Shown one piece after another: positions 1 through 64,000 of a DNA stretch of 64,000 nucleotides. A model generated the notes under the pieces. It did not search any database. It was not told the DNA's origin and saw nothing but the letters and a program-made list of their open reading frames with translations. Each line of letters opens with the position of its first letter. Positions within the stretch are counted from its first letter, which is position 1. The translations under genes and the position numbers were made by a program. Source of the stretch: Acidisoma cellulosilyticum (GTDB lineage: Bacteria; Pseudomonadota; Alphaproteobacteria; Acetobacterales; Acetobacteraceae); contig NZ_JAESVA010000001.1 in NCBI RefSeq assembly GCF_020621385.1, positions 372,001 through 436,000 on the forward strand, given 5' to 3'.

Positions 1-652
1 CACCCTGGACCTTAATCATCTTGAGGACCCGCTGACCGTGCTGGCGGCCCCAGGCGCCGAATTCGCCGATATCCGTCATCGCGGCGGATTGCTGACGCCG
101 GACGAGGGCTCGATTCTCGCCCATGCGCGGGGTCTCGTGCATTGGCAGAGCCGCACCCGTTTCTGCGGCGTCTGCGGCAGTGCGTGCGTTCCGCAAAGCG
201 CCGGTCACGTCATGCATTGCACGGGTTGCGGCACCGATCATTTTCCGCGCTCGGACCCGGCCGTGATCATGCTGGTGGTTCGCGACGACCGCGTGCTGCT
301 CGGTCATGCCTCCCGCTTCAAGGAGGGCATGTATTCCACCCTCGCCGGGTTCGTGGAGCCGGGTGAAAGCCTGGAAGAGGCTGTGCGGCGTGAGGTTTTC
401 GAGGAGACCGGGGTGAAGGTCGGCGCGGTCGGCTACCACTCCAGCCAGCCCTGGCCTTTCCCCCAATCGCTGATGCTCGGCTTCTACGCGGAGGGGCTTT
501 CGGAAGAAATTACGTTCCATGACGCCGAACTCGCGGACGCGCGCTGGTTTACCCGTGCGATGTGCCTGGACCCGGAGGCCCATGGCTTCCTGCTGCCGGG
601 ACCGGACAGTATCGCGCGCCGGCTGATCGAAGATTGGCTGACTGCGGGCTGA
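1..652 (+). CDS. nudC: NADH pyrophosphatase NudC (5'-truncated by window)
   Basis: Nudix hydrolase that splits NAD(H) to NMN(H) and AMP; in other bacteria NudC also removes NAD caps from RNA. The reading frame is open back to base 2, so the gene starts before the window. Visible are a zinc ribbon with two Cys pairs (CGVCG and CTGCG), a complete Nudix box beginning GFVEPGESLEEAV and continuing REVFEETGV, and SQPWPFPQS just after it, the signature that separates NADH pyrophosphatases from other Nudix proteins. The C-terminal half is intact. It ends 52 bases before the convergent membrane-protein gene. Confidence 0.93.
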   Translation, partial: TLDLNHLEDPLTVLAAPGAEFADIRHRGGLLTPDEGSILAHARGLVHWQSRTRFCGVCGSACVPQSAGHVMHCTGCGTDHFPRSDPAVIMLVVRDDRVLLGHASRFKEGMYSTLAGFVEPGESLEEAVRREVFEETGVKVGAVGYHSSQPWPFPQSLMLGFYAEGLSEEITFHDAELADARWFTRAMCLDPEAHGFLLPGPDSIARRLIEDWLTAG

Positions 653-704
653 GCCTTAGCTCGCCGGATGCCGGTCCGGCGGGACGATTTATTTTATCAA
701 AATG

Positions 705-1295
705 TTACCGCCAACGGCCGAGACGCGTGAGCAGCCGGACGCGGATCGCCGCCAGCCGGCGGCCGCTATGGCGCGCGCCAGGCTCCACCGGACCAATGAG
801 CAAGCCTGCCCGCACCCGTCGCATGGCCCGCCTGATGTGTGACAGCGGTTCCCGCATCCGTCCCATCGCCCAGTGACGGGCTGCCTCAACCTTGCCATGC
901 ACCCATGCGAACCATCGGATCGTCATCAGGGCAGGACGGCAGGCTTGATAGATCCAGAGTGCAATCAGAAGTCCGACGCCCTTGATCAGAACAGCGACAA
1001 GGGTCGCGGCCAGGAATTTGCGCTGGGCGAGCAGATAGGTCGCATAGAATCCGCCGATATGGCTCATCGCCTCGGGGATGATGAACAGCGGCAGAATGGC
1101 CCAGGGCGGCAGCCGGCCAATCGTCGCCTCCAGCAGCCGAACCGGCCGCCAGCGGCGCAGCAGCCGCGCGCCGGCCTGAAGGCCGATCTCGAAGGCAACG
1201 AGGAGCAGAGCCAGGGGAAGGAGCAGCGCATCGCGCAAACGCCGCCCAGGAGACCGAACCGGCGTCCTGGCTGGGGGCGGCTTCGTTTTTGTCAT
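705..1295 (-). CDS. Predicted inner-membrane protein, unknown function
   Basis: A 196-residue protein I do not recognise as a named family. After a basic N-terminus rich in Pro and Arg there are about three hydrophobic stretches (near residues 25-45, 65-85 and 95-115), followed by a long, strongly basic cytoplasmic-type tail. The frame is open further upstream to 1433, but the ATG at 1295 is preferred because translation from the far start would run almost into the divergent lptF start. The upstream ribosome site is weak. The gene is divergent from the lpt operon and may share its promoter region (1296-1438). Position beside lptF suggests, but does not show, an envelope role. Confidence 0.7.
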   Translation of the reverse strand: MTKTKPPPARTPVRSPGRRLRDALLLPLALLLVAFEIGLQAGARLLRRWRPVRLLEATIGRLPPWAILPLFIIPEAMSHIGGFYATYLLAQRKFLAATLVAVLIKGVGLLIALWIYQACRPALMTIRWFAWVHGKVEAARHWAMGRMREPLSHIRRAMRRVRAGLLIGPVEPGARHSGRRLAAIRVRLLTRLGRWR

Positions 1296-1438
1296 GTGTT
1301 GCCTATAGCCGGAACCGCTCAGGGATGGCAGGCGTCCATGAAGCGTCGGGGGTCTTTTTGTGAAATCCGGCAGGCTCCGGTACAAGCGCGCCCTTCGGGT
1401 GGCGTCGCCGCGTCGAAACAAGGATATGATCACTGCTG

Positions 1439-2608
1439 ATGGCCGCCCCTTCCCTGTTCCGTAACCCGCTGACGCGGCTCAATCGCTATATTCTGCGTCA
1501 GATTCTGGGCGCGCTGGTGGCGGTGACGCTGGCGCTCGTCGCGCTGATCTGGCTGACGCAGTCGCTCCGCTTCGTCGAGCTGATCGTCAATCGCGGCCTG
1601 TCGCCCTTCGTCTTCCTGCGGCTGACGGTGCTTCTGGTGCCGAGCTTCGTGGCCGTCATCCTGCCGATCACGATGTTCGTGGTCGTGCAGTTCATCTATC
1701 AGCGGCTCTCCGGCGACCGCGAACTCACGGTCATGCGTGCAGCCGGGCTGTCCCCCTTCGCGCTCGCCAAGCCGACGCTGATACTGGCGACCGGCGTGGC
1801 CGTGCTCTGCCTCTGGCTCAATATCTGGATCGTGCCGGCCAGCTTCACGGCCTTTCGCGAATACCAGTTCGAAATCCGCAACCGCATTGCGGCCTTCCTG
1901 ATCCAGGAAGGCGTGTTCACCACAATTTCAAACAATCTCACGGTCTATGTGCGCAAGCGCGACCCGAGCGGCGATCTGCACGGCATCATGGTGGATGACG
2001 AACGCAACCCCGCCAATCCAGCCACGATCATCGCTCAAAGCGGACGGATCGAGCCCGGCCGCACCGGGCCGCAGGTGATATTGTTCAACGGCGCCCGGCA
2101 GGAAGTGGACAAAAAAAGCGGTCGCCTCAATCTGCTGACGTTCAGCGAAAACACCATCAACCTGTCGTCGACCGCCAGCGACGACGACGAGCGCTTCCGC
2201 GACGATTCCGAAGTGTCGCTGCATGACCTGTTGCACCCGGCGCCTGGGGAACTGTTGCCGCAGGACGTCCCGAAATGGCGTGCAGAGGCATACCGGCGGC
2301 TGTCCGAGCCCTTCACCGTGGTATCCTATGCCCTTGTCGCATTGGCCTCGGTCCTGACCGGCGCCTTCCGCCGCCATGGCGGGTTTGCCCGCCCCGCAAT
2401 CGGCGTCGCCATCACGGTCGGTCTGGTCGCGCTCGGTCTGAGCGTGGGCAACCTCGCGGCCCGCAACAGCGCCCTGCTGCCGCTCGTCTGGATCCACGCG
2501 ATCCTGCCGGGGGTGGTCGCTGCCTGGCTGCTGTTCCGGCCGGAGCGGATCCACGTGCCGCGTGTCGATGAGACCGCGACGCCCACCGCCGGCAAGGCCG
2601 AGGTCTGA
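1439..2608 (+). CDS. lptF: LPS export ABC transporter permease LptF
   Basis: One of the two inner-membrane permeases of the Lpt machine, which extracts lipopolysaccharide from the inner membrane and pushes it along the periplasmic bridge. The protein has 389 residues, as usual for the family. The N-terminus (LNRYILRQILGALVAVTLAL) is the typical first helix. Two or three helices lie before residue 130, a periplasmic beta-jellyroll occupies roughly residues 130-270, and three C-terminal helices follow. The ATG at 1439 lies six bases past the longest possible start of the divergent gene. lptG follows after 5 bases, so the two are cotranscribed and probably translationally coupled. The LptB ATPase is not in the window. 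Confidence 0.93.
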   Translation: MAAPSLFRNPLTRLNRYILRQILGALVAVTLALVALIWLTQSLRFVELIVNRGLSPFVFLRLTVLLVPSFVAVILPITMFVVVQFIYQRLSGDRELTVMRAAGLSPFALAKPTLILATGVAVLCLWLNIWIVPASFTAFREYQFEIRNRIAAFLIQEGVFTTISNNLTVYVRKRDPSGDLHGIMVDDERNPANPATIIAQSGRIEPGRTGPQVILFNGARQEVDKKSGRLNLLTFSENTINLSSTASDDDERFRDDSEVSLHDLLHPAPGELLPQDVPKWRAEAYRRLSEPFTVVSYALVALASVLTGAFRRHGGFARPAIGVAITVGLVALGLSVGNLAARNSALLPLVWIHAILPGVVAAWLLFRPERIHVPRVDETATPTAGKAEV

Positions 2609-2613
2609 CGCCC

Positions 2614-3726
2614 GTGTTCCTATCCCGCATTCTCGCTACCTATATCAGCCGGCTTTTCATGCTGTCGGTCATCGCCATGCTCGGCGCGCTGACCGGGCTC
2701 GTCTCTCTGTTCGACTTTCTGGAGCTGCTCCGCCGCTCGGCAACAAGACCGGACGCGAGCTTCGGGCTGGTTGTGGAGATGGCGCTGCTGCGCATGCCCT
2801 GGGCGATCCTGGAAATTTTGCCCTTCGCCGTGCTGCTGGGCGGCATCTGGGCCTTCTGGCGCCTGGCCCGTTCGTCAGAACTTGTAGTCGCGCGGGCCGC
2901 CGGCCTCTCGGCCTTCCAGTTTCTGCTCGGCCCGATTTTCTGCGCCTTCGGCCTTGGCGTCTTCGGGGTGGTCGCGGTAAGCCCGGTATCCGCCATGCTT
3001 TTTGCGAAGGCGAATGCGCTGGAGGAGACTTTCCTGGATGCTGGCGGTGGACCGCTCGCTCTTAACGGCGGCCAGCTCTGGCTGCGCCAAGGGGATGAAA
3101 CGCGGCAGCATGGCGGCGTCGCCATTATTCATGCGAACGGCGTGAAGATGAGCAACAAGGTGCTCACGACGGGCCCGATGACGGTCTTCCGGATCGGCTC
3201 GAACGACAAGATGATCGACCGGATCGAGGCGCAGAGCGCGCGGCTGACGCCGGGCGACTGGCTATTGGCCGATGCCCGAGTCCTGATCCCGGGCCAGGTG
3301 CCGACAGCCCCGCAATCCCTGTCGCTGCCGACGGAATTGAACGTGAACCGCATCCAGCAAAGCTTCGCGGCCCCGGACGCGCTGTCCTTCTGGCAGTTGC
3401 CGGGCTTCATCCGCATCCTGCAGAAAGCTGGATTTTCGACGGTCGCGCATCGCCTGCGCTTCCAGGCCTTGCTGGCCTTGCCCCTGCTGTGTGCGACGAT
3501 GTCTCTGGTCGCCGCTGGATTTTCGATGCAGACGAGCCGCCGGGGCGGTATTGCCCGCATGATCGGTGGTGGCGTCGCGTCCGGCTTCGCTTTGTTCATG
3601 CTATCGCAGGTCGCGCAGCAATTCGGCCAGTCCGGCGCGCTGCCGGTGGTGCTGGCCGCCTGGGCGCCGGCGGCTGCCGGTCTCATGCTTGCCTTGTCGT
3701 TGCTCCTGCACCTCGAAGACGGTTGA
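2614..3726 (+). CDS. lptG: LPS export ABC transporter permease LptG
   Basis: Partner permease of LptF in the LptB2FG complex. The 370-residue protein starts at a GTG 5 bases after the lptF stop. N-terminal helices cover about residues 5-85, then a periplasmic beta domain to about residue 265, then C-terminal helices. The segment ALLRMPWAILEILPFAVLLG and the following ARSSELVVARAAGLS are typical of LptG/YjgQ coupling regions. It lies directly upstream of lptD, so inner- and outer-membrane parts of LPS transport are encoded together. Confidence 0.92.
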   Translation: MFLSRILATYISRLFMLSVIAMLGALTGLVSLFDFLELLRRSATRPDASFGLVVEMALLRMPWAILEILPFAVLLGGIWAFWRLARSSELVVARAAGLSAFQFLLGPIFCAFGLGVFGVVAVSPVSAMLFAKANALEETFLDAGGGPLALNGGQLWLRQGDETRQHGGVAIIHANGVKMSNKVLTTGPMTVFRIGSNDKMIDRIEAQSARLTPGDWLLADARVLIPGQVPTAPQSLSLPTELNVNRIQQSFAAPDALSFWQLPGFIRILQKAGFSTVAHRLRFQALLALPLLCATMSLVAAGFSMQTSRRGGIARMIGGGVASGFALFMLSQVAQQFGQSGALPVVLAAWAPAAAGLMLALSLLLHLEDG

Positions 3727-3737
3727 GGGTCCGCCTA

Positions 3738-6026
3738 ATGTCTCAGACTTCTCCCTCCAAGCGGGGGCGCAAGACCCGAACCCTTGCCGCCCCGCGTCGT
3801 CCACGCGGACAGGCGATGCGTTCGGCCGTCTGGCGGCAGGCGCTGCTCGGCGCCGTGTCGCTGATCAGTCTGACGGCGCTGGCGCCGCATCTCATTCAGG
3901 GTGCGTTGGCCGATGCGTCAGGCCCGACCTTCGACCGCAAGCAGCCGGTCACCTTCAAGGCCGACCGGATCGACTACAACCAGAAGACGAATATCGTCAC
4001 GCTGTCGGGTCATGTCGAAGCCTGGCAGGCAGGTCACGTACTGTTCGCGGACCGCGTGCTGTTCGACCGCAATACCAATATCGCGGATGCGGTCGGCCAT
4101 GTGGTGCTGGTCTCGCCCGACGGTCAGGTCGTCTATTCCAACTACGCCGAGCTCAGCCAGGACATGACCAATGGCGTCATGAGCGCGATGAACATCAGCT
4201 TGCCGCAAAATGCCAAGCTCGCCGCCAACGGAGGCCGGCGCACCGAGGGCAAGGTCAATGAGCTGAGCCGCGCCGTCTACACGGCTTGCGACGTCTGCGA
4301 CAAGCATCCGAACAGCTACCCGCTCTGGCAACTCACGGCCCGTTCCGCGACGCAAGACGTCGAGCACCATATGATCGAATACAAAGACGCGACGATGGAA
4401 CTCTACGGCGTTCCATTCTTGTGGCTGCCGTATTTCGCGCATCCCGATCCGACGTCGCCGCGTGTCAGTGGCCTGCTGATCCCGAGCGCGGGCTATAACA
4501 GCCATATCGGCGCCTTTGCGGAGATTCCGTATTATTGGGTGATCGATAAATCAACCGACGCCATCATCACGCCCATCCTGTCGAGCGACGAGGGCATCGC
4601 TGGCGACGTGAAATTGCGCCATTCGTTCAATTTCGGCGATATCAACGTCAATGCCTCATCCGGCTTCGACAAAGGCAACCTGCAGGGTGCCTTGTTCGCC
4701 GATGGTACCTTCGATCTGGATAGCGCCTGGCAGGCCGGCTTCAACGTATCCCGCGCCTCTTCGGTCGCTTACCTGAACGACTATTCGATCCTGCCGAATA
4801 CGAATGAGCTGGAAAGCGAGCTCTACCTTCAAGGCTTCGGCCACGGCTCCTACGCGCGCATCGAATCGAGCTTCTACCAGGGCCTTGTCGGCAGCGTGAC
4901 CGACAGCGAGCTGCCGCTGGTCCTGCCCTATGCCGCCTATGCCTATAAGGGCGACCCGGACGGCTGGGGCGGTACCACCTCGATCGATGCCAGCGCTTTC
5001 AACATCCTGCGCACGTCGGGCACCAATACGCAGCGCGCCGCCATCAGCGGCACCTATTCGCTGCCCTTCCAAGACAGCATCGGCGAACAATGGAGCGCCG
5101 ACCTGCATGTCGATCTCGCCGGCTATAACGCTGATAACATAAACGAATTCCCGAACTACGACACATCGGCCACGCATGCGTCCGAGCTGCGCGGCCTGCC
5201 CCAATTCGCCATCAACTACCGCTATCCGATCATGAACGAGGCGGGTTCGCTCGGTTCGCAGCTCTTTGAGCCGATCATCCAGCTGATCGCGGCGCCGATC
5301 ATCAGTAACGACGTCAATGTCACGAACATTCCGAACGAGGACAGCTACGACTTCCAGTTCACGGACGCGAACCTCTTCGGATTCAACAAATATCCCGGCA
5401 TCGATCGGCTGGAAAACGGCATGCGCGCGAATGTCGGATTCGAGAGCGCATGGTATTTCAACAATGGTTCGCGCCTCGACGGATTGATCGGCCAATCCTA
5501 CCGCGCCCATACCGATGATACTTTCGCGCCGGATTCCGGCCTGAACGACAATGTCTCGGACGTCGTCGCCCGCCTGACTTATACGCCGGCAAGCTGGCTG
5601 GACTTCACCTATCGCACCAGGCTCAACCACAAGAGCCTGCAGGACGAATATACGGATACCTTCGTCTCTGCCGGCGTTCCGGCGTTGCGCGTGACCGCGG
5701 GTTATCTCTATTCGGCGGTCGACCCTTATTACTATTACGACGGCAGCCCGCCGCCGGCTGAATATTACGTCCCGCGCAGCGAGGCGACCTTTGGCCTGAC
5801 CGCGGTGCATGGCGGCTGGAACTTCAACGGTGCCGTTCAGCAGAATATCCAGAGCGGTCAGCTCGACAGCACCAATGTCGGCATCGGCTGGCAGAATGAC
5901 TGCCTTGGCCTCAACCTCAGCTACATCCACAGCAATACGACCATTGCCGGCGAGGACGGGTCCACCACCGTTCTCTTCACTGTCACCTTCAAGACAATCG
6001 GCGCCATTGGGTTTAACGCACTCTAA
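3738..6026 (+). CDS. lptD: LPS-assembly outer-membrane protein LptD
   Basis: Outer-membrane beta-barrel that, with LptE, inserts LPS in the outer leaflet. The ATG at 3738, 11 bases past lptG, gives 762 residues. A basic N-terminus and a hydrophobic signal segment (residues ~30-60, ending near GALADA) precede the OstA/LptA-like jellyroll (FKADRIDYNQKTNIVTLSGH). Then comes a Cys pair in ACDVCDKHP and the long barrel rich in aromatic and Asn/Asp strands, closing with a C-terminal Phe/Leu-type strand. A single late Cys (NDCLGL) could pair with the N-terminal Cys residues. surA, the chaperone on which LptD folding depends in E. coli, follows directly. Confidence 0.94.
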   Translation: MSQTSPSKRGRKTRTLAAPRRPRGQAMRSAVWRQALLGAVSLISLTALAPHLIQGALADASGPTFDRKQPVTFKADRIDYNQKTNIVTLSGHVEAWQAGHVLFADRVLFDRNTNIADAVGHVVLVSPDGQVVYSNYAELSQDMTNGVMSAMNISLPQNAKLAANGGRRTEGKVNELSRAVYTACDVCDKHPNSYPLWQLTARSATQDVEHHMIEYKDATMELYGVPFLWLPYFAHPDPTSPRVSGLLIPSAGYNSHIGAFAEIPYYWVIDKSTDAIITPILSSDEGIAGDVKLRHSFNFGDINVNASSGFDKGNLQGALFADGTFDLDSAWQAGFNVSRASSVAYLNDYSILPNTNELESELYLQGFGHGSYARIESSFYQGLVGSVTDSELPLVLPYAAYAYKGDPDGWGGTTSIDASAFNILRTSGTNTQRAAISGTYSLPFQDSIGEQWSADLHVDLAGYNADNINEFPNYDTSATHASELRGLPQFAINYRYPIMNEAGSLGSQLFEPIIQLIAAPIISNDVNVTNIPNEDSYDFQFTDANLFGFNKYPGIDRLENGMRANVGFESAWYFNNGSRLDGLIGQSYRAHTDDTFAPDSGLNDNVSDVVARLTYTPASWLDFTYRTRLNHKSLQDEYTDTFVSAGVPALRVTAGYLYSAVDPYYYYDGSPPPAEYYVPRSEATFGLTAVHGGWNFNGAVQQNIQSGQLDSTNVGIGWQNDCLGLNLSYIHSNTTIAGEDGSTTVLFTVTFKTIGAIGFNAL

Positions 6027-6060
6027 TATGCCTAGGTTTTCGGGAGCTTCGAACGCAGCC

Positions 6061-7371
6061 ATGTCCTTCCGCCTGAAATTTCTTTGCCTGGCGGCGGTGC
6101 CGGCATGGCTCGCGCTGGCTGGCATGACCTTGCCCCGTGCCGAAGCGCAGACCGCCTCGATCGCTGCCGTGGTCAATGGCGACGTCATCACCAATGACGA
6201 CGTCGATAACCGCGCCCGCTTCTTCGCACTGGCCACCGGCCAGCAGGGCGGCGCCGATGTCGTCCAGCGCCTAAAGCCGCAGATCCTGCAGCAGCTCATC
6301 AACGAACGGCTGGAACTGCAGGAGATTCTGCGACGCGGCATTGTCGTCAACGACAAGCAGGTCGCCTCGGCGCTCGGCGAGATCGAGAAGAACAACAATA
6401 TGGGACCCGGCGTATTGCAGCAGAAACTGCGCGCAATCGGCGTCGACCCTGGCACGCTCATCGCCCAGATTCGCACGCAGATCGGCTGGAACCAGGTGCT
6501 GCGGCAGGTCGTGGGCGGTATGGGCCGTCCGACGGATGCCGATATCAACCGCCAACTCAAACTGATGACGGATAAGAAGGGCCAACCGCAATTTAACGTG
6601 GGTGAGATCTTCATCCCCATCAATAGCCCGGCGGCCGCACCGGGCGCCGATCGCTTCGCCCAGTCTGTGATCCAGCAGCTGCGCGCTGGCGCGCCCTTCA
6701 CGATCATCGCCGCCCAGTTCAGCCAGGGCCAGACCGCTCTGCAAGGCGGCGCGCTCGGCTGGGTCGGCGCCGACCAGCTCGATCCGGCCGTCGCTCAGCT
6801 TGTCACGCAGATGCCGATCGGCGCCATCAGCAATCCCGTGCCGGTCGCGGGCGGCATTGTCATCGTGCAGATGCGCGGGCGCCAGCAGGCCGGCCAGACC
6901 GACAGTGGCGCCGGCACCAACATTGTCCTAAACGTCCGCCAGGTTTTCCTGCCCTTCTCCTCGCCCTTGAACGAGCAGAACCCGACACAGCAGCAGCGCG
7001 ACACCATGGTGAAGCTGCATGCGATCGAGACCTCGGCCAAAAGCTGTGACGATATCGAGGCTGCCAACAAGGCGGCCGGCAATGTGAAGCCGGCCAATCC
7101 CGGCCCGGTCAATCTGGCCCAGGTGACGCCGGCAGCGTTCCAGACGCTGCTGTCCAATCTGCCCGTCGGCCGGGCGAGCCCGCCGTTGATCGCCGATAAC
7201 GGCGTCTCCGTCGTCATGATCTGTTCGCGCGACACCCAGGCGGCCGCCGCGCCGACGCGGGATCAGATCTCCGACCAACTGTTCCAGAACCGCGTCGGTC
7301 TGGCCGCCCAGCAGACGCTGGACGACCTCCATCGCCAGGGTTCCATCCAGATCATGCAGAATCAGGGATGA
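6061..7371 (+). CDS. surA: Periplasmic chaperone/peptidyl-prolyl isomerase SurA
   Basis: Periplasmic chaperone that carries unfolded outer-membrane proteins to the BAM complex. I place the start at the ATG at 6061 (436 residues); another in-frame ATG lies at 6028, but GGGAG sits a suitable distance before 6061. A signal peptide ends near AEAQ (about residue 25). The SurA N-domain begins at SIAAVVNGDVITNDDVDNR. A first parvulin domain lies at about residues 175-285 (ALGWVGADQLDPAVAQLV) and a more divergent second one follows. The 3' end overlaps rsmA by four bases, so the two are translationally coupled. Confidence 0.92.
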   Translation: MSFRLKFLCLAAVPAWLALAGMTLPRAEAQTASIAAVVNGDVITNDDVDNRARFFALATGQQGGADVVQRLKPQILQQLINERLELQEILRRGIVVNDKQVASALGEIEKNNNMGPGVLQQKLRAIGVDPGTLIAQIRTQIGWNQVLRQVVGGMGRPTDADINRQLKLMTDKKGQPQFNVGEIFIPINSPAAAPGADRFAQSVIQQLRAGAPFTIIAAQFSQGQTALQGGALGWVGADQLDPAVAQLVTQMPIGAISNPVPVAGGIVIVQMRGRQQAGQTDSGAGTNIVLNVRQVFLPFSSPLNEQNPTQQQRDTMVKLHAIETSAKSCDDIEAANKAAGNVKPANPGPVNLAQVTPAAFQTLLSNLPVGRASPPLIADNGVSVVMICSRDTQAAAAPTRDQISDQLFQNRVGLAAQQTLDDLHRQGSIQIMQNQG

Positions 7372-8231
7372 GTGAAGCCAAACCTTCGGTGACTGGGGTG
7401 TCCCCGACCCTGCCGTCGCTGAAGGACGTCATCTCCCGGCATTCCTTCCGGGCGAAGCATGCTTTGGGTCAGCACTTCCTGCTTGACCTCAACCTGACCG
7501 CGAAGATCGCCAGCATTGCCGGCGATCTGACCGGGCGGCATGTGATTGAAGTAGGACCGGGCCCCGGCGGCCTGACGCGGGCCTTGCTGGACTCACCGGC
7601 CGAGACCGTCACCGTCATCGAAATCGATCAGCGCGGTGTGGCGGTCGCCGAGGAACTGGCGGAATTTTACCCTGGTCGGTTGAAGGTCGTGAGCGGGGAC
7701 GCGCTGAAGATGCGCGCCGCCGATCTGACGCCTGCGCCCCGGCAGGTCATCGCCAACCTGCCGTACAATGTCGGCACACCGCTTCTGATCGGCTGGCTGC
7801 GCGATATCCGCGCCTACGAGCAACTGACCCTGATGTTCCAGGAGGAAGTTGCCCAAAGGATCGCGGCCGCCCCCGATACGGATGCCTACGGACGGCTGTC
7901 CGTGCTCGCGCAATGGACCTGCCGCACGGTCCTGGCCATGAGCTTGCCGCCCGAGGCTTTCACCCCGCCGCCCAAGGTCAATTCGGCCGTCGTGCGGATG
8001 ATACCCAATCCTGTCCAGCCTGAGCCGACGCTGTTCGCCGCCATGGAGAAGGTGACGCAGCACGCCTTCGGCCAGCGCCGAAAGATGCTGCGCGCCTCGC
8101 TTAAGCCGTTGGGCGGCGAAGCGCTGCTGCGCCGTGCGGAGATCGAACCGACCAGACGGGCCGAAACCCTATCGGTCGCGGAATTCGACACGCTGGCCCG
8201 GCTGGTCGCCGAGCCAGCGCGAGAAGCTTAG
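7368..8231 (+). CDS. rsmA: 16S rRNA (adenine1518/1519-N6)-dimethyltransferase RsmA
   Basis: Dimethylates two adjacent adenines in the 3' hairpin of 16S rRNA during 30S maturation. The 287-residue protein has the Rossmann SAM motif (IEVGPGPGGLTRALL, about residues 60-75), an acidic second motif (VIEIDQRG) and the catalytic NLPYNV motif. The C-terminal helical domain includes FGQRRKMLRASLK. It starts in an ATGA overlap with surA. In many proteobacteria pdxA sits between surA and rsmA; here it is missing from this position. The 3' end overlaps the convergent DUF4142 gene by four bases. Confidence 0.95.
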   Translation: MSEAKPSVTGVSPTLPSLKDVISRHSFRAKHALGQHFLLDLNLTAKIASIAGDLTGRHVIEVGPGPGGLTRALLDSPAETVTVIEIDQRGVAVAEELAEFYPGRLKVVSGDALKMRAADLTPAPRQVIANLPYNVGTPLLIGWLRDIRAYEQLTLMFQEEVAQRIAAAPDTDAYGRLSVLAQWTCRTVLAMSLPPEAFTPPPKVNSAVVRMIPNPVQPEPTLFAAMEKVTQHAFGQRRKMLRASLKPLGGEALLRRAEIEPTRRAETLSVAEFDTLARLVAEPAREA

Positions 8232-9031
8232 GACTGGCTATTGAACTGCAGCACCCGGCCATTCAGCTGATCGGCCGAGGTGTCAGGATTGCCTGAGACC
8301 TGCGGGTCGACGACCGAGGACGGCGGCGGCACCTGAACCGGAGCCGGCGTCATGGATGCCATGGCCGGCCCCTGCATGGGCATCGGGCTCATGCTCTCAG
8401 CAAGCTGGAGATGGTTTTCCAGCGCCGGCAGGGTCTGATGCGCATAGGCGCGGAGCTGCTGGCTCTGGCCTGTCATCGCCTCCTTACGGAATACGGCTAT
8501 GGCATGCTGATGAGCACGGACCATGGCGTGATTGAATTCCATATCGAACTGATCGGCTGGTACCGCCTGTAGATGCTGCAAAAGCGCGGTCTGCATGGGG
8601 CTGAGACCCGGAGAGGTCTTCAGCATCAGCGTATCCGCGATGGGGGTCAGCGCCTGCTCGGAATTCATGTGATCAGCTTCGAGCATTTTACCGAAATTCT
8701 GCTCGTTCGGAGACTGTCCACGCGCCTGCGCCAGTTTGCCGAATTCGACCTCAGCCTGATTGGTGGCGGATGCCGCCCAGACGAAATGCGCATCCTGCGT
8801 GGACGCACCAGGATTGCCGGCAGTATCGGCGGGCATCACGGTCGGCGTTCCCGCTTCCTGACCCGGCTTGAGCTGGATCACCTGTGTCGCGGCACCGGAA
8901 CCCTGCGGCGCCGTCGCATCACTTGTCGGCACATTCTGCGCCAGGGCAGCCGAGCCGGACGCCGTCAGCAAAGCGAGGCCGCAGGCGGTGGAGAGAAGCC
9001 AACGATTGGGGTTAGACTTGCCATTCCTCAT
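8228..9031 (-). CDS. Exported DUF4142 family protein
   Basis: A 267-residue secreted protein of unknown role. A clear signal peptide (residues 1-31, ending SAALAQ) is followed by a low-complexity Thr/Ala/Pro/Gln linker. The DUF4142 helical bundle covers about residues 80-210 (FVWAASATNQAEVEFGKLA and the H-rich AMVRAHQHAIAVFRKEA), and a Pro/Met-rich tail follows. DUF4142 proteins are predicted ferritin-like four-helix bundles; their reaction is unknown. A strong AAGGAG lies before the ATG. Monocistronic and convergent with rsmA. Confidence 0.85.
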   Translation of the reverse strand: MRNGKSNPNRWLLSTACGLALLTASGSAALAQNVPTSDATAPQGSGAATQVIQLKPGQEAGTPTVMPADTAGNPGASTQDAHFVWAASATNQAEVEFGKLAQARGQSPNEQNFGKMLEADHMNSEQALTPIADTLMLKTSPGLSPMQTALLQHLQAVPADQFDMEFNHAMVRAHQHAIAVFRKEAMTGQSQQLRAYAHQTLPALENHLQLAESMSPMPMQGPAMASMTPAPVQVPPPSSVVDPQVSGNPDTSADQLNGRVLQFNSQS

Positions 9032-9243
9032 GGAATTACTCCTTTTTAATTTTGGTCGCGTCGTCTTGCGAAAGACGGTGCGGTGTCCTGCATTTTGGCG
9101 GCGTGCTTTGGCTTCAAAGTCCGGGTCGCGCGAAGGTGAGGCCGCTCGCGAAGCCGTGCGATCGGCCGGCGGGACTTGCTCATCGGTTGCACACGGCTAA
9201 AAACCCTCATGCGACGCGCCCAAAAGACCGGTGAGGAGGCTTG

Positions 9244-11136
9244 GTGACCCGTCTGGCGGATATTTTCGCCCGGAAGGTCCCGCAGGGGGCGGAGCCGACT
9301 CCGCTCGCCCAACTCCGTCAGCCTGAACGCCAGCTTCGCATGGCGGAAACAGTGCGCACGGTTCTGATTGCGCGGGCTGCCATGCCGGTGAGCGAGGCCG
9401 GCAGCCAACCGATACCCCCCGAACTCATCGTCGCTGCCGAAACGGGGCAAAGCCCTGTGGTCGATGTCGCTACGACGCTCTGGACCCGCGTGCTGCGCTT
9501 CGACGCTGCCGCGACCGCCTGGGCGGATCGCGACCGCGTTGTCGTCTCCTGCCGGCAGCAGGCGCAGATCCTGCGTGTCATTCTTGAACTTTGCGGTATC
9601 GAACCAGCCGAACTGGCCCACGGCATGCCGGGCGTCGATCAGGTCCTCGGCATCCCCGGCCAGGCTTTGGCCTTCGCGGTCGGCGAAGCCCTGGCGGAAC
9701 GCATGATGGCGGCCCGCTTCGGCAAAAGCCTGGTCGATCATCGCGTCTGGCTATGGTCCTCCCTCGCCGACCTTGGCGGCGGGCTGAGTTACGAAGCCGC
9801 TTCCCTCGCGGGCGACCTGAAGCTCGCCAAGCTTGCCGTGATGGTGGAGGAACCGCCGGCGGCCGAGGCCGAGGCTGTCAACGCTATGCTGGAGCGGTTC
9901 GCGGGCTGGGGCTGGGCGACCAAACGCATCGCGGCTCACGACCCTGTCGCCGTCGCGTCTGCGCTGACCATCGCGCTGCGCGCACGCAAACCTTTGCTGA
10001 TTTCCTGCCGCCGGCCGACGGTGCCGCCGAAATTACAGGAGCGCGCCATTGCCGAGGACGTGCGCGAAGCCTGGCGGGCCGCTGGATCGCACAGCACGAC
10101 AGCACGGCGCGGCTGGCTGAAACGCCTGGCCCGTCATGCGCAAGCCTCGGAATTCGAGCGCGTGCTCGCGGGCCGGCTGCCGGACGGCTGGCGCGACGAG
10201 GTTCGGGCCGAGCGCGTGCGCATGGCCGAGATTACACAGCCGCTGTCGCCGCTTGCCGCCGGCCGGCTTTGCGCGACCGCGATGGCCAGCGCGATCCCCG
10301 ATCTGACCGGGGCTGCCCCCGGCAAATCGGCCGAGCCGATCGAGGGGATGACGGCCGTCGATGCCGCGGATTTCTCCGGCCGCCATATCGCGCTGGGTAC
10401 CGCCACCACTGCCCTGCCTGGCGTGCTGGCGGGGGCGGCGACCCATGGCGGACTGACGCTGGTCGGGGAAACCAAATCGACGGGCGCCGACAGCCTGCCG
10501 CAAACGCTGCGGTCGCTCGCCCGCGACGGCAGGCGTGTCATCCACATCCTGTCCGAGGATCATAATGACCCCGCAGCGACGGCGGCCCTGCCCCTCGCCT
10601 CGCTTCGCGCGATTCCCAACCTTCTCGTTTTCCGCCCGGCCTGTGCGATCGAAACCGCTGAGTGCTGGGAACTCGCCCTGCAGCGGGACGACGGGCCCAG
10701 CGTGCTGCTGCACACCGCCAAGCCGGTGGAGCGCTGGCGTCAGGACACGACAGAAAACGCATGCGCGCGGGGCGGCTATGTCGCGGCGGGCTTGTATGAT
10801 GCGCGCGCTGCGACTTTGATCGCGAGTGGCGCGGAACTGGCGGTTGCTATGGAGGCCCGGCGTCTTCTCGCTGACGCGGGAATTTCGGTTGCAGTCGTCT
10901 CCTTGCCGTGCTGGTCCCTATTTGCCAACCAGAACGACGCTTACCGGGCCGATATATTGGGCGATGCCCCACGTCTGGCGGTGGAGGCCGGTTCAGATTT
11001 CGGCTGGGGCCGCTGGCTTGGCGAGCGCGGACAGTTTATCGGAGCGGCAAGCCTGGGGCTATCGGCCGCCCGGCCCGGTGAATATTTCGAGGTCACGGCG
11101 GAAGCGCTGGTGATCGCGGTAAAAAAGAAGCTTTGA
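9244..11136 (+). CDS. Degenerate transketolase-like protein (probable pseudoenzyme)
   Basis: A 630-residue protein that follows transketolase end to end but lacks the catalytic motifs. Fold landmarks remain: WADRDRVVVS (~residue 95), EAASLAGDLKLAKLAV (~185), IPNLLVFRP (~458), ARGGYV and LAVEAG in the C-domain. Where active enzymes have SGHPG, NGHGS, GDG with a downstream Asn, the glutamate of GVREF(G/H) and the EDGPTHQP loop, this protein has TGQSP, CRQQA, SLADLGGG with EEPPA, GTATTAL and DHNDPAATA. The GTG at 9244 follows GGAGG by four bases; a TTG at 9241 is possible. The frame is intact and well coded, so this is not a decaying gene. It lies 39 bases upstream of gap, suggesting cotranscription. 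Function unknown; possibly a scaffold or regulator. Confidence 0.82.
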   Translation: MTRLADIFARKVPQGAEPTPLAQLRQPERQLRMAETVRTVLIARAAMPVSEAGSQPIPPELIVAAETGQSPVVDVATTLWTRVLRFDAAATAWADRDRVVVSCRQQAQILRVILELCGIEPAELAHGMPGVDQVLGIPGQALAFAVGEALAERMMAARFGKSLVDHRVWLWSSLADLGGGLSYEAASLAGDLKLAKLAVMVEEPPAAEAEAVNAMLERFAGWGWATKRIAAHDPVAVASALTIALRARKPLLISCRRPTVPPKLQERAIAEDVREAWRAAGSHSTTARRGWLKRLARHAQASEFERVLAGRLPDGWRDEVRAERVRMAEITQPLSPLAAGRLCATAMASAIPDLTGAAPGKSAEPIEGMTAVDAADFSGRHIALGTATTALPGVLAGAATHGGLTLVGETKSTGADSLPQTLRSLARDGRRVIHILSEDHNDPAATAALPLASLRAIPNLLVFRPACAIETAECWELALQRDDGPSVLLHTAKPVERWRQDTTENACARGGYVAAGLYDARAATLIASGAELAVAMEARRLLADAGISVAVVSLPCWSLFANQNDAYRADILGDAPRLAVEAGSDFGWGRWLGERGQFIGAASLGLSAARPGEYFEVTAEALVIAVKKKL

Positions 11137-11175
11137 TGCCCCCGAACGGGCAAGCAACATGAGGAGAAGCAGACT

Positions 11176-12189
11176 ATGGCAGTGACGGTAGCGATCAATG
11201 GTTTCGGCCGTATCGGGCGACTGGTTCTACGCGCGCTGATCGAAAGCGGCCGCACCGATGTCACCCCGGTGCTGATCAACGACCTCGGCTCCGTCGAGGC
11301 GAATGCCCATATGTTCCGCTACGACAGCGTCCATGGCCGCTTCCCCGGCGAAGTGAAGGTCGAAGGCGACAGCCTCGTCATCACCCATAACGGCCGTACC
11401 TATGCGCCCATCAAGGTCTCCGCCGAGCGCGATCCGTCCAAGGTGCCGCTGCAGGGCGTCGATGTTGCGATGGAATGCACGGGCATCTTCACCAGCAAGG
11501 AAAAGGCGCTGCCGCTTCTTGAAGCCGGCGCGCGCAAGGTGATCATCTCGGCCCCGGCCGATAACGTCGACGCAACGATCGTCTATGGCGTCAATGACAA
11601 GACGCTGACCGCCGACATGACCGTCATCTCCAACGCCTCCTGCACCACCAACTGCCTGGCGCCGGTGGCCAAGGTCCTGAACGATAATTTCGGTATCCTG
11701 CGCGGCTATATGGTCACGATCCACAGCTACACGGGCGATCAGAAGACGGTCGACACGCTGCATAAGGATCTGCACCGCGCCCGCGCCGCTGCTCTCTCCC
11801 TGATCCCGACCTCGACCGGTGCGGCCCGCGCCGTCGGCCTCGTGCTGCCGGAACTGAAGGGCAAGCTGGACGGCACCGCCATTCGCGTGCCGACGCCGAA
11901 CGTGTCGCTGGTCTCCCTCGACGTGAACCTCGCCAAGAAGGCCACGAAGGAAGAGATCAACGCGGTGATGAAGGAAGCCTCGGAAGGCTATCTGAAGGGC
12001 ATCCTCGGCTATAACACCGAGCCCCTGGTCAGCTCCGACTTCAACCACAACCCGGCGTCCAGCACCTTCGACGCGCCGCAGACCGCGGTCGTGGACGGCG
12101 AAATGGCCCGCGTTCTGGCTTGGTACGATAACGAGTGGGGCTTCTCCAACCGCATGTCGGACACGGCCGCCGCCTTCGGCGCCCTCTAG
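11176..12189 (+). CDS. gap: Glyceraldehyde-3-phosphate dehydrogenase, type I
   Basis: Oxidises glyceraldehyde 3-phosphate to 1,3-bisphosphoglycerate with NAD, or runs in reverse. The 337-residue protein has the nucleotide motif INGFGRIGR at its N-terminus, the catalytic [12 protein letters not shown] (Cys ~156) and the conserved C-terminal [13 protein letters not shown] good ribosome site (GAGGAG) precedes the ATG. It sits between the transketolase-like gene and pgk. Its TAG stop (12187-12189) coincides with the end of a dispersed repeat. Lys and Pro codons are nearly all AAG and CCG, consistent with high expression. Confidence 0.97.
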
Positions 12190-12293
12190 AGCAGATCCCG
12201 GTCAGATGGAATCATCTGGCCGGGTGAAGATGCTCGCAAAAACGATAATCTAGAGCGGCGCCTGTGAGCGTAAGCGAACAGGAAACGCTCTAG
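12187..12293 (+). repeat. Dispersed ~105-bp double-hairpin repeat, copy A
   Basis: The sequence from AGAGCAGATCCC to GAAACGCTCTAG recurs in inverted orientation at 61280-61383, with about eight differences by eye. It consists of two palindromes: CCGGTCAGATG paired with CATCTGGCCGG, and CTAGAGCG (12250-12257) paired with CGCTCTAG (12286-12293), the latter enclosing CCTGT and ACAGG. The first bases supply the stop codon of gap. As RNA it would fold behind gap and might act as an end-of-message structure. No coding sequence. Confidence 0.85.
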
Positions 12294-12351
12294 AGTGTGA
12301 TCATGTCGGATAGAGCAGCACCGCTTCTATCCGACACCTGCAACACACTCT
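12292..12351 (+). repeat. Nested palindrome upstream of pgk
   Basis: AGAGTGTG (12292-12299) pairs with CACACTCT (12344-12351). Inside it TGTCGGATAGA pairs imperfectly with TCTATCCGACA (12326-12336). This looks like a second small palindromic element placed directly after the previous one. No second copy is visible in the window. The remaining bases to pgk (12352-12465) hold no other gene I can support; the pgk promoter or a processed gap-pgk leader must lie here. Confidence 0.6.
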
Positions 12352-12465
12352 GGATTGTTGATGTTGGGCCTGATTCACGGTGTGGATTGGGTCGTTTTCA
12401 GCGATGCAAGCCACACCGACCAGGCCCTAATCGACACTGCTCAACTGAGGCTCAAGGGACGCGCC

Positions 12466-13653
12466 ATGACTTTCAAGACGCTCGATCAGGCTGATGTTGC
12501 GGGGAAGCGCGTGCTTGTGCGCGCCGACCTCAACGTGCCTATGCGGGACGGCCATATCAGCGACATGACCCGTGTGGAGCGTGTCGCGCCGACGATCCTG
12601 GACATCGCCGACAAGGGCGGCCGGGTCATCGTCCTCTCGCATTTCGAGCGGCCGAAGGGCAAGCGCGTCCCTGAAATGTCCCTCGCCCCGCTGGCCGAAG
12701 CGCTGGCGGAAGTGCTGCGCAAGCCGGTGGCTTTCGCGGATGACTGCATCGGCCCGGAGGCCGAGGCCGCCGTGGCGAAGATGCAGGACGGCGACGTGCT
12801 GCTGCTGGAGAACACCCGCTTCCACAAGGGCGAGGAAGAGAACGATCCCGCTTTCGCGGCTGCTCTTGGCAAGCTCGGCGACGTTTACGTCAATGACGCT
12901 TTCTCCGCCGCCCACCGCGCCCATGGCAGCACCGAAGGCGTTGCCCAGCATCTGCCGAGCTATGCCGGCCGGTTGATGCAGGCGGAGTTGGATGCGCTGG
13001 GAGCGGCCCTCGCCAACCCCGAGCGGCCGGTGATGGCGATCGTCGGCGGGTCCAAGGTTTCGACCAAACTCGACCTGCTCGGCAATCTGCTGGACAAGGT
13101 CGACGTGCTCGTCATCGTCGGCGCCATGGCCAATACCTTCCTGGCCGCCAAGGGCATGCCGGTCGGTCGGTCGCTGCAGGAGAAAGACCTGCACGAAACC
13201 GCCCGCACGATTATGGCGCAAGCGGCAAAAGGCTCCTGCGAGATCCTGCTGCCGGTGGATGGCACGGTCGCCCAGGAATTCAAGGCGCATGCGCCGACCG
13301 AGGTTTTGGCGGTCGACGTCGCGCATGACGGCATGGCGCTCGACGTCGGGCCGGCCTCCGCCGACCTCATCATCGCGCGGCTGCAGGAGATGAAGACGCT
13401 GGTCTGGAACGGCCCGCTGGGCGCGTTCGAGATCCAGCCCTTCGATGCCTCGACCATGAAGGTCGCCAAGGCCGTGGCGGACCTGACGCAGGAAGGCAAA
13501 TTGCGCAGCGTGGCGGGTGGCGGCGATACCGTCTCCGCGCTGCGCCAGGCGGGCGTGATCGACGAGCTGAGCTATGTTTCCTCGGCCGGCGGCGCGTTCC
13601 TGGAATGGCTTGAAGGCAAGACACTTCCTGGCGTGAAGGCGCTGAGCCGATGA
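12466..13653 (+). CDS. pgk: Phosphoglycerate kinase
   Basis: Transfers phosphate between 1,3-bisphosphoglycerate and ADP. The 395-residue protein shows the N-domain substrate motif [11 protein letters not shown], the hinge GGSKVSTK and the C-terminal nucleotide motif [10 protein letters not shown] chose the ATG at 12466, preceded by AAGGGA, over in-frame starts further upstream, since pgk proteins start just before this motif. It follows gap after 276 bases of repeat-filled sequence. The stop overlaps the next start by four bases (ATGA), coupling pgk to the FAH-family gene. Confidence 0.97.
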
Positions 13654-14342
13654 CCGATTATGTGATCCCGGCGCCCGCCATTCCGGCGGTGCCCGTGCGT
13701 GGCGGCGGGGCCTTCCCCGTCCGCCGCATTTTCTGCGTTGGCCGCAACTACGCGGCCCATGCGCGCGAGATGGGCGCGGACCCGGACCGCGAGCCGCCCT
13801 TCTTCTTTACAAAACCGGCGGACGCCATCCTGACGGGCGGCGCCGACATGCCTTATCCGCCGCAGACGTCCGATCTTCATCATGAGGTCGAGCTGGTGGT
13901 CGCCATCGGCACCGGCGGCGCGAATATCCCTGTCGAGACTGCCAAGTCCCATATCTGGGGCTATGCCGCCGGGATCGACATGACCCGCCGGGATCTTCAA
14001 GGAGCCGCTAAAAAAGCCGGCAAGCCTTGGGACATGGGCAAGGGTTTCGATCATTCCGCGCCGATCGGGGACCTTGTCCCGGCCAAGGAGTTGGGCCCCA
14101 AATATGGTGAGGACGGCCATGTGCTGCTCCACGTCAATGGCGCTGAGCGGCAGTCCGGCGACTTGGCCGATATGATCTGGAGCATCCCGGAGATTGTCGC
14201 GACCCTCTCGACCTTCGTGACGCTCGCGCCGGGCGACCTGATCATGACCGGCACGCCGGAAGGGGTTGCGGCCGTCAGCCGCGGCGACAAGCTGGAAGGC
14301 ATCATTTCCGGCCTGCCACCGGTGAGCGTGACGATCGCCTAA
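13650..14342 (+). CDS. FAH-family hydrolase/decarboxylase (FAHD1/YcgM-like)
   Basis: A 230-residue single-domain member of the fumarylacetoacetase C-terminal family. [14 protein letters not shown] and [13 protein letters not shown] are typical of the YcgM/FAHD1 group, whose studied members are acylpyruvases or oxaloacetate decarboxylases. Metal-binding acidic residues are visible in [11 protein letters not shown] and further on, and [16 protein letters not shown] near the end is also characteristic. ATGA overlap with pgk implies coupled translation. The exact substrate cannot be told from sequence; removal of excess oxaloacetate would fit central-carbon neighbours. Confidence 0.83.
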
Positions 14343-14373
14343 TTACGACCGTCGCCCGGGCTACTAAACACGG

Positions 14374-14419
14374 GTCATCCGCGCACTCGTTGCGCGGACC
14401 TACCCGGCATAAAGCCGGG
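14374..14419 (+). repeat. Two short palindromes of a dispersed GC-rich repeat
   Basis: TCCGCGCA (14378-14385) and TGCGCGGA (14391-14398) form an 8-bp stem with a 5-base loop; the same hairpin is at 16061-16081 and, shorter, at 62637-62655. It is followed by CCCGGC (14403-14408) paired with GCCGGG (14414-14419). Located between the FAH-family gene and xth. Such units may work as transcript ends or be remnants of a REP-like family; no U-run follows. Confidence 0.65.
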
Positions 14420-14475
14420 CAAGACTGGTTATCCAGGGATTTCCCTCTGCCGTCGGCCGGGCTATCCCTTTGATC

Positions 14476-15285
14476 ATGCCCAAAAGCTTGCGAATCCTCA
14501 CCTGGAACATCAACTCGGTCCGGCTTCGGCAGGGCTTGCTGAAGGACGTGGTCGACAAGCTGTCGCCGGACGTCGTCTGCCTGCAGGAAACCAAATGCCC
14601 GGATGAGCTGTTTCCCCAGGACCTGTCCCAGGTGCTGGGTTTCAAACATGTCCTGTTCCGCGGCATGAAGGGCTATAACGGCGTCGCCGTATTCTCCAAG
14701 CTGCCGATGCGCCAGCATGTGGACACGCAGGATTGGGTGGGCAAACAGGATTGCCGCCATCTGGCGGTGGAGATCGACGCGCCCGGCGGACCGATCATCG
14801 TCCATAATTTCTACGTTCCGGCCGGCGGCGATATCCCCGATACCGAGGTCAATCCGAAATTCGCGCATAAGCTCGACTTCGTCGCGGCCGCGCGAGACCA
14901 TTTCGCCAAGACGCCCAAGCTGACGCGGTCTGTGCTGGTCGGCGACCTCAATATCGCGCCGCTGGAACATGACGTCTGGAGCCATAAGCAGCTTCTGAAA
15001 ATCGTCTCCCACACGCCGGTCGAAACGGCGCTGCTGACGGAATGGCAGGAGACCTGCTGGCATGACGGGTTGCGGCATTTCGTGCCCGCCGATCAGAAGC
15101 TCTATACGTGGTGGTCGTATCGCGCCAAGGATTGGGAAGCGGCCAATAAAGGCCGCAGGCTGGATCACGTCTGGGTCACGCATGATCTGAAAGGCGCCCT
15201 CAAGCGTCACGAAATTTTAAAAGAGGCACGAGGCTGGACCCAGGCCTCAGATCACGTGCCCGTTCTGGTGGAGCTCGCCCTATGA
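14476..15285 (+). CDS. xth: Exodeoxyribonuclease III
   Basis: AP endonuclease and 3'-5' exonuclease of base-excision repair. The 269-residue EEP-fold protein shows the family order: [11 protein letters not shown] (residues ~7-17), CLQETKCPD with the metal Glu, [32 protein letters not shown] and the final SDHVPV catalytic His. An ATG at 14476 is preferred over TTG at 14470. It overlaps the following SDR by four bases. Confidence 0.95.
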
Positions 15286-16025
15286 ACCGTATTTGTCTCG
15301 TCACCGGTGCCGGCAGCGGTGTCGGCCGTGCCGCCGCCCTCGCTTTGCTTGGTGACGGGGACACCGTTTATCTCGCCGGGCGGCGGATGGAGCCGCTGCA
15401 GGAGACGGCGGCGATGGCGACAGGCGGCACAGCCATTCCGGTGACGGCGGATGTCACCGACCCAGCGAGTGTGGGTGCCATGTTCGACCGCATCCGCTCG
15501 GAAAAGGGCCGTTTGGACGTGCTGTTCAACAATGCCGGCATCTCCACCCGTTCGATCAATTTCGGCGACCTGACCTGGGAGCAGTGGCGGGACACGCTGT
15601 CCGTCAATCTTGACGGCATGTTCCTATGCGCCAGTGCGGCCTTCCGCATGATGCGCGATCAAGCCCCACAGGGTGGTCGTATCATCAATAACGGCTCCAT
15701 CTCCGCCCATGCGCCGCGTCCGGGTTCGGCGCCTTATACTGCCAGCAAACATGCCGTGACGGGCCTGACCAGGTCGATCTCGCTCGACGGCCGCGCGTTC
15801 GGCGTCGCCTGCGGGCAGGTCGATATCGGCAATGCCGCGACGGCCATGACGAAGGTGATGACCGCCGGCGTGCCGCAGGCTGACGGCCGCATGGCCGTGG
15901 AGCCGCGCATGGATGTGGACGATGTCGGCCGCACGATCCTGTTCATGGCGAGCATGCCGGCGGACGCCAACGTGCAGTTCGTGACGGTGATGGCGACGAA
16001 CATGCCCTTCATCGGCCGCGGCTGA
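15282..16025 (+). CDS. Short-chain dehydrogenase/reductase
   Basis: A 247-residue classical SDR. The cofactor motif is TGAGSGVG (residues ~8-15), followed by FNNAGIS, a catalytic Ser in [10 protein letters not shown] and YTASK. The residues after beta-2 (AGRR) suggest NADP preference. Translationally coupled to xth by an ATGA overlap. Substrate unknown; nothing in the neighbourhood fixes it. Confidence 0.88.
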
Positions 16026-16057
16026 ATCGCGTTTTCATGCGAACCGGCTGAGCCTCG

Positions 16058-16083
16058 TCATCCGCGCACTTGTTGCGCGGACG
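16058..16083 (+). repeat. Short palindromic repeat (second copy)
   Basis: GTCATCCGCGCACTTGTTGC and the bases that follow repeat the hairpin of 14374-14398 with one loop change. It lies after the SDR stop and before the MITE-like element. A transcript end or a REP-type remnant is possible. Confidence 0.6.
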
Positions 16084-16120
16084 ACAGACTTGGGGCGCTT
16101 TCGTTCGAATGTGATAGCCT

Positions 16121-16283
16121 TTAGAGTTTGTCTGATTTTAACTGAAGCTTGTCCCTAAAATCGTCATGCCCGGCCCCAGAGCCGGGCATCCATTCGTTGG
16201 GGCGCCCAAGGACTGGATGACCGGGTCAAGCCCGGCCATGACGGGGTAAGGGGTCGTTTCCACCTAAACCTGACGGACTCTAA
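16121..16283. mobile_element. MITE-like element, copy A (163 bp)
   Basis: The ends are inverted repeats. The right end read on the minus strand is TTAGAGTCCGTCAGGTTTAG; the left end on the plus strand is TTAGAGTTTGTCTGATTTTA. The right end matches both ends of the element at 62492-62692, including the following TGGAAACG. The interior carries GC-rich hairpins (GCCCGGC paired with GCCGGGC, 16168-16188, and a CCGGGTCAAGCCCGG motif near 16221). No coding capacity. The right end supplies the TAG stop of the minus-strand TPR gene. Confidence 0.75.
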
Positions 16284-17749
16284 CCAGCCATCAGTTCCGC
16301 CGCGACGGCCGCCAGCGGCTCGTCCCAGCGCGCCGGGGCTTGTTGGCGGAACAGACGCAGGGACGGGTACCAGGGGCTGTCCGTCCGCCCCATCAGCCAG
16401 CGCCAATCGGGCGTGAAGGGCAGCAGCACCCAGCCGGTCTTGCCGACAATGCCGGTGAGATGGGCGACCGAGGTATCGACCGTCACGACCAGATCCAGCG
16501 CTGCGATCGCAGCCGCCGTATCCTCATAGGTTTCGAGATAAGGGGCCGCGTCAAACAGTGGCGCGGTCCCCTGATACCCGGCCAGATCGGCCGCGCGGTC
16601 TCCCTTCTGCAGGCTGACCAGGGCGATGCCGGGCAGATTGCCGAGCGCTTGCGCGATCGTCGCGAAGGCGATCGAGCGGTTGCGGTCATTCTTATGGGTC
16701 GGCCGGCCAGCCCAGACGATACCGACGCGTTTCAGACCTGCGGGCAGGCTGTCATTCAGACGCCCGGCCCAAGCCTCGGCCCGGCCCTGGTCCAGCGGCA
16801 GGGGCACGATGGCGGGAATGGTATCGAGACGCGTGCCACGCAGGCGCGGCAGGCCGGAAAGCGGGGCATAGGCCGCGAAATCCGCGCAATCGGCCCAGCG
16901 CGTCCGGATATCCAGATCCGGAAACATGCAGCGGATCGCCGGCGCCATTTCCTTGCTGGTCGCGAGGAAGGTCGGCTGTCCGCGGCCGACGGCCCAGGGA
17001 ATATAGCGGCTGAATTGCAGAACATCGCCGAATCCCTGATCGCCAATCAGCATCAGCGACCCGGACGGGAGATCGCCGCCGCCCCATTGCGGTCGCTCCC
17101 GCCGGATTGCCGGCGGCATCAGCGGGGGCACCCCCGCCATGCGGAAGCGCCACTCGTATTCCTCCCAACCCTCGGCGAATTCGCCGAGCAACAGCTGCGC
17201 CTCCGCAATCGCGAAATGGGCGCCGGGCATATCATGCTTCAGCGCGGATGCCCGGCGGGAACTGGCGAGCCCTTCGGTGATCTGCCCGCTTTCATGCAGG
17301 ATGACCGCCTGGTTGTGATAGCTCACCGCATCGTCAGGCTTCAGCACGATGGCACGGCGCGCAGCGCCGAGCGCATCCTCAAGCCGCCCGGTGACGCGGT
17401 ACATTTCGGCGATATTGCGGTAGTAGAGCTGGTTGTTCGGCTCCCGCTTGATGGCTTGTTCCAACAGCTGGATGCCGAAAGCCTGGCGGTTGCCCCGGAA
17501 AGCGATGATCGCCGTCAGATGCAGCACACGACCGTCCTGCGGCACCGCGCGCAGCAGGTGGGAGGCGATCGCCTCGGCTTCCTGGGCACGCCCCGCCTCA
17601 TGCGCACGCATGCCAACCTGAAGCATGAGGCCGAGCGGCATGGGGACCATGATATCGGGCGGGCGCGCAGCCTGTGCGGGCGCGGCCGGCTGGGGCGCCG
17701 CCGCCAGGTCAGGATCGCTATCGGAATGCGTAATCGGTTCTGCGCTCAT
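16280..17749 (-). CDS. TPR-domain glycosyltransferase-like protein
   Basis: A 489-residue protein. A Pro/Ala-rich start is followed by about five tetratricopeptide-like helix pairs (residues ~40-200, e.g. YYRNIAEMYRVTGRLEDALG and YHNQAVILHESGQ). The C-terminal half (from ~220) resembles GT-B glycosyltransferases of the GT9/GT41-like TPR group: IGDQGFGDVLQFSRYIPW, RVGIVWAGRPTHKND, and DLVVTVDTSVAHLTGIVGKT with the donor-site region. ATG at 17749 chosen; GTG at 17755 is possible. It lies 42 bases downstream of secF on the same strand, so it is probably read through from secDF. The acceptor is unknown. Confidence 0.8.
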   Translation of the reverse strand: MSAEPITHSDSDPDLAAAPQPAAPAQAARPPDIMVPMPLGLMLQVGMRAHEAGRAQEAEAIASHLLRAVPQDGRVLHLTAIIAFRGNRQAFGIQLLEQAIKREPNNQLYYRNIAEMYRVTGRLEDALGAARRAIVLKPDDAVSYHNQAVILHESGQITEGLASSRRASALKHDMPGAHFAIAEAQLLLGEFAEGWEEYEWRFRMAGVPPLMPPAIRRERPQWGGGDLPSGSLMLIGDQGFGDVLQFSRYIPWAVGRGQPTFLATSKEMAPAIRCMFPDLDIRTRWADCADFAAYAPLSGLPRLRGTRLDTIPAIVPLPLDQGRAEAWAGRLNDSLPAGLKRVGIVWAGRPTHKNDRNRSIAFATIAQALGNLPGIALVSLQKGDRAADLAGYQGTAPLFDAAPYLETYEDTAAAIAALDLVVTVDTSVAHLTGIVGKTGWVLLPFTPDWRWLMGRTDSPWYPSLRLFRQQAPARWDEPLAAVAAELMAG

Positions 17750-17791
17750 GGGCACCAGCTTAGCGCCGGAGCATGATTGCAGATAATAGGC

Positions 17792-18766
17792 TCAGCGGGC
17801 CCGCGCCTGAACTTTCTTCGGATCTTCCGATTTCGCCGGACGCGTATCGCGCCGCAGCCGCTTCTCGCCCAGGAACAGCAGAATGGGGGCCGCGATGAAG
17901 ATGGAGGAGGAGGTCCCGACGACGATGCCGAACAGCATGACGATAGCGAAGTCCTCGATCGACGACCCGCCGAAAATCGCCAGCGGCAGGGCGGCCAGGA
18001 AGACCGTCATGGAGGTCCCGAGCGTTCGGTTCAGCGTCTCGTTGATCGACATATCGATCAGCTCGCGGAGAGGCATCGATTTGTATTTGCGCAGATTTTC
18101 GCGCATCCGGTCATAGACCACCACCTTGTCGTTGGTGGAATAGCCGAGCACCGTCAGGATCGCCGCGACCATGACGAGATCGAATTGCAACCGGGTGATG
18201 ACCAGGAAGCCGATGGTCTTGGTGATGTCGAGCAGCAGCGTCACCACAGCACCCACGGCGAACTGCCATTCGAAGCGGAACCAGATATAGATCAGGATCA
18301 TGAGCAGCGAGAGGCCAAGCGCCATCAGGCCCTGGCGGAACAGCTGGGCCGAGACCGAGGCACCGACGGCGCTGGTGCTCAGCACCTGATTGCCGGGCGA
18401 GACCTGATCGAGCGCCGCATGAACACGGGCGACCGCTGCATCCGTCGCCTGTGCGTTGGCGCGGCTTTCCAGCCGGATCATGACCTCGTTCTTGCCGCCG
18501 AGCGCCTGCAACCCGGCATCCGGCAGATCATGGCCCGCGAGCGCCGCGCGCAATGCCGGAAAGCTGGCCGGCTGCGCGGTGCGAACTTCCATGACGACGC
18601 CGCCCTTGAAGTCGATGCCGAGGCGCAGGCCCGGATAGAAAAACAGCCCGATCGAGGCAAGGGACAGCACGGCTGAGACCATGAGCCCCGCGAAGCGGCC
18701 CCGCATGAACTTGATACGGGTGCCATCCGGCACCAGGCGGAACAGCGGCCTGTAGAAGAAGCGCAT
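17792..18766 (-). CDS. secF: Protein translocase subunit SecF
   Basis: Inner-membrane partner of SecD; the pair uses proton-motive force to complete protein export through SecYEG. The 324-residue protein has the first helix followed by GIDFKGGVVMEVRT (residues ~42-55), the periplasmic domain, then five more helices with VVTLLLDITKTIGFLVI and the conserved GYSTNDKVVVYDRMRENLRK motif. It starts 11 bases after secD. Confidence 0.96.
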   Translation of the reverse strand: MRFFYRPLFRLVPDGTRIKFMRGRFAGLMVSAVLSLASIGLFFYPGLRLGIDFKGGVVMEVRTAQPASFPALRAALAGHDLPDAGLQALGGKNEVMIRLESRANAQATDAAVARVHAALDQVSPGNQVLSTSAVGASVSAQLFRQGLMALGLSLLMILIYIWFRFEWQFAVGAVVTLLLDITKTIGFLVITRLQFDLVMVAAILTVLGYSTNDKVVVYDRMRENLRKYKSMPLRELIDMSINETLNRTLGTSMTVFLAALPLAIFGGSSIEDFAIVMLFGIVVGTSSSIFIAAPILLFLGEKRLRRDTRPAKSEDPKKVQARAR

Positions 18767-18777
18767 CGGGGTCGTCC

Positions 18778-20355
18778 TTAAACCGGCAGCGCGGTGGGGC
18801 GCCGGCTTACATACCAGCGCGAGGTGAGAAGCCGCGCGAAGACCGTCGCCGTGAACAGCGTCGTCACGATGCCGACCGTGATGGTGACGGCGAAGCCGCG
18901 CACCGGGCCGGAACCGAAGATGAACAGCATGACGTGGGCCAGCAGCGCCGTCACGTTACTGTCGATGATGGTGCCGTAAGCACGCTTATAGCCCGCTTCC
19001 AGCGCCTGCAGCGGCGAACGGCCGTTCTTCACCTCTTCGCGGACACGCTCGTTGATCAGGATATTCGCATCCACCGCCATACCGAGGGTGAGCAGGATGC
19101 CCGCCATGCCGGGCAGCGTCAGCGTGGCGCCGATCAGCGACAGAATGCCCATCATCATGATCAGGTTGGCGACGAGCGAGATATTGGCGAACCAGCCGAA
19201 CAGGCCGTAAGCGCCGGCCATGAAGAAGATGACCAGCAGAAAGCCGACGATCAGCGAGATGGCGCCCGCGCGGATGGAATCGGCCCCCAGTTCCGGCCCG
19301 ACGCTCTGCTCCTCGATCACCGTCAGCGGCGCCGGCAGCGCGCCGGCGCGCAGCAGCAAAGCCAGATCGGTCGCGGCCTGCGCATTGGCACTGCCGCTGA
19401 TCTGGGCGCTGCCGCCGGTAATGGCCTCGCGGATCACGGGGGCGCTGATGACCTCGTTATCCAGCACGATCGCGAAGGGATGGCCGACATTGGCGCTGGT
19501 GACATCGGCGAACTGGCGGGAGCCGAGACTGTCGAAGGTGATGTTCACCACCCAGCCGCCCGTCTGCGGGTCTTGCCCGGCCTGGGCATTGGTCAGATCC
19601 GCGCCGTCCACCATGACCGCCTGCTGAATGGCGATCTTGTTATTGGGGTCGCCCTGCATGGGCAGGAAAGCATCGCCGATCGGCGCCGGGCCGCCGCCAT
19701 TGGCGTTGGCACTTTCATCGACGAGATGAAAGGTCATATGCGCCGTCTCGCCCAGCAGCTTCTTGATATGCTGCGGGTCGGTAATGCCGGGCAGCTGTAC
19801 CATGATGCGGTTGTCGCCCTGCTGGGCGATCTGCGGATCGACGATGCCGGTGCTGTCGATGCGACGGCGGACGATTTCGATCGACTGCGTCACCGCCGCC
19901 GTGGCGCGCGCCTGCATGGCGGGCTTCGACAGCGTGAGGATGAGATTGGTGCCGTCCCCGCTGACATCGAAATCAGCCAGGCTGCCGGGGCCGTTGGGCG
20001 GGACCAGCAAATCGTTCAATGCCGTGATGGCGGCCTGACGCTGGGTCGGGTCAAGCAGCCCTATCTGCACCTGATTGGCCGCGACATCGGCGGCCAGACG
20101 CGTGTAGCCGATATTGGACTTACGGAAATCCTGGCGCACCTGATCGACCGTGCTGCCGAGCTTTTCCTTCGCAACCGCATCCATATCGACCTGCATGAGC
20201 AGGAAGCTGCCACCGCGCAGATCGAGACCCAGATGGATCTGTGGCCAAGGCATCCCGTTCTTCGGCGCAGGCCAGAAATTGGGCAGGCACAGCAGGATGC
20301 CGATCAGGCAGGCCCCGAACACGGCGGCGGCCTTGAGCCGGCTGAAATAAAGCAT
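18778..20355 (-). CDS. secD: Protein translocase subunit SecD
   Basis: A 525-residue SecD with helix 1, the LDLRGGSFLLMQVDMDA motif, large periplasmic P1 domain (with QQGDNRIMVQLPGI), the beta-sheet segment FAIVLDNEVISAPVI, and five C-terminal helices with GMAVDANILINERVREE. It heads the secD-secF-TPR operon. The usual upstream yajC is not next to it: the 229 bases to the divergent Gfo/Idh gene hold no ORF of that type. Confidence 0.96.
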   Translation of the reverse strand: MLYFSRLKAAAVFGACLIGILLCLPNFWPAPKNGMPWPQIHLGLDLRGGSFLLMQVDMDAVAKEKLGSTVDQVRQDFRKSNIGYTRLAADVAANQVQIGLLDPTQRQAAITALNDLLVPPNGPGSLADFDVSGDGTNLILTLSKPAMQARATAAVTQSIEIVRRRIDSTGIVDPQIAQQGDNRIMVQLPGITDPQHIKKLLGETAHMTFHLVDESANANGGGPAPIGDAFLPMQGDPNNKIAIQQAVMVDGADLTNAQAGQDPQTGGWVVNITFDSLGSRQFADVTSANVGHPFAIVLDNEVISAPVIREAITGGSAQISGSANAQAATDLALLLRAGALPAPLTVIEEQSVGPELGADSIRAGAISLIVGFLLVIFFMAGAYGLFGWFANISLVANLIMMMGILSLIGATLTLPGMAGILLTLGMAVDANILINERVREEVKNGRSPLQALEAGYKRAYGTIIDSNVTALLAHVMLFIFGSGPVRGFAVTITVGIVTTLFTATVFARLLTSRWYVSRRPTALPV

Positions 20356-20584
20356 AGCGGCGGAAGGCCCCCGGTTATCAGACTCTTGCTAGACTATATT
20401 TGGCGCGGAGGTATGGCGGCCTGATGACAGCATGGCAAGTGCCGGCGATGTGCGGGCTGATTTCTGCTAGGATGCTCCGTTTGGCTAGCGGCACGATTGG
20501 TTGACGGATAGCTGTCAGGTGCTAGTCCTGCGGCCCGACGTCACCGGCCCCTGGCGGCCTCATGCGACTGGACGGATACGACCA

Positions 20585-21568
20585 ATGGAAACCGTTAAAC
20601 TTGGCGTTGCCGGGGTCGGACATTTCGGGCGCTACCATGCTTTGAAGGCAGCGGCGGCGCAGCGGGCACAGCTGGTCGGGGTCTATGACCGTGACCCCGA
20701 GCGGGCCCGCACGGTGGGCTGGGAAGCGGGCGCGCCGCCCTTGCCTTTGGAAGAGCTGATCGCCGCGGCGGACGCCATTATCGTCGCGACACCGGCCGAA
20801 GCGCATTACGAGATCGCGGCGCGCGCCATTCGCGCCGGCCGCCATGTGCTGATCGAAAAGCCCATCACCTCGACCCTGGCAGAGGCGGACAGTCTTGCCG
20901 CCCTGGCGCGGGAGCATGACGTCGTGCTGCAGGTCGGCCATCTGGAGCGGTTTTCGGCCGCCCACAGCGCCGTCTCGGCCCGCATGGGCAAGCCGCTTTA
21001 TCTGGAGGCGGTGCGCGTCGCGCCCTTCAAGCCGCGCGGCACGGACGTCTCGGTCATCCTCGACCTTATGATCCATGACCTCGACCTCATCCTGGCGCTG
21101 GTCGACGCGCCGATCGAAAGCGTGGATGCGGTGGGCGCGGCCGTGGCCAGCGCGCATGAGGATATCGCCAATGCCCGCGTGCGCTTCACCAATGGCTGTG
21201 TGGCGACCATCACCGCCAGTCGCATTTCGCTGAAGACCGAACGCCGCATGCGCATCTTCGCGCAGAGCGGCTACCTTGCCGTCGATTTCGCAGGCCGCAA
21301 GCTGACGGCCATCGTCCGTGGCCAGGGCGGGGGCTTCCCGGTGCCCGGCATGCCGGATTTCTCGATCAAGGAAATGGCTTGGGAAGACCATGACAGCCTC
21401 GCCGCCGAGCATGAGGCCTTCTACGCCTCGGTCCTCGACGGGGCAGCCGTGCTGGTGGACGCGGCAGCCGGGCGCCGCGCGCTGGCGGCCGCCATTGCCG
21501 TGAAGGAGGCGATGGACCGCTCCAACGCTCTCGTCACCGCCTCCGGCCTGTTTAACCCGGCGGAATAG
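20585..21568 (+). CDS. Gfo/Idh/MocA oxidoreductase (possible UDP-GlcNAc 3-dehydrogenase)
   Basis: A 327-residue NAD(P)-dependent sugar dehydrogenase. The nucleotide motif GVAGVGHFGRYHALKA is at the N-terminus, the EKPITSTLAEAD catalytic Lys motif near residue 95, and the substrate side follows with VGHLERFSAAH and DLMIHDLDLILAL (catalytic His). GnnA of Acidithiobacillus ferrooxidans, which makes the 3-keto sugar for 2,3-diamino lipid A, belongs to this family and is encoded beside lpxB. Here the gene is convergent with lpxB and overlaps it by 17 bases. The lipid A role is inferred from this context; no GnnB aminotransferase is in the window. Confidence 0.75.
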   Translation: METVKLGVAGVGHFGRYHALKAAAAQRAQLVGVYDRDPERARTVGWEAGAPPLPLEELIAAADAIIVATPAEAHYEIAARAIRAGRHVLIEKPITSTLAEADSLAALAREHDVVLQVGHLERFSAAHSAVSARMGKPLYLEAVRVAPFKPRGTDVSVILDLMIHDLDLILALVDAPIESVDAVGAAVASAHEDIANARVRFTNGCVATITASRISLKTERRMRIFAQSGYLAVDFAGRKLTAIVRGQGGGFPVPGMPDFSIKEMAWEDHDSLAAEHEAFYASVLDGAAVLVDAAAGRRALAAAIAVKEAMDRSNALVTASGLFNPAE

Positions 21569-22727
21569 CCTGCCGCTCCGCCATAAGGGCGAGCACGGCA
21601 TCCGCTGCCGCTTCCGAAGGCAGGCCGTGCGGCGGCGTCAGGCTTTGCATGACCGCAGCGAAAGCTGCCTTCTGCGCCTCGGCAGCCCCGGTATCATTGA
21701 GAAGTCGGGAAATCTCATCGGCCAGACGGGTCGGCGTGCAGGTCTGCTGGATCAGTTCCGGCACCACCTCCCGCCCCGCCAGGAGATTGACCATGGCGGC
21801 GTAGGAGACTTTCACCACGCGTTTGACGATGGCGGCGGTGATCGGGTTGACCTTGTAGGTCACGACCATCGGCACGCCAGCGAGTGCGAGTTCCAGCGTC
21901 GAAGTGCCGGATTTCGTCAGCGCCACGCGGGCGGCGGCGAAGGCGTCATGCTTGTCCCCCACATCCGTCACCAGGATCGGCTTGATCGGCCAGGCAGCAA
22001 CCGCCGCCGTCACCTTCGGGGCAACATAGGCCGCGACCGGCATGACCGGGACCAGATGCGGGAAGCGCGCAGCCAGCATGGCCAGCGCTTCCGCGAAGAC
22101 CGGCATCAGGCGGGTAATTTCCGTCACGCGGCTGCCCGGCATCAGGATGACGGGCATCGCCTCCGGCGCCAAATTATGGGCCGCCCGAAACCGCGCGCCG
22201 TCCCCCGTATCGGCACCTGATTCCAGCACCGGATGGCCGACGAAATCCGCCGGCAGGTTGTGGCCTGCAAAGAAGGCCGGCTCAAAAGGCAGCAGGCATA
22301 GCAGCTTGTCCCAGAGACCGGGATATTTGCGGACGCGCTTCTCGCGCCATGCCCAGACCTGCGGAGCGACGTAATGCGCGCGCGCCAGACCGAGCGGCGC
22401 GATGCGCTTCAACAGCCGCAGCGTGAAGCCGGGACTGTCGATGGTGACGACGACATCGGGCCGGCGAGACGCGACATCGGCCACCGTCTCCTCCATCCGG
22501 CGCTTGAGCTGCCGCAGCTTCGGCAGCACTTCGGCGAGGCCCATCAAAGCAAGCTCATGCATCGGAAACAGGCTTTGGAAGCCCAATTCCGCCATGCGCG
22601 CGCCGCCGATACCGGCGAAGCGGGCGTGAGGCATCCGTGTCTTGATCGCCCGCATCAGGCGAGCGCCGAGCACGTCGCCGCTCGCCTCCCCCGCCACGAT
22701 ATAGATGAGCGGACTATCGCTGCTCAT
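21552..22727 (-). CDS. lpxB: Lipid-A-disaccharide synthase
   Basis: Joins UDP-diacylglucosamine and lipid X to form the lipid A disaccharide at the inner membrane. The 391-residue GT19 enzyme shows YIVAGEASGDVLGARLM at the start, FAGIGG, YVAPQVWAWREKRV, MPGSRVTEITRLMPVF and the donor motif ALTKSGTSTLELAL with MVVTYKVNP. It is the last of five overlapping minus-strand genes; its ATG shares one base with the preceding TGA stop. Confidence 0.95.
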   Translation of the reverse strand: MSSDSPLIYIVAGEASGDVLGARLMRAIKTRMPHARFAGIGGARMAELGFQSLFPMHELALMGLAEVLPKLRQLKRRMEETVADVASRRPDVVVTIDSPGFTLRLLKRIAPLGLARAHYVAPQVWAWREKRVRKYPGLWDKLLCLLPFEPAFFAGHNLPADFVGHPVLESGADTGDGARFRAAHNLAPEAMPVILMPGSRVTEITRLMPVFAEALAMLAARFPHLVPVMPVAAYVAPKVTAAVAAWPIKPILVTDVGDKHDAFAAARVALTKSGTSTLELALAGVPMVVTYKVNPITAAIVKRVVKVSYAAMVNLLAGREVVPELIQQTCTPTRLADEISRLLNDTGAAEAQKAAFAAVMQSLTPPHGLPSEAAADAVLALMAERQAIPPG

Positions 22728-23182
22728 CAGAGCGCCTTTTCCATAAACAGGCTCAAGGGGTCGTCCTGATAGGTGCCGAAGGGCGCGATGCGGCGAAAGC
22801 CGGTCGCTTCGTAAAGCCCGATTGCTTCCGGCTGGCGGATACCGGTCTCCAACCTCAGAAGGGAAAGCCCCTGCTTGCGCGCCTCCGCCTCAATCGCGGC
22901 GAGCAAAGCGCGTGCCAGGCCGAGTCCCCGCGCAGCGGGAGCGACGAAGAGGCTTTTGACCTCGCCATAACGCTCATCCACACGCATCAGCGCGCCGCAA
23001 CCGCACGCCGTGGTGTTGTTGCGTGCGACGAAGAAGGAAACATCCGGCAGTTCCAGCGCACTCTCATCCAGGTGGTGATTGCTCTCCGCCGGATAAAGCG
23101 CGCCCGACAGCGCCCAGGCCGGTTCCAGCAGCGCCCGCACCGCTGGCTGATGGACGGGTTCGCGGGCGACGGTGACTGTCAT
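22727..23182 (-). CDS. GNAT family N-acetyltransferase
   Basis: A 151-residue acetyltransferase. The acetyl-CoA pyrophosphate loop is in the segment FVAPAARGLGLARALLAAIE (about residues 78-97), followed by LRLETGIRQPEAIGLYEATGF, typical of GNAT motifs A and B. The ATG at 23182 forms an ATGA overlap with the upstream hydrolase stop, which fixes the start. It couples downstream to lpxB. Substrate unknown. Confidence 0.88.
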   Translation of the reverse strand: MTVTVAREPVHQPAVRALLEPAWALSGALYPAESNHHLDESALELPDVSFFVARNNTTACGCGALMRVDERYGEVKSLFVAPAARGLGLARALLAAIEAEARKQGLSLLRLETGIRQPEAIGLYEATGFRRIAPFGTYQDDPLSLFMEKAL

Positions 23183-24054
23183 TCGAAGGTAACGACACGG
23201 CAACCGTTGGGCGCCGGCGGCCAGTCACGATGATTGCGCACGCCACCATTCTCGCGAATATTTTCGATCAGGCCGGGGTCGAGCTCCGCAAAGACAAGGC
23301 CGGGCTCATCCAACTGGCCTTTCGCGATAACACCGTCATCCGGAAAGCCGCGATCGCAAGGACCGAAGACCCCGGCATAGCCGCGATTGACGTCAAGCGT
23401 CGCGGACCAGGGCGCAACACCCACGGTCGGTGTGATGGCAACAAAGCACTGGTTTTCGATCGCCCGCGCGCGCGCCGAAAGATGCACGCGATTGAAACCC
23501 CAAAGCGTATCGGTGCAGGAGGGCGACAGGATCAGCCAGGCACCGGCTTCCACCTGCGCCCGCGCCAGCATGGGGAATTCGACGTCATAGCATATGGAAA
23601 TGCCGATGCGGCCCCAGGGCGTCTCGAACACCTGGGGCTCATCCCCCGCCGCGACATGCCATTCTTCGTTCTCGAAGCGGGTCATGACCCGCTTTTCCTG
23701 AAACTGCACGACGCCATCGGCCGAGATGAAGGGCGCACGGTTGCGGACAAGACCGTCGCGCAGCATCGGCACCGAACTGCCGAGCAGCCAGATACGATGG
23801 CGCGTGGCCGCCTGCCGCATGATCTCGACGATACTCTCAGCCCTGATCACGATCGCGTCGCGTTCCGAGACGGCGTCACCGGCATCGGTGAAGGCAGCGG
23901 CCAGTTCCATGGCGGCGTATTCAGGCAGGACCAGCATCTGGGCCCCGTCTTCCTTCGCGGCACGGATGATGTCGTCGATCTTGACCTCGAAATCATCCAG
24001 GCTGCGCAGACGCTCGATCGGGTATTGCGCCAAGGCGAGGCGAAGGCGGGTCAC
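23179..24054 (-). CDS. Carbon-nitrogen hydrolase (nitrilase superfamily)
   Basis: A 291-residue nitrilase-fold amidohydrolase with all three catalytic residues: Glu ~45 in LVLPEYAAM, Lys ~121 in FQEKRVMTRFE, Cys ~155 in ISICYDVEFPM. The frame is open further upstream, but a GTG at 24054 overlaps the TGA of the preceding acetyltransferase (GTGA) and puts the first beta-strand (RLRLALAQYPIE) right after the start. It is most like the amidase branch found beside GNAT proteins; the substrate cannot be read from sequence. Second-to-last pair before lpxB in the operon. Confidence 0.9.
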   Translation of the reverse strand: MTRLRLALAQYPIERLRSLDDFEVKIDDIIRAAKEDGAQMLVLPEYAAMELAAAFTDAGDAVSERDAIVIRAESIVEIMRQAATRHRIWLLGSSVPMLRDGLVRNRAPFISADGVVQFQEKRVMTRFENEEWHVAAGDEPQVFETPWGRIGISICYDVEFPMLARAQVEAGAWLILSPSCTDTLWGFNRVHLSARARAIENQCFVAITPTVGVAPWSATLDVNRGYAGVFGPCDRGFPDDGVIAKGQLDEPGLVFAELDPGLIENIRENGGVRNHRDWPPAPNGCRVVTFE

Positions 24055-24668
24055 GGCAATGCTGCTCCTGTCAGGGATTTGAGCCAGAAGGAAAGGCGAT
24101 GTGCCGTTTCCTCGTCCTCGCCCACATCCCGCCAATGCATCAAACAGCGGAGCTGGGGGTAAGGCGTGAAGCCGCGCTTGCGCCAGAAGGCATCAAGCGG
24201 GACAGCATCCTCCGGCTTCGCCGGATGATCGGCCGGGCGCTGAACCGCGCAAAAGGCAGCAAAGTCGCAATCCGATACCGCGCGCGCATGAGCCTCACGC
24301 TCGGCAAAAAACCGCACGCCTGCCCCCGTCCCACGATAGTGGCGCAGCAGGATCGATTCGCCGAAATAGAAGACGCGGTCTATAGCAATGCCGGCGGCCA
24401 GGAAGGGCGCCTGAACATTGGGCGTCTCATCCGTAAGCGGCAGGCAGGTTGATGCGCCAACCACCGCGTCACCGTCCAATGCCAGCACAACGCCGGCGCG
24501 CGGGCTCAGCGCATAGGTGCGGAGATAGGTTTCCTCATAGGTCCGGTCACCTTCATACAGATAAGGCCAGTCGCGAAAGACCGTGATGCGCAGCCGGGCG
24601 AGTGCCGGCACGAAGGGAAGGACATCCGCACCGCTGACGGTGCGGATGGTCAATGCTGTTTCGCTCAT
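24051..24668 (-). CDS. GNAT-like acetyltransferase
   Basis: A 205-residue protein of GNAT type. The acetyl-CoA region is less canonical (ESILLRHYRGTGAGVRFFAE, about residues 103-122). Conserved surroundings include LARLRITVFRDWPYLYEGD near the start and DAFWRKRGFTPYPQ near the end. GNAT proteins of this kind are repeatedly encoded beside nitrilase-type hydrolases, as here. Start overlaps the upstream lipoprotein gene by four bases. Confidence 0.8.
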   Translation of the reverse strand: MSETALTIRTVSGADVLPFVPALARLRITVFRDWPYLYEGDRTYEETYLRTYALSPRAGVVLALDGDAVVGASTCLPLTDETPNVQAPFLAAGIAIDRVFYFGESILLRHYRGTGAGVRFFAEREAHARAVSDCDFAAFCAVQRPADHPAKPEDAVPLDAFWRKRGFTPYPQLRCLMHWRDVGEDEETAHRLSFWLKSLTGAALP

Positions 24669-25075
24669 CCGCAGGCATTGCCGCGCAGGATGACGGCGAC
24701 GACGACTTCACCCGCACCGGTGCCAGACGGACCCATCTGGAAAGTCGCCTCGCAGCCCATCGTAACGACCGTGGTAGGTTGATACCAGCCGCCGCCCCAA
24801 CCGCCGCCCCATGGGCCCCAAGGCCCGCCGCCCCAGCCAAAGCCGGGACCACCGCCGGGGATAACCTGGGTACTCTGCCAGTCATAGGCGAGGTATTTGA
24901 TACCGCCGGTGGTGATGCTGCGCTGGGGCACGCCCAGGCCCTGGACCAGGGCCGTTTCCGGCTGGCCGATATAGGCGTGCAGCCGCTGAGACAGCGTCGG
25001 CCCGGTCTGGCAGCCAGCAAGGCCGAGAAGCGAAAGGGCGCCGAAGACGCCGAAGCGGAGTGTCGAGTAGCGCAT
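24665..25075 (-). CDS. Small Gly/Trp-rich lipoprotein
   Basis: A 136-residue protein with a lipoprotein signal (lipobox LAGC, Cys 22). The mature part begins with a conserved-looking segment (LSQRLHAYIGQPETALVQGL and YLAYDW), as in small OmpA/SmpA-like lipoproteins that read a polymer or partner by an N-terminal 'IGQ' motif. A long Gly/Trp/Pro-rich stretch (about residues 74-98) follows, then a beta-rich end with two Cys. Role unknown. First gene of the five-gene overlapping run ending in lpxB. Confidence 0.78.
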   Translation of the reverse strand: MRYSTLRFGVFGALSLLGLAGCQTGPTLSQRLHAYIGQPETALVQGLGVPQRSITTGGIKYLAYDWQSTQVIPGGGPGFGWGGGPWGPWGGGWGGGWYQPTTVVTMGCEATFQMGPSGTGAGEVVVAVILRGNACG

Positions 25076-25121
25076 CCGAATATCCTACCGGGAAGCGAGG
25101 CCTGCCTGCTAGCATGGCGTC

Positions 25122-25703
25122 ATGAACGTCGCCATGCGCAAGCTCATGACCCTGGCCGAGTTCCTGTCCTGGGAGAACCGGCAGGAGCTACGCTACGAGT
25201 TCGACGGGTTCCAGCCGGTCGCCATGACCGGCGGAACGGCGGCGCATGCGGGCATTCAGGTAAACATTCTGAGCGCTTTGGCAACGCGGCTTCGTGGAAA
25301 GCCATGCCGTGCCTACGGCTCTCATCTTAAGATCGAGGTCGCCGGCCGGATCCGCTATCCGGATGCCTTCGTCATCTGCACGCCGGTCGCCAATGAAGCG
25401 CTTGTCGTCGCCGAGCCTGTCGTCGTGTTCGAGATTTTGAGCCGCAGCACAGCCGCGACCGATCTTTTCGCCAAGAATGCCGAATATCGCGCCACACCGA
25501 GCATCCAGCGCTATGTCATTCTGGAACAAGGCAAGGCGGCCGCTATGGTGTTCACGCGCGAGGGCGAGAACTGGCTGTCGGAGATCCTGACCGATAAGGA
25601 TGTCCTGCCTATGCCGGAAATCGGCATCGAAATCCCGCTCACGGAATTCTACATCGATATCGACCTCAGCACCCCGCCCGAGGGCGACACGGTCGAGGTA
25701 TGA
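25122..25703 (+). CDS. Uma2 (DUF820) family protein
   Basis: A 193-residue protein of the Uma2 family, a restriction-endonuclease-like fold of unknown function common in cyanobacteria and some proteobacteria. Visible are LRYEFDGFQPVAMTGGTAAH, the acidic core RYPDAFVICTP, VVVFEILSRSTAATDLFAKN and the ending segment YVILEQG. The PD and E-x-L residues match the PD-(D/E)XK pattern. ATGA overlap with the LysE-type exporter. Confidence 0.85.
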   Translation: MNVAMRKLMTLAEFLSWENRQELRYEFDGFQPVAMTGGTAAHAGIQVNILSALATRLRGKPCRAYGSHLKIEVAGRIRYPDAFVICTPVANEALVVAEPVVVFEILSRSTAATDLFAKNAEYRATPSIQRYVILEQGKAAAMVFTREGENWLSEILTDKDVLPMPEIGIEIPLTEFYIDIDLSTPPEGDTVEV

Positions 25704-26326
25704 CACTTGCCTCCGACCTCATCGCTTTCACGCTCGCGGCATCGCTGCTGACGATCACGCCCGGGCTGGATACCGCGCTGGTGTTGCGGACCATCGCGGC
25801 AAGCGGACCCGGCCAGGCTTTCAAAGCCGCCTGCGGTGTCGCCCTTGGCTGTTTCGCCTGGGGACTGATCGTGGCCGCCGGGCTCGGTGCGCTGCTGGCG
25901 GCCTCCCACCTTGCCTATGAAGCGCTGCGCTGGGTCGGCGCCTTGTATCTGTTCTATCTCGGCGGAAAGCTGATCCTGTCGCCAAGGCGCGAGGGGATCG
26001 AACTGCGCGACGCCCGCATGCCCGTCGCCCCCCGCGTCTGGCTGCGCGGGTTTCTGACGAATATCCTGAACCCCAAGGTCGGCATCTTCTACGTGTCATT
26101 TCTGCCGCAATTCATCCCCCCACATGCCAGCGTGCCGGTGATGATCGTGGCGCTTGCCGCCATCCACGTCGTGCTTGGTATTGCCTGGTTCGGTCTGCTG
26201 ATCGCGGCCGCGCGCTCGCTTCTGCCACTATTGCAGAAGCCGCGTGTGGTGGCCGCGATGGACCGGCTGACCGGCTTTGTATTCCTCGGATTCGGCTTGA
26301 AACTCGCGTTCAGCGCGCGCGTCTAA
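25700..26326 (+). CDS. LysE/RhtB family amino-acid exporter
   Basis: A 208-residue inner-membrane protein with about six hydrophobic segments. The N-terminal LLTITPGLDTALVLRTIAA and the central RGFLTNILNPKVGIFYVSFL are the family signatures. Substrate unknown; family members export Lys, Arg, Thr or homoserine lactone. The 3' end overlaps the convergent epmA by four bases. Confidence 0.9.
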   Translation: MTLASDLIAFTLAASLLTITPGLDTALVLRTIAASGPGQAFKAACGVALGCFAWGLIVAAGLGALLAASHLAYEALRWVGALYLFYLGGKLILSPRREGIELRDARMPVAPRVWLRGFLTNILNPKVGIFYVSFLPQFIPPHASVPVMIVALAAIHVVLGIAWFGLLIAAARSLLPLLQKPRVVAAMDRLTGFVFLGFGLKLAFSARV

Positions 26327-27333
26327 CCGGCATCCTGCGGCAGCCACTGCACCTGGTCGATGCGGTCCGCCCCGGACGCGATCATCGCCAGACGGTCGAA
26401 GCCGAGCGCGATGCCGGCGGCAGGCGGCATCCCGTATTCCAGGGCCGCCAGAAAATCCTCATCCAGCGCCCAACCTTCCTCGCCATAGATCGCCCGCCGC
26501 CGTGCGCGATCTTCCATGAAGCGCGCCCGCTGCTCGGCCGCGTCCGTCAGTTCCACGAAGGCATTGGCGAGTTCCATGCCGCAGACGAAGAGTTCAAACC
26601 GTTCGGCGACGCGCGGATCTGAAGGGTCCCTGCGGGCGAGGGCCGCCTGCGCCGCCGGCCAATGGGTGAGGAAGGTGGGGTTGGCCTGGCCGATCGCGGG
26701 CTCCACCTTCGCGAGCAGGAGCCGGAAGAAAAGGTCCTCCCAATCCTCCCCTGCCCGCAGCTTTTCCCCCGCGGACGCGGCTAGGGCGGCTGCGTCCGCC
26801 GCCGTGCCGAGCAGATCGGCGCCGAGATAGCGCTGGAACGCGTCGGCGACCGTCAGATGTTCCATGTGTGACAGCTCTGTCGTGACCCCCTGAGACGTCA
26901 CCACCGGTGGCAACACGGCGCGCAGAAAGGCCGAGGTCTCAGCGATCAGATCATCCATGCCGGCGCCGGGATTGTACCATTCCAGCATGGTGAACTCGGC
27001 CGCGTGGCGGCGGCTGCCCTCCCCGTTTCGCCAGACACGGGCGAGCTGGAAGATAGGGCCAGCCCCCGCCACAAGCAGACGCTTCATGGCAAATTCGGGA
27101 CTGGTATGGAGGAAAAGCGGCGTGCGGCTGCCGTCGACCCCGATACGCTCCGTGCGGAAGGCCGAAAGATGGACCTCCTCCCCTGGCGCCGGCACCGCAT
27201 AGGGCGTCTCGACCTCGGTATAGCCGCGTGCCGCGAAGAAGGCGCGGGTCGCGGCAAGCAGCAGGGATCGCCGCCGCAGGAAGGGTTGCCGGGCGGCAAG
27301 GCTTTCAGGATGCCAGACGGGTAAGGAGGCCAT
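26323..27333 (-). CDS. epmA: EF-P lysine aminoacylase EpmA (GenX/PoxA/YjeA)
   Basis: Class-II lysyl-tRNA-synthetase-like enzyme without an anticodon domain; it attaches (beta-)lysine to elongation factor P. In the 336-residue protein, motif 1 region is ETPYAVPAPGEEVHL, motif 2 spans LHTSPEFAMKRLL and FQLARVWRNGE with EFTMLEWY, and motif 3 is GIALGFDRLAM. Neither efp nor epmB is in the window. The start lies 3 bases after the rhaK stop on the same strand, so it is probably transcribed from the rhamnose operon. Confidence 0.9.
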   Translation of the reverse strand: MASLPVWHPESLAARQPFLRRRSLLLAATRAFFAARGYTEVETPYAVPAPGEEVHLSAFRTERIGVDGSRTPLFLHTSPEFAMKRLLVAGAGPIFQLARVWRNGEGSRRHAAEFTMLEWYNPGAGMDDLIAETSAFLRAVLPPVVTSQGVTTELSHMEHLTVADAFQRYLGADLLGTAADAAALAASAGEKLRAGEDWEDLFFRLLLAKVEPAIGQANPTFLTHWPAAQAALARRDPSDPRVAERFELFVCGMELANAFVELTDAAEQRARFMEDRARRRAIYGEEGWALDEDFLAALEYGMPPAAGIALGFDRLAMIASGADRIDQVQWLPQDAG

Positions 27334-27336
27334 AAC

Positions 27337-28722
27337 CTAGCCGGTTAGCATTTCCCGCCAGCGATCACGATAGGCGCGGAGCGCATCGGCCTGCGGCAAT
27401 GCCTCAGACCCTGCCGCATGATGTTCCTTGGGCGGGATGAAGCCCGCCAGCCAAAGCACAGCCGCCGCGATACCGCCGCGTGTGCCGCTGGGCAACACCA
27501 CATCGGCCGGGCGCAGGCTGGCGAGCAGGCCCGGAAAAAGCGGATTGGCGGCGAAAGGCCCATCGACCAGGATGGCGCCCTGCGTGCCGAGATGATCGAG
27601 GATAAAATCGGCCATCAGCGCGCAATAAAGCGTCGCGAGGGCCGCGCGGCCGGCGGGCGACAGGCCCTCATCCGCGATCAGCTTGCCGTCCCGTCCCTGA
27701 CAGGGGCCGGCGAGGGCGAAGCTCGGCAGCGCCGTGGCTCCCGCCTGCAAGACCTCGGTGAGTGCGCCGATGTCTGGCGCGACGGCGCGACCGGCCTCTC
27801 CCGCTATCGCCGCATATTCCCGTCCACCCATGAAACGCGCCGTGGGTGTCGGCACGCCGAGTGCATCGACATTGGCGAGCATGTCCTCCGTCTCATGCAG
27901 AAGCGAGAGATCCGCGCCCTTGGCGAGAATGATGCACCAGGTCCCGCTGGAGATGACGGAGAAATTCTCGGCCGTATCGCGCGCAACGCGATGAGAGAGG
28001 TAGGAGGCGTTGGAATCGTGAATGCCACAGATGATCGAACAATTGTCTGGCAGACCGGTTGCCTCCGCGATCCCTACCCGCAAAGGCCCAAGCACCGCGC
28101 GTGCCGGCTGTATCGGCGGCATCAACGGCCCCCAGCCTTGCTGTGCCACCAGCGTGGAAAACCCTTCCGCAGCCGGATTCCAAAGATCGGTGTGGCAACC
28201 AAGCGAGGTCACTTCAGACGCCGCCACACCGCTCAACCGATAGGACCAATATTGCGGATAGGGCAGGATGTATTGCGTGCGGAAAAAAACATCCGGCAAC
28301 AAGCGCTGCACGGCGAAAATCTGCGTGCCGAGATTGAGCCCGGCAGGAAGCCCCGGCGACAAGGTTTCCGCAAAGCTTGGGCGCAATGCGCGATAATCAG
28401 GCAGGATCTTATCGTAGCAGCTATCTTCGTAATCGGGCGCGAGCAGCACTTCGCCGTCCCGTCCGACCAGAACCATGGCGGCACCATGCGCCACGGGTAC
28501 GATAGCGCGAATGCGATGCTTCTCGGATGCAGCCGTCAATTCGGCGATCAGCCAGGATTCGATGCCATGGACGTCAAGCTGCTTCGCGAAAGGCGCGACA
28601 TCTGCCGTAACGATCGCGGGCGACGGTCTCTCCACCGACCAGAAGGTCCGGCCCGTCTCTTCCACCAGCATCAGCTTGGCATTGGTCTTGCCGATATCGA
28701 TAACGGCCACCAGGGCAGACAT
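27337..28722 (-). CDS. rhaK: L-rhamnulokinase, RhaK type (FGGY kinase)
   Basis: Phosphorylates L-rhamnulose to rhamnulose 1-phosphate. A 461-residue FGGY/ASKHA kinase with phosphate-1 motif VIDIGKTNAKLMLVE at the N-terminus, IICGIHDSNASYL (catalytic Asp) and the adenosine-side VDGPFAANPLF. It matches the rhizobial RhaK group, in which the kinase is also needed for transport by the rhamnose ABC system. It follows rhaU after 6 bases, the last sugar gene of the operon. Confidence 0.88.
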   Translation of the reverse strand: MSALVAVIDIGKTNAKLMLVEETGRTFWSVERPSPAIVTADVAPFAKQLDVHGIESWLIAELTAASEKHRIRAIVPVAHGAAMVLVGRDGEVLLAPDYEDSCYDKILPDYRALRPSFAETLSPGLPAGLNLGTQIFAVQRLLPDVFFRTQYILPYPQYWSYRLSGVAASEVTSLGCHTDLWNPAAEGFSTLVAQQGWGPLMPPIQPARAVLGPLRVGIAEATGLPDNCSIICGIHDSNASYLSHRVARDTAENFSVISSGTWCIILAKGADLSLLHETEDMLANVDALGVPTPTARFMGGREYAAIAGEAGRAVAPDIGALTEVLQAGATALPSFALAGPCQGRDGKLIADEGLSPAGRAALATLYCALMADFILDHLGTQGAILVDGPFAANPLFPGLLASLRPADVVLPSGTRGGIAAAVLWLAGFIPPKEHHAAGSEALPQADALRAYRDRWREMLTG

Positions 28723-28728
28723 GGCAGA

Positions 28729-29043
28729 TCAATCCAGGTGAAAGACAGGGGTTAGCGGCACCACAACCGGCGATGAATCGGGATTGGTCGCCATGATATC
28801 GCCCATGTGTTTCCACCAGCGCTGCATCACCGCATGGGCCGGAAGCTCTGCCATGCGGTGATCCACATTCCGGCGCAGGACCGCGAACAGGGCGTGGGTC
28901 TCGGGATCCAGAAAGATCGAATAATCGCTGATCCCGGCTTCATGCAGCAGCGCCACCAGATCCGGCCAGATCTCATCATGCCGGCGCGTATATTCTGCCG
29001 CCTGACCTGGATTGAGCTGCATGCGGAAAGCGATCTGTTCCAT
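28729..29043 (-). CDS. rhaU: L-rhamnose mutarotase
   Basis: Interconverts alpha and beta rhamnose. The 104-residue length equals that of the E. coli enzyme (RhaM/YiiL). Family residues: [20 protein letters not shown] with the catalytic His, [15 protein letters not shown] and the C-terminal [20 protein letters not shown] at 29043 chosen; the frame is open upstream inside rhaQ but has no family sequence there. Called rhaU by the rhizobial order rhaRSTPQUK, which this locus reproduces. Confidence 0.93.
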
Positions 29044-29054
29044 TCCTATCGCCC

Positions 29055-30059
29055 CTAATGCCGCCGGCGCCGGCCGGAATAGCCAACGATGGAGGAGAGG
29101 GCCACGACCCCGATCAGCAAGCCGCCGGTGACGATGGCCAGCACGATACCCGGCACATTGAGCAGCGAGAGCCCAAAGGTCACAAGACCGATGAGCAGGG
29201 CAGAGAGCACGACGCCGAGAATGGAGCCCTGACCGCCATCGATGGAAATGCCGCCGAGGATCACCATGGTGATGACCTCCAACTCCCATCCCGTCGCGAT
29301 GGAGGGGCGGGTGGAGCCGAGGCGGGAGGTCAGCAGCACCGACGCCAAACCCGAGACCGCGCCGAGGAGCACAAAAATCCAGAACTTGTAGGCATCCACG
29401 CGAATACCCGAGAGGCGGGCCGCCACCGGATTGGCCCCGATCGCGAAAATGCGCCGGCCGATCACCGTCGTATGCAGGACAATGGCGAAGACGATGGCGA
29501 GGGCCGCGAACAGCACCAGCTCGAAGGACACCGGTCCCCAGACATAGCCCTGGCCGAAATAGGCGAAGTCCGGCTTATAGGATTTCAGCACGCCGTCGCC
29601 GATGACGGCATAGGCGATACCGCGAAACAGGCTGAGCGTGCCGATGGTCGCGACGATGGAGGGAACACGGAAGACCGTGACCAGGACGCCGTTGATCCCA
29701 CCCGCGAAGACCCCGACGACGATACCGGTGACGCAGACCATAGGCGTGCCGAACCCGGCCTTGGCAACAAGACCCATCAGCACCGAGGCCATGGCCATCG
29801 TGCTGCCCACGGAAATATCGATCTCACCGGCGATGATCAGCAACGCCATGGGCAGCGCCATGATGGCGCGTTCGGTGAAGTTGAAGCTGGCGTCGGACAG
29901 CGTCCAGGGGCTCAGAAAATAGGGCGAGAGTTTCGTATTGAGCAGGAAGTCGGCGATGACGACGAGGCCGAGCAGCGTTTCCCAGCGCAGCAGTCGTCGC
30001 CAGGTGAAAGGTTTGGACGTCGTCCTGCGCGTCGGCACGGAGGAAGAGAGCGTGCTCAT
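29055..30059 (-). CDS. rhaQ: Rhamnose ABC transporter permease RhaQ
   Basis: A 334-residue permease of the ribose/xylose type (BPD_transp_2) with about ten helices. Visible are [36 protein letters not shown] and [20 protein letters not shown] near the EAA-like coupling region. It starts in an ATGA overlap with rhaP. With RhaP it forms the heterodimeric channel of the importer. Confidence 0.9.
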
Positions 30060-31054
30060 GACGATGCCTCCGCGCGCTCAAGTATCTTGCGGCCATGGTT
30101 CTTGCGATAGCTGCCCGCGTTCAGGATGACGGCGACGGTGATGACGAAGCCGCTGACGGCCATCTGAAAAAACGGGGAAATGCCGACGACCGGCAGGGCG
30201 TTCTTGATGATGCCCAGAAACAACCCGCCGATGACGACGCCGACAACCCCGCCGACACCGCCGGTGATGGAGACGCCGCCGATGACGCAGGCCGCGATGA
30301 CCTGAAGCTCGAAGCCCGAGGCGACATCGGTATAGGCGACCGCGAAGCGCGCAACCCACAGATATCCGGCCAGACCGGCAATGGCCCCCGAGAGCACGAA
30401 GGCAAGGCATTGCATGCGGCCGACATCGATACCGGCGTAACCGGCCGCATTCGGATTATTGCCGGCGGCATAAAGGTTACGACCCGAAACCGTATAGCGC
30501 AGAAACAGCCAGGCCAGCACCGCGACCAGCAAGCCAATCCAGCTCAACACGGAAATGCCGAGAATGGGAAAGCGCACGAAACTGAGGAAGAAGGGGGACA
30601 TCTGGCCGCTATTCACCCAGGCGCCGCCGGAGACGAGATAGACGCAACCGCGATAGACCGACAGCGTGCCGAGCGTCACGACGATGGACGGGATACGGAC
30701 CTTCCAGACCAGAAGCCCGTTGAACAGGCCAAGGGCCGCGCCCATGACAATCGCGATCACGAGGACGGGCAGAATACCCGCACCCGGATAATGCGCGTTG
30801 AACAGAGCGACGACCATGCCGGTCAGTGCCGCATTGGCCGCGACCGACAGATCAACACCGCGGGTGAGCAGCACGAACATCTCCCCCACTGCCAGCATGA
30901 TCAGCAGCGCCGTGTCATCGACCAAGGACTTGAGATTGTCGATGACCAGGAAACGCGGAAAGGCGATGGTAACGAGAGCGAGCAGAAGTAAAGTCAGCAG
31001 GCCGAGGCCTACCTCATGCGGCAATCCGCGGCGGACACCAATAAGCTTAAGCAT
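30056..31054 (-). CDS. rhaP: Rhamnose ABC transporter permease RhaP
   Basis: A 332-residue permease of the same family as RhaQ: AVGEMFVLLTRGVDLSVAAN, VTLGTLSVYRGCVYLVSGG and VIAACVIGGVSITGGVGGVV. Its start overlaps the end of rhaT by 8 bases and its end overlaps rhaQ by 4. About ten hydrophobic segments. Named by gene order; P and Q cannot be separated by function from sequence. Confidence 0.9.
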   Translation of the reverse strand: MLKLIGVRRGLPHEVGLGLLTLLLLALVTIAFPRFLVIDNLKSLVDDTALLIMLAVGEMFVLLTRGVDLSVAANAALTGMVVALFNAHYPGAGILPVLVIAIVMGAALGLFNGLLVWKVRIPSIVVTLGTLSVYRGCVYLVSGGAWVNSGQMSPFFLSFVRFPILGISVLSWIGLLVAVLAWLFLRYTVSGRNLYAAGNNPNAAGYAGIDVGRMQCLAFVLSGAIAGLAGYLWVARFAVAYTDVASGFELQVIAACVIGGVSITGGVGGVVGVVIGGLFLGIIKNALPVVGISPFFQMAVSGFVITVAVILNAGSYRKNHGRKILERAEASS

Positions 31055-32531
31055 CGGTTGCTGCCTTCACAATGCTTTCGGGGGTCGCTTCCGCGCGCGT
31101 GAATGTCGCGCGCAGCCGGCCGCGTCGCATGACAAGAATACGGTCCGCCATGCCCATGACCTCGGGAAGTTCGGAGGAGACCATGATGATGCCAAGGCCT
31201 TGGGCCACCATTTCCCCCATCAGGCGATAGACGGCAGTCTTGGCGCCGACATCGATACCCTTGGTCGGCTCATCCATGATGAGCACGCGTGGATTGGTAG
31301 CCAGCCATTTGGCGATGACGACTTTCTGCTGATTGCCGCCGGAGAGTTCCTCCAGCCGCTGGCTGACGCCAGACGTCTTGATCTGCAGCTGCGTCACGTA
31401 ATCCTCGGCCAGCGCACGCTCGTCCGAACGGCGCATGAAACCCTTATGCGACAGATGCGACAGCGACGGCAGCGCGATATTGCTGGTGATGGGAAAGCGC
31501 AGAATGCCGCCCTGAATCTGCCGGTCTTCCGGCACATAGGCGATACCGGCGCCGATGGCATCTTCCGGCGCTTTGATGGTGAGACGGCGCCCTTCCAGAT
31601 TGATCTCGCCATGGTCGGCGCGCGTCAGGCCGAAAATCGCCTGCATCACCTCGCTGCGCCCGGCACCGACGAGGCCGTAGACGCCGAGGATTTCACCGCG
31701 CTTAAGGCCGAAGCTGACATCGGCGAATTCCTCGCCGCGCGACAGCCCTTCGACACGGAACAGTTCCTCGCCGATCGGGACGGTAGTTTTCGGAAAGATC
31801 TGATCGACCGAACGGCCGACCATCATGGCGATGAGCTGATCGCGGGAGACATCGCGGATCAGCCCCTGCCCCACCGCCGCACCGTCGCGGAAGACCGCGA
31901 AGCGATCAGCGACATCGAAAATTTCCTCGAACTTATGGCTGATGAACAGTATGGCGCGGCCTTCCGCCTTCAGCCGCCGCACGATCGTGAACAGCTCCTC
32001 CACCTCGCGATGCGACAAGGCGGCCGTCGGCTCATCCATGATGACGATGCGGGCCTCGTTGGAGAGCGCGCGGGCGATTTGCACCAGATGCTTCTGCGCC
32101 ACGCTCAATTGCCGCATGGGCATGCGCGGATCGATGCGCGGATCGAGTTCTGCCAAAATGACGCGAGCGCGTTCGCGCATCGTCGCCCAATCAACCATGC
32201 CGCGTTTGCGCGGCCGGTCGGTGACGAAGATATTCTCGGCGACCGAAAGATCGTCGAAAACAACCGCTTCCTGGTGAATGGCGCTGATGCCGAGACGACC
32301 GGCATTGTCGGCCGAGCCGATATGCACGGGTTCGCCGTTGAAGCGGATATCGCCGCCATCGGCGTGATGCACGCCCGTCAGAATCTTCACGAGCGTTGAC
32401 TTGCCGGCGCCGTTTTCGCCGATCAGCGCGGTGACTTCACCGGGATAGAGGTCAATCTCACCCTTCACCAAAGCGCGCACGCCGGCGAAGGATTTGGTGA
32501 CGCCTGCCAGGCTGAGTATCGGTTCGCTCAT
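31047..32531 (-). CDS. rhaT: Rhamnose ABC transporter ATPase RhaT
   Basis: A 494-residue sugar-import ATPase with two nucleotide-binding halves (RbsA/XylG type). First half: Walker A GENGAGKST, signature LSVAQ, Walker B RIVIMDEPTAALS. Second half: degenerate Walker region GLVGAGRSE, signature LSGGNQQKVVIAKWL, and VLIMDEPTKGIDVG. The ATG at 32531 has AAGGTGG eight bases before it and is preferred to 32549. A palindrome separates it from rhaS. Confidence 0.92.
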   Translation of the reverse strand: MSEPILSLAGVTKSFAGVRALVKGEIDLYPGEVTALIGENGAGKSTLVKILTGVHHADGGDIRFNGEPVHIGSADNAGRLGISAIHQEAVVFDDLSVAENIFVTDRPRKRGMVDWATMRERARVILAELDPRIDPRMPMRQLSVAQKHLVQIARALSNEARIVIMDEPTAALSHREVEELFTIVRRLKAEGRAILFISHKFEEIFDVADRFAVFRDGAAVGQGLIRDVSRDQLIAMMVGRSVDQIFPKTTVPIGEELFRVEGLSRGEEFADVSFGLKRGEILGVYGLVGAGRSEVMQAIFGLTRADHGEINLEGRRLTIKAPEDAIGAGIAYVPEDRQIQGGILRFPITSNIALPSLSHLSHKGFMRRSDERALAEDYVTQLQIKTSGVSQRLEELSGGNQQKVVIAKWLATNPRVLIMDEPTKGIDVGAKTAVYRLMGEMVAQGLGIIMVSSELPEVMGMADRILVMRRGRLRATFTRAEATPESIVKAATDA

Positions 32532-32595
32532 GCGAGCATCCACCTTCATTTGTCATGCGCGGGGTCAGTCTGCGCATCTACTTGACCGAGTAGAT

Positions 32596-32614
32596 CCCCG
32601 GGCCAGGCCCGGGG
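32596..32614 (-). terminator. Intra-operon hairpin between rhaS and rhaT
   Basis: CCCCGGGCCAGGCCCGGGG is a near-perfect 19-base palindrome 22 bases after the rhaS stop. No U-run follows, so a partial terminator or an mRNA-stabilising stem that leaves rhaS in excess over the membrane genes is likely, as with other binding-protein operons. The surrounding bases 32560-32590 share words (TGTCATGCGCGGG, GCGCATCTAC) with the interior of the MITE-like element at 62492-62692. Confidence 0.5.
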
Positions 32615-32636
32615 ACGACACCAATCAAAACGCGAC

Positions 32637-33644
32637 TTAGAAGATCTTCGCGAATTGCTCGACGTTCGACTTGTCGTACGTGAAGGGCACGGCCATCGCA
32701 CCCACACCATTCGCGTCGAAGGTAATCTTGCCCATGCGGCCGTCCGGCAGGCTGTTGCCCGGTCCCTTGGCCCCATTGACGAGATCGACCGCGACATAAG
32801 TCGTGGCATAGCCCAGATCGATCGGATTCCAGATCGCAAAGCTCTTGATGGAACCGGCTTCGACATGGCCTGCGCATTCGGACGGCAGGCCGAGGCCGGT
32901 GACATAGACCTGGCCGACCTTCTTCGCGTCTTCCACGGCCTTGGCGCTGGCAACGATGCCGACGGAGCTGGGCGAGACGATGACCTTAAGGTCCGGATAC
33001 TTCTGCAGCAGCGCCGTCGCTTCGCGGTAGCTGTCATCGGCCAGATCATTGCCGTAGACGGTGGAGACAAGATCAAGCCCGGGATACTGGGGCAGATACT
33101 TCTTCATCACCGCGATCCACGCATTCTGGTTCGTCGATGTCGGCGTCGCGGAGACGATGGCGAACTTGCCCTTCCCGTCCGGCGCGGCGGCGGCAGCCAG
33201 CTTGTCCAGCGCCTGGCCGATCAGCTCATCGGAGGAAGGGGCCACATGGACAATGCGACCGTCCTGGCCGACCGAGGAATCATAGGAAATGACCTTGATG
33301 CCCCGAGCCATGGCGCGCTTGCAGATGGGCACCAGTGCGTCCGGGTCATTGGCAGAGATCGCGATGGCATCGACATGCTGATCGATCAGCGACTGGATGA
33401 CTTCGATCTGGCCTTCCGCCGTGGTCGAGGTCGGGCCGGTGAAGATGATCTTCACATTGCCAATCTGCTTGGCAGCCTCTTCCGCACCCTTGTCAACGGC
33501 AACGAAGAAGCCGTTGCCGAGCGACTTCGCGACCAGACCGACACGAATTTCGCCGGCCGCGCGTGCCGAGCGGGCAAATCCCGCCGGGATGGCGGCCGCA
33601 CCCAAAGCGGCGGCGGTCGTCTTGATAAATCCTCTACGGTCCAT
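32637..33644 (-). CDS. rhaS: Rhamnose ABC transporter substrate-binding protein RhaS
   Basis: Periplasmic binding protein of the Peripla_BP_4 (RbsB-like) family, 335 residues. The N-terminus has a twin-arginine-like signal (RRGFIK, then a hydrophobic run ending ARSARAA). The mature start IRVGLVAKSLGNGFFVAVDK and AIAISANDPDALVPICKRA are typical of sugar-binding members. Two in-frame ATGs exist (33650, 33644); the ribosome site touches the first, so the second is used. RhaS also has a regulatory-independent transport role in rhizobia, where it is needed for rhamnose uptake. Confidence 0.9.
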   Translation of the reverse strand: MDRRGFIKTTAAALGAAAIPAGFARSARAAGEIRVGLVAKSLGNGFFVAVDKGAEEAAKQIGNVKIIFTGPTSTTAEGQIEVIQSLIDQHVDAIAISANDPDALVPICKRAMARGIKVISYDSSVGQDGRIVHVAPSSDELIGQALDKLAAAAAPDGKGKFAIVSATPTSTNQNAWIAVMKKYLPQYPGLDLVSTVYGNDLADDSYREATALLQKYPDLKVIVSPSSVGIVASAKAVEDAKKVGQVYVTGLGLPSECAGHVEAGSIKSFAIWNPIDLGYATTYVAVDLVNGAKGPGNSLPDGRMGKITFDANGVGAMAVPFTYDKSNVEQFAKIF

Positions 33645-33650
33645 GATCAT

Positions 33651-33657
33651 TCCTCCC
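33651..33657 (-). promoter_or_regulatory. Ribosome binding site deciding the rhaS start
   Basis: GGGAGGA directly abuts the ATG at 33650 but lies six bases from the ATG at 33644. Only the second gives normal spacing, so RhaS most likely starts MDRRGFIK. Confidence 0.75.
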
Positions 33658-33709
33658 TTTATTGTTTCGACGTTTTGCCGTCGTTTAGGCGATCATCTTG
33701 TGGCGATTA

Positions 33710-34549
33710 CTAGGCGACGTGCAACAATCCTTTTCCCACGGGCTCGGCGCCCGCTTCGTCCGGTTCCACCACGATCGTTTCTATGCCGGCCGAGCGCAGA
33801 ACCTCCAAATCCTCCGCAGCCGCCCCGCTATCGGTGATCACGGTTGTGATCCGCGAAAGTGGCGCGACGACCATCGAAGAACGCTGGCGCAGCTTGCGGC
33901 TGTCCGCCAGAATAACAAGCTTTTCGGCGCATTCCAGCAGTTTGATCTGCGCCTGAACGATGAGCGGATCGGTCTCCATCATGCCGAAGCTATTGAGCCC
34001 GTAGCAGCCGGTCAGCAGCACCCGGCCCCAGAAATGTTTTGTCGTGTCATGATCGAAAGGGCTCAACACGATATTCTGCTGCGGATAGATGGTGCCGCCG
34101 GGAATGGTGATCCGGTGGCGATTGTCCTGCATCAGCTCAGACGCCAGCGAAAAGGAATTCGTCAGAATATCGAGTTTCAGCTCACCCAGAAATTCCACAA
34201 GCCGATAGGTTGTCGTGCCGCCATTGATGACGACACTATCGCCAACCTCCAGCAGGCCCGCGGCAGCGCGCGCGATGGCGCGCTTTTCAGCGAAGCAGAC
34301 ACGCTCTTCCGTCGCGAAATGCACGGCGCCGAGATGGGCCTGGTGGCGTGGCCGCAAAGCCTCCGCCCCGCCGCGCACGCGGCGCACCTCCCCCCGATCG
34401 GCCATGGCCGCGATGTCGCGCCGGATGGTGGCTTCGGAAGCCACCAGCAGCTCGACAAGCTCCGTCACCGAGACGACCGAACGGTCCTCGACCAGATTCA
34501 GGATGATACGATGGCGCTCGCGCTCAAGCACGGACGGTTGTTTCCCCAT
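33710..34549 (-). CDS. rhaR: DeoR-family regulator of rhamnose genes
   Basis: A 279-residue DeoR/GlpR repressor. The N-terminal helix-turn-helix is VTELVELLVASEATIRRDIAAM (quoted here in part: SEATIRRDIAAM), followed by the family link RRVRGGAEAL. The C-terminal sugar-phosphate-sensing domain has VVINGGTTTYRLVEFL and ADSRKLRQRSSMVV. In Rhizobium leguminosarum RhaR is the DeoR regulator of the same operon. ATG 34549 is chosen because DeoR proteins begin about ten residues before the first helix; 34582 is also open. Divergent from rhaD. Confidence 0.85.
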   Translation of the reverse strand: MGKQPSVLERERHRIILNLVEDRSVVSVTELVELLVASEATIRRDIAAMADRGEVRRVRGGAEALRPRHQAHLGAVHFATEERVCFAEKRAIARAAAGLLEVGDSVVINGGTTTYRLVEFLGELKLDILTNSFSLASELMQDNRHRITIPGGTIYPQQNIVLSPFDHDTTKHFWGRVLLTGCYGLNSFGMMETDPLIVQAQIKLLECAEKLVILADSRKLRQRSSMVVAPLSRITTVITDSGAAAEDLEVLRSAGIETIVVEPDEAGAEPVGKGLLHVA

Positions 34550-34582
34550 TGGTTGACCGCAGAAAGCGTCAGAAACGCGCAT

Positions 34583-34724
34583 CCGTCAAGCATCTTCTTT
34601 CAGATAATGATCGTTTTTTATCGAAGATGGTTGATCATGAGCGAAGATGGGGTTAGGAGAACCAGAACGCCAAGCGGAAACCGGCCGCATCTACCGGTGA
34701 AAAGCGGACCAGCGGGAGGATCGA
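34583..34724. promoter_or_regulatory. Divergent rhaR-rhaD control region
   Basis: An AT-richer 142-base stretch between the two operons. CGAAGATGG occurs twice in direct orientation (34622-34630 and 34642-34650), 20 bases apart, i.e. about two helical turns, as expected of tandem operator half sites. A poly-T run with ATCGTTTTTTATCG lies just before. GGGAGGA at the end serves rhaD. Likely RhaR operators and two promoters; exact boxes cannot be fixed by eye. Confidence 0.5.
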
Positions 34725-36833
34725 ATGGACGCGCTCGACCATGTATCTTTGCTAGAGAATCGTTGGGATGACGCGACGGCGACGGGGCTGAGCCCCGAGG
34801 CGCTGCTGGTCTACCGGTCCAATCTGCTCGGTTCGGACAAGCGCATCACCAATTACGGTGGCGGCAATACCTCCTCGAAGATCGCGATGAAGGATCCGCT
34901 GACCGGTGAGACGGTGCAGGTCCTCTGGGTCAAGGGATCGGGCGGCGATATCGGCAGCATCAAGCTCGATGGTTTCGCGACGCTCTATATGGACAAGCTC
35001 CATGCGCTGCGCGGCATTTATAAAAGCACCGACCAGGAAGACGAGATGGTCGGGCTCTACAATCACTGCACGTTCAACCTGAACCCACGTGCGACCAGCA
35101 TCGACACCGCCCTGCATGGGTTCATCAATCATCCGCATGTCGATCACGTTCACCCCGACGCGATCATCGCCATTGCCGCCTCGGCCGACAGCCGTGCGCT
35201 GACGCAGGAGATCTTCGGCGAGGAGATCGGCTGGGTGCCCTGGCGTCGCCCGGGTTTCGAGCTTGGCCTTTGGCTGAAGAAATTCGCCGATGAGAACCCG
35301 CAGGCGAAGGGCCTGGTTCTGGAAGCCCATGGCCTCTTCACCTGGGGCGAGACCCAGAAGGAATGCTACGAGACGACGGTTGCCACCATCAATAAGGCGA
35401 CTGCCTTCCTGGCCGAGCGCAGCCGCGGCAAAGTCATTTTCGGCGGTGCGCGCATCGCGCCCGCAGCACCTGACACCCGACGCGCGGTCGCCGCCAGCCT
35501 GATGCCGGTCATCCGTGGCCTGATCAGCAAGGAAGGGCCGCTGAAACTCGGCCATTTCGATGACAGCCCGGAAGTGCTGGAATTCGTCGGGTCGAACGCG
35601 CTGGCGGAACTCGCTCCGCTCGGCACCTCCTGCCCTGACCACTTCCTGCGCACCAAGATCGCACCGCTGGTGCTGGATTTCGATCCGGCGACCCAGACGG
35701 TTTCCGACATCCTGCCCGCTCTGCCGGCAGCGCTGGAAGCCTACCGCGCTGGCTATGCCGCCTATTACGAACGCTGCAAGCACGATAATAGCCCGAAGAT
35801 GCGCGACCCCAATGCGGTCGTCTATCTCATCCCCGGCATCGGCATGCTGACCTTCGCGGCCGATAAGGCAACGGCGCGCATTGCCGGCGAGTTCTACCGC
35901 AATGCCATCAATGTCATGCGCGGCGCCTCCACCGTTTCCACCTATCGCGGCCTGCCCGAGCAGGAAGCCTTCGACATCGAATACTGGCTGCTGGAAGAAG
36001 CGAAGCTGCAGCGCATGCCGAAGGCGCGCGCCATGGCCGGCAAGATCGCCTTCATCACCGGCGGCGCCGGCGGCATCGGCATGGCCTCCGCCCGCCGGCT
36101 GATGCAGGACGGCGCTTGCGTCATGATCTGCGATATCGACCGTGAGGTTTTGGAAACCTCCCGCCAGGAACTCGCCAAGACATATGGCGCCGATAATGTC
36201 GGCACCGTCTGGGCCGATGTCACCAAGGAAGATGCGATCATCGCGGCCTTCCGCGAGACGGCAGCGGCCTTTGGCGGGCTAGATGTTTGCGTCTGCAATG
36301 CCGGCATCGCTTCCGCCGCGCCGCTGGAAGATACCTCGCTGGCCCTGTGGCAGAAGAATATCGATATTCTCTCGACCGGCTATTTCCTGACCTCGCGCGA
36401 AGCCTTCCGTCTCATGAAGGATCAGGCCATCGGCGGATCCATCATTATGGTCGCGAGCAAGAACGCGCTTGTCGCCTCCCCCGGCGCCGCCGCCTATTGC
36501 ACGGCCAAGGCCTCCGAACTGCATCTGTCGCGTTGCGTGGCTTTGGAAGGCGCGCCGCTCGGCATCCGTTCCAATGTCGTGAACCCGGACGCCGTGCTGC
36601 GCGGCAGCCGCATCTGGAAGGGCGAATGGGGCGATCAGCGGGCGGCCTCCTACCAGAAATCCTCGCTGGAGGAACTGGATGAGGTCTACCGTCAGCGCAG
36701 CCTGCTCAAGCGCAGCGTCTATCCTGAGGATATCGCGGAGGGCATCGCCTTCTTCGCCTCCGAGATCTCGGCCAAGTCCACCGGCAATATCATCAATATC
36801 GATGCCGGCAACGCCAACGCCTTTACGCGGTGA
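34725..36833 (+). CDS. rhaD: Bifunctional rhamnulose-1-phosphate aldolase/lactaldehyde dehydrogenase RhaD
   Basis: A 702-residue fusion. The N-terminal ~430 residues are a class-II (zinc) aldolase: YGGGNTSSKI, WVKGSGGD and the metal His pair in HVDHVHPDAIIAIA. From ~440 follows a complete SDR: ITGGAGGIGMASARRLM, CVCNAGIAS, a Ser in IIMVASKNALVA and YCTAK. It cleaves rhamnulose 1-phosphate to DHAP and L-lactaldehyde, then oxidises the latter to L-lactate. GGGAGGA precedes the ATG. It overlaps rhaI by four bases (GTGA). Confidence 0.92.
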   Translation: MDALDHVSLLENRWDDATATGLSPEALLVYRSNLLGSDKRITNYGGGNTSSKIAMKDPLTGETVQVLWVKGSGGDIGSIKLDGFATLYMDKLHALRGIYKSTDQEDEMVGLYNHCTFNLNPRATSIDTALHGFINHPHVDHVHPDAIIAIAASADSRALTQEIFGEEIGWVPWRRPGFELGLWLKKFADENPQAKGLVLEAHGLFTWGETQKECYETTVATINKATAFLAERSRGKVIFGGARIAPAAPDTRRAVAASLMPVIRGLISKEGPLKLGHFDDSPEVLEFVGSNALAELAPLGTSCPDHFLRTKIAPLVLDFDPATQTVSDILPALPAALEAYRAGYAAYYERCKHDNSPKMRDPNAVVYLIPGIGMLTFAADKATARIAGEFYRNAINVMRGASTVSTYRGLPEQEAFDIEYWLLEEAKLQRMPKARAMAGKIAFITGGAGGIGMASARRLMQDGACVMICDIDREVLETSRQELAKTYGADNVGTVWADVTKEDAIIAAFRETAAAFGGLDVCVCNAGIASAAPLEDTSLALWQKNIDILSTGYFLTSREAFRLMKDQAIGGSIIMVASKNALVASPGAAAYCTAKASELHLSRCVALEGAPLGIRSNVVNPDAVLRGSRIWKGEWGDQRAASYQKSSLEELDEVYRQRSLLKRSVYPEDIAEGIAFFASEISAKSTGNIINIDAGNANAFTR

Positions 36834-38152
36834 GCATCATGGATCAGATCATGTCTCCGGCACTGGACACAGACTTCATCGCTTCCCAGAACGCGCCGCT
36901 GGCGGCTGCCGTTCAGGAGGAGTATGACGCGCTCGGCCGCACGCTCGATCGGCGCGGCATCGATATCGCGGCGATCACAAGCGCCGTCGCGGCCTTCGCT
37001 GTCGCCTCGCCCAGCTGGGCTGTCGGGTCAGGCGGCACGCGCTTCGCGCGTTTCCCCATGGGTGGCGAGCCGCGCAATATCTTCGACAAGCTGGAGGATT
37101 GCGCGGTCGTCAATCGGCTGGCCGGTGCGACGCCCACCGTCTCGCTGCATTTCCCCTGGGATGAGGTCGATGACTTGTCGGGGTTGAAAGACTTCGCCGG
37201 CACGCTGGGTCTTGGCTTCGATGCCGTCAACTCCAATACCTTTCAGGATCATCCGGGCAATGCCTTGCACCCGCTATCCTATAAATATGGCAGCCTGAGC
37301 CATACCGATCCGGCCGTGCGCGCGCAGGCGGTGGCTCACAATATCCATTGCGCGGAACTGGGTGCCAAGCTCGGCGCCCCGGCGCTGACAATCTGGCTGG
37401 GTGATGGGTCAAACTTCCCCGGCCAGTCCAATTTCACCCGCGCCTTCGAACGCTATATCGATAGCGTGAAAACCGTCTATGCGTCCGTGCCGGGTGACTT
37501 CAAGCTGTTCCTTGAACACAAGATGTATGAGCCCGCCTTCTACTCGACGGTCATCCAGGATTGGGGTTCTTCGCTTCTCGCGGCGCAGGCCGTGGGTGAA
37601 AACTGCCTTTGCCTGGTCGATCTCGGCCATCATGCGCCCAATGTGAATATCGAGATGATCGTGGCGCGGCTGGTGCATGCCGGAAAGCTTGCCGGCTTCC
37701 ACTTCAACGATTCGAAATACGGCGACGACGATCTGGATGCCGGTGCGATCGAGCCCTATCGCCTGTTTCTCGTCTTCAACGAGTTGGTGGACGCCGCCTA
37801 TCGGAAGGCGCCGGGCTTCGCGCCGTCCTATATGCTTGACCAGTCGCATAACGTCACCGACCCGATCGAAAGCCTGATGACGAGTGCGGTGGAGGTGCAG
37901 CGCGCCTATGCCCAGGCGCTGCTGGTGGATCGCTCGGCGCTGGAAGGCTTCCAGGACGCGAATGACCCGATGATGGCGAGCCAGACCCTGAAACGCGCCT
38001 TCACGACCGATGTGCAGCCGATCCTGGCCATGGCGCGGCTGCAGAAGGACGCCGCCATCGACCCCGTCAGCGCCTATCGCGCCAGCGGCTATCGCGCGGC
38101 CGTCACCCGCATTCGCCCCGCCAAATCCGGCGGTTCGGGCGGGATTGTCTGA
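36830..38152 (+). CDS. rhaI: L-rhamnose isomerase RhaI
   Basis: Converts L-rhamnose to L-rhamnulose. A 440-residue TIM-barrel isomerase of the xylose-isomerase-like superfamily, the type found in rhizobia and Pseudomonas rather than E. coli RhaA. Visible: FPMGGEPRNIFDKLED, SLHFPWDEVDD, LTIWLGDGSNFPGQ, LFLEHKMYEPAFY (metal Glu), LCLVDLGHHAPNVNIE and GFHFNDSKYGDDDLD (metal Asp/His). Start GTG 36830 overlaps the rhaD stop; ATG 36839 is the alternative. Confidence 0.92.
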   Translation: MSIMDQIMSPALDTDFIASQNAPLAAAVQEEYDALGRTLDRRGIDIAAITSAVAAFAVASPSWAVGSGGTRFARFPMGGEPRNIFDKLEDCAVVNRLAGATPTVSLHFPWDEVDDLSGLKDFAGTLGLGFDAVNSNTFQDHPGNALHPLSYKYGSLSHTDPAVRAQAVAHNIHCAELGAKLGAPALTIWLGDGSNFPGQSNFTRAFERYIDSVKTVYASVPGDFKLFLEHKMYEPAFYSTVIQDWGSSLLAAQAVGENCLCLVDLGHHAPNVNIEMIVARLVHAGKLAGFHFNDSKYGDDDLDAGAIEPYRLFLVFNELVDAAYRKAPGFAPSYMLDQSHNVTDPIESLMTSAVEVQRAYAQALLVDRSALEGFQDANDPMMASQTLKRAFTTDVQPILAMARLQKDAAIDPVSAYRASGYRAAVTRIRPAKSGGSGGIV

Positions 38153-38167
38153 GGGGCGCCCTCTGCC

Positions 38168-38220
38168 TTGGATCCTGATCGGGCCGCCCGCGGGTTGTCG
38201 GCTGGCCGATCAGGGTCCAA
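38168..38220 (+). promoter_or_regulatory. Large hairpin between rhaI and the FAH-family gene
   Basis: TTGGATCCTGATCGG (38168-38182) pairs with CCGATCAGGGTCCAA (38206-38220), 14 of 15 pairs plus one G-U, around a GC-rich 23-base loop. Outer GCGCCC (38155-38160) and GGGCGC (38234-38239) can extend it. No U-run, so processing, attenuation or stabilisation between rhaDI and downstream genes is more likely than simple termination. Confidence 0.5.
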
Positions 38221-38268
38221 TAATCAACCCGAACGGGCGCCAGCCCAGCAACCGGGAGACAGAATTCC

Positions 38269-39123
38269 ATGAAACTGCTGCGTTTTGGCCCTATGGGCTC
38301 GGAAAAACCTGGCCTTCTGGACGCTGACGGCCAGATCCGCGACCTGTCGGGCGTGATCGCCGATATCACGCCGGATACGCTGTCGCCCGCTGGCCTTGCC
38401 AAGCTGGCGGCGCTGGAGCCCACCAGCCTGCCGCTGGTCGACGGCAGCCCCCGCTACGGCGTGCCTGTGAAGAATGCCGGCAAGTTCATCGCCATCGGCC
38501 TGAATTACGCCGATCATGCCGCCGAATCCGGCATGCCGATCCCGAAGGAGCCGATCGTCTTCACCAAGGCCATCACCTCCCTCTGCGGCCCTAATGACAC
38601 GGTCGTGATCCCCAAGGGATCCGTGAAGTCGGACTGGGAAGTGGAACTCGGCATCGTCATCGGCACCAAGGCGCAATATGTGGACGAAGCCTCAGCGCTC
38701 GACCATGTCGCCGGATATTGCGTCATCAATGACGTCTCCGAGCGCGAATGGCAGATCGAACGCGGCGGGTCCTGGGACAAGGGCAAGGGCTGCGATACGT
38801 TCGGCCCGACCGGCCCCTGGCTGGTGACGAAGGATGAAGTGGGTGATGTGCAGTCGCTCGACATGTGGCTGGACGTGAACGGCAAGCGCATGCAGACCGG
38901 CACGACCAAGACCATGATCTTCGGCGCCGCGACGCTGGTTGCCTATGTCAGCCAGTTCATGACCCTGCTGCCCGGCGATATCATCACCACCGGCACGCCG
39001 CCCGGCGTCGGCATGGGCATGAAGCCCGAGCCCGTCTTCCTCAAGCCCGGCGACGTGATGACGCTTGGCATCGAGAAGCTGGGTGAGCAGCGGCAGGATG
39101 TCGTTGCCTGGTCGCCCACGTAA
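38269..39123 (+). CDS. FAH-family hydrolase, candidate 2,4-diketo-3-deoxy-L-rhamnonate hydrolase
   Basis: A 284-residue two-domain FAH protein. The N-terminal lid (MKLLRFGPMGSEKPGLLDAD) and catalytic domain (GLNYADHAAESGMPIP, EPIVFTKAITSL, DWEVELGIVIGTKA with metal Glu residues, and TGTPPGVGMGMKP) match the group that includes LRA6-type diketo-deoxyrhamnonate/fuconate hydrolases, whose products are pyruvate and L-lactate. Its place between rhaDI and lutABC fits such a product, but the other enzymes of that non-phosphorylated route are not here. Ureidoglycolate lyase-like or other FAH activity is possible. Confidence 0.75.
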   Translation: MKLLRFGPMGSEKPGLLDADGQIRDLSGVIADITPDTLSPAGLAKLAALEPTSLPLVDGSPRYGVPVKNAGKFIAIGLNYADHAAESGMPIPKEPIVFTKAITSLCGPNDTVVIPKGSVKSDWEVELGIVIGTKAQYVDEASALDHVAGYCVINDVSEREWQIERGGSWDKGKGCDTFGPTGPWLVTKDEVGDVQSLDMWLDVNGKRMQTGTTKTMIFGAATLVAYVSQFMTLLPGDIITTGTPPGVGMGMKPEPVFLKPGDVMTLGIEKLGEQRQDVVAWSPT

Positions 39124-39132
39124 TCTGAAACC

Positions 39133-39876
39133 ATGACCGTCGCCCTGGCCATTCCCTGCTTCATCGATGCCTTCTTCCCGGAAGTCGGCATCGCCAGCCT
39201 GGAGCTGTTGGAACGGCTTGGGGTCGATGTCACCTATCCGCAGGGTCAGACCTGCTGCGGACAGCCGATGGCGAATAACGGCTGCCAGGGCGCGGCGAAG
39301 GGTGCGGAAGCGCATTTCGTCGATCTGTTTGGCGATTTCGACGCGGTCGTCATGCCCTCCGGCAGCTGCGTGCATCACTTGCGCGACCATCTGGACGCGG
39401 TGCCGCAGACCGACCGTGTGAAGCATGTCCGCGCGCATACCTACGAACTCGTGGAATATCTGCATGACGTCTTGCAGGTGCGCGATTTTCCCTGGGCGGA
39501 ATTCCCCCATAAGGTCGGGCTGCATAACAGCTGCGGCACCCTCCGATCCCTGCGCACGGCCAGCATGTCGGAGATGGGCGAGACGCCCTTCTCCAAACCG
39601 CTCGACCTTCTCCATGGCGTGCGCGGCATCGAAGTCGTGATGCCCGCACGACCTGACGAATGCTGTGGCTTCGGCGGCACCTTTTCGGTCGCCGAGGATG
39701 CCGTCTCCGGCCGTATGGGATTGGACAAGGTGCGTGATCATCAGCAGGCCGGTGCGGATTACATCGTCTCGGCCGATACCTCCTGCCTCATGCATCAGCA
39801 GGGCTGCGCCAGGCGCGCCGGCTTGCCGTTGCGCTTCATCCATATCGCGCAAATCCTGAACGGCGCGCGGGCATGA
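39133..39876 (+). CDS. lutA: L-lactate oxidation subunit LutA/LldE
   Basis: A 247-residue Fe-S protein with two CCG domains (DUF224): CFIDAFFPEVGIASLELLER with GQTCCGQPMANNGC, and HNSCGTLRSLR with RPDECCGFGG. In Bacillus and Shewanella LutA/LldE acts with LutB and LutC to oxidise L-lactate to pyruvate. It starts 9 bases after the FAH-family gene and overlaps lutB by four bases. Confidence 0.93.
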   Translation: MTVALAIPCFIDAFFPEVGIASLELLERLGVDVTYPQGQTCCGQPMANNGCQGAAKGAEAHFVDLFGDFDAVVMPSGSCVHHLRDHLDAVPQTDRVKHVRAHTYELVEYLHDVLQVRDFPWAEFPHKVGLHNSCGTLRSLRTASMSEMGETPFSKPLDLLHGVRGIEVVMPARPDECCGFGGTFSVAEDAVSGRMGLDKVRDHQQAGADYIVSADTSCLMHQQGCARRAGLPLRFIHIAQILNGARA

Positions 39877-41273
39877 GCGCGGGCACCGACAAAACCAAAC
39901 CGGTCGATCACGCCGGGGCGGCAGCGGCCTTCGTGGCCGATACGCCGCATCTGGCCTTCCATGACCGGCGCTTGTGGGAATTGCGCCAGAAGCGCGACGG
40001 GCAGATGCATGTCATCCCCGAATGGCAGGAACTGCGCAGCCTCGCCTCTGCCATCAAGGAACATACGCTCAGCCGTCTCGCCGATTACCTGGAGCAGTTC
40101 GAGGCGCAAGCCAAGGCACGCGGTGTCACCGTGCATTGGGCGAGAAACGCCGAGGAACACAATGCCACCGTGCTGCGCATCATGCGCGAGCACAAGGCTA
40201 AGACGCTTGCCAAGTCAAAGTCGATGTTGACGGAGGAGTGCGAGATGGCACCCTTCCTGGAGCGTCACGGCATCACCATCACTGAGACCGATCTGGGTGA
40301 GCGCATCCAGCAATTGGACGGACAGGCGCCGAGCCATATCGTGGTACCCGCAGTGCACAAGCTGCGTGAAGATGTCGCGCGCGTCTTCGCCCGCACCATC
40401 GGCGGCGACCCGAATAATGCCGATCCGAATGCCTTGGCAGAACATGCGCGTGTCACCACGCGGCCACTGATGCTGGATGCCGATATCGGCATGACGGGTG
40501 CGAATTTTCTGGTCGCCGAAACTGGTGCCGTCGTTGTCTGCACCAACGAAGGCAATGCCGATCTCTCGGCCAATATTCCGAAAGTGCATATTGTCTCGGC
40601 GGGAATCGAAAAGCTGATCCCGCGTCAGGCTGATCTGGGCGTCTTCATACGCCTGCTGTCGCGCAGCGCGCTCGGCTCCCCCATCACGCAATATACCTCG
40701 CATTTCCGGGGCCCGCGCGCGGGCGCGGAGATGCATATCATCCTCGTCGATAATGGTCGGTCGCAGCGGCTGGGCGAGGAAGATTTCTGGCCGAGCCTGA
40801 AATGCATTCGCTGCGGCGCCTGCATGAATACCTGCCCGGTCTATCGCCGCTCGGGCGGTCTCAGTTATGGCGCCGTCTATTCCGGGCCGATCGGTGCCAT
40901 CATCAACCCATCCTATGACCCGATGCGCTATTCCACCCTGCCTTTCGCCTCCACGCTCAATGGCAGCTGCACCAGCGTTTGTCCGGTCAAGATCAATATT
41001 CATGACCAGCTGTATAAATGGCGACGGGTGATTGCCGAGCGCGGATTGCTGCCCAAGAACAAGGCTTTGTCGCTCCGCATCGCGGGCTATGTCTTGGCTT
41101 CGCCGCGTCTTTACCGACTGGCGACCGGGGCGGCCCGCATGGCGGTGCGTCATTTGCCCCGCGCGCTGCTGTACAGCAAGCTGAATTCTTGGGGCCGCGA
41201 CCGCGAAGTGCCGGCAGCCCCAAAAGAGAGTTTCGCGGCCTGGGCCGCACGCAATCGCCCAGTGAAGCGATGA
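39873..41273 (+). CDS. lutB: L-lactate oxidation iron-sulfur subunit LutB/LldF
   Basis: A 466-residue protein: N-terminal LUD (DUF162) domain (WARNAEEHNATVLRIMREH, KSKSMLTEECEMAPFLERHG, NFLVAETGAVVVCTNEGNAD), then a ferredoxin domain with CIRCGACMNTCPV and GSCTSVCPVKINIHD for two [4Fe-4S] clusters, then a basic tail. ATGA overlaps on both sides tie lutA, lutB and lutC into one translated unit. Confidence 0.93.
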   Translation: MSAGTDKTKPVDHAGAAAAFVADTPHLAFHDRRLWELRQKRDGQMHVIPEWQELRSLASAIKEHTLSRLADYLEQFEAQAKARGVTVHWARNAEEHNATVLRIMREHKAKTLAKSKSMLTEECEMAPFLERHGITITETDLGERIQQLDGQAPSHIVVPAVHKLREDVARVFARTIGGDPNNADPNALAEHARVTTRPLMLDADIGMTGANFLVAETGAVVVCTNEGNADLSANIPKVHIVSAGIEKLIPRQADLGVFIRLLSRSALGSPITQYTSHFRGPRAGAEMHIILVDNGRSQRLGEEDFWPSLKCIRCGACMNTCPVYRRSGGLSYGAVYSGPIGAIINPSYDPMRYSTLPFASTLNGSCTSVCPVKINIHDQLYKWRRVIAERGLLPKNKALSLRIAGYVLASPRLYRLATGAARMAVRHLPRALLYSKLNSWGRDREVPAAPKESFAAWAARNRPVKR

Positions 41274-41899
41274 GCGCACGCGAAGATATTCTGGCACGAC
41301 TGCGTGAGCGCCGGCCGGACGGTGAGTTTCCGTTGCCGGTGCTGCCAAGCTTTCCTGGGATCGAGGGCGATCTTGTCGCTGCCTTTCAACAGAATCTCGC
41401 CGCCATGGGCGGGCAATGCGTGCATCTGCCTGACCGCGAGGCGCTGGATCCCTTCCTGTGCGCGCGCCTTGGTGCCAGCCGATTGATCCGCACCTCCACC
41501 GACGAATTGCCGGGCTTCGCCCGTACCGATGCGGTGACAGATCCGCGTGATCTGGAAAACGTTCATACGGGCATCGTGCGGGCGCGCTTCGGCGTGGCGG
41601 AGACCGGATCACTCTTCCTCAGCGGCCGCGAGTTACAGGTGAATACCATCGCCTATCTCGCTCAGCATCTCGTCGTGCTGCTGGACCCGGCGGCCATCGT
41701 CCCCGGCATCGCGGATGCCTATCTGCGGGATGACTTTACATCCACCAACTATGTCTCGCTGATGACCGGGCCATCGGCCACCGCCGATATCGAGGGTGTG
41801 ATGATCCGCGGCGCCCAGGGCGTGCGCAGCCTGACGGTTGTGTTTGCAAAGCCTATCTTCACAGACCCGACACGACCAGCGGATGCCCGGCAAGCTTAG
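41270..41899 (+). CDS. lutC: L-lactate oxidation subunit LutC/LldG
   Basis: A 209-residue LUD-domain protein: MSAREDILARLRER start, VRARFGVAETGSLFLSGRE and HLVVLLDPAAIVPGIADAY. Third component of LutABC. The ATG at 41270 overlaps the lutB stop. Its last 41 bases overlap the 3' end of the convergent vapC-like gene, so tail-to-tail transcripts would be complementary there. Confidence 0.92.
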   Translation: MSAREDILARLRERRPDGEFPLPVLPSFPGIEGDLVAAFQQNLAAMGGQCVHLPDREALDPFLCARLGASRLIRTSTDELPGFARTDAVTDPRDLENVHTGIVRARFGVAETGSLFLSGRELQVNTIAYLAQHLVVLLDPAAIVPGIADAYLRDDFTSTNYVSLMTGPSATADIEGVMIRGAQGVRSLTVVFAKPIFTDPTRPADARQA

Positions 41900-42257
41900 C
41901 GTCACGCGTCAGCAGGCGCATGCCTTCTTCCTGCGCTTGCACAAGCAACAGTTCATCGAACGGATCTTTGTGACTGATGGCATGCGCGAGCGTCGCCGCG
42001 GCGTGGCGTGCAATCAATGGCATGAGTTCCCAATCAATCGCCTCCGCGAATGCCATGACGGCGTCGGGATCGAGCGGACCTTTGCGCGCGCCCGAGATAT
42101 GAAAGCTGTGCCACTTTAACCGAAGTTCCCATACCGACACGGCCGAGAGCACGATCGGCATATCGGTTTCCGCCATCAATCTGCGTTCCGCATCGGTCAG
42201 AGAATCCGGATCGAGCGCCGCCCAAACAGCAATATGCGTGTCGAGCAGGAGTCTCAC
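41859..42257 (-). CDS. PIN-domain toxin, VapC family
   Basis: A 132-residue PIN RNase-like protein. Acidic active-site residues are in LLLDTHIAVWAALD, SAVSVWELRLK and KDPFDELLLVQA, with TRDAKLAGHP near the end: the set typical of VapC toxins. The first codon overlaps the antitoxin stop by four bases, the standard order antitoxin then toxin. The 3' end runs 41 bases into lutC. Confidence 0.9.
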   Translation of the reverse strand: MRLLLDTHIAVWAALDPDSLTDAERRLMAETDMPIVLSAVSVWELRLKWHSFHISGARKGPLDPDAVMAFAEAIDWELMPLIARHAAATLAHAISHKDPFDELLLVQAQEEGMRLLTRDAKLAGHPLVVSGL

Positions 42258-42511
42258 TCTTCCAGACCCAGCACCTGCCGACTGAAGGCGGGTTCGTCAA
42301 AATCGGCCGGCATTGTCACCTTGACGCCGTCCAGACCAAGGTCGCGACGGATGCGTTCAGCCTTTTCGAAATCCATGCCCGCGGGTCGCGCGACCGCAAC
42401 CAAAGCGACGAATGGCACGCCATGCTTGGTCACGATTACCCGCTCGCCACGCGCGGCGGCGGCGGCCGCTTCAGCGAAGCGCGCTTTGACCTCCCGGATC
42501 GAAAATTCCAT
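42254..42511 (-). CDS. Phd/YefM-type antitoxin
   Basis: An 85-residue protein. The N-terminal half (FSIREVKARFAEAAAAAARG, VIVTKHGVPFVALVAV) is the Phd/YefM DNA-binding fold, in which residues bind an operator before the gene. The C-terminal half is acidic and would wrap the toxin. GGAGG lies eight bases before the ATG. Autoregulation is expected for such pairs. Confidence 0.88.
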   Translation of the reverse strand: MEFSIREVKARFAEAAAAAARGERVIVTKHGVPFVALVAVARPAGMDFEKAERIRRDLGLDGVKVTMPADFDEPAFSRQVLGLEE

Positions 42512-42627
42512 GGCGCATCCTCCGTCGCACAGACGCCCTTACCTGCGTCATGCCGACACTAGCAGGATGACGCATTGAGGTCACCCAGTGACTACAATTT
42601 GATAGAAGCCTCTGATTTTGCCACCGC

Positions 42628-43533
42628 TCATGTCTGGTCACGCCTGCGCCTGAGCATTGCGACCAGGGCCGCCAGCACCGCCGGCATCTGACGGCGCGAA
42701 GGGTAGTAGAGGAAATACCCTGGAAAAGGCGCCGACCAATCCTCCAGCACCCGTACTAAACGGCCGGCGGCGATATGCGGCAGCGCTGAACCTTCAATGA
42801 CATAGGCGATGCCGAGCCCCGCCATCGCCGCATCCAGCATAACCAGCGGGTCATTGAAGGTCAGCGGACCGCTGACCTTGATGGCGATTTCGCGCCCGTC
42901 ACGCTCGAAATCCCAGTCCATCGGCTGGCCGGCTGCCGCCATGCGCGCATTGATACAGGCGTGCTGCATCAAATCCTGCGGCACTTGCGGCAAGCCATGC
43001 TCGGCCAGATAGGCCGGCGAGGCCAAGACCGCCATGCGCAGCGGCGCGCTGACGCTGATGGCGATCATGTCCTGTTCCAGCTTTTCGCCAATGCGGATGC
43101 CAGCATCGAGGCGTTCGGCGATGATGTCCCGCCGCTGGTAATCGATCACCACTTCCACGCCGGCCTTGGGGTGGCTCGCCAGGAATGCGGGCAGCACCGG
43201 ACGGATCACCGTCTCGTAGCCATGGCGGGTTGCGGTGATCCGCACCGTGCCGGCGACCGCATCTCGTGCCTGCCCCAAACGGTCAAGCGCACCGTCAATC
43301 TCCTCCAGCGCCGGCGCCAGCGTCTGCAGCAGTTGGGCCCCGGCCTCGGTGAGAGCGACGCTTCGGCTATTCCGCTGCAACAGCCGGATGCCAAGGCGCG
43401 CTTCCATCGTCTTGATTTTGTGGCTGAGGGCGGAGGTGGACAGCCGTAACTCGGCCGCAGCCCGGGTAAAGCTGAGCGTGCGGGCGATGGACGCAAAGGC
43501 AGCGAGATCATCCAAGCCTGCTCGGTTCATCAT
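42628..43533 (-). CDS. LysR-family transcriptional regulator
   Basis: A 301-residue LysR protein. Winged helix at residues ~5-65 (DDLAAFASIARTLSFTRAAA, LSTSALSHKIKTMEARLGI, RSVALTEAGAQLL), a linker helix and a substrate-binding domain to the C-terminus (MAVLASPAYLAEHG). Similar to the group controlling short-chain dehydrogenases. It is divergent from such an SDR, so this is its likely target. Start ATG 43533 or 43530. Confidence 0.92.
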   Translation of the reverse strand: MMNRAGLDDLAAFASIARTLSFTRAAAELRLSTSALSHKIKTMEARLGIRLLQRNSRSVALTEAGAQLLQTLAPALEEIDGALDRLGQARDAVAGTVRITATRHGYETVIRPVLPAFLASHPKAGVEVVIDYQRRDIIAERLDAGIRIGEKLEQDMIAISVSAPLRMAVLASPAYLAEHGLPQVPQDLMQHACINARMAAAGQPMDWDFERDGREIAIKVSGPLTFNDPLVMLDAAMAGLGIAYVIEGSALPHIAAGRLVRVLEDWSAPFPGYFLYYPSRRQMPAVLAALVAMLRRRRDQT

Positions 43534-43644
43534 TCTGTCCTGCTCAACAGCTCATCCTAATCATGCCAGCTCATAAAATGATCGACCAAAGCCTAATTTC
43601 CCGCTCAAGGCTGGCATTCGGCCCGCCACGAAGGAGCAAGGACT
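43534..43644. promoter_or_regulatory. LysR/SDR divergent control region
   Basis: ATGCCAGC (43563-43570) is inverted at 43610-43617 (GCTGGCAT), 39 bases apart. Between them TCATAAAATGA (43571-43581) is a small palindrome. A LysR-type tetramer covering both sites with the promoter between would fit, but LysR boxes are degenerate and this is a suggestion. GGAG sits before the SDR ATG. Confidence 0.4.
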
Positions 43645-44379
43645 ATGGCTGGAGCAGAAAACAAGGTCGTTTTGATCACAGGCGCGTCGAGCGGCATCGG
43701 TGACGGCACGGCGCGCCTATTGGCCGCGGCCGGCGCCTGCGTCGTGCTGGGCGCGCGACGCATCGACCGGCTGGAGTCGCTCGCCGCCGAAATCGCCGCT
43801 GCAGGCGGCACCGTGCGCGCTCGCGCGCTGGACGTGACGGACCGCGACGACGTGGAAGCCTTCGTCGCCTATGCCGCCAGCGAATTCGGCCGGGTCGATG
43901 TGATCGTCAACAATGCCGGCGTCATGCCGCTGTCGCCGCTGTCGGCTTTGCTGGTCGATGAGTGGAACTGGATGATCGACGTGAATATCCGCGGCGTGCT
44001 GCATGGCATCGCGGCCGTGCTGCCGCGGATGGAGGCCCAAGGATCGGGCCAGATCATCAACGTCTCCTCCATCGGCGGCTTTACCGTTCAGCCTACGGCG
44101 GCCGTCTATGCCGCCACGAAATTCGCCGTGCGCGCGATTTCGGAAGGGTTGCGCAAGGAGAACGGCATCATCCGCTGCACCTGCATCTATCCGGGCGTGG
44201 TGGAATCCGAACTCGCCGAGACCATCACGGACCCGGTCGCCCGCGAACGCATGATTGCCTATCGCAAGACGGCCATCGGTGCGGACGCCATCGGGCGCGC
44301 CGTGCTCTATGCCATCGAGCAGCCAGCCGATGTCGATGTGAACGAGTTGGTCGTGCGCCCGACAGCCAGCCAGGTCTAA
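43645..44379 (+). CDS. Short-chain dehydrogenase/reductase (LysR-linked)
   Basis: A 244-residue classical SDR: VLITGASSGIGDGTARLL, GARRIDRLESLA (Arg pair suggesting NADP), VNNAGVMPLSPLS, INVSSIGGFTVQPTAAVYAATK (quoted here as NVSSIGG and YAATK), and YPGVVESELAETI. Divergent from the LysR gene. It ends before a strong bidirectional terminator. Substrate unknown. Confidence 0.88.
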   Translation: MAGAENKVVLITGASSGIGDGTARLLAAAGACVVLGARRIDRLESLAAEIAAAGGTVRARALDVTDRDDVEAFVAYAASEFGRVDVIVNNAGVMPLSPLSALLVDEWNWMIDVNIRGVLHGIAAVLPRMEAQGSGQIINVSSIGGFTVQPTAAVYAATKFAVRAISEGLRKENGIIRCTCIYPGVVESELAETITDPVARERMIAYRKTAIGADAIGRAVLYAIEQPADVDVNELVVRPTASQV

Positions 44380-44399
44380 CGCGCGCCGGGTATCCAGAC

Positions 44400-44439
44400 G
44401 CAAAAAGCCGGCGGAGGTTGCCCTCCGCCGGCTTTTTGC
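44400..44439. terminator. Bidirectional rho-independent terminator
   Basis: GCAAAAAGCCGGCGGAGG pairs perfectly with CCTCCGCCGGCTTTTTGC over 18 bases around a TTGC loop. Flanking A and T runs give a U-tract on both strands. It sits between the convergent SDR and fusA genes and serves both. The clearest intrinsic terminator in the window. Confidence 0.92.
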
Positions 44440-44458
44440 AATCCAGAGTGAAGAACGC

Positions 44459-46555
44459 TTACGCGCTCTTCGCCATGATCTCGTCCGCCACGTTGCGGGG
44501 GACAGGATCGTAGTGATGGAACTGCATGGTGAAGGACGCGCGGCCCTTCGTCATGCTGCGCAGGTGCGAGATATAGCCGAACATTTCCTTCAGCGGCACA
44601 TGGGCACGAACGATAACCGTGGAGCCCGAGCTCTCCTGGTTCTGGATCATGCCGCGGCGGCGGTTAAGATCGCCCACCACGTCACCGACATGGTCGTTCG
44701 GGGTCGTCACTTCGACGTCCATGATCGGCTCGAGGATGATCGGGCCGGCCTTCTTCATACCTTCGCGGAAGCAGGCTTTGGCGGCGATTTCGAAGGCGAG
44801 CGCCGAGGAGTCGACGTCATGGTACTTGCCGTCAACCAGCGAGTATTTGAAGTCGACGGTCTGGAAACCGGCGAGCACGCCGGTATCGGCCTGCACCTTG
44901 ATGCCCTTTTCGACCGCGGGAATATATTCGCGCGGGATCGAGCCACCGACGACCTTGTTCTCGAACAGAACGCCCTGGTTCCGCTCCTGCGGTTCGAAGA
45001 TGATCTTCACTTCCGCGTACTGACCGGAACCGCCCGACTGCTTCTTGTGGGTATAGGTCTCGGTATGGGACTTGGAGATCGTCTCGCGATAGGCCACCTG
45101 GGGCGCACCGATATTCGCATCGACGCCATATTCGCGGCGCAGACGGTCGATGATGATTTCCAGATGCAGCTCGCCCATGCCGGACAGAATGGTCTGGCCG
45201 GTTTCCTGGTCGGTCTTGAGACGCAGCGAGGGATCTTCGCCGGCCAGCTTCTGCAGGCCGATCGTCATCTTCTCAACGCCTTCCTTGGTCTTCGGCTCGA
45301 CGGAGATGTCGATAACCGGAACCGGGAAAGCCATACGCTCGAGCACGACCGGATCATCGGAGGAGGCGAGCGTGTCGCCCGTGCCGGTGTCCTTGAGGCC
45401 GACGAAGGCCGCGATATCGCCCGCGGAGACTTCCTTGATTTCAGCGCGCTTGTCGGCGTGCATCTGGAACATGCGGCCGATACGCTCGCGATGCTCCTTC
45501 GTCGTGTTCATCACGGTGTCGCCGGACTTCAGCGTGCCGGAATAGACGCGGACGAAGGTCAGCGTGCCGTATTTGTCGTTGATGATCTTGAAGGCGAGGC
45601 CGGAGAAGGGGGCGTCCGGATTGGCCGGGATGACGCGGCGGGCAGCGGCCTTCTCGGGGGTGTCTTCCTCGTCTTCGTCAGCCGCGACCTTGATGCCGGG
45701 GACGTCGATCGGGGACGGCAGATAGTCGAGAACGGCATCGAGCAAAGGCTGCACGCCCTTGTTCTTGAAGGCCGTGCCGCACAGAACAGGGCGGAAGGCG
45801 CCGGAAATGGCACCCGCCTTGATGCAGCGCTTCAGGGTCTCGACCGAGACTTCACCCTTGTCGAAATACTCTTCCATCGCCGTGGTATCGACGGACAGCG
45901 CGGTATCGAGCAGAAGCTCGCGATACTCGGCGGCCTTGTCCGCCAGATCGGCCGGAATTTCTTCGTCATGGAATTTCGCGCCGAGTTCGCCGCCTTCCCA
46001 GACGATCGCCTTCATCTCGACCAGATCGACGACGCCGATGAAGTTTTCCTCGATGCCGATCGGCAGCTGCAGCGGCAGCGCGACGATGTCGAGCTTTTCC
46101 TTCAGGGTGTCGAAGGCGCGGTAGAAATCAGCGCCCGTGCGGTCCAGCTTGTTGATGAAGATGACGCGCGGGACGTTGTAGCGGTCGGCCAGGCGCCAGT
46201 TGGTCTCGGACTGCGGCTGCACGCCGGCCACGCCCTCGATGATGAAAATGGCGCCGTCGAGCACGCGCAGCGACCGGTTGACCTCAATGTTGAAGTCGAT
46301 ATGGCCGGGCGTGTCGATGATATTGATGCGGTGGTCTTTCCACTCGCAGGTCACTGCGGCGGAGGTAATCGTGATGCCGCGCTCACGCTCCTGGTCCATG
46401 TAATCGGTGGTCGTATTGCCGTCATGGACCTCCCCGATCTTATGGGAGACACCGGTGTAGTAAAGAATACGCTCGGTCGTCGTCGTCTTGCCGGCGTCGA
46501 TATGCGCAGTGATGCCGATATTCCGGATCAAACCAAGCGGCGAGGTGCTGGTCAC
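44459..46555 (-). CDS. fusA: Elongation factor G
   Basis: Ribosomal translocase GTPase, 698 residues. G1 [13 protein letters not shown], switch [11 protein letters not shown]3 DTPGHIDF, G4 NKLDRTG, then domains II-V with [13 protein letters not shown] and [12 protein letters not shown]. The GTG at 46555 has GGAGG six bases before it and fits the family start. Upstream is a divergent gene and downstream a terminator: rpsL, rpsG and tuf, the usual str-operon partners, are absent, so fusA is transcribed alone. Whether another fusA exists elsewhere cannot be seen. Confidence 0.95.
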
Positions 46556-46561
46556 GATTTG

Positions 46562-46566
46562 CCTCC
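46562..46566 (-). promoter_or_regulatory. Ribosome binding site deciding the fusA start
   Basis: GGAGG with a six-base gap to the GTG at 46555. The open frame extends to 46624, but no comparable site precedes the upstream ATG, and EF-G proteins begin about ten residues before [10 protein letters not shown]. Confidence 0.8.
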
Positions 46567-46748
46567 ATGCAAGAAAAGCGCGGCAAGGGGGCGGCCCCGC
46601 GCGCTCAGTCACGTCCCAGCCCATTGCCGGTGATTTCGTGGTGTCTTTTGCTCTAGCGGCCAGGGAATATCAAGTCGTACGGCGTTGCGACTGGCGAAAG
46701 GCAGCTCGGCCGCTAGAATGCGCTTCGATTGTGAGAAAAGGTTCGCCC

Positions 46749-48005
46749 ATGGATCAAGGCTTGAGATTGGCGGCAGCCGTCAGCGAAACGCGCCAATGGG
46801 ACAGGCTGATGCGCCTGGCTCGGATCGGCGCCATTGCGGGTGACGGGGTCAATCGCCAGGCCCTGACGGCGCTGGACCGCGAGGCCAGGCGGCTGATGAT
46901 CGCCTGGGCCGAGGAAGCTGGGGCCAGTGTCTCGGTCGATGATGCGGCCAATCTCTGGTTCCGGGTCGAGGGGCGCTTGGCTGATGCGGCGCCGGTCCTC
47001 ACCGGCAGTCATATGGACAGCCAGCCTGCCGGCGGTCGGTTCGACGGCATGTATGGCGTCATGGCCGGGCTGGAGGTGCTCTGCGCGCTGAAGGATAGCG
47101 GTGAGACACTCGACCGGCCGCTTGAGGTCGTCGCCTGGACGAATGAGGAAGGCAGCCGCTTCGCACCCGGCTGCATGGGCAGCATGGCCTGGGCCGGGGT
47201 CAAGCCGTTGGCGGCCTTCGCCGAAACGCGCGATGCCGAAGGTGTGCGCTTCGCTGATGCCTTGGCCGAGCAACTGGCGGCGGAGGCCGATCTGCCACGC
47301 CGGCCGCTCGGCGGGACAGTGCATGCCTATATAGAGGCGCATATCGAACAGGGTCCGAAGCTGGAGGCCGAGGGGCTGGATATCGGCGTGGTGACCGGCA
47401 TTCAGGGCAGCCGTTGGTTCACCGTGACGGTGATGGGGGATTCGACCCATGCCGGCACGACGCCGGTCTCCCTCCGCCGGGATGCGATGCAGGGGGCGGT
47501 TCGTGCGATCATGGCGCTCAACACGCTGACTGCTGATCCTACTGACGTGCTGCGCTTTACGGTGGGCAGTCTGGTGGTCGAGCCCGGCTCCTCCAACAGC
47601 GTCGCTGGCATGGTGCGGTTCACGATCGACCTGCGCCATCCCGATGCGGCCGTTCTGGCTGAAAAGGGCGACGCCATTGCGGAGAGCATCGCCCGCGTCA
47701 TTGCCCCCTGCGACGCCAAGGTCGAGGAACGGTTTTCGGCGACACCTCTCCGTTTTGATCCGGAGTTGGTGGCTAGCGTGCAGGGAGCGGCTGACGCGCT
47801 GGGCCTGCGCTGGGCCTTAATGCCCTCAGGCGCCTTCCATGACGCGCAGCTTGTGGCCAGCGCCGTGCCGAGTGCGATGATTTTCGTACCGAGCCATAAG
47901 GGCATCAGTCACAATCCCGCCGAATTTACCTCTGCCACGCAATTGGCAGCCGGAACCCGGAGCTTGGCGGCCAGCTTGGCGCAACAAGCCAAGATCACGA
48001 AGTAG
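46749..48005 (+). CDS. M20 family N-carbamoyl-L-amino-acid hydrolase/allantoate amidohydrolase
   Basis: A 418-residue Zn-dependent amidohydrolase of the HyuC/AllC/AmaB group. Metal ligands are seen in LTGSHMDSQPAGGRFDGMYG and EVVAWTNEEGSRFAPGCMGS, then HIEQGPKLEAEGLDIGVVTG and the dimer-interface STHAGTTPVSLRRDA. C-terminal His in SHNPAEFTS completes the site. It opens ureido or carbamoyl bonds; the substrate is not fixed by neighbours. ATG 46749 is used; longer frames run back into the fusA antisense. Confidence 0.88.
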   Translation: MDQGLRLAAAVSETRQWDRLMRLARIGAIAGDGVNRQALTALDREARRLMIAWAEEAGASVSVDDAANLWFRVEGRLADAAPVLTGSHMDSQPAGGRFDGMYGVMAGLEVLCALKDSGETLDRPLEVVAWTNEEGSRFAPGCMGSMAWAGVKPLAAFAETRDAEGVRFADALAEQLAAEADLPRRPLGGTVHAYIEAHIEQGPKLEAEGLDIGVVTGIQGSRWFTVTVMGDSTHAGTTPVSLRRDAMQGAVRAIMALNTLTADPTDVLRFTVGSLVVEPGSSNSVAGMVRFTIDLRHPDAAVLAEKGDAIAESIARVIAPCDAKVEERFSATPLRFDPELVASVQGAADALGLRWALMPSGAFHDAQLVASAVPSAMIFVPSHKGISHNPAEFTSATQLAAGTRSLAASLAQQAKITK

Positions 48006-48270
48006 TTAAATTTAATCAATATTAAAGCCAAGTCTCTGTATGACCACGACATGAAACGTGCGTGCCTTGCCGTCATTTTGCTGCATTTGCTCACTTATTT
48101 GTATCGGGCTTACTAAGAAATGGGTATAGGGGACGGGCTCGCATCGATGCCGCAACCTTGTCTTTGCCTTCTTTCCACCGCGCGCCGGTGGTGTGGTTGC
48201 AACGCTGGTCTGATCGAGCTTTGGCATGGCGCCGTAAGGAAAAGCCGGCCTGTTGAAGGGTGAAAGAGAG
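48006..48270 (+). other. AT-rich leader of the type I secretion locus
   Basis: 265 bases without a supported gene. The first 30 bases are unusually AT-rich for this window (AAATTTAATCAATATTAAAG), and the middle contains several T-runs, consistent with a promoter region for the downstream operon. I cannot fix -35 and -10 boxes. GTGAAAGAGAG immediately before 48271 serves as ribosome site. Confidence 0.4.
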
Positions 48271-50532
48271 ATGGACGCTGCAGATCCGCATTCGCCTGAG
48301 GGATCGGGCCGCATCAATGAAGCATCGCTGAGCCGTGAGCCAGGTCTACATACCTGGCTGGTCGGGGCTCTCGCGATCGCGCGCTATCACGGTATCGACC
48401 TGGATCCGACGACGTTCCGGCTGGATCCGTCCACCCCTGTCCCATCTCCCGCCGTTCTGATCGAATGGGTGCGCGAACAGGGCATGTGGGCCAAGGCCGT
48501 TCGGCTGAAATGGCAGCAGCTGTTGCGTCTCGAATCGGCCGGTCCTGTCATGCTTCTCATGAAGGATGGCGGTGCCGTTCTCATGGTCGAAGCGGATGCG
48601 GCGCGCAATGTCGTCTTCGTCAAAGAACCGACGGTTTCCGGGACCGGGGTCGCCGTTCCTGTGGACGAACTCCGCCTGTCTCAGGTCTGGGAAGGCGAAG
48701 TCGTCATGATGCGCCCCCAGCGCAATGATGAGGAGCAGGATATACCGCTCAGCTTCGGCTTTCTGACGAAGCTCGTCATGCAAGAGCGCAGCATTCTACG
48801 CTCCGTCGCCTTTGCCTCCTTGATCATCACCTTTCTGACGATCATACCGATTTTGATCGTGTATTCCGCAGTTCAGCGGATCATTGAATATCACAGCATG
48901 AGCACCCTGCTGCTGGTAACGATCATTCTCATCGTGGCCACGCTGCTTGATGCCATCATTGAGCATGCACGCGGAAACCTCCTGCAGGTTGCCTCGACCC
49001 GAATTGACGCAAAAATTCAGCTTTTTGTCTTCAAACGTTTGTTGTCCTTGCCGCTGGACTATTTCGAACGCACGCAATCAGGCGTCATCGGGCAGGCGAT
49101 CAGCAAGGTTTACCAGATTCGTGAATTCATCACCGGTCGTTTGCTGAATACCTTTATCGACGCATCAATGCTGTTGATTCTGTTGCCCCTGATGTTCTTC
49201 ATGCAGGCGACGCTGGCCTGGACGATTGTCGCGGCTGCTGGGCTGATCATGCTCGTGATCGCCTGTTTCCTCCGGCCTCTCCGTATCGTAACGGGCCGTG
49301 TCTCGGCCGCTGAATCACGCAAATTCTCGGTGCTTGTCGAAAGCCTTCACGGCATCAAGACAGTGAAGTCGCTGGCGCTGGAATCCGCGCGTTATAGCCA
49401 GTGGGACGAATACGTTGCCCAAGCAGGCGACCTCCGCCTGCAAGCCGGCCGGCTGGCACTTTGGCCCGCCACACTCACCCTGCCGTTGCAACGCTATTGC
49501 CAATTCGGCGTCATGCTGCTCGGTGCCTATATTGCCGTCACGACGCAAAACAAGGCCGAAATCGGCTCGCTGATGGCCTTTACGATGATTTCCATGCGCG
49601 TCGCCGGCCCGCTGATCGGCTTCACTAAGCTCATGCAAGACTTCGAGGATGTGCGCGCCACGATGGGCGAAGCCCAAATGGTTCTGAACACCCCCCCTGA
49701 AGTTCGCGGCATCGATCGTGGTCTGCGCCCGACCTTTGCCGGCGCCATCGAATTCGACAATGTGGCCTTTACCTATCAAGGCTCGCAGCGCCCGGCTCTC
49801 AATGAGGTCAACTTCTCCGTGCCGCCGGGTACGATGCTGGGTCTTGTCGGGCGCAGCGGCTCGGGCAAATCGACCATCACCCGCTTGCTGCAGGGTATCA
49901 GCCGCGATTACACAGGCTTCGTGAAGATCGATGGCGTGGAACTGCGCTCGATCAACCTGCGCCATCTGCGCCGCAATTTCGGCGTCGTGTTGCAGGAAAA
50001 CTTCCTCTTCCGCGGTAGCATCCGCGACAACATCATCGGCGGCCGTCCCGGTCTGACGATGGAGGATGTCGTCCGTGCCGCTCGCTTGGCCGGCGCAGAG
50101 GAATTCATTGAACGCATGCCTCAGGGCTATGACACGTTTATTCAGGAAGGCTCGCCAAATCTCTCCGGTGGCCAGCGTCAGCGTTTGGCCATTGCCCGTG
50201 CTCTGATTGTCGACCCCCGCCTCATGATCCTCGACGAGGCAACCTCGGCCCTCGATCCCGAGAGTGAAGCGCTGGTCAATGCTAATCTGAAGCGCATCGG
50301 CTCCGGCAGAACGATGGTGATCGTCTCCCACCGCCTCGCCTCTCTTGTCGATTGTAACGCCATCATCGTCATGGATCAGGGCAAGGTGCTCGACGTCGGC
50401 ACCCATGCCGAACTCGTCGAACGCTGCTCGGTCTATCGGATGCTCTGGCTGCAGCAGAACCGCCACATGACGGAAAATCAGGGAAATACGCGCCATGGCT
50501 CGCCAACTCCTGTCCTCGCACAAGGCGACTGA
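48271..50532 (+). CDS. Type I secretion ABC transporter (HlyB/LapB-like, with inactive C39 domain)
   Basis: A 753-residue exporter half. The N-terminal domain (residues ~15-130; HTWLVGALAIARYHGIDLDP) is a C39-peptidase-like domain without the catalytic Cys, as in HlyB where it holds the unfolded substrate. Six helices lie at about 175-450. The ATPase has Walker A GRSGSGKST, signature NLSGGQRQRLAIARAL, Walker B LMILDEATSALD and the H-loop VSHRLAS. ATG 48271 preferred over TTG 48253. The gene overlaps the following hlyD-like gene by 38 bases. No cognate RTX substrate or TolC gene is visible nearby. Confidence 0.88.
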   Translation: MDAADPHSPEGSGRINEASLSREPGLHTWLVGALAIARYHGIDLDPTTFRLDPSTPVPSPAVLIEWVREQGMWAKAVRLKWQQLLRLESAGPVMLLMKDGGAVLMVEADAARNVVFVKEPTVSGTGVAVPVDELRLSQVWEGEVVMMRPQRNDEEQDIPLSFGFLTKLVMQERSILRSVAFASLIITFLTIIPILIVYSAVQRIIEYHSMSTLLLVTIILIVATLLDAIIEHARGNLLQVASTRIDAKIQLFVFKRLLSLPLDYFERTQSGVIGQAISKVYQIREFITGRLLNTFIDASMLLILLPLMFFMQATLAWTIVAAAGLIMLVIACFLRPLRIVTGRVSAAESRKFSVLVESLHGIKTVKSLALESARYSQWDEYVAQAGDLRLQAGRLALWPATLTLPLQRYCQFGVMLLGAYIAVTTQNKAEIGSLMAFTMISMRVAGPLIGFTKLMQDFEDVRATMGEAQMVLNTPPEVRGIDRGLRPTFAGAIEFDNVAFTYQGSQRPALNEVNFSVPPGTMLGLVGRSGSGKSTITRLLQGISRDYTGFVKIDGVELRSINLRHLRRNFGVVLQENFLFRGSIRDNIIGGRPGLTMEDVVRAARLAGAEEFIERMPQGYDTFIQEGSPNLSGGQRQRLAIARALIVDPRLMILDEATSALDPESEALVNANLKRIGSGRTMVIVSHRLASLVDCNAIIVMDQGKVLDVGTHAELVERCSVYRMLWLQQNRHMTENQGNTRHGSPTPVLAQGD

Positions 50533-51886
50533 TCCGCAGGGAGACGCGCTGGCGGTGCTGGAATTCCAGTCCCCGACCAGTGCGTTGATCGCTACCCCGG
50601 TTCCCAGATCGGCGCGAAGCGTGTCGCTTTGGGTTGGCGTTGCTGTCATCGCCTCGATCGTCGCTGCGTCGGTCATCAAGATCGACAAGGTCGTGACCGG
50701 CCAGGGCAAACTTGTCTCCACTGAGCCCACAACGTTGATCCAGCCGCTCGACACCTCGATCGTGCGTGCGATTTACGTGCAGCAAGGCCAGCGTGTCACG
50801 AAGGGGCAGCTTCTGGCTGAGCTGGACCCGACCTTTGCGGCGGCGAATCTCAAGGCTGACCAGGAACAGGTGGATAGCTATACGGCGCAAGTGGAGCGTA
50901 TACAGGCGCAGCTCGCGGGCAATCCTTACGTGCCAAGCGTGTCAAATCCCAATACAGCTTTGCAGCTTGAGACCTATAATCAGCTGCAGGCCCAGTATAC
51001 GGCGGGCGTCGCTAACTTCGACCAGCAGATTGCGAGCCTGAAGGCCCAGCTGAACCAGTCGGAATCCGATATTCGGCAATATGCCCAGCGTCTCGAGCTT
51101 GCGAATAATGTCGAGGCGATGCGCCAGCAATTGCAGAAGATGCAGGTCGGCAGCCGTCTGGACTCTCTCGCTGCCGCCGACAGCCGCATCAGCATGGCAG
51201 GCAACTTGGCCGATGCTCAAGCGAGCGCTAATAAGGCCATTGGCGATATCGCATCCATTCAAGCCCAGCGCGATACCTATATTCAACAATGGAATGCCAA
51301 TCTGTCACAGCAGATTCAGCAGGCGCAGAACTTATTGGCTCCGGCTCAGCAGAGCCTGACCAAAGATCTGCGGATGCATCAGCTGATCATGATCAAGGCG
51401 CCTAATGACGCCATCGTCCTCAATCTCGGCCAGACATCAGTCGGCTCCGTGTTGCAGGCGGGTCAGCAGTTCATCAGCCTAACCCCATTGGGAACGCCGC
51501 TTGAGGCGGATATCGTTCTCAGCGGGCAGGACACCGGTTACGTGAATGCTGGTGACAAAGTCGATGTTAAGCTCGACAGCTTGCCCTTCCTTCAATACGG
51601 CAAGCTCACGGGCGTCGTCCAATACGTGAGTTCGGACTCCTTCAATCCCGAACAGGTTCAGTCCGGTGCGGTTAAGGATGTCACTGGCTCGCTGCCGCAA
51701 GGTCTTTTCTACATGGCGCGCGTCAAGATTCTGCAGAACGATCTGCACAACACGCCGCCGGGCTTTGAACTTGCACCAGGCATGCCGCTTGCAGCGGACG
51801 TCAAAATCGGCAAGCGTACCGTCACCGAGTATATGATGAAGCGCGTGCTACCCGCCTTCACCGATGGGATGCGCGAGCCTGATTAA
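50495..51886 (+). CDS. HlyD-family periplasmic adaptor
   Basis: Membrane-fusion protein that links the inner-membrane ABC exporter to an outer-membrane channel. In 463 residues: one N-terminal helix (residues ~40-60), lipoyl half (GQGKLVSTEPTTLIQPLDTS, VRAIYVQQGQRVTKGQLLAE), a Gln-rich coiled-coil hairpin at ~120-280, second lipoyl half and a beta-barrel (IVLNLGQTSVGSVLQAGQ, FYMARVKIL). It lies inside the end of the ABC gene, so the two are coupled. Confidence 0.9.
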   Translation: MARQLLSSHKATDPQGDALAVLEFQSPTSALIATPVPRSARSVSLWVGVAVIASIVAASVIKIDKVVTGQGKLVSTEPTTLIQPLDTSIVRAIYVQQGQRVTKGQLLAELDPTFAAANLKADQEQVDSYTAQVERIQAQLAGNPYVPSVSNPNTALQLETYNQLQAQYTAGVANFDQQIASLKAQLNQSESDIRQYAQRLELANNVEAMRQQLQKMQVGSRLDSLAAADSRISMAGNLADAQASANKAIGDIASIQAQRDTYIQQWNANLSQQIQQAQNLLAPAQQSLTKDLRMHQLIMIKAPNDAIVLNLGQTSVGSVLQAGQQFISLTPLGTPLEADIVLSGQDTGYVNAGDKVDVKLDSLPFLQYGKLTGVVQYVSSDSFNPEQVQSGAVKDVTGSLPQGLFYMARVKILQNDLHNTPPGFELAPGMPLAADVKIGKRTVTEYMMKRVLPAFTDGMREPD

Positions 51887-51924
51887 AGAAGTCTAGCTTT
51901 CCAAGCGCTAAACAGCCTGCTTTA

Positions 51925-51982
51925 CCTGGATGGCGGTCCGTTTCATCCGGAGCGTCGGCAACTCGCCGGATCTCCATCCAGG
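51925..51982 (+). repeat. Inverted repeat in the hlyD-Sel1 gap
   Basis: CCTGGATGG (51925-51933) pairs with CCATCCAGG (51974-51982), enclosing a further CCGG-rich hairpin. In RNA it would form a long stem just before the Sel1 gene and its GAGG ribosome site. It could end or slow the secretion transcript or control Sel1 translation. Confidence 0.5.
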
Positions 51983-52003
51983 GCGTAATAGAGGACAAGA
52001 GCT

Positions 52004-53839
52004 TTGGTTTTCGGCTGGCTGAACCTCGGGGGTGCGTCGGGGCTACTTAAAAAAGGTGAAGCCGCGCTCGAAGCGGGGGATCTGGACGCCGGATTTAAGC
52101 TCGTCGCCCGCGCTGCACAGGCGAAACTGCCAGCCGCGGAATATCGCATCGGCCTGTGCTACCTCCAGGGCAAGGGCGTGCCGGCCAGCCGCGCGGAAGG
52201 TCGCCGCTGGCTGGAGCTTGCCGCGACTCAGGGCAATCGCGACGCGCAATCGGCAATCGCGACGCTGCTGGTCACCGGTGACGTCGATGAAAACGCTTCC
52301 CGTCGTACGGGGGGTCTGTTTACCGATTCCGCTCCCGCGCAGCCCGACTTCATCGCGGCCGAGGGCTGGGCGCGACGCGCGGCAGAGGCCGGCTCGGCCG
52401 ATGGTCAGGCGCTCCTGGGCTATATCCTGACGGCAGGCCCCGAAGCCATCCGCAACCTGGATCAGGCTGAACACTGGTACGGCCTGGCCTCCGAGGGCGG
52501 CAATCCGCAGGGCAAGCTTGGCCTTGGCCTCGCTATCTTACGACGCGCCGGCACCAATCCGGCGCTGCAAAAGCCCGGCATTGCGGCGCTGGTAGACGCC
52601 GCCGAGCTTGGCCTGCCGATGGCGCAGTACCTTCACGGCGTGCTGTTGGAACATGGTGTCGGGCTGACGCAAGACATCCCGGCGGCTGTGGGACTATATC
52701 AGAAGGCAGCGGCGACCGGCCTCCGCTCAGCCATGGCCCGCCTCGGTCTGGCTCTGCTTGAGGGGCGCGGAACCAAAAAGCCCGATCCGATCACCGGGGA
52801 ATCCTGGCTGCGTCGTGCGGCACTTGCCGGCGATGTCGAAGCCGCCGCCATGGTCGGCGACCTTTACGCCAAGGGCGGCGACTTGCCGCCGAATTTCGCG
52901 GAAGCCGCCGTCTGGTTTCAGCGAGCGGCAGAAGGCGGGCACTCCATGGCCGCCCGCGCCCTCGGCATGCTCTATCTGACCGGTGCCGGCGTCCCTCGTA
53001 ACGCGGATGAAGCGGCGACATGGTTCGAGCGCGCCGCCAGTTCCGGCAATGTCGCGTCACAGGTCGATCTCGCCAATTTGGTCCTGCAAGGTTCCGTGCG
53101 TGACGGCGATCCGGATCGCATGCGCTCCTGGTTCGAGCAGGCGGCCGAAAGCGGTGATCTTGTCGCCGCCTTCAATTTCAGCGTCTGCCTGGCGCGTGGT
53201 TTTGGCGTCGACCGCGACCCGGAGCGCGCGGCCTTCTGGATGCACCGGGCAGCAGACGGCATCGTAAATGCGCAGTTTCACTACGGCCGCATGCTGCTGG
53301 ACGGCAGCGGAGTTCCTGTCGATCCGGCTGCCGCCCGTGCCTGGTTTGCAAAAGCCGCCGATGCCGGGATGGCAGACGCACAAGTTGCGCTCGCCGAGAT
53401 GCTGGTCAACGGCCGCGGCGGCGAGCGTAATCATTTCGAGGCCGCCCGCATGTTCCAGCGCGCCGCCGATCTTGGTCATGGCGGTGCCATGTTCGGCCTT
53501 GGCGCGCTATACGGCGGCGGTCACGACTTGCCGGTGGATCGTGCCGCCGCATTACGCTGGTTCCGCCAGGCCGCCGAACGCAGCCACCCCACGGCACAGC
53601 TCATGCTCGGCCGCTACCTGCATCGCGGCCTGGCAAGCCCGCCCGATCTGGAGCAAGCGCAAGTCTGGTTCAAGCGCGCGCTCGACAACGGCGTCAATGA
53701 AGCGGCCACCGAGCTTGCACAGATCAACGCCGAGCAGGCGGCCCAAAACCGCCCCGGGCCGGTCGAATTGGCGCCACCGACCATGGCAAATACGGAGAAG
53801 GTGACGCGCGCACCGGGCCCGCAGCTTCTCCATAACTGA
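52004..53839 (+). CDS. Sel1-repeat protein
   Basis: A 611-residue protein made almost entirely of Sel1-like (SLR) repeats of ~36 residues, at least twelve, e.g. AEYRIGLCYLQGKGVPASRA, AARALGMLYLTGAGVPRNAD and AQFHYGRMLLDGSGVPVDPA. Such alpha-solenoids act as protein-binding scaffolds. No signal peptide; the start MVFGWLNLGGASGLLKKGEA is mildly hydrophobic. Start is a TTG at 52004 with GAGG nine bases before it; no better ATG exists upstream of the first repeat. It ends 6 bases before the large glycosyltransferase, so the two are surely cotranscribed. Confidence 0.88.
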   Translation: MVFGWLNLGGASGLLKKGEAALEAGDLDAGFKLVARAAQAKLPAAEYRIGLCYLQGKGVPASRAEGRRWLELAATQGNRDAQSAIATLLVTGDVDENASRRTGGLFTDSAPAQPDFIAAEGWARRAAEAGSADGQALLGYILTAGPEAIRNLDQAEHWYGLASEGGNPQGKLGLGLAILRRAGTNPALQKPGIAALVDAAELGLPMAQYLHGVLLEHGVGLTQDIPAAVGLYQKAAATGLRSAMARLGLALLEGRGTKKPDPITGESWLRRAALAGDVEAAAMVGDLYAKGGDLPPNFAEAAVWFQRAAEGGHSMAARALGMLYLTGAGVPRNADEAATWFERAASSGNVASQVDLANLVLQGSVRDGDPDRMRSWFEQAAESGDLVAAFNFSVCLARGFGVDRDPERAAFWMHRAADGIVNAQFHYGRMLLDGSGVPVDPAAARAWFAKAADAGMADAQVALAEMLVNGRGGERNHFEAARMFQRAADLGHGGAMFGLGALYGGGHDLPVDRAAALRWFRQAAERSHPTAQLMLGRYLHRGLASPPDLEQAQVWFKRALDNGVNEAATELAQINAEQAAQNRPGPVELAPPTMANTEKVTRAPGPQLLHN

Positions 53840-53845
53840 TCATCC

Positions 53846-56800
53846 ATGCCCCCGCGTAACAGGCCTCCGCTGGCAGCTTCGCTGGCCAACCTGAAATCCG
53901 ACTGGCTGCTGTCCGGACCACGGAAGCATAATCGCCCTGAAGTTATCGGGCTTGCGATCGACGCCTGGGAGCGTGGCGAGAAAGCGCTGGCCAAGGGTGA
54001 TCTGGCAGCCGCGCGCTTTGCTCTGGAGCGCGCGACCCGCCTCGGGCCTGACGATACACAGGTGCGGTTTCTGTTGGGCATAACCATGCTGCGGCAAGGT
54101 GATCCAAGCTGCGTCAGCGTCTTTCGCGCTCTCATTCCTGATTCAGATACCCAGCCAGCTCACCGCGGCTTGCTCTCCGCTCTGATGCTCGGTGGAGATC
54201 GTGAGGAGCAGATCGAAGCCGCAGGCGCGTTGCTGTCCCGCTTCGCAGCGCCGAAGGACGCCGATTTCAGCCGATTAGCGAGTGACCTTGCGCTGCGAGC
54301 CGGGCGTGCCGGCTGGTGCGCGGCCGACGCCGATGGACGCGTCACCCTTGTCTGCGACAAGCTCGTCGAATTCCGTCTGGATGGCGAACTGGTCCGGCCG
54401 AAACCTGACCGCAATCGGCGCTTCACCCTTCCCGCCAGCTGGACCGCCGCGCGCAGCCTTACGATCACGGCGGCGGCCCAGAACCTGCTGGGCAGTCCGA
54501 TCGACCTCACCCGTCACCGTATCGTAGAAGGCTTCGTCTCTGTCGAGGATGGCGATCTCAACGGCTGGGCATGGTGTCCGGCCAATCCGGACACCGCGGT
54601 CCTGCTGTCCGTCGAGCAGGCGGACGGACGCAAGCTGCCTTTGACGATCAAAACCGGCGAACCCGCACATTTCCCTGACCGAGATGGGCTTTCCCTGCCC
54701 CTGGCCTTCCGGGTGCCGGCTGCAACTCTCCTGGCCTATCCCGGTCTTTTGCATATCCGTGACCGCTATGGGCGCGACATCACCGGCAGCCCGATCGACC
54801 CCGGCCGCTGGACGCGCTCTGCCGGCTACTCGGCTGAGCTGATCGGGCAATCACCCGGCCAAAACAGGAAAACGGACAGTCGGCCGGCGGAAAGATTGGT
54901 GCTGCCGATATGGGTCGACACGCCGCCGCCTGAACGTCACGCCAAGGCCAGCTCCGCACGAGGCACGGCGTCCCCCGCCGTTGTCATTCCGGTTTATCGC
55001 GGCCTTGACATGACGCTGCGCTGCCTTGCTCGGGTCTTCGCGACGGTGCCCCGTGGCACCAAGATCATCGTCGTCGATGACGCAAGCCCCGAACCCGCTT
55101 TGGCAGAAGCGCTCGATGCGCTTGCCCGCAAGCGGCGCATCCATCTTATCCGCAATCCGCGCAATCTCGGCTTTCCCGGCAGCGTCAATCGGGGCATCGC
55201 CGCAGCCGGTGGCCGCGATGTCGTATTGTTGAACAGCGACGCCCTGGTGCCACCGGGCTGGCTGACACGTCTGCGTGATGCCGCTCGCTCCGCGCCTGAC
55301 ATCGGAACGGTCGCGCCGCTGTCGAACGACGCCACAATCCTCAGCTATCCGCGCGTGAATACGGTCCAGGCACCGCCCGAAGAGGAACGGCTCGATGAGA
55401 TCGATGCCTTTGCCCAATCCGCGAATGGCGGCGATGTGGTGGAGATACCGACCAGCGTCGGCTTCTGCATGTATGTGCGAGGGGCCTGCCTGGAAGAGAC
55501 CGGGGCCTTCCGCGAAAACATCTTTGCCCAAGGCTATGGCGAGGAAAATGACTTCTGCCTGCGTGCGCGCCATCTCGGCTGGCGCCACATGGCTGCCACC
55601 GGCATCTTCGTCAGCCATATCGGCGGCCAGTCTTTCCGTGCGGCGCGCGTCCATCTTTTGAGGCGCAATCAGGCTCTTCTCGAACGCCTGCATCCCGGTT
55701 ACGGGGCTTTGATCAGCCGGCACAATGACGCCGATCCGCTGGCACCGGCCCGCGCGCGGCTTGATATGACCCGGTGGAAAGCGTGGCGGCGGCCCAAACA
55801 CCGCCCGCCATCCGTCATCATCATCACCCATGACGAGGGCGGCGGTGTCGAACGGCAGATCGGGACGCGCATCCGCGAGCTGGCAGCCAAAGGTTTAGCC
55901 GCGATCATCTTGCGACCGCAGGCAAATGGCATCTGCCAGATCGAGCCCGGAACCGTTGAAGGCGATGCCTGGCACGACGATTTCCCTAATCTTTGCTTCA
56001 GCATTCCCGATCAGATGAAGGAACTTCTGAGTTTCTTAAGATTTGAGCGCTCGCAACATATCGAGCTGCATCATCGCCTGGGACATGATCACGCCCTTCT
56101 GGAATTGCCGAAACGGCTTGGCATACCGCTTGACATCTACGTGCATGACTATGCGGCGATTTGCCCGCGGGTCACGCTGGTCACCACGACCCAGCGCTAT
56201 TGCGGAGAGCCAGACACCGTCGAATGCGAAGCCTGCATTGCCGATCTTGGCAGCAGGCTGCGCGAAGACATCCCGGTCGCGGCGTTGAGGCAACGGACGG
56301 CCAATGATTTCGCGGCCGCGCGGCAGGTGATCTTCCCTGCGGCTGAAGTCGAGAGGCGCTTTCGCCGCTATCTCGGACAATTCGACAGTGCTGTCAGACC
56401 CTGGGAACAGGACGGACCGATCGTACGGCGCCTGCGACCCGCTAAGCCCAACAGAGACCGCAGTCGGACCCGTATCGGCATCATCGGCGCCATCGGGACG
56501 GAAAAGGGCTATGATGTATTGCTGGCCTGCGCGCGCGATGCGGCAAGACGTCGCTTGCCGCTCGATTTTATCGTTATCGGCTTCACCCATGACGATGTCC
56601 GATTGATAGAAACAGGGCAAGTGCAGATCACTTATCGTTTCTCACAGGAACGCGCTGTAGAAGAGATTGCGGCTCAAGATTGCGATTTGGCCTTTATTCC
56701 GTCGATTTGGCCTGAAACTTGGTGCTTTGCCTTGAGCGATGCGTGGAAAGCTGGCCTGAAGACTGCTGTATTTGACATAGGAACGCCTGCGCAACGGGTG

Positions 56801-56893
56801 CGTGAGACGGACAATGGCTGGGTACTTCCCCTTGCCCTGCCGCCTTCTAATCTTAACAACATGCTGATTTCTTTAGCCCAATCCGAAAATTAG
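53846..56893 (+). CDS. Large two-module glycosyltransferase (TPR-like + GT2 + GT4-like)
   Basis: A 1015-residue protein. Residues ~30-125 are TPR-like helices (AWERGEKALAKGDLAAARFA). Residues ~150-340 form a beta-rich region of unknown type. A GT2 (GT-A) domain begins at ~375: VVIPVYRGLDMTLRCLARVF, IIVVDDASPEP, LLNSDALVPPGW as the DXD-type site, and QGYGEENDFCLRARHLGWRH. From ~655 a GT-B-like module follows: IIITHDEGGGVERQI, RIGIIGAIGTEKGYDVLLAC (~874) and FIPSIWPETWCFALSDAWKA (~951). No signal peptide. It starts 6 bases after the Sel1 gene. It would add at least two sugars to an unknown acceptor. Confidence 0.88.
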   Translation: MPPRNRPPLAASLANLKSDWLLSGPRKHNRPEVIGLAIDAWERGEKALAKGDLAAARFALERATRLGPDDTQVRFLLGITMLRQGDPSCVSVFRALIPDSDTQPAHRGLLSALMLGGDREEQIEAAGALLSRFAAPKDADFSRLASDLALRAGRAGWCAADADGRVTLVCDKLVEFRLDGELVRPKPDRNRRFTLPASWTAARSLTITAAAQNLLGSPIDLTRHRIVEGFVSVEDGDLNGWAWCPANPDTAVLLSVEQADGRKLPLTIKTGEPAHFPDRDGLSLPLAFRVPAATLLAYPGLLHIRDRYGRDITGSPIDPGRWTRSAGYSAELIGQSPGQNRKTDSRPAERLVLPIWVDTPPPERHAKASSARGTASPAVVIPVYRGLDMTLRCLARVFATVPRGTKIIVVDDASPEPALAEALDALARKRRIHLIRNPRNLGFPGSVNRGIAAAGGRDVVLLNSDALVPPGWLTRLRDAARSAPDIGTVAPLSNDATILSYPRVNTVQAPPEEERLDEIDAFAQSANGGDVVEIPTSVGFCMYVRGACLEETGAFRENIFAQGYGEENDFCLRARHLGWRHMAATGIFVSHIGGQSFRAARVHLLRRNQALLERLHPGYGALISRHNDADPLAPARARLDMTRWKAWRRPKHRPPSVIIITHDEGGGVERQIGTRIRELAAKGLAAIILRPQANGICQIEPGTVEGDAWHDDFPNLCFSIPDQMKELLSFLRFERSQHIELHHRLGHDHALLELPKRLGIPLDIYVHDYAAICPRVTLVTTTQRYCGEPDTVECEACIADLGSRLREDIPVAALRQRTANDFAAARQVIFPAAEVERRFRRYLGQFDSAVRPWEQDGPIVRRLRPAKPNRDRSRTRIGIIGAIGTEKGYDVLLACARDAARRRLPLDFIVIGFTHDDVRLIETGQVQITYRFSQERAVEEIAAQDCDLAFIPSIWPETWCFALSDAWKAGLKTAVFDIGTPAQRVRETDNGWVLPLALPPSNLNNMLISLAQSEN

Positions 56894-57020
56894 CTAACTG
56901 GCCATATTGCGATCGGATCAGGGGCAAGGCACAAATCTAATCTGCATGCGAGACAGTGTCCGATTTTGATCGTTGCCTGTCCCGCTGCAAACCGCAGTCG
57001 ATTCGTACAAAGAGGCGTCT

Positions 57021-58025
57021 ATGTCACAGACAGACCGGCAAAGCCCTGCGCGCGCAGCCGAAAACCGAGTGCAGGAGCTGCGGGCTTCCGCTCATCTCAT
57101 GACGCTCGACAGCGGTGTCTTCTGCCTTGTCCATGGCTCCCCGAAGCCGGCCGATCAGCAATTGACCGGCGTGCGGGTCTCGGCCATTGATCCGACCGAC
57201 AGCACGATCAGCATCGCGACTTTCCGCCCGGACGGCTGGCTGACCGGTGGCGGCGATTCGGCCTTGATCCGCGTTCTGTCCGAATCAGCCCAAATCCTCA
57301 TCACCATCTATCAGCCGGTGGGCAGCCTGGAAGGCGCGCCCAAGCTGCGCGTGCTACGCCTGTCGGAAGCTGCGGCCGAAGGCAATCTAGCTGCACCCGG
57401 CACCGCACCTGCGGCCATCCGCAAGCCAACCGCCGTGCTCAGCGATTCTCACGATATGATCGCCCATATCCAACGTACCGGCGACGTCGGCAAAAGCTTT
57501 GGAGACTGGATGGGCGAGCCGGGCAGCGAGATGGCCATTGAAGGCTTCAGCCTGACAGCACCCGAAGGTTTGGAGCCTGGCGACATCACCTATCAAGCGG
57601 TACTCGGTCGTGGGTGGCTTTCGCCCTGGAACGAGGCTGGCCAGTTCTGCGGCAGCCGCGGCATGGCGCTGCCTATCCTGGGGTTCAAGCTGAAGCTGAG
57701 CGAAGCGGCGGCAAAGCGCTTCACCCTTTCCATTTCCGCGTCCTTCCTGGACGGCACCAAGCTCGACGATCTCGGCAGTGACGAAAGCGTCGAGGCCCCG
57801 TCCCTGTCCCCGCTGGAAGCCTTCCTCATCGACTTGAAGCCGAAGGTCAGCAGCAAAAAGGTGCCTGAGCCGGCCAAGCCCGCCTCGCGTCCCGCACTGG
57901 CGCCTGCCCCGGCCCCGGCCCCGGTGGTTAAAGCGAAGCTCGCACCCGCGCCGGCCCCCGTTGCGAAACCAGCCGCAAGACCGGTCGTGAAGACTCCCAC
58001 CAAACCCACCAAACGGTCTCGCTAA
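57021..58025 (+). CDS. Protein with ChW-like motifs and a basic Pro/Ala/Lys tail
   Basis: A 334-residue protein I cannot place in a characterised family. No signal peptide or membrane helix. Residues ~143-180 and ~186-225 resemble clostridial hydrophobic-W (ChW) repeats: MIAHIQRTGDVGKSFGDWMG with GSEMAIEGFSL, and ITYQAVLGRGWLSPWNEAGQ with GMALPILGFKLKL. The N-terminal part contains TFRPDGWLTGGGDSALIRVL. From ~270 the tail is rich in Ala, Pro and Lys and ends KPTKRSR. ATG 57021 follows AGAGG; an earlier ATG at 56973 is possible. It lies between two glycosyltransferases, so it may bind carbohydrate or be an acceptor. Confidence 0.72.
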   Translation: MSQTDRQSPARAAENRVQELRASAHLMTLDSGVFCLVHGSPKPADQQLTGVRVSAIDPTDSTISIATFRPDGWLTGGGDSALIRVLSESAQILITIYQPVGSLEGAPKLRVLRLSEAAAEGNLAAPGTAPAAIRKPTAVLSDSHDMIAHIQRTGDVGKSFGDWMGEPGSEMAIEGFSLTAPEGLEPGDITYQAVLGRGWLSPWNEAGQFCGSRGMALPILGFKLKLSEAAAKRFTLSISASFLDGTKLDDLGSDESVEAPSLSPLEAFLIDLKPKVSSKKVPEPAKPASRPALAPAPAPAPVVKAKLAPAPAPVAKPAARPVVKTPTKPTKRSR

Positions 58026-58116
58026 ATCGAAATCCTGGCCTGGCGCTCGATTACCCGGTTCGACACCAGGGCCAAGGCTTTTTCGTGCAATAGGATCGGG
58101 AATAGGACTGGCGTCG

Positions 58117-59481
58117 TTGCGCTTTCTTTTCGTTCACCAGAATTTCCCCGGTCAGTATCTACATATCGTTCGGTATCTGACTGACCGTCAGCACGACGTC
58201 GCCTTTCTCTCCGAACCGAATGCCAACCACATGGCGAATGTGCGCAAGATCGCGTACGTCTCCCCGCGCGCCTCGGACGCCCGCATTCACGAACATGCCC
58301 GCGAATTCGAACTCGCCATCCGCCGCGCGGAAGCGGCGGCGACCGCTGCCCGCCAGATTAAAGCGCTGGGATTCAAGCCGGACATCATCATCGGCCATCA
58401 CGGCTGGGGCGAACTTCTGAACATGCCCGATGTTTTCCCAGGCGTGCCGATCCTGGGCTATTTCGAGTTCTTCTATAATCTCGTTGGGCAGGACGTCGAA
58501 TTCGATCCGGAATTCCCTATGTCCGAAAGCCGCAAGCCGATGGTACGGACAAAGAATGCCGTCAATCTGCTCGCCTTGTCGCTGCCCGGTGCGGAAGGGC
58601 AATCTCCGACCCAATGGCAGCTTGGCACTTATCCCGAATGGGGCAGACAACAGATCACGCTGCTGCCGGAAGGCGTGGATCTGGAAACTTGCAGCCCGGC
58701 ACCACCACGCGCCAGCCGCCGCATGACCTTGCCCAACGGCGTGCAACTCGGCGCGCGCGACAAGCTTGTCACTTTCGTCGCGCGCAATCTGGAACCCTAT
58801 CGCGGCTTCCATATTCTTCTGCGCGCCCTGCCGGCACTGCAAGCGGCAAGGTCGGACGTCCATGTCAGCTTCGTGGGTTTCGAGCAGCAGGGCTATGGCG
58901 CAATGCCCGAAGACGGGTCGAGCTGGCGCGAATTCCTGATGCGCGAGATGGCGGGAAAGCTCGACCTCGACCGGATCCATTTTATGGGCCAGGTGCCCTA
59001 CGACACCCATGTGGCATTGCTGCGCCGGTCTGACGCGCATGTCTATTTCAGCTATCCCTTTGTCGCCTCCTGGTCGCTCCGTGAAGCCATGGCGATCGGC
59101 TGCGCCATCATCGGCAGCGATACCGCGCCGGTGACGGAATTTATCAAGCATGAAGAAACCGGCCTGCTGACACCCTTCCTGGAACCCGGAAAGTTGGCCT
59201 CCAGCATTCTGCGGATGCTGGAGGAGCCGAAGCTTGCCGAGCGCCTGCGCCATAACGCCCGCGCCTGGGCCGAGGCCAATCTCGACCGCGATGCTTATCT
59301 GCGCGCCTATGCCGGCCTGATCGAACGCATGACCGGCCAACCGGTGGAGCCGCCAGCAGTCCCGGTCAAAGCGAAGGCGCGGCCCGCCCAGACAAAACAC
59401 GTCCTGGCAAAGCCGGCCCAGACAAAACAAGTCCAGGCGCGGCCGGCCAAGGCAAAGCCCGGCAAGCCTACCCGGCGCTGA
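58117..59481 (+). CDS. GT4-like glycosyltransferase with basic C-terminal tail
   Basis: A 454-residue GT-B enzyme. The N-lobe starts MRFLFVHQNFPGQYLHIVRY and has DIIIGHHGWGELLNMPDVFP. The C-lobe has TFVARNLEPYRGFHILLRAL, HFMGQVPYDTHVALLRRSD and the donor loop region SWSLREAMAIGCAIIGSDTA with EETGLLTP. Residues ~410-454 form an Ala/Pro/Lys tail with a duplicated 10-residue unit. The start is a TTG (58117); no in-frame ATG precedes the conserved MRFLFVHQ. Last gene of the cluster; its end faces the MATE gene 7 bases away. Confidence 0.88.
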   Translation: MRFLFVHQNFPGQYLHIVRYLTDRQHDVAFLSEPNANHMANVRKIAYVSPRASDARIHEHAREFELAIRRAEAAATAARQIKALGFKPDIIIGHHGWGELLNMPDVFPGVPILGYFEFFYNLVGQDVEFDPEFPMSESRKPMVRTKNAVNLLALSLPGAEGQSPTQWQLGTYPEWGRQQITLLPEGVDLETCSPAPPRASRRMTLPNGVQLGARDKLVTFVARNLEPYRGFHILLRALPALQAARSDVHVSFVGFEQQGYGAMPEDGSSWREFLMREMAGKLDLDRIHFMGQVPYDTHVALLRRSDAHVYFSYPFVASWSLREAMAIGCAIIGSDTAPVTEFIKHEETGLLTPFLEPGKLASSILRMLEEPKLAERLRHNARAWAEANLDRDAYLRAYAGLIERMTGQPVEPPAVPVKAKARPAQTKHVLAKPAQTKQVQARPAKAKPGKPTRR

Positions 59482-59488
59482 CCACGCG

Positions 59489-60874
59489 TCAGCGCCGGGA
59501 CAAGGCGCCGGTCTTCCAAAAGAAGCGCAGGGTCAGCATCAGGGCTGCCAAGGTCAGCCCACTCATGAGACCGAACCAGACGCCGCGCACGCCCATATGC
59601 AGGCCGAAGGCGAAGGCCGCGCCGAGCGGAATGCCGCAGAGCCAATAGGCAAGCACCGCCAACAGCATTGGCACGCGCGTATCTTCCAGGCCACGCAGCG
59701 CCGCCATGGCAACCGCCTGCGTGCCGTCCGCGAATTGAAAGAAACCCGCCAGCACCAGAAGCGACGCGCCGAGGGCCGCGACCGCCGGTATATCGGTGAA
59801 GGCGCCGGTGATCGCATGCGGCAGCAACTCCATGCAAAGCCCGCTGCAGGTCTGGGTGCAGAGCATGACGATGAAACCCGCGAGTCCGGCGCGCAGGATC
59901 GCAGGCTTGTCGCGGGCGCCGACGGCACGGCCGACTCGCACCGTGACGGCGAGCGACAGACCGAGCGGCACCATGAAAAACACGGCCGAGGTCATCAGCG
60001 CGACCTGGTGTCCCGCAACGGCCACTGCGCCGAATTGACCGACCATGAGGGTTGCGACCGAGAACATGCAGACTTCCATGACGATCGCGACCGCAATCGG
60101 CGCGCCGACGCGGATCAGGCGGCTGATCACGGCGGGATCGATGCGAAAGGCCTCCGCCGTCCATTCCACCATCGGATAGCGGCCCGAAAGCCCGACCCAG
60201 AGCAGATAGAACAGCGCTTCCATCGCCAGCACGAAGGAGATGGCGATCCCCGCGCCCATCGGCCCATAGCCGCCGACGAAACCGAGCCCGGGCAGGTGGG
60301 CACCTTCCATCAGCAACCAGGCGGCCGGCACCAGGAAAGCGAGCCCGGCGCCGCCCACCAGCATGGTCGGCCGGGTCATGGACAAGCCTTCCGAAAGACC
60401 GCGGCAGGCCGCGACGATACCAAGCGCGGGGACCGAGAAGGCAGCGCCGTGCAGGAAGGCGGAGATACCCGGCAGCACCGCAGGCGGCAGATGCATCAGC
60501 GTCGCGAAAAGGGGGCCGGCAACCGCAAGCACGATACCGCCGAGCGTGCCGAAGCCGAGGCCGAGCAGCAGCGCCTGGGCGAAGACATGCCCGGCCTCAT
60601 GCTCCCGGCCCGCGCCATGGAGCCTGGAGATAGCGGGCTGGCTCGACATCATGAGGCCGATCACCGCCATGAAGACGACGATCCAAAGGCTGCTGCCCAG
60701 CGCGACCGAAGCCATGACGGTCGCACCCATATGGCCGCCGACCATGGAGAGGATGACATCGGTGCCGATGCCGAAGAGCTGCCCCAGGATAAGCGGCAGC
60801 GCGAGGAGGACGAGCGTCCCCACCTCGCGGGCAAAAGGCCGCGCCTTCGGGGCGCGCAAAATATCGGTCGTCAT
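59489..60874 (-). CDS. MATE family efflux transporter
   Basis: A 461-residue transporter with twelve predicted helices in two halves, as in NorM. Visible: LVLLALPLILGQLFGIGTDV, IGLMMSSQPAISRLHGAGRE in the first half and VPLGLSLAVTVRVGRAVGAR in the second. It would exchange Na+ or H+ for drugs or metabolites. Convergent with the GT4-like gene. Substrate unknown. Confidence 0.92.
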   Translation of the reverse strand: MTTDILRAPKARPFAREVGTLVLLALPLILGQLFGIGTDVILSMVGGHMGATVMASVALGSSLWIVVFMAVIGLMMSSQPAISRLHGAGREHEAGHVFAQALLLGLGFGTLGGIVLAVAGPLFATLMHLPPAVLPGISAFLHGAAFSVPALGIVAACRGLSEGLSMTRPTMLVGGAGLAFLVPAAWLLMEGAHLPGLGFVGGYGPMGAGIAISFVLAMEALFYLLWVGLSGRYPMVEWTAEAFRIDPAVISRLIRVGAPIAVAIVMEVCMFSVATLMVGQFGAVAVAGHQVALMTSAVFFMVPLGLSLAVTVRVGRAVGARDKPAILRAGLAGFIVMLCTQTCSGLCMELLPHAITGAFTDIPAVAALGASLLVLAGFFQFADGTQAVAMAALRGLEDTRVPMLLAVLAYWLCGIPLGAAFAFGLHMGVRGVWFGLMSGLTLAALMLTLRFFWKTGALSRR

Positions 60875-61014
60875 TGGGTAACCTGTCGTTCAACCCAGCG
60901 TTCGGATGGGACGCTGGCAAACCATGAAAGCCTCGGCAGAAGCGATTTCGCGAAGCGAAGCGCTCTGGGCCTGAGATGCGTCAGCCGGGGATCATAGATC
61001 CGAGGACAAAGTCC

Positions 61015-61098
61015 TCAGCCGCGTACGGGCCAATCGGCGGTCGGATGACGCATGGTTCCAAAGGATCGGCGGTGATCGGCTTCGATGTAGCTATCCAT
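61015..61098 (-). CDS. Possible 27-residue small protein
   Basis: The ATG at 61098 is preceded at a six-base distance by GGAGGG, one of the best ribosome sites in the window. The 27-residue product (start MDSYIEADHRRSF) is hydrophilic and matches nothing I know. A hairpin overlaps its stop. It could be a leader peptide or a chance ORF; no conservation evidence is available. Confidence 0.3.
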   Translation of the reverse strand: MDSYIEADHRRSFGTMRHPTADWPVRG

Positions 61099-61279
61099 CT
61101 GTGACCCTCCGCCGTTTCCAAAGTTGAACAATTTTTCAATAGCGTATCGATGCCTTGGGCGGCAATACGCGCGGCACGGGGGCTGCCCTGCCCATACAAA
61201 CCAGTCGGCGCCCCTCACGACCGCGCGATTTGGGCTGTCGGGCGGATCGGGCTAAGGCTTCACGCTTATGCCGCTTCGG

Positions 61280-61383
61280 CTAAAGCGTTTCCTGTTCGCC
61301 TAGGCTCACAGGCGCCGCTCTAGATCATTGTTTTGCGAGCATCTTCACCCGGCCAGATGAGTCCATCTGACGGGATCTGCTCT
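61280..61383 (-). repeat. Dispersed ~105-bp double-hairpin repeat, copy B
   Basis: Reverse-complement of the element at 12187-12293: AGCGTTTCCTGTTCGC, GGCGCCGCTCTAGATCA, TTCACCCGGCCAGATGA and GACGGGATCTGCTCT follow the same order. The stems have compensating and single changes. It ends ten bases before the ATG of the secreted protein, directly before that gene's GGGAGAG ribosome site, so it lies in the 5' leader. Confidence 0.85.
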
Positions 61384-61393
61384 GGGAGAGAAT

Positions 61394-62401
61394 ATGCTGC
61401 TTGTCCGCCCGACCCTTGTCGCCGCCTGCCTGCTCGCGGCGACAGCCCTCTCGCCCTTTGCCGCCCTGGCGCAGACGAATACGGCGACGACGCCGGCGGC
61501 CCCACCCGCGGCCGTGCCGCCCGGCCTCATCGGCGCCTGGGGATCGGATAGCAGCTGCACCGGCGATGTCGCGATCTTCCGGGCCGATGGTACGGTCATC
61601 AATCCCGGCGCACCCGACGGCGCGACGGCGCTGTCCTTCACGGTGAGCGGTGACGGCATCACCCTCAGCGACGGCAAGCAGAGCGGCACCTTCGCCTTCG
61701 CCCTTTCCGATCAGGCGGTCGCCTGGTCGAACGGCGCTTCCATGGTGCTGAAGGAACGTTGCGCCGATCAGGCGCCTTTTGCCGCCGCGCTGAACACGGC
61801 CGCAAATGCCCCCGGCAACGCCGCGACGATTCCCGCTGGCCCCTTGCCCGACCAGATCAGCGCACTCGCCGGCCAACCGCTGACTGTCCAGGGCAATCCG
61901 GTGCAGATTCAATCCGTGCAGAGCCATGCACCGAAAAAGGCCATCTACACGAATATCACGGCCCTGCCCGACCCCCAGGCAATTCCCGGAGACGCAAGGC
62001 TGTACTATCGCATCTTCCCGACCGCCGCTGCCGCCGCCAGCTATGTCTCGCTCGCCGCCGACGATCAGGCGAGCTTCCTGCGGGAGCCGCACGGCGCGGG
62101 CTTCTTTTCGACGGCCTCCGCGACCGATGAAGGGCCGCAGGGCAGCAAGCCCACACCCGTCACCATCGACTGCCTCCGCTTTCATCCCAAGCGCTTGCAG
62201 AAGGTCGTCATTTCCTGCTTCGCCGCAATGCCGGGCAGCAAGCTTGTCGCGGGTGCGGAGCAAAGCTTCGCTCTGCCGCCAGGCAAGACGATCGACCCAA
62301 AGGATATGGGGCAGCAGGACAATCTGACGCAGGTGTTGTCCCTGACCGGTCTTTCCATCGGCAAGCTGCGCGGCTTCCTGGCTGATCACCCGCAGCCCTG
62401 A
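61394..62401 (+). CDS. Exported protein of unknown function
   Basis: A 335-residue protein with a clear signal peptide (residues 1-27, ending AALAQT) and a Thr/Pro/Ala linker. A small beta domain follows (LIGAWGSDSSCTGDVAIFRA and GDGITLSDGKQSGTFAFALS), resembling lipocalin/META-like detection domains, with two Cys that may form a disulfide. The C-terminal half (YRIFPTAAAAASYVSLAADD) I do not recognise. Start ATG 61394 is preceded by GGGAGAG. Single gene, followed by a MITE-like element. Confidence 0.78.
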   Translation: MLLVRPTLVAACLLAATALSPFAALAQTNTATTPAAPPAAVPPGLIGAWGSDSSCTGDVAIFRADGTVINPGAPDGATALSFTVSGDGITLSDGKQSGTFAFALSDQAVAWSNGASMVLKERCADQAPFAAALNTAANAPGNAATIPAGPLPDQISALAGQPLTVQGNPVQIQSVQSHAPKKAIYTNITALPDPQAIPGDARLYYRIFPTAAAAASYVSLAADDQASFLREPHGAGFFSTASATDEGPQGSKPTPVTIDCLRFHPKRLQKVVISCFAAMPGSKLVAGAEQSFALPPGKTIDPKDMGQQDNLTQVLSLTGLSIGKLRGFLADHPQP

Positions 62402-62491
62402 GCAGCGCTCCGGGGATTGACGGGCGGCCCGGTTTTGATAGGAGCCTCGCTGGCCGCGCCTCGCCGACCGTCTGGCCTGGGCAGACAAGCC

Positions 62492-62692
62492 CTAGAGTCT
62501 GTCAGGTTTAGTTGGAAACGCCAAAAAATCTGTCGTGCGCGGGCCTAGCCGGCCGCACCCCGACCCGCGCATCTACCCGACGCAGCAAGCAATCGGCCGG
62601 CTGGGCGCCGCGGCGGGTAGGTCCGGGGCGCGTAGCCCGCGCAACAAGTGCGCGGATGACAAATTATCTATTAAAACCTGACAGACTCTAAC
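62492..62692. mobile_element. MITE-like element, copy B (~200 bp)
   Basis: Ends CTAGAGTCTGTCAGGTTTAG (62492-62511) and, on the minus strand, TTAGAGTCTGTCAGGTTTTA (from 62692): 18 of 20 bases identical. Interior GC-rich hairpins include the CCGCGCA-ACAAG-TGCGCGG stem (62637-62655) shared with 14374 and 16058. No coding capacity. The right end provides the TAG stop of the MFS gene. The remaining intergenic bases 62402-62491 hold nothing I recognise. Confidence 0.8.
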
Positions 62693-64000
62693 GCCGCGCG
62701 GTCGCGTGACCGGACATTTCGTCGCCCGCTGATGCCGGCAGGCGCAGCGCCAGCAGCGCTGCCGGCACCATGAAAAGGGCGACCACGACAAAGGCGACCG
62801 AGAAATCCGCGAGCCGGGGATGCGGCTTGCCGGCGATAGCGCCTGACACGGCCAGCGCGGCCGCGCCGACGGTGACACCCAGGGTGATCGATAGCTGCTG
62901 CAATGTACTGTAGAAACTCGTCGCCCGGCTCATCCGTTCCGGGCTGATATCGGCATAGGCGATAGTGTTGTAGGCCGTGAATTGCAGGGAGCGGAACACG
63001 CCCCCGATCAGCAATACGGCATAGATCGCGATGATCGGCCAGCCTGGGCGAAAGGTGGCTGTGAGCCCAAGGACCACCGCCGAAATCCCTGCATTGACCG
63101 ACAGCACGCTGCGAAAGCCGAACCGTTGCAACATGGGCCTTGCGACCGGTTTCGTCACCAGCGCCCCGGCCGCGCTGATGAAGGTGATCAGGCCGCTCTG
63201 AAACGCGCTGAATCCGAAGCCCAACTGCAGCATCAGCGGCAACAGGAAGGGCATGGCACCGATGCCGATGCGAAACAGCGAGCCCGCATAGACGGAGACC
63301 GCGAAAGTCGGCACGCGCATGAGGGTGAGGTCGAGCAGCGGATGGGCGTGGTGGCGGGCGTGCAGGACATAGCCCAAAGCGCCGAGGGCGCCGACGACCG
63401 TCAGTACCACGGCCGCGGACGGCGGCAAGGCGCCACGACCAAAGGACGATAATCCCATGATCAGCCCGGCCATGCCGATGCCCGCTAGGATCTGGCCGAC
63501 GAAGTCGAACTGGCCGGGGTCCGTCCGCTCATCCTCCCGGATGAACCGCGTGACGAGCAAGACGCCCACGATGCCGATCGGGATATTGATGTCGAAAATC
63601 CAGTGCCAGGACAGCGTCGTCACCAGGAACCCGCCGACCGGCGGCCCGATAACGGGACCGAGCAGGGCGGGCATGGTGAGCCAGGACATGGCGGCAACCA
63701 GATTGGTCTTGCCGACGCGCCGCAACAGCAGCAGCCGGCCGACCGGCACCATCATGGCCCCGCCCAGGCCTTGCAGGATGCGCGCAGCGACGAGCATCGC
63801 CAATGACTGGGATACGCCGCAGAGCACCGAGGCCAGCGTGAACACGATGATGGCGGCGCGAAATACTGCGCGGGCGCCGTAGCGATCCGCGACCCAGCCG
63901 CTGGCTGGAATGAAGGCCGCCAGACTGACGAGGTAGGAGGTGATGGCGATATTCATCGTCACCGGCGAGACGTCGAAGGCTTTCGCCATCGTCGGCAATG
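62688..64000 (-). CDS. MFS transporter, DHA2 (EmrB/QacA) type, 5'-truncated by window
   Basis: At least 437 residues of a 14-helix-type drug exporter. The frame begins at the window edge after what should be helix 1; the visible start TMAKAFDVSPVTMNIAITSY is the usual sequence after helix 1, so the true start lies beyond 64000. Signature segments: SGWVADRYGARAVFRAAII, ARILQGLGGAMMVPVGRLLL (motif C-type region), GPVIGPPVGGFLVTTLSWHW and IFDINIPIGIVGVLLV. The stop codon lies in the terminal repeat of the adjacent MITE-like element. Confidence 0.92.
   Translation of the reverse strand, partial: LPTMAKAFDVSPVTMNIAITSYLVSLAAFIPASGWVADRYGARAVFRAAIIVFTLASVLCGVSQSLAMLVAARILQGLGGAMMVPVGRLLLLRRVGKTNLVAAMSWLTMPALLGPVIGPPVGGFLVTTLSWHWIFDINIPIGIVGVLLVTRFIREDERTDPGQFDFVGQILAGIGMAGLIMGLSSFGRGALPPSAAVVLTVVGALGALGYVLHARHHAHPLLDLTLMRVPTFAVSVYAGSLFRIGIGAMPFLLPLMLQLGFGFSAFQSGLITFISAAGALVTKPVARPMLQRFGFRSVLSVNAGISAVVLGLTATFRPGWPIIAIYAVLLIGGVFRSLQFTAYNTIAYADISPERMSRATSFYSTLQQLSITLGVTVGAAALAVSGAIAGKPHPRLADFSVAFVVVALFMVPAALLALRLPASAGDEMSGHATARR

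Follow-up and report, generated by a model that had tools for sequence, protein, structure and literature searches.

A transketolase homologue lacking catalytic residues precedes gap and pgk in Acidisoma cellulosilyticum and is a candidate pseudoenzyme of the Acetobacteraceae

Introduction

Why would a bacterium keep, directly ahead of its glycolytic genes gap and pgk, a full-length relative of transketolase without the residues of the active site? The question is raised by the window analysed here, a stretch of 64,000 nucleotides of the Acidisoma cellulosilyticum genome (assembly GCF_020621385.1, contig NZ_JAESVA010000001.1, positions 372,001 to 436,000). An initial annotation, made from the window alone, described a transketolase homologue that had lost every catalytic motif and proposed selection for a non-catalytic role. 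We estimate a probability of about 0.8 that the gene codes for a lineage-wide pseudoenzyme kept by purifying selection, which its residues would make non-catalytic and which is predicted to fold.

Results

The pseudo-transketolase gene lies at positions 9244 to 11136 (+) and encodes a protein of 630 amino acids, comprising three transketolase domains and none of 13 functional residues. The 630 open codons reported in the initial annotation were confirmed, with no internal stops and a stop codon that ends at 11136. Translation would start at GTG 9244 or TTG 9241, and the GTG is favored by the A. silvae orthologue, which starts VTRLA; a possible ribosome-binding site, GAGGAGG (9233 to 9239, +), was read by eye 4 bases 5' of this codon. 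Upstream lie lptD, surA, ksgA and a gene for a DUF4142 protein. Downstream are gap, encoding glyceraldehyde-3-phosphate dehydrogenase (GAPDH; 11176 to 12189, +), which follows after 39 bases, and pgk, encoding phosphoglycerate kinase (PGK; 12466 to 13653, +). The mechanically listed pgk reading frame (12355 to 13653) begins 37 codons ahead of the likely ATG start at 12466, and homology begins at its residue 38, this ATG. The DUF4142 gene (8228 to 9031, -), just upstream of the pseudo-transketolase gene, overlaps the end of ksgA by 4 bases.

The protein is homologous to bacterial transketolase (TktA; TIGR00232; PF00456, PF02779 and PF22613) along its full length. Pfam searches detected Transketolase_N (81.2 bits), Transket_pyr (38.8 bits) and Transketolase_C_1 (92.1 bits), in this order and all above their cut-offs. 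An AlphaFold2 model (mean pLDDT, 81.0; pTM, 0.86) matched E. coli transketolase (2r8o, chain A) along the chain with a TM-score of 0.83; 49 of its 50 best matches in the PDB are titled transketolase, and the remaining one, 2e6k, is also a transketolase. The model of an intact operon transketolase, that of Rhodopila globiformis (L151), was poor (mean pLDDT, 61.1). The fold landmarks named in the initial annotation were located in the translation. Together, the Pfam domains and the model predict the same three-domain fold as that of bacterial transketolase, in line with the claim of full-length homology.

Catalytic capacity was assessed by alignment to E. coli TktA at 13 positions (H26, H66, H100, D155, N185, H261, R358, S385, E411, H461, D469, H473 and R520), a list that we take to represent the functional residues. 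H26, H261, S385, D469, R520 and F434 are sites named in excerpts of PMC5073344, and R358 is named in part of PMC7661550. The pseudo-transketolase retains 0 of the 13 positions, whereas the other transketolase of the same genome, to which it is 34% identical, retains all 13. At the ThDP/Mg motif and the catalytic glutamate, D155, N185 and E411 correspond to Leu174, Pro204 and Thr388, and the remaining 10 active-site histidines and substrate-contacting positions are likewise replaced or deleted. In the former ThDP-pyrophosphate (PP) domain (residues 72 to 257; 9457 to 10014, +), the NGHGS, GDG and Asn positions are replaced, as is the SGHPG position just 5' of this segment. The segment K249-R294 (9988 to 10125, +) is shortened to 46 residues; all but one of the 75 intact family members have 75 residues there, and the exception has 72. 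The catalytic loop bearing E. coli H258 and H261 falls within the missing stretch. The former pyrimidine-binding (Pyr) domain (residues about 346 to 504; 10279 to 10755, +) has Thr388 at the Glu411 position and Ala445 at the His473 position. The C-terminal domain (residues 505 to 630; 10756 to 11133, +) is the most tightly constrained part, with a dN/dS of 0.02 against A. silvae. The loss of every catalytic motif was thus borne out. Unlike bacterial transketolase, the window protein scored 213.8 bits against TIGR00232, below the cut-off of 682.25; this score, the residues and the loss of the loop rule out assignment as an active transketolase (EC 2.2.1.1).

Among 150 Acetobacteraceae genomes, that of the window included, a degraded operon gene with functional positions read was present in at least 25 genomes of 18 genera; this is a lower bound, as part of the 150 genomes were read, one of them (G071) in part. 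With 2 more Acidisoma species, a metagenome-assembled genome (MAG; locus L178) and 20 genomes of two of the genera, 48 degraded genes were available. Neither H261 nor H473 is kept in any of 27 degraded homologues or in 21 further ones. No functional position is kept in four of the five Acidisoma genomes or in G135, G048, G080 and G043, and G053, the fifth Acidisoma genome, keeps 2 by alignment. Loss is graded in others, with up to 9 of 13 positions kept in G078 and 8 in G092. The motif counts leave aside the partial genes of G009, G128 and G132, and the G071 locus (L213) is cut at one end. The matched stretches of the degraded homologues are free of stops. In 47 of the 48 cases gap lies on the same strand within about 200 bases downstream; the sole exception is G117, with no gap in the 11-kb stretch around the degraded gene. 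No gap was found in the stretch taken from G037x.

All five Acidisoma genomes found carry the degraded form, and the copy of A. silvae HW T2.11 is 91% identical to the window gene; the degraded proteins of other genera are 35 to 45% identical to the window protein. Other genera show the same loss, as do all five Acidisoma genomes, one of them from the named isolate A. silvae HW T2.11; this recurrence excludes a local mutation or assembly error and makes a sequencing, assembly or frame error of any kind hardly credible.

The initial annotation had also held that intact orthologues in the same position would argue against its reading. None was found among close relatives, the five Acidisoma genes all being degraded, but intact genes do occupy the position in more distant genera. 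At 75 of 80 named loci the transketolase was intact for the motifs checked, as in Rhodopila globiformis, Falsiroseomonas stagni, Siccirubricoccus deserti and several Roseomonas. Downstream of 65 of the intact genes, gap follows within at most 300 bases, and downstream of 5 it follows after 391 to 1,502 bases; it was not found near the other 5, 3 of which have less than 400 bases of room. Because most intact relatives have a transketolase in the same slot before gap, the degraded gene is, judged from the sequences, the operon enzyme inactivated in place. Of 28 genomes chosen for a weak or partial transketolase match, 22 yielded a gap locus. Transketolase-like sequence was absent from the 1.5-kb gap flanks, some of which end at contig ends, in 20 of these 22, which suggests that the function is dispensable in those genomes; G071 and G132, the remaining two, have degraded or partial genes by gap.

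A class-wide search of 190 genomes, at least 162 of which had a match at an E value of 1e-120 or better, revealed, among the matches listed, no gene beyond the Acetobacteraceae that was evidently degraded, and all five motifs read were intact at the nine best loci from other genomes. Elsewhere in the class, three full-length transketolase matches from other families (G343:C34:220666-222660, G246:C15:806-2776 and G333:C37:2217-4187) each contain a single in-frame TAG or TAA, which could be an error, a pseudogene or recoding.

In a rooted tree of 47 transketolases, 25 of them degraded and the genes of G080 and G043 not among them, all degraded genes except L178 formed one group (SH-aLRT, 93.1), possibly through long-branch attraction. 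Next to this group falls L162, in which the first histidine motif reads SGYPG. L178 (MAG LL2.bin68, 4384 to 6354) is a degraded operon transketolase before gap that keeps 5 of 13 positions and has a loop segment of 56 residues; it grouped with Rhodopila-type genes (93.6). Its placement apart from the main group implies at least two losses on the rooted tree, and L178 is apparently a second, independent degradation. At L111, from a Rhodopila sp. MAG (4414 to 6450), the motif reads SGHAG, H261 is gone and 12 of 13 positions are kept; L111 and L162 may represent early steps of decay. A tree of gap and pgk, which is unrooted, has weak deep nodes and lacks four rows without gap, did not unite the genomes with degraded genes. 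The family phylogeny in the part available of PMC10715153 places the acidophilic Acidisoma, Acidocella and Acidiphilium beside the acetous clade. If our genomes belong to such taxa, as we suppose, this phylogeny would fit a single main loss, with the gene later deleted in acetous bacteria.

If the gene were a slowly decaying pseudogene that had stayed open by chance, dN/dS would be expected near 1, the outcome that the initial annotation had named as refuting. Its fast divergence between genera, the loop deletions and the 20 selected relatives without transketolase-like sequence by gap would suit such a pseudogene. We obtained a dN/dS (NG86) of 0.072 (bootstrap, 0.049 to 0.099; 200 resamples) between the window gene and that of A. 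silvae; for the same species pair the values were 0.143 for the genome's own intact transketolase, 0.054 for gap and 0.112 for pgk. Four other within-genus pairs of degraded genes gave 0.136, 0.195, 0.212 and 0.286, compared with 0.184 for a pair of intact operon transketolases, and three species of genus g31 gave 0.034 to 0.054. More distant Acidisoma pairs gave 0.22 to 0.36, with dS near saturation; NG86 saturates for most pairs beyond the closest. Among the pairs listed for genus g43, closer ones gave 0.10 to 0.17 and more distant ones 0.32 to 0.36. The pairs listed are the 14 with the lowest dS in each genus, and six g31 pairs gave no dS. The median for the degraded gene was 0.122 in g31 and 0.257 in g43, and that for gap was 0.066 and 0.101, respectively. 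All 10 degraded pairs showed constraint on each of the PP, Pyr and C domains (per-domain values, 0.02 to 0.34). Constraint on the degraded gene is real but looser than that on gap. Values of 0.03 to 0.29 in close pairs of several lineages, together with matched stretches free of stops, contradict decay, and an upstream frame kept for translational coupling to gap would leave its amino acids unconstrained; we regard both as very improbable. The degraded gene thus combines the loss of catalytic residues with a predicted transketolase fold and purifying selection, as a pseudoenzyme would, and these data are consistent with the proposed selection for a non-catalytic role.

The pattern of conservation bears on whether the fold has been redirected to a new ligand or to ThDP-independent chemistry. 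The intact set comprised 75 proteins, with L107, L108, L110, L178 and L162 kept outside it and L178 placed with the 27 degraded proteins. The intact proteins share 238 columns with at least 97% conservation; in the degraded ones, conservation persists at 90% in 81 of these columns and falls below 50% in 70. Entropy rose 1.75-fold in the C domain, 1.93-fold in the linker, 2.82-fold in PP and 3.07-fold in Pyr. Strong constraint within lineages would be expected of a new ligand or chemistry, and new residues are preferred at some sites, for example Trp at the H473 position in 12 of 27 degraded proteins. However, conservation was gained in only eight columns, which include the start Met and none of which is charged, and the former site positions differ between genera. 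These eight columns give no evidence of a new functional surface, and we consider redirection improbable.

An intact transketolase elsewhere in the genome had been suggested as a check, and one is present, with 13 of 13 positions and 819.2 bits against TIGR00232; the possibility that the genome lacks an intact enzyme was rejected. A transketolase above the TIGR00232 cut-off is present in all 41 genomes scored; the operon gene is degraded in 27 of these genomes and, in three of the 27, known in part. Wherever the second transketolase of a degraded-gene genome was read (24 genomes), it was complete at all 13 positions; a 173-residue match in G128 is in the wrong frame (1 of 13 positions) and was left out of the counts. 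In 18 of the 19 degraded-gene genomes outside Acidisoma present in the tree, the second enzyme belongs to one group, and the active transketolase of Acidisoma lies elsewhere in the tree. The second-transketolase loci of G060 (L277, 6264 to 14180), G030 (L279, 3697 to 8745) and G078 (L278, 7617 to 12465) were opened, and in all three a transaldolase gene adjoins the transketolase gene (a PGI-domain fusion in two); gnd and zwf also adjoin it in G060, and zwf does so in G078. No pentose-phosphate gene was detected among the three scanned neighbours of the active Acidisoma transketolase.

Discussion

These observations suggest a history that began, in a lineage of the Acetobacteraceae, with the ancestral transketolase of the operon. 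Another transketolase would have taken over the chemistry, the operon copy would have been inactivated in place, and the inactive copy would then probably have been retained as a folded, non-catalytic protein under purifying selection. The simplest reading is that a displaced enzyme was released from catalysis, in an order of events that we infer. We propose that the pseudo-transketolase forms a transketolase-type dimer without catalytic function, which would probably act through protein-protein contact at the triose/pentose-phosphate node.

With whom it might interact is a more tentative matter. The most likely choice, placed slightly ahead of the active transketolase though still less likely than not, is one of the enzymes encoded beside it, GAPDH or PGK, and the lasting adjacency to gap counts toward this. 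Because the order tkt-gap-pgk is ancestral, adjacency by itself neither names the partner nor means regulation of gap-pgk, and the scaffold or regulator proposed in the initial annotation is hypothetical. Distance-residual correlations were 0.33 for pgk, 0.25 for gap and 0.09 for the second transketolase, values that are weak and not significant (16 genomes, non-independent points).

The active transketolase is a possible partner, if an unlikely one. Each ThDP site of transketolase is built from the PP domain of one chain and the Pyr domain of its partner, and these two domains form the dimer core. Since both halves are dead in the pseudo-transketolase, neither site of a mixed dimer could work, and the protein might lower transketolase activity by heterodimerization whenever gap-pgk is transcribed. 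We judge such a brake unlikely as well. An active-type transketolase is present in the same genome, and PP and Pyr, the domains such a dimer would need, remain constrained. There is also a precedent: according to the part consulted of PMC6555833, human TKTL1 by itself is virtually inactive, and it pairs with TKT in stable heterodimers, which alter TKT activity. Against it stand the identity of just 34% to the genome's own transketolase, the need for one partner enzyme in Acidisoma and another in the remaining genera, and the near absence of distance correlation with the second transketolase (0.09, a weak test). More broadly, the displaced operon transketolase, produced together with GAPDH and PGK, could be a brake that sets the split between lower glycolysis and the pentose-phosphate cycle, either through dead mixed dimers with the current transketolase or by gating GAPDH or PGK directly. 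We consider this version doubtful; if true, bacteria would have evolved their own counterpart of TKTL1 independently.

Like the pseudo-transketolase, TKTL1 is described in that portion of PMC6555833 as a transketolase paralogue alongside active TKT. Unlike TKTL1, the window protein is bacterial, has lost residues on both the PP and the Pyr sides and is encoded in a glycolytic operon, and its heterodimer is hypothetical; we infer separate origins. The trypanosome AdoMetDC prozyme and deoxyhypusine synthase (DHS) paralogue, as presented in excerpts of PMC5201418 and PMC3663545, are likewise inactive paralogues maintained alongside an active enzyme, which they regulate. They derive from other enzymes, however, and there the partner and the effect are established. 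Among the matches listed in a search of the open-licence literature, no bacterial transketolase pseudoenzyme was found. To our knowledge, a full-length pseudoenzyme of central metabolism kept across much of a bacterial family is unusual. Since a single locus displays intact, graded intermediate, degraded and empty-slot states, it offers a direct view of how an enzyme became a non-enzyme, and this step would be testable in culturable species. Such genes could also be mis-annotated as transketolase and enter metabolic models.

The genome of the window also contains a two-gene (split) transketolase-like pair (L002, G000:C8:69398-73159; 501 to 2334 of the locus), with an N half of 283 amino acids and a C half of 329. 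A split transketolase is known from Carboxydothermus, as given in the available part of PMC7661550.
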